Below, one piece after another: positions 1 through 34,160 of a stretch of DNA of 34,160 nucleotides. Below the pieces are notes generated by a model. The model saw only the letters and a list, made by a program, of their open reading frames with translations. It had not been told where the DNA came from and ran no database searches. The stretch is from an uncultured bacterium (GTDB lineage Bacteria; Armatimonadota; HRBIN16). The translations under genes and the position numbers were made by a program. Location: the NCBI GenBank assembly GCA_938027655.1, contig CALJAP010000146.1:1-34160 (forward strand), read 5' to 3'. Within the stretch, counting starts at the first letter, position 1, and each line of letters starts with the position of its first letter.

Positions 1-357
1 GCACTGCACGGCGAGAACGGCGACCTTTGGGCGGTCACCATCTTCAATAACCGCACAATGGAGGAGCAACGGCTGGAAGTGGATGCGGCGGTCATCAGCA
101 TCGGCTTCAACGCCGATGTGGGCGCTATCAGAAACTGGGGACTGGATATGGAAGACCACCTCATTCGGGTGGACCATTTCGTGCGCACGAACCTGCCCGG
201 TGCTTTTGCAGCGGGCGATGTGGTAACCTATCCCGGAAAGCTCCGGCTGATTGCCACAGGCGTTGGGGAAGCTGCGATTGCGGTGAACTCGGCAAAGCGG
301 TGGATAGACCCTACCGCGCAGTTCTTCCCCGGGCACAGTAGCGATATGAAACTGTGA
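1..357 (+). CDS. Ferredoxin-NADP+ reductase / thioredoxin-reductase-like flavoprotein, C-terminal part (5' truncated by window)
   Basis: The reading frame is open from base 1, so only the last 118 residues are present. They form the end of a two-dinucleotide-binding-domain flavoprotein: a V-D-A-A-V-I-S-I-G-F strand, then R-T-N-L-P-G-A-F-A-A-G-D, the FAD-contacting G-D motif, then Y-P-G-K-L-R-L-I-A-T-G-x-G-E-A and A-V-N-S-A-K. This combination is typical of the TrxR-like ferredoxin-NADP+ reductases (YumC type), which pass electrons between NADPH and ferredoxin. Classical thioredoxin reductase is the alternative; its redox CxxC would lie upstream of the window. A thioredoxin-like gene starts 10 bases downstream on the same strand, so the two are probably co-transcribed. 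The upstream boundary is unknown. Confidence 0.8.
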   Translation, partial: ALHGENGDLWAVTIFNNRTMEEQRLEVDAAVISIGFNADVGAIRNWGLDMEDHLIRVDHFVRTNLPGAFAAGDVVTYPGKLRLIATGVGEAAIAVNSAKRWIDPTAQFFPGHSSDMKL

Positions 358-367
358 GCAGGGAGGC

Positions 368-877
368 ATGATGCAAAGAGCGGTCATCTACGTGCTGATT
401 GTGCTGATAGCAGGGCTGGTCATTTATGCGTTCCAGCCCCCGAAGCAGATCGGAGAGGGAGACTCCGCTCCCAATATCACCCTGAATCTGCTGGACGGCG
501 AAACCAAATCGCTGGCAGATTACCGCGGTAAGGTGGTGGTGCTGGACTTCTGGGCGACATGGTGCGCCCCCTGCCGGTTCGCCATGCCCAAGATGATAGA
601 GTTTTACAATCGCCACCGCCACCAGAACGTAGAGGTCATCGGTGTAGCGGTAGACGTCACCAGTCGTGTAGAGATAGAACAGTTCGTCAGGGAGATGGGG
701 GTCAATTATCCCATCGCCGTTGATAGCGAGGCAAAGGCAAAGGGTGCGTACGAGGTCAGGAGCTTGCCCACACTGTTCATCATCGACAAAGAGGGCAACA
801 TCCTGTTGCGTCTGGAAGGCTACGACCCGCAGAACACCATCCAGGCGCTGGAAGATACGGTAAAACGTGCTCTGTAG
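368..877 (+). CDS. TlpA/ResA-like membrane-anchored thioredoxin-fold protein
   Basis: A 169-residue protein with an N-terminal membrane anchor (about residues 5-21) and then a TlpA-like thioredoxin fold. The active site W-C-A-P-C has Cys66 and Cys69, and the cis-proline loop S-L-P-T-L-F-I-I-D lies near the end. Family members reduce disulfides outside the cytoplasmic membrane, for example during cytochrome c maturation or metalloprotein assembly; the substrate here is unknown. A GGGAGG ribosome site lies just before two consecutive ATG codons (368 and 371), and either could be the start. It sits 10 bases after the flavoprotein gene and ends 4 bases from the convergent DUF362 gene. No cytochrome biogenesis gene is visible nearby. 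Confidence 0.88.
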   Translation: MMQRAVIYVLIVLIAGLVIYAFQPPKQIGEGDSAPNITLNLLDGETKSLADYRGKVVVLDFWATWCAPCRFAMPKMIEFYNRHRHQNVEVIGVAVDVTSRVEIEQFVREMGVNYPIAVDSEAKAKGAYEVRSLPTLFIIDKEGNILLRLEGYDPQNTIQALEDTVKRAL

Positions 878-881
878 CCCT

Positions 882-1865
882 TTACCCCACCCGCACCAGT
901 TTGATTTTGTTTGGGTCGTTGGTGCCGATGCCCATCTGTGCGGCGGTCTGCAGGTAGCGCACCGGTCGTCCCACCTGCGCCAGGGGCGGCAAGCCCATCT
1001 CCTTGCGTCTCGCCTCGATAATCTGCCAGCCGACGGTGTCGATGGCGATGGGGTCGGTGGAGGCGAGGACGGCGTTGTAGTCCCACGCCGCGTCTCCGCG
1101 CAGACCCGGACCTCCGTCGGCTATCGGACGAATGGCATCGCACACAATCAGGCGTGTCTTCTGGCGGATGGCGGGTAGCGCGTTCAGGTCAGCCAGATAG
1201 GGGTCGCAGTTATTGCCGTGATGCGCGCCCGGGTTATCGAACGAACCGTAGTGGTTCTTGCAGGCGTTGGTGATGCCCGCGATGCTGTGGTCTTTCAGGA
1301 TGGGCGCGTTCACCAGTGCGGTGATGCGTTCGGTGAGAATCTTGCTCAGGCGTCCGTTAAAGGAGCCGTGTCGGGTAGGCGAAGGCTCGTAGTCGCCGTT
1401 CGTTCCGTAGCACTTGACGCCCGGCCCCTCGCGATTCAGGGTGAACCCTGATTTTGCTAGGTCTGCGTCACTACGGTCCCAGATGATGATATTTTCCGGC
1501 TTCACACCCGCCAGCTTCAACCCCTCCACAATCGCCATCACCACCTCGGGATGGGTGGACGCCCCTCGCCCGAACAGGCAGTTGACCTTAATGCCCACCA
1601 CATCCTCCGGGCTGAAGTAGCGTTTCCATGCTTCCCGGTCGCTCCTCTCCCCGCTCAACCGTCGCACCGCTTCGAAGACCATCGCCTGCGCTATCTCCGG
1701 GCGTACCCGATGCGCTTCGGTTTGCACGTTAGGGTTCTTGACCTCTACTACCGTGCTCTGCGGGTTCCTTTTGTCTTGTAGTAACACAGCGAACACCGCG
1801 GCGGGGGTATACAACCCTGCCCCCGTCATCATCAGCTCTTTCAGAAACTCTCTTCTCGATGGCAT
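882..1865 (-). CDS. DUF362 domain protein with Tat signal
   Basis: A 327-residue protein that begins with a textbook twin-arginine signal: S-R-R-E-F-L-K at residues 3-9, then a hydrophobic stretch, so export in folded form is expected. The body matches the DUF362 family: V-G-I-K-V-N-C-L-F, then H-P-E-V-V-M-A-I-V-E-G-L, then I-I-I-W-D-R-S, a central L-V-N-A-P-I-L-K-D-H-S segment, and a C-terminal D-P-I-A-I-D-T-V-G region. DUF362 proteins often occur with ferredoxin domains; their biochemical role is unsettled. It is the last gene of a three-gene minus-strand operon, 6 bases after the polyferredoxin gene. A second, lipidated DUF362 protein is encoded at the head of the same operon. Confidence 0.85.
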   Translation of the reverse strand: MPSRREFLKELMMTGAGLYTPAAVFAVLLQDKRNPQSTVVEVKNPNVQTEAHRVRPEIAQAMVFEAVRRLSGERSDREAWKRYFSPEDVVGIKVNCLFGRGASTHPEVVMAIVEGLKLAGVKPENIIIWDRSDADLAKSGFTLNREGPGVKCYGTNGDYEPSPTRHGSFNGRLSKILTERITALVNAPILKDHSIAGITNACKNHYGSFDNPGAHHGNNCDPYLADLNALPAIRQKTRLIVCDAIRPIADGGPGLRGDAAWDYNAVLASTDPIAIDTVGWQIIEARRKEMGLPPLAQVGRPVRYLQTAAQMGIGTNDPNKIKLVRVG

Positions 1866-1871
1866 GGTGCT

Positions 1872-3485
1872 TCACTCCTCTTTTTCCAGATGTCGTTCGT
1901 AGAATCGCTTTTGCGCCTCGCGCGTCAGGTGGCGCAGGTCGCCCAGGGTGGTAACGCGAATTGCCGCTACCGGCTGCACTGGGCACTTGGCTTCGCACTC
2001 TCCACAGCCCGTACACAGGTATTCGTTCACGAACGGGCGTCGCAAGCCGTCCACTACCTTCCAGTGCAGTGCCCGATAGGAGCAGTGCTCGTCGCACACG
2101 AGGCATTTCTTATCCTGCGCCCACACGATGCACGAGCTCCTGTCTATTATTGCTCTTCCGATGAAGAGGTACTTCTTTTCCGCTGCGGTGAAGGGCTGGA
2201 TGGCGTCGGTGGGGCACACATCACCGCAGGCGGTGCAGTGCTGAGCGCAATGCCCGATGCGTGGAACCAGCACAGGCGTCCAGAAGCCCTCGATGCCCGC
2301 CTCGGCGAGCGCAGGCTGTAAGCCGTTGGTGGGACATACCTTCATGCACAGACTGCACCGCACGCACTTCTGCAGGAACTGCTGCTCGTTCAGGCTTCCG
2401 GGCGGGCGGATGCGGAAGGCACTGGACGCCTTGATAGGCGAGTTGCCCACCTTCTTCGCGCCGATGTCGCCTGCGCTAATCCCTGCCCATAGTGCACCCA
2501 GCGCAGCAAAGCCAAGCAGCCGGCGGCGGTTGAGGTCGGTCGCCGTTTCGAAACCCTCGCGCCGCAGCGTGATGGGGAAAGAGGTTGCTCCGGGCGCACA
2601 CACCGATACGCAGTTATAGCAGTAGATGCACTCTCTCGCCAGATAGTGGTGCGAATCGGGCAGGATTGCGCCCATCTTGCACTCGCGGTCGCAACGATGG
2701 CACTCGATGCACTTATCCGACCGGGTTTGCCGTCGCACGATGCCCCAGCCCGAGAACACCGCCAGCAGCGCACCCAGCGGACACAGGTTGCGACACCAGA
2801 AACGTCGGCTCACCAGCCCCAGCGCGAGAATGCCCGCGAAGAATATCGCCACCAGCAAGTTCATCCGGTAGTGCGGCTGAGTTTCGGGAATAAAGGCTAT
2901 TTGCGTCAGCGAGGGCGCCCAGTCCGCCACCCACGGCGAGCCGGTCACCGCTCGCCCCAGCACAGCGACCGGCGCGAACAGCACCCATACCACCGTGCGC
3001 GTGAGGATGGCGAACGGGTCAAAGAAGTAGGCAACCTGCACCGAGAACAGCGCGGACACCAGCACCGCTGCGAGGATATAGTACTTGACCTGCGGGAAAC
3101 CCTTCGCTCCGGCGGCACGTCGGGTTCTCCGTACCAGAAAGCGGTCGGACAGGTCTATGACGGTTCCCATCGGGCAGAACCACCCGCAGAAGAACCTGCC
3201 CAGTAGCAGAGTCAGCGCGAGCATGACCGCCGCCAGAGGAATCAGCGCGCTGATCACCTCACGCGAGGCGATGAAGGTGCTGAGCACAGCCAGCGGGTCG
3301 GCGCGGAAGAAGAAGTCCACCGGAATCGGCGAGCGTACGGGATATACGGTAAACGCCAGCAGCACCACGAACAGCGCGAGGAAGAGCACCTGTACGATGC
3401 GACGGGCGTTTTGCATCCGCCAGAAGCGCGGACGTACCCTCCCCACCGTCTTGAACCGCTTTCGCGCCTCTGTGACCGTGCTCAT
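1872..3485 (-). CDS. Membrane polyferredoxin, NapH-like domain fused to NapG-like ferredoxin domain
   Basis: A 537-residue protein with several hydrophobic segments in its first half and the paired cysteine motifs of NapH/CcoG-type proteins: C-G-W-F-C-P (Cys100/Cys104) and C-R-N-L-C-P (Cys231/Cys235). Two CxxCxxCxxxC clusters follow (from Cys259 and Cys286). An internal Arg-Arg-Arg-Leu-Leu (320-324) plus hydrophobic stretch resembles a degenerate Tat signal. Four more iron-sulfur motifs follow, starting at Cys374, about Cys413, Cys452 (with a long gap) and Cys491. It therefore reads as an electron-transfer membrane protein fused to a NapG-like periplasmic ferredoxin. No nitrate reductase gene is nearby, so the partner is unknown. 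It lies 3 bases after the lipoprotein DUF362 gene and 6 bases before the Tat DUF362 gene, implying one operon. Confidence 0.87.
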   Translation of the reverse strand: MSTVTEARKRFKTVGRVRPRFWRMQNARRIVQVLFLALFVVLLAFTVYPVRSPIPVDFFFRADPLAVLSTFIASREVISALIPLAAVMLALTLLLGRFFCGWFCPMGTVIDLSDRFLVRRTRRAAGAKGFPQVKYYILAAVLVSALFSVQVAYFFDPFAILTRTVVWVLFAPVAVLGRAVTGSPWVADWAPSLTQIAFIPETQPHYRMNLLVAIFFAGILALGLVSRRFWCRNLCPLGALLAVFSGWGIVRRQTRSDKCIECHRCDRECKMGAILPDSHHYLARECIYCYNCVSVCAPGATSFPITLRREGFETATDLNRRRLLGFAALGALWAGISAGDIGAKKVGNSPIKASSAFRIRPPGSLNEQQFLQKCVRCSLCMKVCPTNGLQPALAEAGIEGFWTPVLVPRIGHCAQHCTACGDVCPTDAIQPFTAAEKKYLFIGRAIIDRSSCIVWAQDKKCLVCDEHCSYRALHWKVVDGLRRPFVNEYLCTGCGECEAKCPVQPVAAIRVTTLGDLRHLTREAQKRFYERHLEKEE

Positions 3486-3488
3486 CGG

Positions 3489-4427
3489 CTATACCCTCGT
3501 GATGTTCAGGCGATTCAGGCGTGCTTCGCCCACACCCAGCCGGTGTGCGTGCATGATGTAGCCGATGTCGTCCGGCTTCAAGCCGAACAGGGTGGTGGCG
3601 AAGGCATCCGCCGCTACCGGGTCTACCGCCGCGATAATCTGGTTGGGGTGTGCCACCTCGCCGGGTCCCTTGGGTCCTTTGGTGACCAGAATACGGGTGG
3701 CGTCAACGATGGTTAAATGCGGCTTCACCGCCAGCGCAAAATCGCCGATGCATTCATGCACGCCGAGGGTATGCCATTCCTGGCGGTTCCACACAATACC
3801 CATCAGGTTCTTCAGACCCAGCGTCACGCGGGTGGCGCTGTGGTCCTTGGCGACGGGCAGGTTAATGAAGCAGTCCGCCTCTAGTACATCCCGCGCTACC
3901 TGCGTCTGCTGGAGCGCTTTCGCCCCTGTGATGTTTACGGGGCGATACAGCCCCTCGGCGTTGGCGTTGACGATGACCGCCCCTCCTGCCTCTGCCGCCC
4001 TGCGGATACCGCTCATCTCGAAGCAGGCGGTAGCCGGGTTGTCACAGGTGTGTTCCACAATCAGGATGCGCTTCGCGCCAGCCTTCTTGCATAGTTCCAC
4101 CACTGCCGCTACCACTTCGGGGTTAGTATTCGCAGCCTGCTCGGGGGTGCGCAACCACGCCGCGTTCGGCTTCAGCACCACCGTGTCGCCCGGGTGTACG
4201 AACTTCTCGATGCCTCCCAACGGGCGCAAAGCACGCTCTACCATCTCCCTCGCGCTACCCCGCGAGGCGACCGCTACGGTGTTTTGTACCTTCTTGAGGT
4301 GCTCCGCTTTCTCGGCGCTCAGCGGTTTCTGAGAAGCACCGGACCGCCCACCTCCCTGTCCTGAACAACCGGCGATCACTGCCATACCAGCCAACCCTAA
4401 CCACTGCAACATGTCGTGCCGGTTCAT
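3489..4427 (-). CDS. DUF362 domain lipoprotein
   Basis: A 312-residue DUF362 protein. Residues 7-20 are hydrophobic and end in a lipobox-like V-I-A-G-C with Cys21, followed by a Gly/Ser-rich linker, so it is probably lipidated and exported. Unlike its neighbour at 882-1865 it lacks a twin arginine (R-H instead). Family motifs include V-L-K-P-N-A-A-W, N-P-E-V-V-A-A-V-V-E-L, I-N-L-P-V-A-K-D-H-S and D-P-V-A-A-D-A-F-A. The start is supported by AAAGGAGG 6 bases upstream. It is the first gene of the operon, with an extended -10 promoter about 90 bases upstream. The two DUF362 paralogues bracket the polyferredoxin gene, which suggests that all three act together. Confidence 0.83.
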   Translation of the reverse strand: MNRHDMLQWLGLAGMAVIAGCSGQGGGRSGASQKPLSAEKAEHLKKVQNTVAVASRGSAREMVERALRPLGGIEKFVHPGDTVVLKPNAAWLRTPEQAANTNPEVVAAVVELCKKAGAKRILIVEHTCDNPATACFEMSGIRRAAEAGGAVIVNANAEGLYRPVNITGAKALQQTQVARDVLEADCFINLPVAKDHSATRVTLGLKNLMGIVWNRQEWHTLGVHECIGDFALAVKPHLTIVDATRILVTKGPKGPGEVAHPNQIIAAVDPVAADAFATTLFGLKPDDIGYIMHAHRLGVGEARLNRLNITRV

Positions 4428-4519
4428 GGGGAAACCTCCTTTACCTTTATGGACGTTGTACCGCTTGCAAAAGGTACACTTTCTTTGCTGTTCGGCTCAT
4501 TTTATCTAGCGTGTGTATC

Positions 4520-4528
4520 ATTATAACA
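4520..4528 (-). promoter_or_regulatory. Extended -10 promoter for the DUF362/polyferredoxin operon
   Basis: Read on the minus strand the bases are TGTTATAAT, a perfect TGn-TATAAT extended -10 element. No convincing -35 box is visible. The predicted start point lies about 85 bases before the ATG at 4427, leaving a leader without other obvious structure. The same TGTTATAAT occurs upstream of miaB. Confidence 0.5.
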
Positions 4529-4571
4529 TGCCCGGAGGATGTTGGCAAATGGAGTAACGGTAGCGTCCATC

Positions 4572-4646
4572 TCTGGAGGGCGAACATCCGAGTGAAGCCG
4601 AAAACCTGCGCGCCGCAACGGCTTGGCAGGAGCCTCGCCCTCCAGA
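4572..4646. repeat. Imperfect palindromic element in the 4428-4752 gene-free stretch
   Basis: A 12-base arm TCTGGAGGGCGA (4572-4583) is repeated inverted as TCGCCCTCCAGA (4635-4646). An inner AAGCCG/CGGCTT pair (4595-4600 and 4619-4624) extends the fold, with mismatches between. The layout resembles a small dispersed hairpin element rather than a terminator: there is no T tract, and it lies upstream of the DUF362 operon's promoter. Apart from this element and the promoter at 4520-4528, nothing coding is seen between 4428 and 4752. Confidence 0.5.
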
Positions 4647-4752
4647 AGGTGTAATAGCTAGCGCAGGCTGGCTTCGTTTGAGGGGGAACGGCTTAACCTG
4701 TGTGTGCGTGCCAAGTTGAAATCTTCGAGCGCATCCCCTTGATAGGGCGTCA

Positions 4753-5400
4753 CTACAATAGACCATCCCACACAGAACCCCGCTGCACGTCAATAAGCCG
4801 TTGGAGCAATCCGCGCGTGCAGCGTACATCTTCTAACGCATAGATACCTAATTCCGTTAACGCCTCAGAGTTATACAGGTGCTTCCAGTGGTTCCACAGG
4901 CGCACCGCATCCTCGCCGCGCATTGCTGTGATGCTGGGGTGACGCGGCACGCGCAGGTGGGAGAGAAGCGTCTTCAGCTTCAGATTGGGCGTTCGCAGCA
5001 AGCCCAGGTCGCGCAGGGGCATAGCGACCTGGGTGTAGATATCCAGATGTTGCCACCTGCGGAACACCGGGCGTACCTGTGGCAGGTGATGGGCGATAAA
5101 GGGCAAGTCAAACTGCTCGCCGTTGTAGGTGGCAACGCGCGATAGAAGCTCCGCGTGCTCGGCAAACTGCTCTAAGGGGCAGACGGCAATGCTATCGTAG
5201 CCGTACTCCTGCGCTTTCGCCTCGAGGAGACGCAGGATTTCCACTGCATCATGCAGGTTGTTCACGTAGAGCCTTGCTTGCTTCCCCTCATCCTCCTGGT
5301 AGAGGGCGATCAAGGTTAACTCGCTGGTAGCAGGGTTGATGCCGGTGGTTTCGATATCCAGAAACACGGCATTCAGGTAGTCCATGAGGTGATGCTTCAT
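4753..5400 (-). CDS. RNase H-fold 3'-5' exonuclease-like protein (YprB type)
   Basis: A 215-residue protein with a DEDD-superfamily fold. Motif I is F-L-D-I-E-T-T-G near the N-terminus, motif II is the T-Y-N-G-E-Q-F-D-L-P-F-I segment, and motif III is Y-A-L-E-D-V, a Y-x(3)-D arrangement. It matches the ribonuclease-H-like domain of Bacillus YprB, a predicted nuclease whose substrate is not established. The ATG at 5400 is preferred because AGGGGGT lies 5 bases upstream; an in-frame TTG at 5415 has no comparable site. It is downstream of the DUF433/DUF5615 pair on the same strand with a gap of 24 bases, so read-through is likely, but a functional link is not implied. Confidence 0.78.
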   Translation of the reverse strand: MKHHLMDYLNAVFLDIETTGINPATSELTLIALYQEDEGKQARLYVNNLHDAVEILRLLEAKAQEYGYDSIAVCPLEQFAEHAELLSRVATYNGEQFDLPFIAHHLPQVRPVFRRWQHLDIYTQVAMPLRDLGLLRTPNLKLKTLLSHLRVPRHPSITAMRGEDAVRLWNHWKHLYNSEALTELGIYALEDVRCTRGLLQRLIDVQRGSVWDGLL

Positions 5401-5424
5401 TGATACCCCCTGCAAATCGTGAAC

Positions 5425-5781
5425 CTACGAAGTGCCTTTGTGTCGCACTCGAACCCGACTTGTGCTCACCGTAACAATCGCTCCTTTCTCCAAATCACCA
5501 GCATGGGTATCAAGCACCCTTTGCAGTAAGGACTTGCGTAAAGGCACGGTTACATCGGGCAAACGCACAATTGCGTGGTGTGGCATACCCATGCGGACGG
5601 ACAGCTCTCCAAAATCCTTGTCCAGAGTAATGATAACCCGGTTCTCACGATAACCTAGGTCGATAATTGATGCGTCCGCCATTTTAGGATCTATGTCCCG
5701 CACTTCCAGTACATCATGTCCCTGCGAGCGAAGCCACTCTGCAAGTTGCCCACCAGCAGGTACATCGACCAAAAACTTCAT
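5425..5781 (-). CDS. DUF5615 PIN-like protein, probable toxin
   Basis: A 118-residue protein starting M-K-F-L-V-D-V-P, with L-A-E-W-L-R-S-Q-G-H-D-V, then A-D-A-S-I-I-D-L, then V-I-I-T-L-D-K-D-F-G. This is the acidic pattern of the DUF5615 (Mut7-C-like) PIN domain. PIN proteins of this group are predicted metal-dependent RNases and usually pair with small DUF433 proteins. Its ATG overlaps the DUF433 stop codon by 4 bases (ATGA), so translation is probably coupled. The key acidic residues (Asp6, the D/E of the central helix, Asp of L-D-K-D) are intact, so it may be active. The target RNA is unknown. Confidence 0.82.
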   Translation of the reverse strand: MKFLVDVPAGGQLAEWLRSQGHDVLEVRDIDPKMADASIIDLGYRENRVIITLDKDFGELSVRMGMPHHAIVRLPDVTVPLRKSLLQRVLDTHAGDLEKGAIVTVSTSRVRVRHKGTS

Positions 5782-6026
5782 GCAGCTCCCTCAATGGATA
5801 TGAACTCAATCTGCTCATTGGCTACCAGAGAACGCGCATAGGCAAGGCAAGCCCGAATGTCCTCCATTTCCAGATCAGGGTAATCTTCCAGAATCTCCTG
5901 AGGTGTCGCCCCTTGCTCTAGCAAGGACAAAATGGTTTCCACCTTGATACGCAAGCCTCTTATCACAGGCTTGCCGCCGAAGATGGACGGGTTGACGATA
6001 ATCCGTTCGAGTAGGTTTGATTCCAT
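5778..6026 (-). CDS. DUF433 protein, probable antitoxin
   Basis: An 82-residue protein with the DUF433 signature: R-I-I-V-N-P-S-I-F-G-G-K-P-V-I-R-G-L-R-I, then a helix-turn-helix-like I-L-S-L-L-E-Q-G-A-T-P-Q-E-I-L-E-D-Y-P-D-L and D-I-R-A-C-L-A-Y-A. The ATG at 6026 is chosen because a GGGGGGG purine run lies about 6 bases upstream and homologues begin near here; an upstream ATG at 6068 would add 14 unconserved residues. It is the first gene of the pair and overlaps the DUF5615 start by 4 bases. Autoregulation is expected for such pairs. A weak extended -10 (TGATAATAT, 6059-6067 minus strand) lies upstream. Confidence 0.82.
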   Translation of the reverse strand: MESNLLERIIVNPSIFGGKPVIRGLRIKVETILSLLEQGATPQEILEDYPDLEMEDIRACLAYARSLVANEQIEFISIEGAA

Positions 6027-6239
6027 AATGCACCCCCCCTGTAAGTCTGGACAGCGATATATTATCATAGAATCTCAGCGATGGAAAGCATACGGCTTCT
6101 CCGGGAAGATAGCCCCTGTTTCGGTCGTATAGGTCGTTAGTGTTCAGCATGTGTAACCTTCCTGCATCTGCCCGCTATATGGTGGATGCTCCGAATCACA
6201 GCTGGATGCGCTAGGGCAGTGTGGTCGGAGACCCTCCTG

Positions 6240-9200
6240 TTAAACCTTCTGCCGAAGGGCGTTTTCCAGCAGGTCAAACATCTCGGAGAGGGCGGCGAGC
6301 GGTGAGGTGCTTCCTGCCAACGACAACCTCACCCCCTCGCCGGTGAACTGATGTTGTCGGTATACGTGTGTGAGCGCACGAACTGCCTGCGGTGTGAGCC
6401 GGGCATGGCTCTGGAAGCGGATATTCGCCCACTGCTTGTCCGCTTTCACCTCGGCGATGCCCATACGTGCCGCCTGCAGGCGCAGGCGCAACAGCCATAG
6501 CGCGTTTTGCACCACCTCCGGCAGAGGTCCAAAACGGTCGCGCAGTTCCCTCTCTATCTCGTCCACATCCGCCATTTTGCGCACCGCCGCCATCTTCTTG
6601 TAGAAGAAAATGCGCTGGGACTCGTCGGCGATGTAGCCGGGCGGGATGTACACATGCACAGGCACGTCCACCGGCGGCAAGAAGAACGTCTCCTCGGGCT
6701 GGCCTCGCAGCTCGCGGATGGCTTCCGCCAGCATCTCGGCGTACAGCTCAAAGCCCACCGAGATCATCGCGCCGTGTTGTTCCGCGCCAAGCAGGTTGCC
6801 CGCGCCGCGAATCTCCAGATCACGCATCGCCAATTTCAGCCCCGCCCCCAGTTGCGCGAACTCGCGCAGGGCATTAAGGCGTTGCTGGGCGCGATCATCC
6901 AGCCTGGTGTCGTTGCGGTAGAAGAAGTAGGCGTACGCCTGGCGGTCGCTGCGCCCCACGCGCCCCCGCAGCTGATACAGTTGAGCCAGCCCCAGCCGAT
7001 GCGCCCGTTCCACAATCAACGTGTTGGCGTTGGGCACGTCCAGCCCGTTCTCGATGATAGTGGTGCACACCAGCACATCGAAATCGTGATGGTAGAAACC
7101 CAGCATCACCTCTTCCAGTTCGTCGTCGGGCATCTGACCGTGCGCCACGCGAACCCGCGCAAAAGGCACAAGTTGCTGCACATGCTGGGCGACATGGTAG
7201 ATACTCTGCACGCGGTTGTGCACATAGTACACCTGCCCACCACGCTCCAGCTCGCGCAAAATAGCCTCGCGTACCACGTCGTCATCATAGGGGCGCACGA
7301 TAGTGCGGATAGGCAGGCGTCCGAACGGCGGGTCATTAATCACGCTCATCGCCCTCAAGCCGCCAAGTGCGATATGTAGAGTGCGCGGGATGGGCGTGGC
7401 GGTGAGTGTCAGCACGTCCACCTGCGTGCGCAGACGCTTGATATGCTCCTTCTGCGCGACCCCGAAACGCTGTTCCTCGTCCACCACCAGTAGCCCCAGG
7501 TTGTGGAACTGCACATCTTTGGAGAGCAAACGGTGCGTGCCGATAACCACATCCACCGCACCCACGCGCAAACCCTCGACCACCTCCTTTTGCTCCTTTG
7601 GGGAGCGGAAGCGGTTGAGTAGTTCCACGCGGATGGGATAGGCGGCGAACCGCTCGCGGAAGGTGTTGTAGTGTTGTGCGGCGAGCACGGTAGTGGGGCA
7701 CATCACCGCCACCTGCTTGCCCTCCATCACCGCCTTGAACGCAGCGCGAATCGCCACCTCCGTTTTGCCGAAGCCCACATCGCCGCATATCAGCCGGTCC
7801 ATCGGCTTGCGGCTGCCCTCCATATCGCGCTTCACTTCTAGAATGGCGCGTCGCTGGTCAGGTGTCTCCTCGTAGGGGAACGCCGATTCCATCTCCTGTT
7901 GCCAGGGGGTGTCGGGGCTATAGGGCGGGCGTTCGGCGGCTTCGCGCGCGGCGTACAGGCGAATCAGCTCCTCTGCCATTTTGCGCGCTTTTGCCTTCGC
8001 ACGCCGCTTGGTCAATACCCACTCCGAGCCGCCCAGTCGGTGTACCTCGGGCGGGTTTTCCTCCGAGCCAATATACTTCTGCAGACGGTCAATCTGGTCG
8101 GTAGGAACCAGCAGGGTGTCCGGTGGGGCATACTGGATGAGCAGGTAGTCGCGGCGCACACCCAGCACCTCGCGCTGTACGATGCCCCGATAGATGCCGA
8201 TGCCGTGATGGATATGCACCACGTAGTCGCCCGGGCGCAGGTCCAGGATGGAAGAGAGCGGAATGCCTTCGTGCACATGCCGCCGCAGAATGCGTACCCT
8301 GCTTGCGCCGAACAGCTCCGCATCGGTCAGCACCACCAGCCGTGCCCTCTCCCACAGAAACCCGCTGGACAGGCGTGCGTGTGCTATCATCAGCGCACCG
8401 CGCTCTCCATCGGTGGGCGTGTCGGTGGGGAATAGCTCGTGTTCTTCCAAAATCTCGCGCACACGGTGTGGCTGTTCTGTGGCAACCACTACCACGCACC
8501 GACTCTGCAGCCAGTTGCGCAGAGTGCCCATCAGCGCGGGCAGTTGCCCCCGGTAGCCGGGCAGTGCCCGTGCGCTCAGCTCCTCCTCCCGCACTTTGGG
8601 AAGCACTTCGCGCGGTGTGGGAATACTGCTGAACGCCGTCCACTGCCGAGCGTGCAGGATATGTTCTATCAGGGCGGGGAAGCCATCAGGCTGTGGTACA
8701 GCGAGCGGTAGTGCCTGCCATAACTTCTCCAGCGCAAGCATCTCCCCGCGTTTGACCCGATGAGAGAGTACGTCCAGCGCGTCACGGCTGGACTGCGCGT
8801 ACACCGTTTGCTGGTGCAGCGGTTCGTCCAGTATCAGCAGGCAATCCGATGGCAGATACTGTAGCGCGTTCACCCCGCGGTGTAGCAAGGCGATGTAATG
8901 CTCCAGCCGCTCGAACGCCACACGGTTCTGCAGGCGTAGCAGGTCGTCCTCGATGCGCTGACGCAGGTGTTCTAGAGCGCGCTCGTTGCCTTCCGCTATC
9001 AGCTGCGCGAGGGTCCCTTCCAGCAGTTGCCGGATGGCGCCGGTTGCTCCCTCCACGTCTGCACTATCCCACAGCACCTCGCGCGCGGGGGTAATGGTGC
9101 ACTCGTTCAGATGCCCCGTAGCCCGTTGCGAATCGGGGTCAAAAGGCTGGAGACGGTCTATCTCATCACCGAAGAACTCCATGCGCACCGGTTCGTCGGC

Positions 9201-9779
9201 GTGCACAGGGAATACGTCCAGAATGCCCCCGCGTCGGCTGAACTGTCCTCGCTGCGCCACCATCTCCTCGCGCTCATAGCCCAGCTGTACCAGTCGGCGC
9301 AGCAACTCCTCCATGTGTACCATATCGCCCTTGCGCACGGTAAAGGTGGCTTCACGCAGGGCGTCGGGCGGCAAGGTGGGTTCCAGCAGGCTCTGCGGGG
9401 TGGCAACCAACACCTTTGCCTGTCCGGTTAGCGCTCTCCATAGCGACTCGATGCGGCTACCGATAAGGTGCAGGTCGGGCGGAGTGTCCTCAAACAGCTC
9501 GCCCAGCATGGAAGGCAGTATCACCACCTGTTCTTCACGCACGCCCAGTGCGGCGAGGTCCAGAGCAAGCGTCTCTGCCCGCTGCACGTCCGCCACCAGC
9601 ACGCACAGCAGGGGGCTATCCTCCCGGAGCGAGGTGGCAATGAGCAGGGGTAACAGATTACCCGACACATCGGTGAACTCGGTGCGGTGAGAGTGAGGCG
9701 AGAGCAGATGAGCGCAAGCGCGCACGCCCGGTAGCGCACGGAAGGGTTCCAGCAGCTCCTGTAGGCGAGGAACGTCCAT
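6240..9779 (-). CDS. mfd: Transcription-repair coupling factor Mfd
   Basis: A 1179-residue protein, slightly longer than E. coli Mfd. The order of parts fits the family: a UvrB-like N-terminal region, the RNA-polymerase-interacting domain around [14 protein letters not shown], then a RecG-like SF2 translocase. The Walker A is G-D-V-G-F-G-K-T-E (about residue 665), the Walker [10 protein letters not shown] (about 765), followed by [11 protein letters not shown] and the motif [16 protein letters not shown]-terminal domain ends the protein. It removes stalled RNA polymerase and recruits UvrA for strand-specific repair. No Shine-Dalgarno site precedes the ATG, and an extended -10 lies only 11 bases upstream, so the mRNA may be nearly leaderless. 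Confidence 0.97.
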
Positions 9780-9790
9780 TGTCGGTAGAG

Positions 9791-9799
9791 ATTATACCA
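9791..9799 (-). promoter_or_regulatory. Extended -10 promoter of mfd
   Basis: On the minus strand the bases read TGGTATAAT, a perfect TGn-TATAAT. It ends 11 bases before the mfd ATG, so transcription would begin within a few bases of the start codon. No ribosome site is present, consistent with a leaderless or near-leaderless message. Confidence 0.5.
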
Positions 9800-9816
9800 G
9801 ATTTGGGGAGCACTGG

Positions 9817-9824
9817 TGTATAAT
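9817..9824 (+). promoter_or_regulatory. Putative -10 element for the Uma2 gene
   Basis: TGTATAAT on the plus strand, about 85 bases upstream of the GTG start at 9909 and divergent from the mfd promoter about 20 bases away. No good -35 is visible. TGTATAAT recurs at 24056 on the plus strand. Confidence 0.4.
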
Positions 9825-9908
9825 GAGAGCGGAATCTCACACGGGCAGAAGAATCGGTCTGTCCGCTTTCCTAGAGAGAGTGGGATGTAGCACGAGGAGG
9901 TGATTCCT

Positions 9909-10508
9909 GTGGCATTACCCCAAACGTTGCAGCCACAGCAAGCAGAGAAGAAGCGCATTACCTGGGAGGAGTATTTGCAGTTGCCCCCCAGCATGGAGCG
10001 CATGGAGATCGAGGACGGGGAGATGGTCTTGTTGGCTGGCGCTTCGGCAAAAAATCAGAGAGTTCTAACGAACCTGCTGCTTTTACTGGGCAATGACCCT
10101 CAAATGAAAGCCGCTGGAGCGATATTGCCCGCGCCGTTCGATGTGGTTGTCACCCAAGACCCCTTGCGTGTGCGCCAGCCTGATGTGGTATACGTGCGAT
10201 ACGAGAAGGTAGGTGGTTCTGTTGAATCGCTGGATGCACTCGCTCGCCTAGAGGTTGCTCCCGACCTGGTGGTAGAAATCCTCTCCCCGAATGATACGAT
10301 AGAGAACCTGAACGCCAAGCTGGAGGATTACCACACGCTGGGCGTGTCGGAAGTGTGGCTGGTGGACCTGGTGCCGAACCATGTGTTTGTGCTGTTGCGC
10401 GAGGAGGAAGGCTGGAAATGGCAGGAGCCGGTAAAAGGTGAGCAACCTCTCCCCACCCGTCAGCTGGCGCACCGGCAGATAGTGCCCAAGGCGATTTTTG
10501 AGGGGTAA
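9909..10508 (+). CDS. Uma2 family endonuclease-like protein
   Basis: A 199-residue Uma2 (DUF820) protein with the PD-(D/E)XK-like core: an early T-W-E-E-Y-L-Q-L segment, then V-R-Q-P-D-V-V-Y-V, then A-P-D-L-V-V-E-I-L-S-P-N-D, then K-L-E-D-Y-H-T-L-G-V-S-E-V-W-L-V-D. The acidic D...E-x-hydrophobic pattern is kept. These proteins are abundant in cyanobacteria, Chloroflexota and Armatimonadota; they are predicted nucleases, but their biological role is unknown. The GTG at 9909 is chosen over the GTG at 9900 because AGGAGG occupies 9895-9900, giving 8-base spacing for the former and none for the latter. A relic of another Uma2 gene lies at 26653-26850. Confidence 0.85.
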   Translation: MALPQTLQPQQAEKKRITWEEYLQLPPSMERMEIEDGEMVLLAGASAKNQRVLTNLLLLLGNDPQMKAAGAILPAPFDVVVTQDPLRVRQPDVVYVRYEKVGGSVESLDALARLEVAPDLVVEILSPNDTIENLNAKLEDYHTLGVSEVWLVDLVPNHVFVLLREEEGWKWQEPVKGEQPLPTRQLAHRQIVPKAIFEG

Positions 10509-10540
10509 CAACTCTTTTCCTCAACTTCCTCTGGCTGGAG

Positions 10541-10546
10541 TATAAT
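10541..10546 (+). promoter_or_regulatory. Putative -10 element for rtcB
   Basis: TATAAT lies 23 bases before the rtcB ATG. The leader would be short but would still include the GGGGAGG ribosome site (10555-10561). No clear -35 is seen. Confidence 0.45.
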
Positions 10547-10569
10547 ATGCTATTGGGGAGGTGAGCCGC

Positions 10570-13569
10570 ATGAGCGAGAAATGGGAGGGCAAACTGGAGC
10601 GCATCGACACCTACCGCTGGCGCATCCCGAAAGACTATAAGAAAGGCATGCGCGTGGATGGCATTATCTACGCCAGCGCGCAGCTGATAGAGCATATCGT
10701 GCAGGACCAGTCTCCCGATCAGGTGGCGAACGTAGCCACTCTGCCCGGCATCCAGAGCTACTCCATCGCCATGCCCGACATCCACTGGGGTTATGGCTTC
10801 CCTATCGGTGGAGTGGCAGCGATGGACATCAAAGAGGGTGTCGTGTCACCTGGAGGCGTTGGTTTTGACATTAACTGCCTAACGGCGGACGCCAAAGTGC
10901 TATGTGAGCACGGCTATACGCTGACGCTCGGCGATCTGCAACATCAGTGGGACCAGGAGGCAGTTGTTTGTCAAAGCGCCGAAGAGCGGCGCACGGAGTC
11001 GGCGCCCATTGGCGCATACATCAAAGCACGCGCTGATAATCCGGTGTATGAACTGCGCACTCTGGCAGGCGATACCGTGCAGGCAAGCGCCGAACATCCG
11101 TTCCTGACACCACAGGGCATGAGGCGTTTGGAAGAGTTGCAGCCGGGCGACCAGATAGCCGTGTATCCCTTTGAAGGTGTACCTTATGAACCGCCGAGCG
11201 ATGAGGTCATTGTAGACGAGGGAGATATCGCTCGCCTCTTGAATGAGCTCGGTGACCCACATGCTGGAAATCGGATGGGGCAGGTGATGCGTCAACTGCG
11301 TCGCCTTAATCTGTTGCCGTTACGCTACAGTTCGTCGGCGTTACCTTACCTCGTCAAGCTGGTAGGCTATGTGATGGGTAACGGCACGCTCTACTTCCAA
11401 AGCAATTCAGGCAAAAGTGTCTGTTGGTTCTATGGTGAGGCAGAGGATTTAGAGGACATTCGCCGCGACCTGCAACGAATCGGTTTCACGCCGTCGCAGG
11501 TCTATCGTCGTGTTCGCCATCATACCATCGTCAAACCCCACCAGGAGGTACGCTTCAAGTATGAAGAGTGCTCGTTCAAGGTGGTGGGCAGTAGTTTTGC
11601 GCTACTCATGATGGCATTGGGGGTGCCGGTAGGTAAAAAAGCTACGCAAGCGTACGATGTACCCTGCTGGCTGCAGCGTGCACCGTTATGGCAAAAGCGG
11701 CTGTTTCTCGCTGCACTGTTCGGCGCGGAGATGAATGCACCTGCCGCGTTGCCCGTTCACCAGCACCACTTCCACTATCCTACGCTGTCGATGAGCAAGC
11801 GTCCAGAGCAGGCAGAGAGCGGAAGACGGTTCTTGCTTCAGGTTGCCAACATGCTACAGCAATTCGGCGTAGAGGTGCATCCTCCACGCGAGGAGACCGA
11901 ACCGGTGAACCCGCAAGGCGACCTGTCTGTTCGATTCAAACTGATGGTGCGCAACACTCCAGAAAACCTGCTGAGACTGTGGGCACGGGTTGGGTTTGAG
12001 TACAGCCGTTCACGCCGTGCACTGGCAAACGTTGCTGTCCAGTACCTGAAGCACAAAACGCGGATGTTGCAAATGCGCCAGCAGGCATCACTTCTGGCGC
12101 GTCAGATGCATCAGGAGGGCAAATCGCCTGGTGAGACCGCCGACGCTTTGAAATCCCACGGCGTGAGCCACCGATTTGTCGAACGCAGTATCTACGCGAA
12201 CGCTGAGCGCGTGCCGCGAGTGTCCAAAGACTTCCCCACCTTCCCGGAGTATTTGCAGGTAGCTACAGCGGGTATCGAAGGAAGCGGTATGGTGTGGGAG
12301 CGTGTCGCCAGTATCACCCCGGTGAGCGGGGTGGAGGAGGTATATGACCTGACTGTGCTGCACCCCGACCATAATTTCATCGCAAACGGGTTCGTTGTGT
12401 CCAACTGTGGGGTTCGAATGCTGCGTACCGACCTCACCATCGAAGAGGTGCAGCCGCGCATCAAGGAGCTGGTAGACCAGATTTTCCGTGACGTGCCTGC
12501 GGGACTGAAAGGCGAGGGGTTGATTAAGGTCAACCCACAGGAGCTGCGCGAGGTGATGCGCAAAGGAGCCATATGGATGGTTGAGCACGGCTACGGTTGG
12601 GAGGAGGATGTGGAGCGTAGCGAGCAAAGTACCACCCTCACCGGACTGCTTCCGCCGGAGCCGTCCAATATTTCCAACCGCGCCATCGAGCGGGGCAAGA
12701 CGCAGCTGGGCACGTTGGGCGGCGGTAACCACTTCCTCGAGGTGCAGGTGGTAGACGAGATATACGATGCCAAGGTTGCCGAAGCCTTTGGTATCACGCA
12801 GGTAGGACAGATTACGGTGATGATACACACCGGCTCGCGCGGGTTCGGACACCAGACCTGCGACGACTACCTGGACGTCATGCAGAGAGCGCAGAAGAAG
12901 TACGGAATCGAGCTGCCCGACCGCCAGCTTGCCTGTGCGCCCATCACCTCCCAGGAGGGCGAGGACTACCTGACGGCAATGGCGTGCGCAGCAAACTTCG
13001 CGTGGGCAAACCGCCAGGCGATTGCACACTGGGTACGGCAGGCGTTCGCGAAGGTGTTCGGCAGTAAGCCGCAGCAGCTGGGGATGCACCAGATATATGA
13101 TGTCGCGCACAATATCGCCAAGATCGAGGAGCATGAGATAAACGGCAAAGTCAAGTCGGTCTGCGTGCACCGCAAAGGAGCCACTCGTGCTTTCGGTCCC
13201 GGACATCCCGCCGTGCCGGAGGTGTATCGCCACGTGGGACAGCCTGTGTTGATTCCGGGCGACATGGGGCGCTACTCGTTTATTCTAGTGGGCACGGTGA
13301 CAGCGATGCGCGAGACCTTCGGCTCCACCTGCCACGGTGCGGGGCGTATGATGAGCCGACACGGCGCCATGCGTGAGGCGCAGGGACGCAATATCGCACA
13401 GGAGCTGGCGGAAAAAGGCATCTACGTACGCGCCCAGAACAAAGGTACCTTGGCAGAGGAAGCCTCATACGCCTACAAGGATGTGGCGAACGTGGTGGAT
13501 GTGTGCGAGGGCGTGGGCATCTCGCGCAAAGTGGCTCGCATGCGCCCGATCGGTGTGGTGAAGGGGTAA
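10570..13569 (+). CDS. rtcB: RtcB RNA ligase precursor containing an intein
   Basis: The 999-residue precursor comprises a 102-residue N-extein, a 510-residue intein and a 387-residue C-extein. Spliced RtcB would be 489 residues, a normal length. RtcB is the GTP- and Mn-dependent ligase that joins 2',3'-cyclic-phosphate or 3'-phosphate RNA ends to 5'-OH ends, acting in tRNA splicing or RNA repair. Motifs include S-P-G-G-V-G-F-D-I-N before and C-G-V-R after the intein, G-G-G-N-H-F-L-E, H-T-G-S-R-G-F-G-H, H-R-K-G-A-T-R-A, and C-H-G-A-G-R, whose His lies 77 residues from the end, as does the guanylylated His404 of Pyrococcus RtcB. The ATG at 10570 is preferred over the GTG at 10561, which overlaps the GGGGAGG ribosome site. 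No Archease gene is visible nearby. Confidence 0.96.
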   Translation: MSEKWEGKLERIDTYRWRIPKDYKKGMRVDGIIYASAQLIEHIVQDQSPDQVANVATLPGIQSYSIAMPDIHWGYGFPIGGVAAMDIKEGVVSPGGVGFDINCLTADAKVLCEHGYTLTLGDLQHQWDQEAVVCQSAEERRTESAPIGAYIKARADNPVYELRTLAGDTVQASAEHPFLTPQGMRRLEELQPGDQIAVYPFEGVPYEPPSDEVIVDEGDIARLLNELGDPHAGNRMGQVMRQLRRLNLLPLRYSSSALPYLVKLVGYVMGNGTLYFQSNSGKSVCWFYGEAEDLEDIRRDLQRIGFTPSQVYRRVRHHTIVKPHQEVRFKYEECSFKVVGSSFALLMMALGVPVGKKATQAYDVPCWLQRAPLWQKRLFLAALFGAEMNAPAALPVHQHHFHYPTLSMSKRPEQAESGRRFLLQVANMLQQFGVEVHPPREETEPVNPQGDLSVRFKLMVRNTPENLLRLWARVGFEYSRSRRALANVAVQYLKHKTRMLQMRQQASLLARQMHQEGKSPGETADALKSHGVSHRFVERSIYANAERVPRVSKDFPTFPEYLQVATAGIEGSGMVWERVASITPVSGVEEVYDLTVLHPDHNFIANGFVVSNCGVRMLRTDLTIEEVQPRIKELVDQIFRDVPAGLKGEGLIKVNPQELREVMRKGAIWMVEHGYGWEEDVERSEQSTTLTGLLPPEPSNISNRAIERGKTQLGTLGGGNHFLEVQVVDEIYDAKVAEAFGITQVGQITVMIHTGSRGFGHQTCDDYLDVMQRAQKKYGIELPDRQLACAPITSQEGEDYLTAMACAANFAWANRQAIAHWVRQAFAKVFGSKPQQLGMHQIYDVAHNIAKIEEHEINGKVKSVCVHRKGATRAFGPGHPAVPEVYRHVGQPVLIPGDMGRYSFILVGTVTAMRETFGSTCHGAGRMMSRHGAMREAQGRNIAQELAEKGIYVRAQNKGTLAEEASYAYKDVANVVDVCEGVGISRKVARMRPIGVVKG
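10876..12405 (+). other. Intein with degenerate LAGLIDADG domain inside RtcB
   Basis: The insert splits D-I-N / C-G-V-R exactly before the RtcB cysteine that binds catalytic metal. It begins with Cys1 (C-L-T-A-D-A-K-V, block A), has a block-B-like segment ending S-A-E-H-P-F-L, and ends F-I-A-N-G-F-V-V-S-N before Cys+1. The penultimate residue is Ser instead of the usual His. A LAGLIDADG pair is visible: L-V-G-Y-V-M-G-N-G, in which the usual catalytic Asp is Asn, and L-A-A-L-F-G-A-E-M, with Glu in the acidic position. Splicing residues look usable; DNA cleavage may be weakened or lost. Archaeal RtcB inteins are known, and in my recollection the Pyrococcus one uses this same site. Confidence 0.92.
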
Positions 13570-13575
13570 GCGAGA

Positions 13576-13607
13576 ACCCTCTCTCCGGAGGCTACTGGAG
13601 AGAGGGT
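13576..13607. terminator. Stem-loop between convergent rtcB and ADP-ribosylglycohydrolase genes
   Basis: ACCCTCTCTCC (13576-13586) pairs perfectly with GGAGAGAGGGT (13597-13607) over a 10-base loop. It lies between two converging stop codons, so it could serve both directions. There is no T tract on either side, so rho-independent action is uncertain. The arm resembles the C-rich hairpins of the dispersed repeats elsewhere in the window. Confidence 0.5.
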
Positions 13608-13620
13608 AGTGAGTTAAAGA

Positions 13621-15096
13621 CTACTTCTCGCAAATACACGCCTCTATCCGTGCATGACATCTCGGACAGGTGGGCACGTTCTGTCCGGCGGGATAGCCTT
13701 TCGCCTCGCCCGGTCCCAGCATGGCGAATGCTGCGTTCAACAGGCTACCGTCCAGCGTGGCGCTGACATCGAGCGTGTTGCGGTCGGCTACCTCGTCGGC
13801 ATACAGCATGAAGCGGTGCTGCCCCAGTTTCTCGCCCAGAGGTTGCACTTTCCAGCCCGATGGCACGCGGATGGTCACGTTGGCGGGCACAGGTGTATCC
13901 TCCTTCTTGACCGACACCCCGATGACTTTCTCGATACCCGGGCGCAGCACCGGCTCGCCGTTGTAGTGCAGGGCAATGTCATAGCCCTTCGTGTGGACAA
14001 TAGAAGACTGTGGGTCGCGACTGAGCGCAAGCTGTGCCCGCTCGTTACGGAACAGCAGGGAGAGCAGGTTGTTAGGCAGGCGGGTAACGTTGCTCAGTTC
14101 CGCGCTATCCGAGCGAGCTTCCAGCATCTTCTTGCCCACTTCCACCGTGCGTTCGGTCAGCTCGGCAACCGTTTTGGGGGCGTCGATGCCTCGCGTGTAG
14201 GGGTGCAACACAATGGCGTCACCGATGGGCTGAAACCATTCCTCTGGTATACCCTTTGTGCCGCCCAGGATACCCAGCAAGGAGCCGAGTGTCGCGCCGG
14301 TGCAGTCGGTATCGTAACCGCAGTTAACCGCAGTGCACAGCTTGTCGCCGTAGTCTTTGCCGTACAGCCATCCGAGCACGGTAAAGCCATGATTTTGTAC
14401 CGCGTGGCAGGGCTGGTTGTGCCCGAAGTTGAACAGGATGCGTTCGCGTGCTTCCTGCCAGGGCACGCCGTTGTCATAACACCACACCACCTCGCGAATC
14501 ACGCGCGAGATGCGAGACCACACGGGTATCATGGACAAACCGATGCGGATGAGCGTATGTGGGTCAGAGAGCACGAACGCTGCGCTCTCCACCGCCGCCC
14601 AGAACATCTCGCCGTAGGTGCCTTCGCCGCCCGCGTGGTCCATCGCCGAGTCCATCCACGCCAGCGATGCCGCCAGCTGCGGGTCGCCCGGGGCCACGCA
14701 CGCCCAGATTTCACTGCGTATCGGCGAGCCCATCTCGTCGATATAGTAGTTCTCAAAGCAGCCCGAAATCGGCGGGCGCAGACCACGCGAGATGTTGCGC
14801 ATACAGAAGCCGTACTCGTTCCAGGGGTAGGAAGCGAGGTGCTTGCTCCAGTAGTCCACGAAGTCGCTCAGGGTCGGATGCACCCCTCGTTCGCGCAGCA
14901 TCTCCAGCCAGACAAGCTGGAAGTCCAGGTCGTCATTCGCAGACGCCTTCTCTGGCACAGGGTCGTAGAAGGTCAGGGAGTGCAGTTGTTTCTGACCCTC
15001 GTAAGGCGCGCCCAGCGTCCCCCCAATGTTCTTGCCCATCCAGCAGGCGTATACTTTGTCGCGGTACTCCTCTAGCGAGAGGGTAATCGGCTTCAT
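13621..15096 (-). CDS. ADP-ribosylglycohydrolase-fold protein with C-terminal extension
   Basis: A 491-residue protein. Roughly the first 330 residues match the ADP-ribosylglycohydrolase (DraG/ARH) all-helical fold: K-V-Y-A-C-W-M-G-K-N-I-G-G-T-L-G at the start, N-D-D-L-D-F-Q in place of the usual acidic metal-binding motif, and V-N-C-G-Y-D-T-D-C-T-G-A-T-L-G-S, the second metal-ligand motif. Members remove ADP-ribose from proteins or small molecules; the substrate here is unknown. The remaining 160 residues look like a beta-rich domain and end in C-P-R-C-x(6)-C-I-C, a possible small zinc site. The ATG at 15096 has AAGGAGG about 9 bases upstream. It is convergent with rtcB and no clear partner is adjacent. 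Confidence 0.85.
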   Translation of the reverse strand: MKPITLSLEEYRDKVYACWMGKNIGGTLGAPYEGQKQLHSLTFYDPVPEKASANDDLDFQLVWLEMLRERGVHPTLSDFVDYWSKHLASYPWNEYGFCMRNISRGLRPPISGCFENYYIDEMGSPIRSEIWACVAPGDPQLAASLAWMDSAMDHAGGEGTYGEMFWAAVESAAFVLSDPHTLIRIGLSMIPVWSRISRVIREVVWCYDNGVPWQEARERILFNFGHNQPCHAVQNHGFTVLGWLYGKDYGDKLCTAVNCGYDTDCTGATLGSLLGILGGTKGIPEEWFQPIGDAIVLHPYTRGIDAPKTVAELTERTVEVGKKMLEARSDSAELSNVTRLPNNLLSLLFRNERAQLALSRDPQSSIVHTKGYDIALHYNGEPVLRPGIEKVIGVSVKKEDTPVPANVTIRVPSGWKVQPLGEKLGQHRFMLYADEVADRNTLDVSATLDGSLLNAAFAMLGPGEAKGYPAGQNVPTCPRCHARIEACICEK

Positions 15097-15257
15097 CTAT
15101 CGCTAACCTCCTTGAGTATGTACTTCGCAACATAAGTTCGTGCCCTCGTGAAATCTCCCTCCAGACGAAGGCAGCGCACGACCGATTTCTGAAAAAACAG
15201 CTGTAGCGGTGGTGTACAATATAAGCAAGCCTGTTGTGTCAAATAAGGAGGTATCAG

Positions 15258-15662
15258 GTGTTATCGGAAGAAACCATTCGTGCCTTCCTGAACGCGCACT
15301 CGCTGGCAGTGTTCGGCGTGTCGCGCGACCCGGAGAAGTACGGCTACAAGGTGTATAAAACGCTGAAGGAGAAGGGGCTGCGGGTATTCGCCATCAACCC
15401 GCGTGCGGACGATGTAGACGGCGATTCGGTATATCCTAACCTGCAGGCGCTACCCGAGACGCCGGAGGCGATTGTGACCGTCGTTCCGCCCGAGGTGACG
15501 AAAAAGGTGGTGGCGGATGCGCTGGCAGCGGGTATCCGCAAAATCTGGATGCAGCCCGGCTCCGAGCATGAGGAAGCCGTCCGGCAAGCGCAGGAAGCAG
15601 GCGCAACGGTCGTGCACGGCGGGCCATGCATCATGGTGACCGCGAAGACGTATCTGCGCTAG
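15258..15662 (+). CDS. CoA-binding domain protein (YccU-like)
   Basis: A 134-residue single-domain protein with a Rossmann-type CoA-binding fold: S-L-A-V-F-G-V-S-R-D-P-E-K-Y-G-Y-K-V, then F-A-I-N-P-R, then A-I-V-T-V-V-P-P-E-V-T, then K-I-W-M-Q-P-G-S-E and a terminal V-H-G-G-P-C-I-M-V. This arrangement is that of stand-alone CoA-binding proteins related to the N-terminal part of acyl-CoA synthetases; no precise reaction is known. The GTG at 15258 is taken as start, with AAGGAGGT 5 bases upstream. A TGTACAAT (15213-15220) could be the -10. Its stop overlaps the stop of the convergent secretin gene by 3 bases within a shared CTAG. Confidence 0.85.
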   Translation: MLSEETIRAFLNAHSLAVFGVSRDPEKYGYKVYKTLKEKGLRVFAINPRADDVDGDSVYPNLQALPETPEAIVTVVPPEVTKKVVADALAAGIRKIWMQPGSEHEEAVRQAQEAGATVVHGGPCIMVTAKTYLR

Positions 15663-17311
15663 GGCGTCTTCGGCAGCATACGCTCTCTTATCCGTTGCTC
15701 CGCCGCCTCATCCTTTAGTCTGCCGCTGTCGGTCAGGATGTGTGGTGTGACGAAGATGAGCAGTTCCGCGTTGATTCGGCTGGTCTTCGTGCCCTGGAAC
15801 AGCGTGCCCAGTACCGGGATGTCGCCTAAGATAGGTATCTTTGTGCGCGTTTTGTACTCCTGCTGCTGTGTCAGCCCGCCGATGACGATGGTTTCACCGT
15901 CCTTCACGCGCACGGTGGTCTGAGCGCGGCGGGTAGAAAGCACGGGCATCCCCGTCTCACGGTCCAGCTCGCTGATGTTGCTCACTTCCGGTTCGATGGT
16001 GAGCGTGATTTCGCCGTTGCCTCCTGTCCAGGGGCGCACGGAGAGTTTCACGCCCACATCCACGCCCTGAATGCGCTCCTGCTTGCCGCCGTAGGAGGTG
16101 ACTTCCACCTTGATGAACTTCGTCTGCCCGATGAAGATGTCGGCGTCTTGTCCGTTCACCGCTGCCATGCGCGGGTTCGCCCGCACACGTGCCTTGCCCT
16201 GCGCCTCCAGCGCGTTCAGTTTCGCTTTGAAATCTTCGGGCAGGGTTCCTACCGTGCGGTAGAGGAAGTCGCCTGTGCCCGAATCAGAAGAGGTGGTAAT
16301 CCAGCTATCCGTGAACGATAGCCCCAGCGAGGCGTTGATGTCCTCGGTAGAGGCAATCTCCACCGCCAGCGCTTCTATCATTATCTGTGGTGGAGGCAGG
16401 TCGATCTTCTGGAAGTCGGCGCGGATTTTGTCCAGCATCTGCGTGGGGGCGGTTACCACCACCGCGTTCTGTGCCTCGTTCACATGCAGGTAGCTGTACA
16501 GGAAGGTAGGTAGCAGCCCCGACGCCACCTGTGCCTTGATAAACTTCATACGGAACGATTCCGTGCCCGACAACCGGTATGGAGCGAGGTCGGTAGGCAC
16601 GCCGTCGCTTACCATGTACACCCCGTTCACTTGCGAAAGGGCCAGCCCGTACGCGCTGGCGATACCGCGTATCATCTCGTCCACGGGCAGGTTGTCCACC
16701 GACATCGATACCTCGCGGTTGCGCACCGAGTCGTCCACCGCGATGTTGACCCCCGTCTTGCGGGCGATTTCCGCCAGCAGCAGGTAGAGCCGTGTCTTCA
16801 CGCTGTGTATCGACAACAAGCCGTTCTCATACTCCACCTGCAGCTGGGCAGACACCTCAGCGCGGGAGGTGTCGTGATTAGCCACCTGCCGTCCTACCAG
16901 TGTGCGTTCACTGCTTACGGTGATGATGACGCTCTGCTGGTCGTTGCTGCGCTCCACGTTCACCCGTGAAGGCTCGAACAGCGCCACCACCATCGACACA
17001 CCGACGCCTTCTACCGCGTCCTGCGGGATGGAAAGCTGAATATAGCTGACCGGAAATTTGCTGACGTCGATGAAGTTCTTGCCGATTTGCGATTTGGCGT
17101 TGGTGAAGCGCAGGGCGATACGGTTGCGCCTTCCCCAAAGCCCCCCTTCCGCCTGCCATTCCAGCACGCCATCGGCGCGGACGGTAATCTGTACGCCGTT
17201 GCTCAGCTGGTCGGCGCGTATCTCGGTGATGTTACAGTACGCAGTGGTTTGCGCCAGAGACGGCAGAGCCAGAATCAGCCCCAGTAAGGTGAAGAGCAAG
17301 GTTTTTCTCAT
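15659..17311 (-). CDS. Secretin-domain protein, third of three
   Basis: A 550-residue exported protein with a signal peptide (residues 1-20, ending S-L-A-Q). An N-terminal beta domain starting Y-C-N-I-T-E-I-R-A-D is followed by an STN/N0-like domain (I-A-R-K-T-G-V-N-I-A-V-D-D to Y-M-V-S-D-G), an N1-like domain, and a secretin domain with R-V-R-A-N-P-R-M, V-K-D-G-E-T-I-V-I-G-G-L and P-I-L-G-D-I-P-V-L-G-T-L-F. Secretins form outer-membrane gates for type IV pili and type II/III secretion. It starts with a 4-base ATGA overlap with the preceding secretin gene, and AAGGAGG lies 13 bases upstream. No PilM/N/O/P or Gsp partner genes are in view, so pilus or secretion role is open. Confidence 0.88.
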   Translation of the reverse strand: MRKTLLFTLLGLILALPSLAQTTAYCNITEIRADQLSNGVQITVRADGVLEWQAEGGLWGRRNRIALRFTNAKSQIGKNFIDVSKFPVSYIQLSIPQDAVEGVGVSMVVALFEPSRVNVERSNDQQSVIITVSSERTLVGRQVANHDTSRAEVSAQLQVEYENGLLSIHSVKTRLYLLLAEIARKTGVNIAVDDSVRNREVSMSVDNLPVDEMIRGIASAYGLALSQVNGVYMVSDGVPTDLAPYRLSGTESFRMKFIKAQVASGLLPTFLYSYLHVNEAQNAVVVTAPTQMLDKIRADFQKIDLPPPQIMIEALAVEIASTEDINASLGLSFTDSWITTSSDSGTGDFLYRTVGTLPEDFKAKLNALEAQGKARVRANPRMAAVNGQDADIFIGQTKFIKVEVTSYGGKQERIQGVDVGVKLSVRPWTGGNGEITLTIEPEVSNISELDRETGMPVLSTRRAQTTVRVKDGETIVIGGLTQQQEYKTRTKIPILGDIPVLGTLFQGTKTSRINAELLIFVTPHILTDSGRLKDEAAEQRIRERMLPKTP

Positions 17312-19140
17312 CGGATGCGACTAACCTCCTTGTGTGACGAGGTGATGATACGTGGTGTGATGAAAATGGCTAACTCTGTACTGGTGCGACGCTGTGTTCT
17401 CGCGCGAAACAGCCCGCCAATCAGCGGCAGGTCGCCCAGAAGAGGCACTTTGCGCGTGATGGTATCATGCTGTTGCAGGTTCAGCCCGCCGATGAAGAGC
17501 GTTTCCCCATCGCGCAACAGCACGGTGGTTTCAGCACGACGGGTGGAAACGGTGGGCAAGCCGGTAGTAACATCCAGCTCCGCCACAGCGGTAACCTGCG
17601 GGGTGACGGTTGCCAGAATCACTCCCTCTGCGCCCACCCAGCAGTTCATCTCCAGGCTGACCCCCACATCTACCGGAAAGACGCGCGTGATGAACGCCTG
17701 AGACCACTCTTCGAAGTAATCCGCCCTGATGTACCGTTGTTGCCCGCTGAAGAGCCTCGCTCTCTGTCCGTTGAGGGCAGTGGTGGTGGGGGTAGCGCGG
17801 ATACGCACTTTTCCCTCCGCTGCCAGCGCGCGCAGTTTGGCTTCGATGTCCGTTCGCGATGTCCCGAATATCTGGTAGGTGATGTCCCCTGTGCCTGTGT
17901 TCACGCGGGCGGTATTGTGTGTGTCGGACGCCAGCAGGCGCAGTACGTTTTCGCTCTCGTCGCTATCAGCTATCTCCACAATGAGCGTGTCTATCTGCAC
18001 ATGCGGCACGGGCTGGTCTATCTTGCGGATGTCCTCGCGCACCTTCTGTACCAGCTGGGGCGGACCCACTGCGGTGAGAGAGTTCTCGCTGGCGTTTACC
18101 CGGAGATGCTTCAGCAGGAACTCAGGCAGGCTGTTTCGTGCCGATGCCGCGCTAATGTAGTTCAGAGGGATTTTCTCCAGTGAGCTCTCCAGATAGGTGC
18201 TCATATTGCCGACCGCTCCTTCGCCAATCGCCCACGCGCCATCGGTACGCCCCAGCTCCAGTCCGTATGCCGTCGCGATAGCCTGCAACGCCTCTTCGGG
18301 AGCGACTTCCTGCAGACACAGGCTCACCGCTCGCTCTAGGTCGGGGTCAACCAGCACCACCTGACCGGTCTTTGTGGTGAACTCGCGCAGCAGCTCACGC
18401 AGGTCTGCGTTCAGCGCAAGGAGGCTCACGGTGTCCCCATCGGCTTCCACCAGCAGCTCGGAAGGGGTTGCTTCGCCCGGCTTGCGCCGCTGTACGGGCG
18501 GTAGCGTGCGCCGGTCGCTGGTGACCAGCAGGATGAGCGAACGCTGGTCTTGCGTTTGCTGCACACTGAAGGTCGGACCGGCGTAGGGGAGTCCGCCAAA
18601 ATCTACCTCCTCGCCCGCCACGCGCCCTGAACGAACCACTGCCGGACTGAACAGTACCACCTTTACATCTACACCCAGTCCATCCGGTGTGTCGGACGGC
18701 AGAGAAACCTCCACATGGCTGACGGGATAGATACCCACGTCCACGAAGCTGGTCACCTGCGAGCGGGCATTGGTCACCCGAAAGGGGATTTCCAGCACCG
18801 GCTTGCGCGGGTCGCCGATACCCTGCTGGGCGCGAACGGTATCCACGTAGCGTTCGGGGTTAAACTGTAAACGCATCAGCCCGTCGGCGCGGATGGTCAC
18901 CTGTACGGCGTTGCCCACACGCTGGCTCTCCACCGCGACGATATTACAGTAGGGCATCCGCCGTTGCTGGGCATGAGCGGGAAGAAGGGCGAACAGCAGG
19001 AGCACCCAGCACGAGAAAGCAAACCTCCCCCCTAGTCCCTCTCCCACAGGGAGAGGGGACAGGAAGCCTTTCCCCCTTCCCTTGTAGGGAAGGGGGCACG
19101 GGGGGATAGGTTTTGCAACGGTCACCCTACTTCGGCGCAC
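17308..19140 (-). CDS. Secretin-domain protein, second of three, with repeat-encoded N-terminus
   Basis: A 610-residue protein with the same N-terminal beta domain (Y-C-N-I-V-A-V-E-S), an STN-like domain (F-T-T-K-T-G-Q-V-V-L-V-D-P) and a secretin domain with R-I-R-A-T-P-T-T, L-R-D-G-E-T-L-F-I-G-G-L and P-L-L-G-D-L-P-L-I-G-G-L-F. The GTG at 19140 is taken as start, with AGAGGA about 6 bases upstream; it overlaps the first secretin gene by 14 bases. Residues about 10-40 are a translated copy of the C-rich double-hairpin repeat (19021-19113), placed before the real signal-peptide core L-L-L-F-A-L-L-P-A-H-A-Q. The signal is thus pushed about 40 residues inward, which may affect export. No other in-frame start with a ribosome site is obvious. 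Confidence 0.83.
   Translation of the reverse strand: MRRSRVTVAKPIPPCPLPYKGRGKGFLSPLPVGEGLGGRFAFSCWVLLLFALLPAHAQQRRMPYCNIVAVESQRVGNAVQVTIRADGLMRLQFNPERYVDTVRAQQGIGDPRKPVLEIPFRVTNARSQVTSFVDVGIYPVSHVEVSLPSDTPDGLGVDVKVVLFSPAVVRSGRVAGEEVDFGGLPYAGPTFSVQQTQDQRSLILLVTSDRRTLPPVQRRKPGEATPSELLVEADGDTVSLLALNADLRELLREFTTKTGQVVLVDPDLERAVSLCLQEVAPEEALQAIATAYGLELGRTDGAWAIGEGAVGNMSTYLESSLEKIPLNYISAASARNSLPEFLLKHLRVNASENSLTAVGPPQLVQKVREDIRKIDQPVPHVQIDTLIVEIADSDESENVLRLLASDTHNTARVNTGTGDITYQIFGTSRTDIEAKLRALAAEGKVRIRATPTTTALNGQRARLFSGQQRYIRADYFEEWSQAFITRVFPVDVGVSLEMNCWVGAEGVILATVTPQVTAVAELDVTTGLPTVSTRRAETTVLLRDGETLFIGGLNLQQHDTITRKVPLLGDLPLIGGLFRARTQRRTSTELAIFITPRIITSSHKEVSRIR
19021..19113. repeat. Double-hairpin C/G-rich repeat, copy within a secretin gene
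   Basis: Ends AAACCT and AGGTTT are inverted. Inside are two hairpins: CCCTCTCCC/GGGAGAGGG with a 3-base loop and CCCCCTTCCCT/AGGGAAGGGGG with a 3-base loop. The same plan occurs at 24923-25006, 28959-29044 and 31253-31333. This copy is in frame within the 5' end of the second secretin gene. Confidence 0.8.
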
Positions 19141-20494
19141 GGTTGTCCTCTTGCAGGAAGCGTTTCTTCAGGGCTTCTTCCTGCTCGGCGGGCAGGTGCC
19201 CCGTTTGCGAGAGGATACGCGGCGTGATAAAAATCGCCATCTCCGTGGACGATTCTTTAGTGTCCTCCGAGCGGAAGAACTGCCCGAGCAGGGGAATATC
19301 GCCCAGAATGGGCACCTTCGTTTTTGTGGACATCAGCTCGCGCTGGATCAAACCGCCGATGATGATGGTTTCACCGTCCCGCACGCGCACAGTGGTGTTG
19401 GCGCGGCGGGTGCTTTTGTCGGGCAGTCCGGTTTTGGGGTCGGGCGCACTCAACACGCTGATTTCAGGCTGCACATCCACGATAATCTCGCCCTCGCCGC
19501 CCGTCCACGGGGTGATGTTCAGCCGCACGCCCGCGTCGATGAAGTTCGTCTGGCGGAAGAAGTAGTCGCCCTCGCCACGTCCCCCGCCGATGCTGACGGG
19601 TGTGCTGAGATAGCGCTGTTTGCCGATGAAGATGCTCGCTCGCTGCCCGCTGACGGTGGCGATGCGCGGGTTGGCGTGCACTCGTGCCTTGCCCTGTGTG
19701 ACCAGCGCACGCAGGCTGGTAAAGAAATCGGTAGGCAGGGTGGTTACCGAGCGAAAGATGACCTGCCCCAGCGAAGAGTCTACCGTCAGGCTGCGCCTGT
19801 CGTTGCTCCAGCCCCACTGCGCACGGAACTCGCGCGCGGCGGAGTCGGTGAACTCCACCATCAGCACGTCTATCATAATCTGCGCAGCGGGGATATCGAA
19901 CTGTTTGATGTCCTCGCGGAACTTCTTGAGCACTTCCGGCGGCGCAGAGAGGATGACCGCGTTCTGCTCGGCGTTGGTCTTCACGTGGTCTTGCAGGAAG
20001 ACGGGTAGCAACGACTTGGCGTTGGGCGCCAGTACGTACTGAGTGGTGATGGTGTCGATGTCGCTCAGCAAGTAGGAAGAGGGACTGCGCGGGATGCCCT
20101 CGCTGAGCATGAAGATGCCGTTCACCTGGCGGTACGACAGCCCGTACGCCGCAGCGATAATCTCCAGAATGCGCGTGACGGGCAGGTTGACGAGGTTGAT
20201 GGTAACCGTCCGCCGCACGGTGTCGTCTACGATGAGGCGAATACCGGTCTCTTTGGCGAGCCGGGTAAGCAGTTCCTGCGCATCGACTCCCACCGCGAAG
20301 ACCGAAACCCCCTCCGGTCCGGCGGTGACCTCCAGCGTGGGCTGCTGTTGTCCGTTGTTTTCAGGGGCTGAAGATTGAGCGGCGGCTGGAAGGGGGGAGT
20401 TTGCTCGTCGTTGTGCGACCTCTTGTGCGTATATAGTTCCTGTAAGCCCAACGATAAGCAGTGCGACGGCAAGAATGCGAATCCAAGTCCACAT
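19127..20494 (-). CDS. Secretin-domain protein, first of three
   Basis: A 455-residue exported protein with a signal peptide (about residues 1-23, ending I-Y-A-Q). It lacks the N-terminal beta domain of its two neighbours; a Gln/Asn/Pro-rich linker leads directly to an STN-like domain (L-A-K-E-T-G-I-R-L-I-V-D-D to F-M-L-S-E-G). An N1-like domain and a secretin domain follow: R-V-H-A-N-P-R-I, V-R-D-G-E-T-I-I-I-G-G-L, P-I-L-G-D-I-P-L-L-G-Q-F-F. The ATG has GAAGGAGT about 10 bases upstream. It heads the operon, and its end overlaps the next gene by 14 bases, so translation is probably coupled. Sequence divergence among the three is large, so they are old paralogues rather than a recent duplication. 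Confidence 0.88.
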   Translation of the reverse strand: MWTWIRILAVALLIVGLTGTIYAQEVAQRRANSPLPAAAQSSAPENNGQQQPTLEVTAGPEGVSVFAVGVDAQELLTRLAKETGIRLIVDDTVRRTVTINLVNLPVTRILEIIAAAYGLSYRQVNGIFMLSEGIPRSPSSYLLSDIDTITTQYVLAPNAKSLLPVFLQDHVKTNAEQNAVILSAPPEVLKKFREDIKQFDIPAAQIMIDVLMVEFTDSAAREFRAQWGWSNDRRSLTVDSSLGQVIFRSVTTLPTDFFTSLRALVTQGKARVHANPRIATVSGQRASIFIGKQRYLSTPVSIGGGRGEGDYFFRQTNFIDAGVRLNITPWTGGEGEIIVDVQPEISVLSAPDPKTGLPDKSTRRANTTVRVRDGETIIIGGLIQRELMSTKTKVPILGDIPLLGQFFRSEDTKESSTEMAIFITPRILSQTGHLPAEQEEALKKRFLQEDNRAPK

Positions 20495-20613
20495 GCTATA
20501 GTTACTCCTTCTGCAAGATACGAGGTACGGTCTTAGCCGATACGGGGTTTTGTGCCCGCTACTGCGGTCAACCTCCTGTATATAATGACGCGAGAGAAGG
20601 AACAGGGTTTCAA

Positions 20614-21438
20614 CTAAAACACTTTCTGTTCGATCCCCAGCCGCTCGCAGAGGTGGCGAATTTCGTCGGGGGTGAGACCTTCGCCCTGCTCGCCGCAGAG
20701 GAGGTTGAGGTACTCATAGCGCGCACCCGTTTCAGCGTATTCGATGCGGTCCAGCGCGCGTTTCACGGATGCGTCGGAGCGTGCCATCACGCCATGTTTT
20801 GCCCACACCACCACGCGGTGCCGACGCAGTTTCTCCATCGTGGCTCGCATCAGCTCGTCGGAGCCGGGCAGCAGAAACGGAACCAGTCCTACGCCTTCCG
20901 GCAGTTGCACGATGCTTTCCGGTTGCCAGCGCAGGATGTGCTGATTGAGGTAACGCTCATCCTGGTAGCGCGGGATGTGGCTGAGGTAGGTCAGGTGCAG
21001 TGGCTGGGCGTGGATGAGCGCGTGGAAGTTCGTGCCGGTGCGCACCACCTGGTCACGATGCACCGCCAGATGCGAGTTGAACTCGCTGGTGAGGCGTTCG
21101 AACAGGCGTTTCGGGGAGGTATAGAGGGTGGCAGTACAGCCATCGGGGTTCACCTTCACCGCGCCGAGGTTTGCCTCGGGGTCCGAGCCGATTTCGCGCA
21201 GGCGTCTCCCCGAACCGGTGACCAGAAACAACCCCTCCGCCAGCTCGGGCACAGGAGTGGGAATGGAAATCGTCTCCTGCAGGGGGAGCTGTCGGCGTGG
21301 GTCGATGCTCCAGCCGATATACACCGAAATGTTGCCTGCCGCACCCTCGCTGGCTTCAATCTCGGCGAGACGGCGCCCCGCTTCGCCGATCAAGCCCATG
21401 ATTTCGGTTAGAGTGGGGAAGGGGGGCGATACAGGCAT
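20614..21438 (-). CDS. Class II aldolase, rhamnulose-1-phosphate aldolase-like
   Basis: A 274-residue protein, the same length as E. coli RhaD, which splits rhamnulose-1-phosphate into DHAP and lactaldehyde. Family motifs are E-G-A-A-G-N-I-S near residue 31, F-L-V-T-G-S-G-R-R-L at 71-80, T-S-E-F-N-S-H-L-A-V-H with Glu119, I-H-A-Q-P-L-H-L from 142, and W-A-K-H-G-V with His215. The H-x-H metal pair of E. coli RhaD is here His143-Ala-Gln145, so one usual zinc ligand is Gln unless His139 or His148 substitutes. Other class II aldolases (fuculose- or ribulose-phosphate) are possible. AAGGTG precedes the ATG. No rhamnose isomerase or kinase gene is adjacent. Confidence 0.8.
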   Translation of the reverse strand: MPVSPPFPTLTEIMGLIGEAGRRLAEIEASEGAAGNISVYIGWSIDPRRQLPLQETISIPTPVPELAEGLFLVTGSGRRLREIGSDPEANLGAVKVNPDGCTATLYTSPKRLFERLTSEFNSHLAVHRDQVVRTGTNFHALIHAQPLHLTYLSHIPRYQDERYLNQHILRWQPESIVQLPEGVGLVPFLLPGSDELMRATMEKLRRHRVVVWAKHGVMARSDASVKRALDRIEYAETGARYEYLNLLCGEQGEGLTPDEIRHLCERLGIEQKVF

Positions 21439-21450
21439 GGCATTTTCACC

Positions 21451-22410
21451 TTATGAGAATCTTCCCAACCTTTTGTAAAAAGCTGCCTCCCAGCCGGTGA
21501 GGTCACCATCTACCGCCACCGCCACACCCAGCTCGCTTGCCCTCTCTTCTACCGCCGGGTCGATTTGCTCACCCCCAACGGCGGGAACACACGGGAAGCC
21601 TGCCCTGGTAAGCAGGTCAGCGCGACGACTGGCTCGGGTCACATCGTTCATTTCAATGCGCCCCGAAACCTCCATGAGCAGGTACACCTCTTGCTCCGGC
21701 GCGGAGCGCAACCTCCCTTGCAGAATCAGGTCGGCGCGAGACACGTCTCTGACCTCTTCCGGGCTAAGCTTGGCAGTTATGGTCTCGTATATCTCCTCAG
21801 GGTCAGCCCGACGAATCTTGCGCAGGTATGAGCCAAAATAGGCGTAGGCGTGCTTCGCGTAGTTTTCCTCCAGTCGCCATCCCACCAGCCTGCCCAGACG
21901 GTCCTCGATACGTTGTAGCCGCTGCTCCGCTAGAACCTGCCACTCGGTCAGGCGACGGATGGACTCGGCGGTCTCCTCTGCCAGTTCTCTCACCGTCTGG
22001 CGCAGTTCGGCGACCGAAGCGCGTAGCTCCTCCTGCCCCTGTATTAGCCCCTGCACCGTCTGGCGCAGTTCGGCGACCGAGGCACGCAACTCCTCCTGCC
22101 CCTGTATTAGCCCCTGCACCGTCTGACGTAGCTCTTGCTGCCCCTGTATTAGCCCCTGCACCGTCTGGCGCAGTTCGGCGACGGCTGCTCGCAGTTCCAT
22201 GACCGCTTCGGTCAGCTGTTGCACTGCCTGTTCCAAACGGGTCAACCGCTCACCGTGCTCGGCAACAACTGCGGTCAGCTGCTCCACGCGAAACGGCAAA
22301 GCCAGAAACTCCTGCGGTAGCAATGCTGCGAGCAGGCGACGGCGCGCTTCCGCATCACTTTGCAGTCGTTCTATCAGAGCGTCAATGTCAATCGGCTCGG
22401 ATGTCAACAT
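21451..22410 (-). CDS. Coiled-coil protein with C-terminal PD-(D/E)XK-like domain (DUF3782-like)
   Basis: A 319-residue protein. After about 45 residues it enters a long coiled coil (to about residue 170), which includes near-identical A-E-L-R-Q-T-V-Q-G-L-I-Q-G-Q units of 21 or 14 residues. The C-terminal half has V-G-W-R-L-E-E-N-Y-A, then Y-L-L-M-E-V-S-G-R-I and D-V-T-R-A-S-R-R-A-D-L-L, resembling the nuclease-like domain attached to coiled coils in DUF3782 proteins of cyanobacteria and Chloroflexota. The function of this group is unknown; D...E-V-S is weak evidence for a catalytic core. It lies 12 bases upstream of the aldolase gene on the same strand, but a shared function is not evident. 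The ribosome site is weak (GAGGT). Confidence 0.68.
   Translation of the reverse strand: MLTSEPIDIDALIERLQSDAEARRRLLAALLPQEFLALPFRVEQLTAVVAEHGERLTRLEQAVQQLTEAVMELRAAVAELRQTVQGLIQGQQELRQTVQGLIQGQEELRASVAELRQTVQGLIQGQEELRASVAELRQTVRELAEETAESIRRLTEWQVLAEQRLQRIEDRLGRLVGWRLEENYAKHAYAYFGSYLRKIRRADPEEIYETITAKLSPEEVRDVSRADLILQGRLRSAPEQEVYLLMEVSGRIEMNDVTRASRRADLLTRAGFPCVPAVGGEQIDPAVEERASELGVAVAVDGDLTGWEAAFYKRLGRFS
21992..22182. repeat. In-frame tandem repeat coding for coiled-coil heptads
   Basis: ACCGTCTGG recurs at 21992, 22055, 22118 and (with ACGTAG variation between) 22160, giving unit lengths of 63, 63 and 42 bases. These are 21, 21 and 14 residues, that is three, three and two heptads, so every length change keeps the coiled-coil register. 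The units are nearly identical, which suggests recent expansion. Confidence 0.8.
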
Positions 22411-22495
22411 CTCTGTGTGTACCTCGAAAAAGCGTGATACCGTTGCCTATTCCGTCGCACCATGTCATATTTGAACGGGCAACGCGGTTTCGTCT

Positions 22496-22556
22496 GTCTG
22501 TCATTGCAATCGAAGCGAAGAATCTTGGAGATGCTTTGCTAACGCTCAGCGTGACA
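22496..22556. repeat. Possible dispersed intergenic repeat remnant
   Basis: The stretch beginning CTGTCATTGCAATCGAAGCG and ending CTCAGCGTGACAA resembles the CATTGCGAGCGAAGCGAAG-type intergenic repeat seen in many genomes. It lies between the coiled-coil gene and miaB, which otherwise show nothing coding between them. Recognition is by memory of such repeats; no second copy is present in the window. Confidence 0.35.
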
Positions 22557-22618
22557 ACATACGCTACCAGCCCGCTTCGAATGCGGTGCGCGTCCATATT
22601 ATACAGCTGTTGGATGCA

Positions 22619-23983
<1,365 letters not shown>

Positions 23984-24018
23984 CGCTTATCCCTCTTTTT
24001 GCTTTCTCTCGCAAAAAT

Positions 24019-24027
24019 ATTATAACA
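24019..24027 (-). promoter_or_regulatory. Extended -10 promoter of miaB
   Basis: Minus-strand TGTTATAAT, a perfect TGn-TATAAT, about 35 bases before the miaB ATG; identical to the element at 4520-4528. No clear -35. Confidence 0.5.
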
Positions 24028-24055
24028 CAGGGGGAACAGGAGGAGACGTTTAGTG

Positions 24056-24063
24056 TGTATAAT
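24056..24063 (+). promoter_or_regulatory. Putative -10 element for the small secreted protein gene
   Basis: Plus-strand TGTATAAT, about 53 bases before the ATG at 24116, back to back with the miaB promoter. Same octamer as at 9817. Confidence 0.4.
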
Positions 24064-24115
24064 AAAGTAAGCAATACCCGCAGGTACAATCTAACAATCG
24101 AACAGGGAGGTAATC

Positions 24116-24556
24116 ATGCACAAGCGTTTGATGGCGGTAGTAGCGGTGTTGGCTTTAGGCATCGCTACGGTGCTGTGGGTTTCGGCGAACCCTCAGCAGA
24201 AGGCGGCGGTAAAGCCTGCAGCGGTGAAGTCGGGCGGTTCCTGTTGTGCGCATGAAGGTGCGTCAAAAGCGGCCGCGGCGCAGACGAAGAGCGACGTGAA
24301 ACCGGCTGCCATGAAGGAAGGCGAGTGTCCCTACATGGCAGGCGAGGCAAAGGCGAAAGCATCCAACGGCAAGAAGGACTGCTCTGACTGCCCCGAGATG
24401 AAGTCTTCCTCGGCGGTGAAGGATGGCGACAAGGCTCACGGCGCGTGTCCGTTCATGAAGTCCGATGGTAAGGCAGCCGAAGCGAAGGCGAAGCCCGCTC
24501 CCACCAGGTCTGTTACCAAGACAAAGGTCACCCAAAAGGCGGCGAAGAGCTTGTAG
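24116..24556 (+). CDS. Small secreted Cys/Lys/Ala-rich protein, possible metal binder
   Basis: A 146-residue protein of no family I recognise. A signal peptide (about residues 1-24: positive start, then V-V-A-V-L-A-L-G-I-A, ending V-S-A-N) implies export. The mature part is a low-complexity Lys/Ala/Ser chain carrying four short cysteine islands: S-C-C-A-H, E-C-P-Y-M-A, D-C-S-D-C-P-E-M and A-C-P-F-M-K. The recurring C-P-(Y/F/E)-M pattern with nearby Met and His suggests soft-metal (copper-like) or redox binding, but this is inference. AGGGAGGT lies 6 bases before the ATG and a TATAAT lies further up, so it is a real, separately expressed gene. A strong stem-loop follows the stop. Confidence 0.75.
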   Translation: MHKRLMAVVAVLALGIATVLWVSANPQQKAAVKPAAVKSGGSCCAHEGASKAAAAQTKSDVKPAAMKEGECPYMAGEAKAKASNGKKDCSDCPEMKSSSAVKDGDKAHGACPFMKSDGKAAEAKAKPAPTRSVTKTKVTQKAAKSL

Positions 24557-24562
24557 CCCCCC

Positions 24563-24628
24563 AGAGGAACGGCAGAGCGGGCATCACTGAACGCTGTCAT
24601 CCGTATCTACGCCTCATGCCGTTCCTCT
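24563..24628 (+). terminator. Long-range stem-loop after the secreted Cys-rich gene
   Basis: AGAGGAACGGCA (24563-24574) pairs perfectly with TGCCGTTCCTCT (24617-24628) across a 42-base loop, followed by only two further T. It begins 7 bases after the stop codon. It may be a terminator or an mRNA-stabilising structure. Confidence 0.5.
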
Positions 24629-24827
24629 TTACTGTAACTTTGGACGATGTCCGGCAGCACCCCCAACCGGCTACAAAGCGCAGTGGGGCTACTATACAGA
24701 CGCAGGAACACGCATCCAGCCTGCGGCTGAGAGCGCAAACTTTCAAACGAAGCCACTTACAGGCTGGCCTAGTGTGAAAAGGGTACGGCTCCAGCCGTAG
24801 GCTTCATGCACGATGCGTAGTACTTCT

Positions 24828-25161
24828 CCACACATGATTATTTGGATACAGAGAAGGCGGTTTGACGTCTTCACCATGCTGAACCCCACGATTAATGAAC
24901 TTTGAAAAAAATAAAGCGATTGAACCTCTCCCCCAGCCCCTCTCCTACACGGAGAGGGGGGCCACGTTTCGGACGTCCCCTTCCCTTGTAGGCAAGGGGT
25001 TCGGTTGAATACACCTCGCCTCCGACACCTCTCCCGAAGCTTTGGGAAAGGAGAGAATGGGATAAGTGCGACTATTTTTTCAAAGTTCATAAGGTTGCGG
25101 CTATGTTCAGAGTAACAGGCACGCCGAGCCGTTCCGCTCATATCCAAATAATCATGTGTGG
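24828..25161. repeat. Nested inverted-repeat structure in the 24557-25277 gene-free stretch
   Basis: Two perfect inverted pairs are nested. The outer 21-base arms are 24828-24848 (CCACACATGATTATTTGGAT plus A) and 25141-25161. The inner 16-base arms are 24895-24910 (ATGAACTTTGAAAAAA) and 25075-25090. Between outer and inner arms the two sides have similar length (46 and 50 bases) but are diverged, as if two inverted copies of an element of about 85 bases had drifted in the middle. They enclose a double-hairpin repeat (24923-25006). No credible gene lies between 24557 and 25277; besides this structure the stretch holds the stem-loop at 24563. Confidence 0.75.
24923..25006. repeat. Double-hairpin C/G-rich repeat, copy inside the nested inverted repeats
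   Basis: AACCTCTCCCCC start and GGTT end, with CCCCTCTCC/GGAGAGGGG (5-base loop) and an imperfect CCCCTTCCC.../..AAGGGG hairpin. Same family as 19021-19113 but with more mismatches. A further partial C-rich stretch follows to about 25057. Confidence 0.75.
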
Positions 25162-25277
25162 CAGAGTGGTAGCTTGCGTTCGATACGTTGAATCTCCCAT
25201 GCGCACATCCATTAGCAGGAACCTCATGCCCGCCACCTCGAAACCACAGATAAAGTACTTGGCCGCCGGAGGTCATC

Positions 25278-26624
25278 ATGCCACCTGTGAAGATAACGCT
25301 AATCGGCGCGGGAAGTCGGTCGTTCGGACCCTCTACCGTACGCGATATACTGCTGAGCAAACCGCTTACCGAGGTGGGAGTACACCTGGTGTTGATGGAT
25401 AAGGTTGCCGAGCACCTGCACGACGTGGAACGCTACGCTCGTTATGTGGTGGAAAAACTGGGCGTCAAGGCAACCGTCGAGGCGACCACCGACCTGCAAC
25501 ATGCGCTAGATGGAGCGCGTTTCGCAGTGTCAGCCATCGAGGTCAACCGTTTTCTCTACTGGGCGCAGGACTTTCATATTCCGCGCAAGTACGGCTTTCG
25601 GCAGGTATTCGGTGAGAACGGCGGACCCGGCGGGCTGTTCCATGCATTGCGCAACATGGGCCCCACCATCGAGATTGCCCGCACGATGCAGAGGCTGTGC
25701 CCCGATGCGTGGTTCATCAATTTCACCAACCCCGAACACAAGCTGTGCGAGGCGGTGTCGCGGCTGACCAGCATCCGCGTAGTAGGATTATGTCACGGCT
25801 TCTTCATGGGGCTGGAACAGATTGCGCGCATTCTGGAAATCCCCGCCGAGCAGATAGAGGCCACCGCGTGTGGCATCAACCACTTCACCTGGTTCCAGAC
25901 CATACGCCACAAGCGCACCGGCGAAGACCTGTATCCTCTCCTGCGCGAGAAAGAGCGCGAAGGCGACTGGCTCTCCGACTGGCACGAGATAGGGTTGGGA
26001 CGCATTCTGTTGCGGCGATTTGGACTGTGGCCCTCCCCGGCTGCCAACCACTACGGCGAGTACATCCGTTGGGCAGACGAGTTCGTGTGCAGTGAGCTGC
26101 AGTACTTCTACGACCCCGCCGACGGTCATCCCTGGCAGACAGGACGCATCCCCGAGTTCATCTACTCGTTAACAGGTGACCCCACGCGCCGTCCCTGGAA
26201 GCCGGAGCAGCCTCAGCCGCGGCGGCTCGAGGACGCGCCCCTGCAGCCGTCAGGCGAGCTGGCTGCGCCCATCATGGAATCCATTGCCTGCGGTATCCGG
26301 CATGAGTTGCCCGCGGTGAACGTGCCCAATCGCGGTGCGATCCCGAACCTGCCCGACCAGACGGTGGTGGAAGTTCCGGCCATCGGCGACGCGGAGGGCA
26401 TCCACCCCCTGCAGATGGAACCTTTACCCGAAGCCATTGCGGCGATGTTGCGCCTGCAGGCAAGTATCCATCAGCTGCTTGTGGAAGCGTTTGCCGAGCA
26501 ATCCAGAGACAAACTGCTACAGGCGGTGCTGCTGGAGCCCACGGTGGATTCGTACCGCAACGCGGTGCAGATGGTGGACGAGATGCTGGAACTGCAGAGG
26601 GATATTCTCCCTCCGCTGTATTAG
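25278..26624 (+). CDS. Glycoside hydrolase family 4 (NAD- and Mn-dependent glycosidase)
   Basis: A 448-residue GH4 enzyme. The N-terminal NAD-binding motif is I-G-A-G-S-R-S-F-G (9-17). N-P-E-H follows at 151-154. The Mn-binding Cys-His pair is G-L-C-H-G-F with Cys172 and G-I-N-H-F-T-W with His202, matching the known Cys171-174/His202-203 pair of the family. GH4 enzymes cleave alpha- or beta-glycosides through a transient oxidation at C3 of the sugar. Members with C-H-G rather than C-H-S motifs include alpha-galactosidases and alpha-glucuronidases, so the substrate cannot be fixed. The ATG at 25278 has GGAGGT 4 bases upstream. No transporter or regulator gene is adjacent. Confidence 0.9.
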   Translation: MPPVKITLIGAGSRSFGPSTVRDILLSKPLTEVGVHLVLMDKVAEHLHDVERYARYVVEKLGVKATVEATTDLQHALDGARFAVSAIEVNRFLYWAQDFHIPRKYGFRQVFGENGGPGGLFHALRNMGPTIEIARTMQRLCPDAWFINFTNPEHKLCEAVSRLTSIRVVGLCHGFFMGLEQIARILEIPAEQIEATACGINHFTWFQTIRHKRTGEDLYPLLREKEREGDWLSDWHEIGLGRILLRRFGLWPSPAANHYGEYIRWADEFVCSELQYFYDPADGHPWQTGRIPEFIYSLTGDPTRRPWKPEQPQPRRLEDAPLQPSGELAAPIMESIACGIRHELPAVNVPNRGAIPNLPDQTVVEVPAIGDAEGIHPLQMEPLPEAIAAMLRLQASIHQLLVEAFAEQSRDKLLQAVLLEPTVDSYRNAVQMVDEMLELQRDILPPLY

Positions 26625-26652
26625 TGGTGTATTACCGTTGAGGTGATGCGCG

Positions 26653-26850
26653 ATGGTAACGCCAATACCTACCGTCAAGCTGAGCTGCGAACAGTTCTAC
26701 CAGCTGGGCGAGGACGGCATGTATCATTCCACATTGATAACCTCGTCAGGTGTCTATCACAGCAAGGTACTGCAGGGGCTGTGGATACGGGTGGAGTGGC
26801 TATAGCAGCAGCCGGAACCGATAGAGGTGTTTAGAGAATGGGGTCTGCTC
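26653..26850 (+). pseudogene. Relic of a Uma2 family gene (C-terminal part)
   Basis: From the ATG at 26653 the frame reads C-E-Q-F-Y-Q-L-G-E-D-G, then S-G-V-Y-H-S-K-V-L-Q-G-L-W-I-R-V-E-W-L, then a TAG at 26803-26805, and continues in the same frame as Q-Q-P-E-P-I-E-V-F-R-E-W-G-L-L. This is what the tail of a Uma2 protein looks like (V-L-x-G-x-W-L-R-V-E-W-L-W ... L-R-E-W-G), with the usual Trp codon TGG turned into TAG. The nuclease core is absent. A purine-rich GAGGTG precedes the ATG, so a 50-residue peptide could still be made. The 3' end touches the convergent GT2 gene. Confidence 0.55.
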
Positions 26851-27787
26851 AACTCTTCCACGCATCCTTGAACACCTCCCAGAACATCGCCACGTGACGG
26901 GCTGCGTGCTGACGGTCTGGTTTGCCCAGTAGCCACGCGACCGTCCACAAAGCTAGCCTCAGTAATGCCCCCATCGCGATGAGCAGACGATAAATTGGCA
27001 CGCTCCACGCCCCGTACACCTCGCGGAAAAAGAGGATGCGGCTGCGGTTGTACGCTTTCACCATCTCGGTGCGTATCGATTCCTGCTCGCTACTTGCGCC
27101 CAGATGGTGTTTGAACCGGGCGTGTGGCACGTAATAAATGCGCCCGCCCCCCTGCCGAATGCGATGGCACAGCTCGGTGTCTTCCGCATACATGAAATAG
27201 CGCTCGTCGAAAAGGGGGAAGGAGCCACCGGGTTGGCGGCGCAACATCAGGCATGCGCCCACCACCTGCTCCACCTCGCGCACGCTATCGTAGCTCCACC
27301 AGGTGAGGGTGTACCCCCCAAACAGGCGCGAGCGGGGAAACGCCTTCGCCAGCAGGCTCTGCTCGCAAAACACCGCCCACAGCGTCAGCCGCTCCGAGCA
27401 AGAGGGCTGGATACCGTCGTCTGGCAGGAGTAGTTGCCCTCCGGCGGCGTGCGCGTCGGGATGCTGGCGCATGAAGTCTATCAACGCTTGCAGTGCGCCC
27501 GGCATCGCCTCGATATCGCTGTTCAGAATCAGTGCGAACTCGCCCTGCGCTTGCCGAAGCGCGAGGTTGTTCGCCCTGCCGTAGCCCATATTCTGCTCGT
27601 TGGCGATGAGGTTCACCTGTGGAAACTGCTCGCGCACCATCTGCACGCTGCCGTCAGACGAGGCGTTGTCCACCACCCACACCTCGAACGGCTCTTCGGG
27701 GGGATATGCGAAGATGGAACGCAGGCAAGCACGCAGGTACTCGCGCGTGTTCCAGTTGACGATGACGATGGACAGTGCAATCTTCAT
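26849..27787 (-). CDS. Glycosyltransferase family 2
   Basis: A 312-residue GT-A-fold enzyme: S-I-V-I-V-N-W-N-T near the start, V-V-D-N-A-S-S-D-G-S, A-L-I-L-N-S-D-I-E as the DxD-like metal motif, and a later F-M-Y-A-E-D-T-E-L-C acidic segment. It resembles rhamnosyltransferase-like members (W-N-T / N-S-D subgroup). A hydrophobic stretch near residues 265-288 may tether it to the membrane. Its ATG overlaps the flhF stop by 4 bases (ATGA), so its expression is coupled to flhF. By context it might modify flagellin or a cell-surface glycan; that is inference. The donor and acceptor sugars are not known. Confidence 0.88.
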   Translation of the reverse strand: MKIALSIVIVNWNTREYLRACLRSIFAYPPEEPFEVWVVDNASSDGSVQMVREQFPQVNLIANEQNMGYGRANNLALRQAQGEFALILNSDIEAMPGALQALIDFMRQHPDAHAAGGQLLLPDDGIQPSCSERLTLWAVFCEQSLLAKAFPRSRLFGGYTLTWWSYDSVREVEQVVGACLMLRRQPGGSFPLFDERYFMYAEDTELCHRIRQGGGRIYYVPHARFKHHLGASSEQESIRTEMVKAYNRSRILFFREVYGAWSVPIYRLLIAMGALLRLALWTVAWLLGKPDRQHAARHVAMFWEVFKDAWKS

Positions 27788-28923
27788 GCGGTAGGCGTCA
27801 GAATCGGGGTGGGGGCGGAGGCTCCACCCACCACCAGTGACGCCAGCTTATTCGACTCGGCAACCTCCACATCCTCTGGCACGCGCTGTCCGGTCGTGAC
27901 GTACGAGATGGGCAAGGGATGTTTCACCGCTACGTTGAGCATGTTGCCGAAGGCAGTGCTCTCGTCCAGCTTCGTCCAGATGATGCGATGCAGGGGCATG
28001 ACCGAGAAGCGTTCCACAATATCATACAGGTCGCGCGTTTTGGTAGTGCTGCTCAATACCAGATGCACCTCACAGGTGCTCAGCCGTTCACAGCACGCTT
28101 TGAGCTCGCCGATTTGCATCGTGTTGCGCTGGCTGCGTCCGGCGGTATCCACGAACACGATGTCCATACTGGCAAATTCGCGCACGGCAGCGGGCAGTTC
28201 GTTGCTACTGTATACCACGCGGATGGGCACGTCGATAATCTGGCTGTAAGTACGCAGTTGCTCCACTGCGGCGATGCGGTAAGTATCAATCGTAATCAGT
28301 CCGACACGGTGTTTTTGTAGCAGGGCATACTGCGCTGCCAGCTTGGCGATAGTGGTGGTCTTGCCCACCCCGGTCGGTCCCACCAGCATCACCACCTTCG
28401 GCTGTGCTTCTTGCAGGGCAATTGGACCGGAGGTGACCAGCCTCTCCGCAACCAGCGACTGCAGGGTGCTCTCCGAGAGGGCGTTCTCGGGAACGGACTG
28501 GAGCAGTTCGCGAACGACCCACTCCTCCACTTCCGCTTCTTTCAGGAGAGACATCCAGCGATTCTCTGCGGGCACGCCGGAAGGGACGGTGTCCGATACA
28601 ACCGCTACCCCCTGTCGGGCGAGCTGGGCGATCATCGCTTTCAGGTTTTGTATCTCGCTCTCCAGCTGTTCGATGCGGGAAGAGGGCTCCCGTGGCGAGG
28701 AAGATATTGTCGCAGGCGCAGGCGTCGTCTGCGGGCGACGCAGGCTTTCGAGGTCGGGATTATCTGACGCCCAGACCTCCACCATCTCGCGTCCCCATAC
28801 GCCAAGCACCTTCTTGTTTACCTTGCGCGTCTGCACGATCACCGCGTCACGCCCCAAATCGGCGCGAACCATCGCCAGCGCCTCGGTTATCGTTTTCGCC
28901 TGATATTTGCGGATGCTCGACAT
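27784..28923 (-). CDS. flhF: Flagellar SRP-like GTPase FlhF
   Basis: A 379-residue protein. The N-terminal B-like region starts I-R-K-Y-Q-A-K-T-I-T-E-A-L and includes D-A-V-I-V-Q-T-R-K-V. A Pro/Ser-rich linker and a short coiled coil lead to the N and G domains. The P-loop G-P-T-G-V-G-K-T-T (182-190), D-T-Y-R-I-A-A-V-E-Q-L, D-T-A-G-R-S and T-K-L-D-E-S-T mark an SRP-family GTPase. D-A-V-I-V-Q-T-R plus the flhA neighbour separate it from FtsY/Ffh. FlhF controls the place and number of polar flagella, often with FlhG, which is not visible here. GAGGAGG lies upstream of the ATG. A double-hairpin repeat sits between it and flhA. Confidence 0.93.
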   Translation of the reverse strand: MSSIRKYQAKTITEALAMVRADLGRDAVIVQTRKVNKKVLGVWGREMVEVWASDNPDLESLRRPQTTPAPATISSSPREPSSRIEQLESEIQNLKAMIAQLARQGVAVVSDTVPSGVPAENRWMSLLKEAEVEEWVVRELLQSVPENALSESTLQSLVAERLVTSGPIALQEAQPKVVMLVGPTGVGKTTTIAKLAAQYALLQKHRVGLITIDTYRIAAVEQLRTYSQIIDVPIRVVYSSNELPAAVREFASMDIVFVDTAGRSQRNTMQIGELKACCERLSTCEVHLVLSSTTKTRDLYDIVERFSVMPLHRIIWTKLDESTAFGNMLNVAVKHPLPISYVTTGQRVPEDVEVAESNKLASLVVGGASAPTPILTPTA

Positions 28924-28958
28924 GGTCAGTTCCTCCTCTATTCTGAGACAGGGATGAA

Positions 28959-29044
28959 AACCTCTCCCCCAGCCCCTCTCTCACCGGGAGAGGGGAGCCT
29001 TTTCCCCCCTTCCCTCGTAGGGAAGGGGGGCAGGGGGTTAGGTT
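28959..29044. repeat. Double-hairpin C/G-rich repeat between flhA and flhF
   Basis: AACCTCTCCCCC start and GGGGGTTAGGTT end are inverted, with hairpins CCCCTCTC/GAGAGGGG and CCCCCCTTCCCT/AGGGAAGGGGGG (3-base loop). It separates flhA and flhF, which run the same way, and could tune read-through between them. Confidence 0.82.
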
Positions 29045-29053
29045 CAATACACC

Positions 29054-31168
29054 TCACGCTGCTTGAGGTATCTCGGCAAACATCGGTACCGAGACAACCG
29101 CTACCGCTTCGACGGACACTCCGCTTGCCACCTCGTTGTAGGCAATGCACGCCACCGACGGCATCGAACGCTCTATCAGCCGACGCAGGGCAAGCCGTAT
29201 CTGCGACGAACAGAGAACCACCGGCATGTAGCCCATCGCCGCCATCCCTTCCGCCTGCGAGCCGATTTCTCGCAACAGCGCGCTGGCGAATGCGGTGTCG
29301 ATAGCCAGCTGCAACCCCGAAGCGGTCGGCTGTACGCTCTCGCGTAAGCGACCCTCCAGCGAAGGCTCCAACGTCATCACGTACAGCACACCGTTGCCCG
29401 ACAGGTACTGGCGTGTAATGGTGCGGGCGAGGGCAGCACGTACGAGCTCGCCCAGCTGGTCGGGGTCTTTGGTGCGGGGTGCGTAGTCCGCCAGCGTTTC
29501 CAGAATAGTGCCCAAATCACGGATGGGAACCCGTTCGCGCAACAGATGCTGCAGAACCTTTTGCACCTCGCCGACGGTCATCAGGTCGGGAATCAGCTCC
29601 TGTACGACGGCGGCGTTGTGTTGTTTGGTATGGTCGAGTAGCGTCTGTACGTCTTGCCGAGTCAGGATGTCCGCCGCATGGGATTTGATGATTTCGGTCA
29701 GGTGCGTGGCGATGACCGCCGACGGCTCGACAACGGTACAACCCAGCATCTCCGCGGCGTCGCGTCGGCTGATGGGTATCCAGTATGCGCTCAGACCGAA
29801 GGCGGGTTCGCGCGTGGGAATGCCTCCCAGCGATTCCATCTGCTGGGGGTCGTCTACGCCCATGGCGAGCAGGTACTGCGGGTGTACCTCGCCCGTTGCC
29901 ACCATCTCCCCCTTTATCTTGATGGTATACTGGTCGTTTTTCAGCTGGAGGTTATCGCGAATGCGCACCGAAGGCAGCACGATACCCAGTTCCAGCGCGG
30001 TTTGACGGCGAATCAGGTTGATTCGCTCTACCAGGTCACCGCCTGCGGAGGCATCCACCAGCCCCAGCAACCCCAGACCCAGCTCCAGTTCGATGGTGTC
30101 TACGGTTAACAGCGGCAACACTGCCTCCGGTCCCTTCGGGGCTTCCGGTGCGGGTTGACGTTTCGGAGCGGACTCCACTTTTCGAGTGCGCACCTTCTCG
30201 CTTCGGGTCACTGCGTAGCCGATTCCGCCCAGCGCCGCCGCCAGCAATAGCAACTGGACTATCGGGAAGCCGGGAACCAGCGCCATCGTCACCAGCATTC
30301 CGGCAACAATCCACGTGGGGCGGGCGCGCGAGAAGAGCTGGGCGAACAGGTCCTGCCCCAGATGAGTCTGCGTGGCGGTGCGCGTGACCAGGATGCCTGC
30401 GGCGGTGGAGATGAACAGGGCAGGGATTTGCGCTACCAGCCCTTCGCCAACGGTGAGCAGAGTATACGTACGCAGCACTGTCATTGCATCGCCCTGCCCG
30501 TTGCGCAAGCCGATGAGGAACCCACCGACGATGTTGATGATAATGATGAGTACTGCAGCGATGGCATCGCCCCGTACGAACTTGCTCGCGCCGTCCATCG
30601 CGCCGTAGAAATCCGCCTCTTCCTCAATCGCCTTGCGTCGTTCCTTCGCCTGCTCTTCGGTAATGAGACCGGCGTTCAGGTCGGCGTCGATCGCCATCTG
30701 CTTGCCGGGCATGGCATCCAGCGTGAAGCGTGCCGCCACCTCTGCCACGCGCCCCGCGCCGTTGGTGATTACCACGAACTGCACGATGACCAGAATCAGG
30801 AACGCAACCACGCCCACCACGTAGTCGCCACCCACCACGAAGTTCCCGAACGCCTCGATCACGCGCCCGGCGGAGCCGGAACCCAAAATCAACTTGGTGG
30901 CGGCGATGTTCAACGACAGGCGGAAAAGGGTAGCAATCAGCAGCAGGGAAGGGAACACCGAAAACTGAAGCGGTTCCTGAACATAGAGCGTAGTAAGGAA
31001 GATGAGCGCTGCACCCGCCAGATTGACCACCAGACAGGTGTCCAGCAACCATTCCGGCAGCGGCACGATGAGCATCACCACCACGCCCAGCACCGCCACT
31101 GCCATAATCAGGTCGCTGTATTTGCCCAAACGTCCACCCAGCCGGGAGTTCAGCGCGATTCCTGCCAT
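29054..31168 (-). CDS. flhA: Flagellar export apparatus protein FlhA
   Basis: A 704-residue protein of the FHIPEP family, the large gate of the flagellar type III export machine. The N-terminal half has about eight membrane segments and the signature R-V-A-E-V-A-A-R-F-T-L-D-A-M-P-G-K-Q-M; the next loop has E-E-A-D-F-Y-G-A-M-D-G-A-S-K-F-V-R-G-D-A-I-A. A basic linker joins the cytoplasmic domain (from about residue 350), with the conserved G-Y-x-V-V-x-P-x-x-V-I-x-T-H-L-type segment (C-T-V-V-E-P-S-A-V-I-A-T-H-L-T-E). Homologues exist in virulence type III systems, but flhF downstream supports a flagellar role. AAAGGA precedes the ATG. No flhB, fliR or fliP lies upstream; instead the Rhs-tip region begins there. 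Confidence 0.95.
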   Translation of the reverse strand: MAGIALNSRLGGRLGKYSDLIMAVAVLGVVVMLIVPLPEWLLDTCLVVNLAGAALIFLTTLYVQEPLQFSVFPSLLLIATLFRLSLNIAATKLILGSGSAGRVIEAFGNFVVGGDYVVGVVAFLILVIVQFVVITNGAGRVAEVAARFTLDAMPGKQMAIDADLNAGLITEEQAKERRKAIEEEADFYGAMDGASKFVRGDAIAAVLIIIINIVGGFLIGLRNGQGDAMTVLRTYTLLTVGEGLVAQIPALFISTAAGILVTRTATQTHLGQDLFAQLFSRARPTWIVAGMLVTMALVPGFPIVQLLLLAAALGGIGYAVTRSEKVRTRKVESAPKRQPAPEAPKGPEAVLPLLTVDTIELELGLGLLGLVDASAGGDLVERINLIRRQTALELGIVLPSVRIRDNLQLKNDQYTIKIKGEMVATGEVHPQYLLAMGVDDPQQMESLGGIPTREPAFGLSAYWIPISRRDAAEMLGCTVVEPSAVIATHLTEIIKSHAADILTRQDVQTLLDHTKQHNAAVVQELIPDLMTVGEVQKVLQHLLRERVPIRDLGTILETLADYAPRTKDPDQLGELVRAALARTITRQYLSGNGVLYVMTLEPSLEGRLRESVQPTASGLQLAIDTAFASALLREIGSQAEGMAAMGYMPVVLCSSQIRLALRRLIERSMPSVACIAYNEVASGVSVEAVAVVSVPMFAEIPQAA

Positions 31169-31252
31169 GCCGTTATCCTTTCATCTGCCTGCGGAACACC
31201 TGTTAGAAGTATCGGCAAACCTAAAGTGGTTCTGGAGGTAAGGGGAAAAGCT

Positions 31253-31333
31253 ACCTCCCTTTTCCTACGAAGGAAGGGGGCATTCGATGCGCGGCTCCCC
31301 TCTCCTCGTAGGAGAGGGGCCGGGGGTGAGGTT
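31253..31333. repeat. Double-hairpin C/G-rich repeat before the Rhs-tip modules
   Basis: ACCTCCC start and GGGGGTGAGGTTT end, with CCCTTTTCC.../...GGAAGGG and CCCCTCTCCT/AGGAGAGGGG hairpins (3-base loop in the second). It lies between flhA and the first Rhs-tip copy, about 10 bases before the 114-bp direct repeat. Confidence 0.8.
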
Positions 31334-31342
31334 TATCAACCA

Positions 31343-31456
31343 GGCATAGCGGGGGTGATAACGAACAGTTCTGCCAGCGTCATCAGCAACAACCTGTATG
31401 ACCTGTTCGGGGTCAAGCGGTACGAGCAGGGCAGTGCCGAGACGCCGTGGAGGTGG
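31343..31456 (+). repeat. 114-bp direct repeat, copy 1 (Rhs core end)
   Basis: Bases 31343-31456 match 32873-32986 without gaps at 103 of 114 positions by hand count. The similarity ends sharply after the codons for T-P-W-R-W. The spacing of the two copies is 1530 bases. Confidence 0.9.
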
Positions 31457-31885
31457 AAGGGTAGAAGAACCGGCGAGGAAGGGCAACTGACTTCGCTGGG
31501 ATCTGGCTATCTCCCGATGACATCTGCTTATCTTATGCAGCAACCAACGGACCGCAATTTACAAGAGTGTCTGGATGACGCACGGCGCAAGTTCGAACAG
31601 TGCGTGAAAGAGGCGGACATCAATAAGGAGGTTGGCCAGTGGGGCTGTGAGGAGAGGAAGCAGATGTGTATTTCTGGCTGCTACTTCCCGCCCGACCGGC
31701 CGCCCAACGATATTCAACGATGCATAGCCAAATGCCTGGCGGAACATGCAAGTTGCATGAGAAACGTAGCTATCGATTACCTTAGGGCTGTGCAGAAATG
31801 CTATGACGACTGGCAGAAACGTATTGACCAATGTAGAAAGAGGTACCCGGAACCAGCCAAGCCTGTCACAGGTTCTGCGCAATAA
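31355..31885 (+). CDS. Orphan Rhs core tip with Cys-rich C-terminus, module 1
   Basis: From the GTG at 31355 the product has 176 residues. Residues 1-34 (S-S-A-S-V-I-S-N-N-L-Y-D-L-F-G-V-K-R-Y-E-Q-G ... T-P-W-R-W) match the end of Rhs/YD-repeat core domains, with a further core-like G-E-E-G-Q-L-T-S-L-G-S-G-Y-L-P. The rest is a charged, probably helical tail with ten cysteines, including C-x(3)-C and C-A-K-C-type spacing, of no family I know. There is no Rhs core upstream and no ribosome site beyond GCGGGG, so it may be an untranslated donor cassette, an orphan tip, or a relic. The same frame stays open upstream, but that part is repeat DNA. A strong hairpin and a secreted-protein gene follow. 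Confidence 0.6.
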   Translation: MITNSSASVISNNLYDLFGVKRYEQGSAETPWRWKGRRTGEEGQLTSLGSGYLPMTSAYLMQQPTDRNLQECLDDARRKFEQCVKEADINKEVGQWGCEERKQMCISGCYFPPDRPPNDIQRCIAKCLAEHASCMRNVAIDYLRAVQKCYDDWQKRIDQCRKRYPEPAKPVTGSAQ

Positions 31886-31906
31886 ACGGATACGAAAACT
31901 ACAGGT

Positions 31907-31939
31907 GCTGGGTCAGTGCGTGATTAGCACTGACCCAGC
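31907..31939 (+). terminator. Perfect 13-bp hairpin between module-1 genes
   Basis: GCTGGGTCAGTGC (31907-31919) pairs perfectly with GCACTGACCCAGC (31927-31939) over a 7-base loop. It lies 21 bases after the stop of the Rhs tip and 21 bases before the AGGAGG of the next gene. There is no T run directly after it, so it may be a terminator-like attenuator or mRNA stabiliser. Confidence 0.55.
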
Positions 31940-31974
31940 TCTACACACCGAAAAAAGCCTAGGAGGTGTCAAAA

Positions 31975-32805
31975 ATGAGGTTGTTCTGTTACGTTATCAC
32001 CCTCTGTGCATTGACGCCTTTGCTCCATCTGAGCGCTGCTGTTGCAATAGAAGACAGCGACATGCTGTGTGAGCAAGTGATTGTGGTGTTTAGCTTACCC
32101 CTACAGCGGACCGCATGTGTTGATAGTTTTGAGCCAACCATACAGGTGTACCACCGAATGTGGTTGGTTCAGGGGGAAAGGGCATGGTATGCTATTCGCG
32201 GACCGGCAGTCAACGACATAACGGTTGTTTTACACCGCGACGGGACGAGGTGGTTGGTTTGGTGGTGGAAGGACGGGAAGCGTGCACCCTTGTTCTGCAC
32301 CAACTTTCCCAATACTAAGGAAGGACGGGCACAGAGCCGGTCTTTGTGGAAGTCGTTGGATGTGGATGGTATTTTAGCGCGCCATGGATTGGACAGATTG
32401 TTCGGCGCCGGTACTTCGCAGGTGGCTCCCCCGGTGCGCGCGTTCAACCTGTTTGCATTTCCGCCTGCTGTCCAGTCGGTCTATCTGCAGCAAACCACTT
32501 TCATCGATCCGAACAACTCCATTCGGGCTGCTGCCTTTGAGTGGTATACTGTATGTGAAGGAGGATCACGGGTCAGGCTAGCATACCATCTTTACGCCGA
32601 TGGGCGATTAGTCTATCAAGAGTATACTACGCGATTACAGAAGCCGAGGCGAGGGGAGGAAAAGCTGTACCCCTATCTGTCGGCAGGAACATTGCGGTCG
32701 TATGGCAAGGTGAGCTCAAAGGACTTCGTGCAATGTATTCAATCCGCCGGTTGGGGATTATACCTCACATTGACGGAGCGCACGCCCAGCAGAGGGCAGC
32801 AATAG
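31975..32805 (+). CDS. Secreted protein of unknown family, partner gene of module 1
   Basis: A 276-residue protein. The ATG at 31975 has AGGAGGTG about 6 bases upstream and is preferred over the overlapping GTG at 31966. Residues 1-24 form a signal peptide (hydrophobic C-Y-V-I-T-L-C-A-L-T-P-L-L, ending A-A-V-A), so it is exported. The mature part has Trp/Tyr-rich beta-like stretches (for example W-L-V-W-W-W-K-D-G-K), five cysteines and a C-terminal region of similar style. I do not recognise a family. It directly follows the first Rhs tip, where an immunity or accessory protein would be expected, but an exported immunity protein is only a guess. By eye its base composition is less GC-rich than the metabolic genes. 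Confidence 0.75.
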   Translation: MRLFCYVITLCALTPLLHLSAAVAIEDSDMLCEQVIVVFSLPLQRTACVDSFEPTIQVYHRMWLVQGERAWYAIRGPAVNDITVVLHRDGTRWLVWWWKDGKRAPLFCTNFPNTKEGRAQSRSLWKSLDVDGILARHGLDRLFGAGTSQVAPPVRAFNLFAFPPAVQSVYLQQTTFIDPNNSIRAAAFEWYTVCEGGSRVRLAYHLYADGRLVYQEYTTRLQKPRRGEEKLYPYLSAGTLRSYGKVSSKDFVQCIQSAGWGLYLTLTERTPSRGQQ

Positions 32806-32872
32806 TCGTCAGTTCGCGGGGAGTATTGTGATCTGAATCGGTGAGTATCTCACACTGCTACGCCTGTCATCG

Positions 32873-32986
32873 GGCACAGCGGGGGTGATAACGAGCAGTT
32901 CTGCCAGCGTCATCAGCAACAACCTGTATGACGTGTTCGGGGTCAAAAGGTATGAGCAGGGTACTGCGGAAACGCCATGGAGGTGG
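32873..32986 (+). repeat. 114-bp direct repeat, copy 2 (Rhs core end)
   Basis: Second copy of the segment at 31343-31456. Eleven differences by hand count, several at third codon positions, with the reading frame kept. Confidence 0.9.
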
Positions 32987-33427
32987 TTGGGCGGAAGGTC
33001 GAAACTGTCCGAAGAGACGTTAGTAATCTCTCAGGCTATGGCATGTGTGGTAGCCGAGCCCGAATTGCCGTCCACTGGCGTTACTATACTTGGAGGAAAG
33101 GTAAAGCCCCCAAGCTGGCGAGATATTGCCAAGTGCCTTTGGAAATGCAAGGACAAAACAGGTCACAAGTTCTGGTGGTGCTTAGGGGACTGTCTCGGGC
33201 GCAAAGTCGTTGCTCAGTATTGCAGAGATATCGTATGTATGGCACGACCGGACCTTTGCCAGCCGTGGTATTACCCGGACAACCCCTGTAAGCACAAGGA
33301 CGAGCGAGTGGATGCATGTCAGTCCTGCTGCGAAGTAGATTACTATTGCTGCCTCCTTATGGGTGAACACCTAGGGAGGTATCTGAATAGTGCCACATGC
33401 TGTCATATGAACTGCGGTCTGATATAA
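32885..33427 (+). CDS. Orphan Rhs core tip with Cys-rich C-terminus, module 2
   Basis: From the GTG at 32885 the product has 180 residues. The first 34 residues match module 1 (S-S-A-S-V-I-S-N-N-L-Y-D-V-F-G-V-K-R-Y-E-Q-G ... T-P-W-R-W) and then the sequences have nothing in common. The tail carries 17 cysteines, in groups such as K-C-L-W-K-C, W-W-C-L-G-D-C, A-C-Q-S-C-C and Y-Y-C-C, suggesting disulfides or a metal-loaded fold outside the cytoplasm. No toxin family is recognised. As in module 1 there is no good ribosome site and no Rhs core upstream. A second exported-protein gene starts 23 bases after its stop. A decayed Rhs end is the main alternative. Confidence 0.6.
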   Translation: MITSSSASVISNNLYDVFGVKRYEQGTAETPWRWLGGRSKLSEETLVISQAMACVVAEPELPSTGVTILGGKVKPPSWRDIAKCLWKCKDKTGHKFWWCLGDCLGRKVVAQYCRDIVCMARPDLCQPWYYPDNPCKHKDERVDACQSCCEVDYYCCLLMGEHLGRYLNSATCCHMNCGLI

Positions 33428-33450
33428 CCATACTGAGAGAGGTGACTGGC

Positions 33451-34160
33451 ATGAGATACGCTGTTGTCATGCTTGCTCTGATGTCCGCTTTATGGACAGG
33501 GGCACGGACGCTCGCTATGGGTCAACTTGAAGGAAGCGGGAAGTGGGATCGCGCTCGTGACCTGTCCCATTATTTGGAGACGACGCCGACTTCTAATTTG
33601 GAGATTGTGTCTGTCTACGTGGAAAGACTCTTCGGAGATACGGAAACGAGCAGGGATTTCTTCAGTGATTATCCGGAGTCTACATCCTCCCTGCGCACAT
33701 TGGTTCGCGCACTCGCCGCGCACGCGAAGCAGACGTGTGACAGAGGCGACTGGAAGCGTGGAGAACGTGCCTTTGGATTGGCACTACGCCTGGTCCGCGG
33801 GGTGCTGCAGCTGAAGCCTCCTGAGAAAATACCCATTGGCAGAGAACCCAATGGCGAGGAAATCTACGTGCATCGAGGAGCAGCTCTCGTATACGCAGAT
33901 GCGCTCGCCAGCACAGCCGTGTTCCTAATAGCCGAGCGTTTGCAGCAAATAGCGAGTATGGATAGGCAATATGCACGTCTTCTCAATGCTCCTCTGCAAC
34001 GTGCCCGGGAAATCGCCGCAGAGCAGAGAAAGCACGCAAGCAGAACATTGCCTCTGCTTAGGAAAGGAGATTACCAACAGCTTGACCAAGTCACTGAAAG
34101 ACACCTGTCTACCTTGCGCTCGCTTATCGACAAGTGGGAGAGGGAGATCATGCAGTCTTT
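33451..34160 (+). CDS. Secreted helical protein of unknown family, partner gene of module 2 (3' truncated by window)
   Basis: The frame is open from the ATG at 33451 to the window edge, 236 codons. GAGAGGTG lies about 8 bases upstream. Residues 1-22 look like a signal peptide (M-R-Y-A-V-V-M-L-A-L-M-S-A-L-W). The mature part is predicted to be mostly helical, with many Arg, Glu and Leu residues, one cysteine, and helix pairs such as L-R-T-L-V-R-A-L-A-A-H-A-K and A-D-A-L-A-S-T-A-V-F-L-I-A-E-R-L. I do not recognise a family. It shares no sequence with the module-1 partner, only its position and export signal. The true end is outside the window. Confidence 0.72.
   Translation, partial: MRYAVVMLALMSALWTGARTLAMGQLEGSGKWDRARDLSHYLETTPTSNLEIVSVYVERLFGDTETSRDFFSDYPESTSSLRTLVRALAAHAKQTCDRGDWKRGERAFGLALRLVRGVLQLKPPEKIPIGREPNGEEIYVHRGAALVYADALASTAVFLIAERLQQIASMDRQYARLLNAPLQRAREIAAEQRKHASRTLPLLRKGDYQQLDQVTERHLSTLRSLIDKWEREIMQS

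Follow-up and report, generated by a model that had tools for sequence, protein, structure and literature searches.

Among described secretins, PilQ is composed of AMIN, N0/STN, Secretin_N and secretin domains, with the AMIN domain facing the peptidoglycan, and GspD has a longer series of N domains. To our knowledge, the secretin rings described so far each consist of a single secretin, and the PDB titles of the structures matched by Foldseek in this work name one secretin each. The stretch of DNA analysed here (the window, 34,160 nucleotides) originates from an Armatimonadota genome and includes three secretin genes, designated S1, S2 and S3, all on the minus strand (Table 1). Their reading frames are intact in the window, and each product matches the secretin family PF00263 (147, 129 and 157 bits for S1, S2 and S3, respectively; Pfam cut-off 27.5) and includes the motif P-x-L-G-D-x-P-x-x-G-x-L-F, which we take to be the secretin signature. 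An earlier sequence-only reading had described an overlapping operon of three divergent secretins, as is confirmed by the reading frames and the family matches. The overlaps suggest translational coupling of the three genes, but the fixed stoichiometry that had been drawn from them does not follow.

Table 1. Coordinates of the secretin genes, their overlaps and their domains in the window.
Feature	Position	Strand	Remarks
S1 secretin	19127..20494	-	455 aa; first gene of the trio
S2 secretin	17308..19140	-	610 aa, GTG start; second gene
S3 secretin	15659..17311	-	550 aa; third gene
S1 stop/S2 start overlap	19127..19140	-	14 bases
S2 stop/S3 start overlap	17308..17311	-	4 bases, ATGA
PF00263 secretin domain of S1	19211..19708	-	
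PF00263 secretin domain of S2	17344..17829	-	
PF00263 secretin domain of S3	15734..16213	-	
AMIN-like domain of S2, homologous to that of S3	18517..18954 (approximate)	-	alignment with S3
AMIN-like beta domain of S3, about residues 25-135	16907..17239 (approximate)	-	beta-rich model, block pLDDT about 64-85

S1 consists of a signal peptide, a proline-rich linker, an STN/N0 domain (28.5 bits against a Pfam cut-off of 28.4), a Secretin_N-like stretch (24.4 bits, below the cut-off of 28.2) and the secretin domain, and has no AMIN-like domain. S2 begins with an AMIN-like domain, followed by Secretin_N and the secretin domain, and S3 is composed of an AMIN-like domain, STN/N0-like and Secretin_N-like stretches, both below the Pfam cut-offs, and the secretin domain. 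In an alignment of 37 loci, the N-terminal beta-rich region was 87% gaps in S1 versus 2% in S2 and S3, and S1 is thus the only member without this domain, as had been claimed. The Pfam AMIN match to S3 of the window is marginal, at 18.5 bits with an E value of 0.0022, the cut-off being 20.5 bits; with a limit of E ≤ 0.1, the family was detected in 4 of 21 S3 proteins, 0.0022 being the best E value, and in none of the 20 S2 proteins scanned. The AF2 models of S2 and S3 are weak (pTM 0.41; pLDDT 61.5 and 66.0, respectively), with the AMIN-like region of S2 at pLDDT below 60. The top Foldseek match of both models was Vibrio cholerae PilQ (6w6m), the TM-scores being low because the domain packing in the models is unreliable. 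The models and fold searches only reconfirm the predicted secretin fold.

The layout of S2 and S3, with a putative AMIN-like domain ahead of N0/STN, Secretin_N and secretin domains, resembles that of PilQ. Unlike PilQ, however, the locus encodes three paralogues, of which S1 has no AMIN-like domain, the trio does not lie beside pilMNO genes and forms a clade apart from the two PilQ-like secretins of the genus, and the scores against TIGR02515 (S3 156, S2 127 and S1 167 bits) are below the NCBIfam cut-off of 284. GspD, which shares the secretin domain, gives the highest-scoring NCBIfam match of every trio protein (135-175 bits), and the S1 and S3 profiles match solved GspD chains with E values of 7e-22 to 8e-29. 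Nevertheless, the TIGR02517 scores (S3 175, S2 135 and S1 171 bits) are far below the cut-off of 351, Pfam assigns the trio two short N domains where GspD has a longer series, and the trio has no recurrent gsp neighbours, gspC, gspE, gspF and gspG having been sought in the 45 loci compared. In a plasmid collection, 920 records matched S1, all with less than 60% identity, and the best two of the ten listed were type II-like clusters of Haliovirga and Sporomusa plasmids (29.1% and 28.0% identity); unlike the trio locus, these include one matching secretin gene in each stretch inspected and adjoining ATPase, platform and GspG genes. A contig search with genus-specific S1 patterns gave eight loci, six from the same genus and two representing distant betaproteobacterial secretins. 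Such a secretin trio was not found in the openly licensed PMC literature among the best matches of longer lists.

The distribution of the trio was assessed in 291 Armatimonadota genomes, and the counts cover this phylum only. S1 or S3 was detected in 74 genomes and both in 60, in 53 of them on one contig, and the trio is thus conserved in the phylum, a point that the sequence-only reading had proposed to check. In the 54 pairs, S1 was always upstream of S3 on the same strand, with 1676-2117 bases between the matches, a gap that leaves room for S2 in pairs on one contig. S1 or S3 only was found in 14 genomes, 13 of which are accounted for by contig ends or a frameshift and one by a truncated trio. 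Among individual genomes, S3 is split by a frameshift in G273, S1 has one in-frame stop in G003, and G280 carries two whole trios of different clades. The order S1-S2-S3 was retained in all 50 usable three-gene loci (47 assigned by profile and three by position and tree), with S1 and S2 overlapping by 1-14 bases in 29 and S2 and S3 by exactly 4 bases in 18. Because it recurs across the phylum, the arrangement is far beyond chance. As judged by these comparisons, the presence of the trio is near all-or-none, and its order and overlap are conserved. The single-contig genome G108 encodes an intact S1 and the start of S2 only, and no S3; this S1 without a whole S2 or S3 counts against the three proteins acting together in one gate.

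In a tree of 28 trios and 19 reference secretins, S1, S2 and S3 each occupied one side of a branch (28 proteins per clade; SH-aLRT 100, 97 and 97, respectively). The trio was split from the 19 references with an SH-aLRT of 100, its clades lying apart from the two other secretins of the genome and from GspD and HofQ of E. coli. The distance matrices of the three proteins agree (r 0.87, 0.79 and 0.81), none of 1000 permutations being as high; the common regional history of neighbouring genes alone raises such agreement. Median dN/dS values within the genus (S1 0.074, S2 0.108 and S3 0.055) show that all three genes are under purifying selection there, and the genes are not decayed. On this comparative evidence, the trio is best explained as an ancient operon of secretin paralogues, inherited as one unit in Armatimonadota.

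S2 is the fastest-evolving member, with a median pairwise distance of 3.64 versus 1.38 and 1.42 for S1 and S3, and its core evolves approximately 2.6 times faster. A relaxed pattern of the signature motif was found in S1 at 37/37 loci and in S3 at 35/37, and in S2 at 10/37 (the window and nine other loci); the motif is therefore missing from S2 at 27 loci, as compared with none for S1 and two for S3. Conservation of the secretin segments is 0.38-0.49 in S2 versus 0.51-0.75 in S3, and that of the last strand 0.33 versus 0.59, with the AMIN-like domains conserved at 0.51 and 0.52, respectively. The alignments thus show a drift of the S2 channel domain far beyond that of S1 and S3. S2 may still form a ring of its own, as PF00263 matches all 20 S2 proteins scanned, the glycine pair preceding the motif is intact at 30 of the 37 loci, and the motif itself is kept at ten. 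Surface exposure could be the source of the relaxation.

An N-terminal cysteine was present in both S2 and S3 at 19 of the 37 loci, in S3 only at 10, in S2 only at one and in neither at seven, with two gapped S2 rows scored as having no cysteine. A disulfide between S2 and S3 from this common residue is possible. Five of the seven rows with neither cysteine belong to families f4, f13, f22 and f24 (L127), which are grouped together in the tree used, from which L182 of f4 is absent. Because most of these rows group together, the cysteine pattern was not counted as evidence.

The trio had been described as being without visible assembly partners, with PilM/N/O/P and Gsp genes absent from the window. 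Indeed, a Pfam scan of 19 ORFs in the window revealed no pilMNOP or gsp gene, and the description is right locally: in a comparison of 45 loci (blastp, 1e-8), many of which end early at contig ends, no neighbour family accompanied the trio in more than four of the 24 families. The most widespread cluster, found in four, is a broad group of response-regulator-like genes whose distances from the trio are scattered, and it was rejected as a conserved partner. In one of the ten genomes of the genus (G004), PilB/PilT/PilC-like genes are located ~4-8 kb downstream of the trio.

Elsewhere in the genome, two PilM-type sets were identified. One (C209) includes PilM, PilN and PilO over the Pfam cut-offs and a T2SSC-family gene, and in the other (C95) PilM is over the cut-off, a PilO match is just under it and two genes were placed by order only. 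The C95 genes, in the order PilM, two genes in PilN/PilO positions, a further gene, an STN protein, a secretin, shikimate kinase and dehydroquinate synthase, have the same layout as hofMNOPQ-aroK-aroB of E. coli K-12; unlike the trio, the C95 secretin is the ordinary PilQ-like one of the genome. In both sets a separate secretin gene lies next to the PilM-type genes, and the trio is therefore not a PilQ missing from either of these two sets. The genus has several separate assembly-ATPase and platform genes. A T2SSF platform gene is present in 289 of the 291 genomes, and its presence does not discriminate trio carriers. A folK-F-F-DnaJ arrangement with a pair of platform genes was observed in G006 and G129, and one F gene adjoins folK in G066; the folK-linked pair is a candidate partner, as a lead only.

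We tentatively favour, at somewhat less than even confidence, a single outer-membrane gate of three components, in which S2 would be an anchoring and partly non-channel subunit. A mixed-subunit gate, which the sequence-only reading had raised, is thereby the preferred reading, and the linkage, the co-inheritance and the S2 drift are indirect indications of such a ring. S1, S2 and S3 would act together. The gated double barrel would be formed by S1 and S3, which keep the signature; the two would share one ring or build rings that cooperate. S2 would supply an AMIN-like domain, peptidoglycan-facing by analogy with PilQ, and would act at the barrel edge or as a scaffold, a role for which less of the signature is required. 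The gate would be driven by an inner-membrane machine whose genes lie elsewhere and which most likely belongs to the type IV filament or type II systems. Somewhat more doubtful is a natural heteromeric secretin, in which one gate of three paralogues was fixed early in Armatimonadota and S2 has turned, in most lineages, into a structural, largely non-channel 'pseudo-secretin' keeping its periplasmic AMIN-like domain; a proposed parallel is offered by ring complexes of other kinds that retain a paralogue after its activity has been lost.

Co-inheritance could also mean one common pathway with three separate channels. Homo-oligomeric channels of this kind, with S1 and S3 as full rings, S2 as a third ring or, in most lineages, a periplasmic helper, and co-expression reflecting sequential work or a fixed ratio instead of mixing, are unlikely on balance. 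The signature is kept in both S1 and S3, which are only 39% identical, so that mixing is not required, and the precedent is of rings of one secretin; however, separate channels alone leave unexplained why 73 of the 74 genomes hint at no member kept alone. Three gates with different cargo, as raised by the sequence-only reading, fit poorly with the near-absolute linkage and the channel-domain drift of S2. An improbable alternative is that the trio provides secretins for the existing PilM-type machines, with a choice of gate per pilus or cargo: two such sets and several ATPase and platform genes are available, but both sets have a secretin of their own, gates chosen independently should also be lost independently, of which there is hardly any sign, and the S2 drift is hard to explain. 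That S2 is a decaying duplicate carried by the operon structure, only S1 and S3 being of importance, agrees with its rate and the frequent absence of its signature, yet it is still less probable given an open frame, a kept position, the low within-genus dN/dS and an AMIN-like domain as conserved as that of S3. The damaged copies in G003 (S1), G273 (S3) and G108 (S2 and S3) would suit a local oddity, annotation artefact or pseudogene set, a view with next to no probability that is refuted by the occurrence in 74 of 291 genomes and the purifying selection, with intact frames in the window.

The trio-bearing Armatimonadota thus hold a further secretin class beside the two PilQ-like ones, from which annotation by PF00263 only would not separate it. 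The trio bears on how a gate subunit loses part of the channel signature yet stays, and on which machine uses the trio. An operon that hardly ever parts its three paralogues is a natural test case for mixed secretin rings.

The contig belongs to a draft genome of 3.5 Mb that is 99% complete. The end-to-start overlaps of 14 and 4 bases described in the sequence-only reading were borne out by the ORFs of the three secretin paralogues on the minus strand, named S1, S2 and S3 in order of transcription. Each carries a full secretin domain PF00263 (147, 129 and 157 bits, respectively; cut-off 27.5); S2 and S1 are 38% and 39% identical to S3, as compared with 22% and 25% for the genome's two other secretins, and none of the three passes the NCBIfam cut-off for PilQ or GspD. 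An STN match in S1 lies at 28.5 bits (cut-off 28.4), Secretin_N is above its cut-off in S2 only, and the remaining short-domain matches are all below theirs. The additional N-terminal beta-rich domain of S2 and S3, lacking in S1, was likewise confirmed; the Pfam AMIN match of the window S3 is marginal (18.5 bits versus a cut-off of 20.5, E 0.0022), and AMIN was found at E≤0.1 in 4 of 21 S3 members. As read by eye, the Shine-Dalgarno-like sequences AAGGAG and AAGGAGG precede the starts of S1 and S3, respectively. AF2 models from 16-sequence alignments were weak (pLDDT 66.0 for S3 and 61.5 for S2, pTM 0.41); their best Foldseek match was V. cholerae PilQ (6w6m), followed by GspD, PulD and T3SS secretins, and the models of S2 and S3 thus confirm a predicted secretin fold while being uninformative on subunit mixing.

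Features of the window and, where a locus (L) is named, of other genomes of the phylum
Feature	Position	Strand	Description
S1	20494-19127	minus	secretin ORF, 455 aa, first in transcription order
S2	19140-17308	minus	secretin ORF, 610 aa, second in transcription order
S3	17311-15659	minus	secretin ORF, 550 aa, third in transcription order
REP-like double hairpin	19021-19100		in frame within S2 signal-peptide codons
Stretch similar to hairpin	24977-24999
Stretch similar to hairpin	28958-29029
RtcB	10561-13569		1002 aa, broken by intein-like stretch
Coiled-coil protein	21451-22410		repeated units
FlhA adjoining SRP54-type GTPase (FlhF-like)	27784-31168		flagellar, no link to trio seen
Incomplete trio of G108	L189:5144-7523		intact S1, partial S2
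Tandem GspF/PilC-like platform genes	L200:9626-12054		beside folK, with DnaJ-type gene
Tandem GspF/PilC-like platform genes	L201:9312-11845		beside folK, with DnaJ-type gene
Single GspF/PilC-like platform gene	L202:9095-10366		beside folK

Trio genes are present in all 10 genomes of the genus, with S2 not visible in G008 and S3 not visible in G009, both at contig ends, and the three-gene locus could be read by ORF on a single contig in the window and six more genomes. Relatives of S1 at 86-94% identity include those of Bacterium HR16, Armatimonadetes bacterium RSWS16 and Chthonomonadia bacterium Ch118, on which basis the genome is assigned to Armatimonadota. Inserted peptides resembling that encoded by the hairpin in the window S2 are seen in G003, G004 and G009 and are absent from G001, G002, G005 and G007. 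The S1 of G003 (L077) has a single in-frame TAG near its end, other S1 copies read in the genus being open. In the same genome the RtcB homologue is an ORF of 492 aa, and given this difference in length from the window protein the intein-like insertion seems variable within the genus.

Multi-family profiles were tested on 42 loci per paralogue, many of which had also been used to build them. The S1 profile scored S1 proteins at 601-713 bits, S3 at ≤447, S2 at ≤336 and 19 reference secretins at ≤168, and the S3 profile scored S3 at 617-869 bits and all others at ≤473. At thresholds that would miss shorter remains (E≤1e-140 for S1, E≤1e-145 for S3), each was found in 67 of 291 phylum genomes, and one or the other in 74; the conservation in the phylum that the sequence-only reading had proposed to check is supported. 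Both occur in 60 genomes, on the same contig in 53 and split over two contigs in 7, and all 54 one-contig pairs lie on the same strand with S1 upstream and 1676-2117 bases between matches. The 14 genomes with a single find (S1 in 7, S3 in 7) were read individually. In 12 (G009, G019, G030, G216, G278, G059, G068, G025, G120, G102, G043 and G284) the missing part would fall past a contig end, and in G273 all three genes are present, with a frameshift splitting S3. Only G108, assembled as one 3.1 Mb contig of 81% completeness, has an incomplete trio away from a contig end, an intact S1 being followed by only some 140 N-terminal residues of S2 and no S3, which reflects either genuine loss or a break in the assembly.

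The order S1/S2/S3 was assigned by profile in 47 of the 51 loci with three same-strand secretin ORFs, some of them cut by contig ends. Three loci read S1/S3/S3, the middle gene of each grouping in the S2 clade, and the remaining one (L133) is an artefact of a contig edge. Overlaps of 1-14 bases join S1 to S2 in 29 of the other 50 loci (exactly 4 bases in 19) and S2 to S3 in 22 (exactly 4 in 18). A larger apparent overlap, seen in 9 and 14 loci, respectively, is taken to reflect a first start codon placed too far upstream, and in 12 and 14 loci the genes do not overlap. Across 45 loci of 24 families, no family of neighbouring genes was seen beside the trio in more than four of the families. PilB/PilT/PilC-like genes lie ~4-8 kb from the trio in one of the 10 genus genomes, G004, which may be a rearrangement. 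Homologues of the window's coiled-coil protein near trios vary from 284 to 410 aa.

A tree (quick search, SH-aLRT) was built from 28 trios, hand-picked from the 51, and the 19 references, comprising secretins of both PilQ-like types found in the genus, GspD and HofQ of E. coli, two loci from betaproteobacteria and a further 12 secretins of Armatimonadota. S1, S2 and S3 each form one side of a branch (SH-aLRT 100, 97 and 97), and the whole trio is split from the references (100); owing to long branches, the exact position of S2 is uncertain. The paralogues show matching pairwise distances (r 0.87 for S1/S3, 0.79 for S1/S2 and 0.81 for S2/S3), with none of 1000 permutations as high. Each of two f45 genomes has two trios, those of G280 (L142 and L159) falling in different clades and those of G279 (L180 and L181), one of which runs off its contig, being outside the tree. 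Trios of family f24 also fall in two clades, and do so for S1, S2 and S3 alike. G280 and f24 thus suggest that the operon is duplicated or moves as one block. Median dN/dS within the genus was 0.074 for S1 (36 pairs), 0.108 for S2 (36) and 0.055 for S3 (21).

Over the core from N0 to the channel, S2 is the most divergent, its median pairwise distance being 3.64 versus 1.38 and 1.42 for S1 and S3; it has 9 invariant columns (20 proteins) against 75 in S3 (21 proteins). Conservation of the AMIN-like region, measured across 37 loci (the window and 36 from outside the genus), is about the same in S2 (0.51) and S3 (0.52), whereas the secretin segments all score lower in S2 (0.38-0.49 versus 0.51-0.75 in S3), as do the last strand (0.33 versus 0.59), N0 (0.42 versus 0.59) and N1 (0.53 versus 0.71). 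The secretin signature motif is present in 37 S1, 35 S3 and 10 S2 proteins, including the window S2, and the middle gene has the lowest PF00263 score in each complete trio compared (e.g. 123/63/151 bits for S1/S2/S3 in G266 and 130/31/142 in G279). However, PF00263 matches all 20 S2 proteins scanned, and both glycines of the GG pair preceding the motif are kept in 30 of 37 S2 (37 of 37 in S1 and in S3), which argues against full erosion. Selection thus preserves the periplasmic part of S2 that lies outermost, and the channel part drifts. A cysteine near the mature N-terminus occurs in 29 of 37 S3 (residue 26 in the window), 20 of 37 S2 and both in 19, and an S2-S3 inter-subunit disulfide is possible.

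The genome encodes five PF00263 secretins, and PilM-type sets, sought outside the window as the sequence-only reading had advised, were located on contigs C95 and C209. The C95 run consists of PilM (170.7 bits), a gene in the PilN position that does not match PilN, a PilO-like gene at 20.6 bits (below the cut-off of 22), a gene assigned to the PilP position from gene order, an STN protein, a secretin, shikimate kinase and dehydroquinate synthase; it is this run, not the trio, that has the order of E. coli hofMNOPQ-aroK-aroB. The end of C209 encodes PilM, PilN and PilO (161.9, 38.6 and 47.0 bits, all above cut-off), a T2SSC-family gene (31.5 bits against a cut-off of 27) and the beginning of a secretin, and C48 begins with the other secretin, followed by a pilB-type ATPase, HDOD, a pilT-type ATPase and a pilC-type gene. 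Genes of the C209 and C48 types form one contiguous cluster in G006. Hence, both PilM-type sets are already served by a secretin, and the trio was rejected as their missing one. A further G006 cluster (L203) of pilB-T-C, prepilin peptidase and pseudopilin-like genes, with no secretin nearby, may belong with the C95-type set. A lead to a partner is offered by folK-linked GspF/PilC-like genes, candidate orphan platforms in trio-bearing genomes, arranged as folK, two such genes and DnaJ in G006 and similarly in G129, with one adjoining folK in G066; no assembly ATPase was seen in the stretches read (L200, L201 and L202).

Among the matches listed in text searches, no report of such a secretin trio was found; PMC6668835 names type II systems in Armatimonadetes and refers to 'a secretin' per system, and PMC11071339 mentions PilQ for Cyanobacteria. 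The sequence-only reading had envisaged a mixed-subunit gate or three gates. Separate rings working in one pathway are the main rival to a single gate and appear somewhat less likely than it. The held periplasmic part and drifting channel of S2 better suit a subunit leaning on S1 and S3 than a third independent gate. Genome comparison shows an overlapping, co-inherited and selected unit of three paralogues with one-sided drift. Tentatively, S1, S2 and S3 would build a single three-component outer-membrane gate, in which S1 and S3 would form the gated barrel and S2 would be a scaffold bearing the AMIN-like domain.
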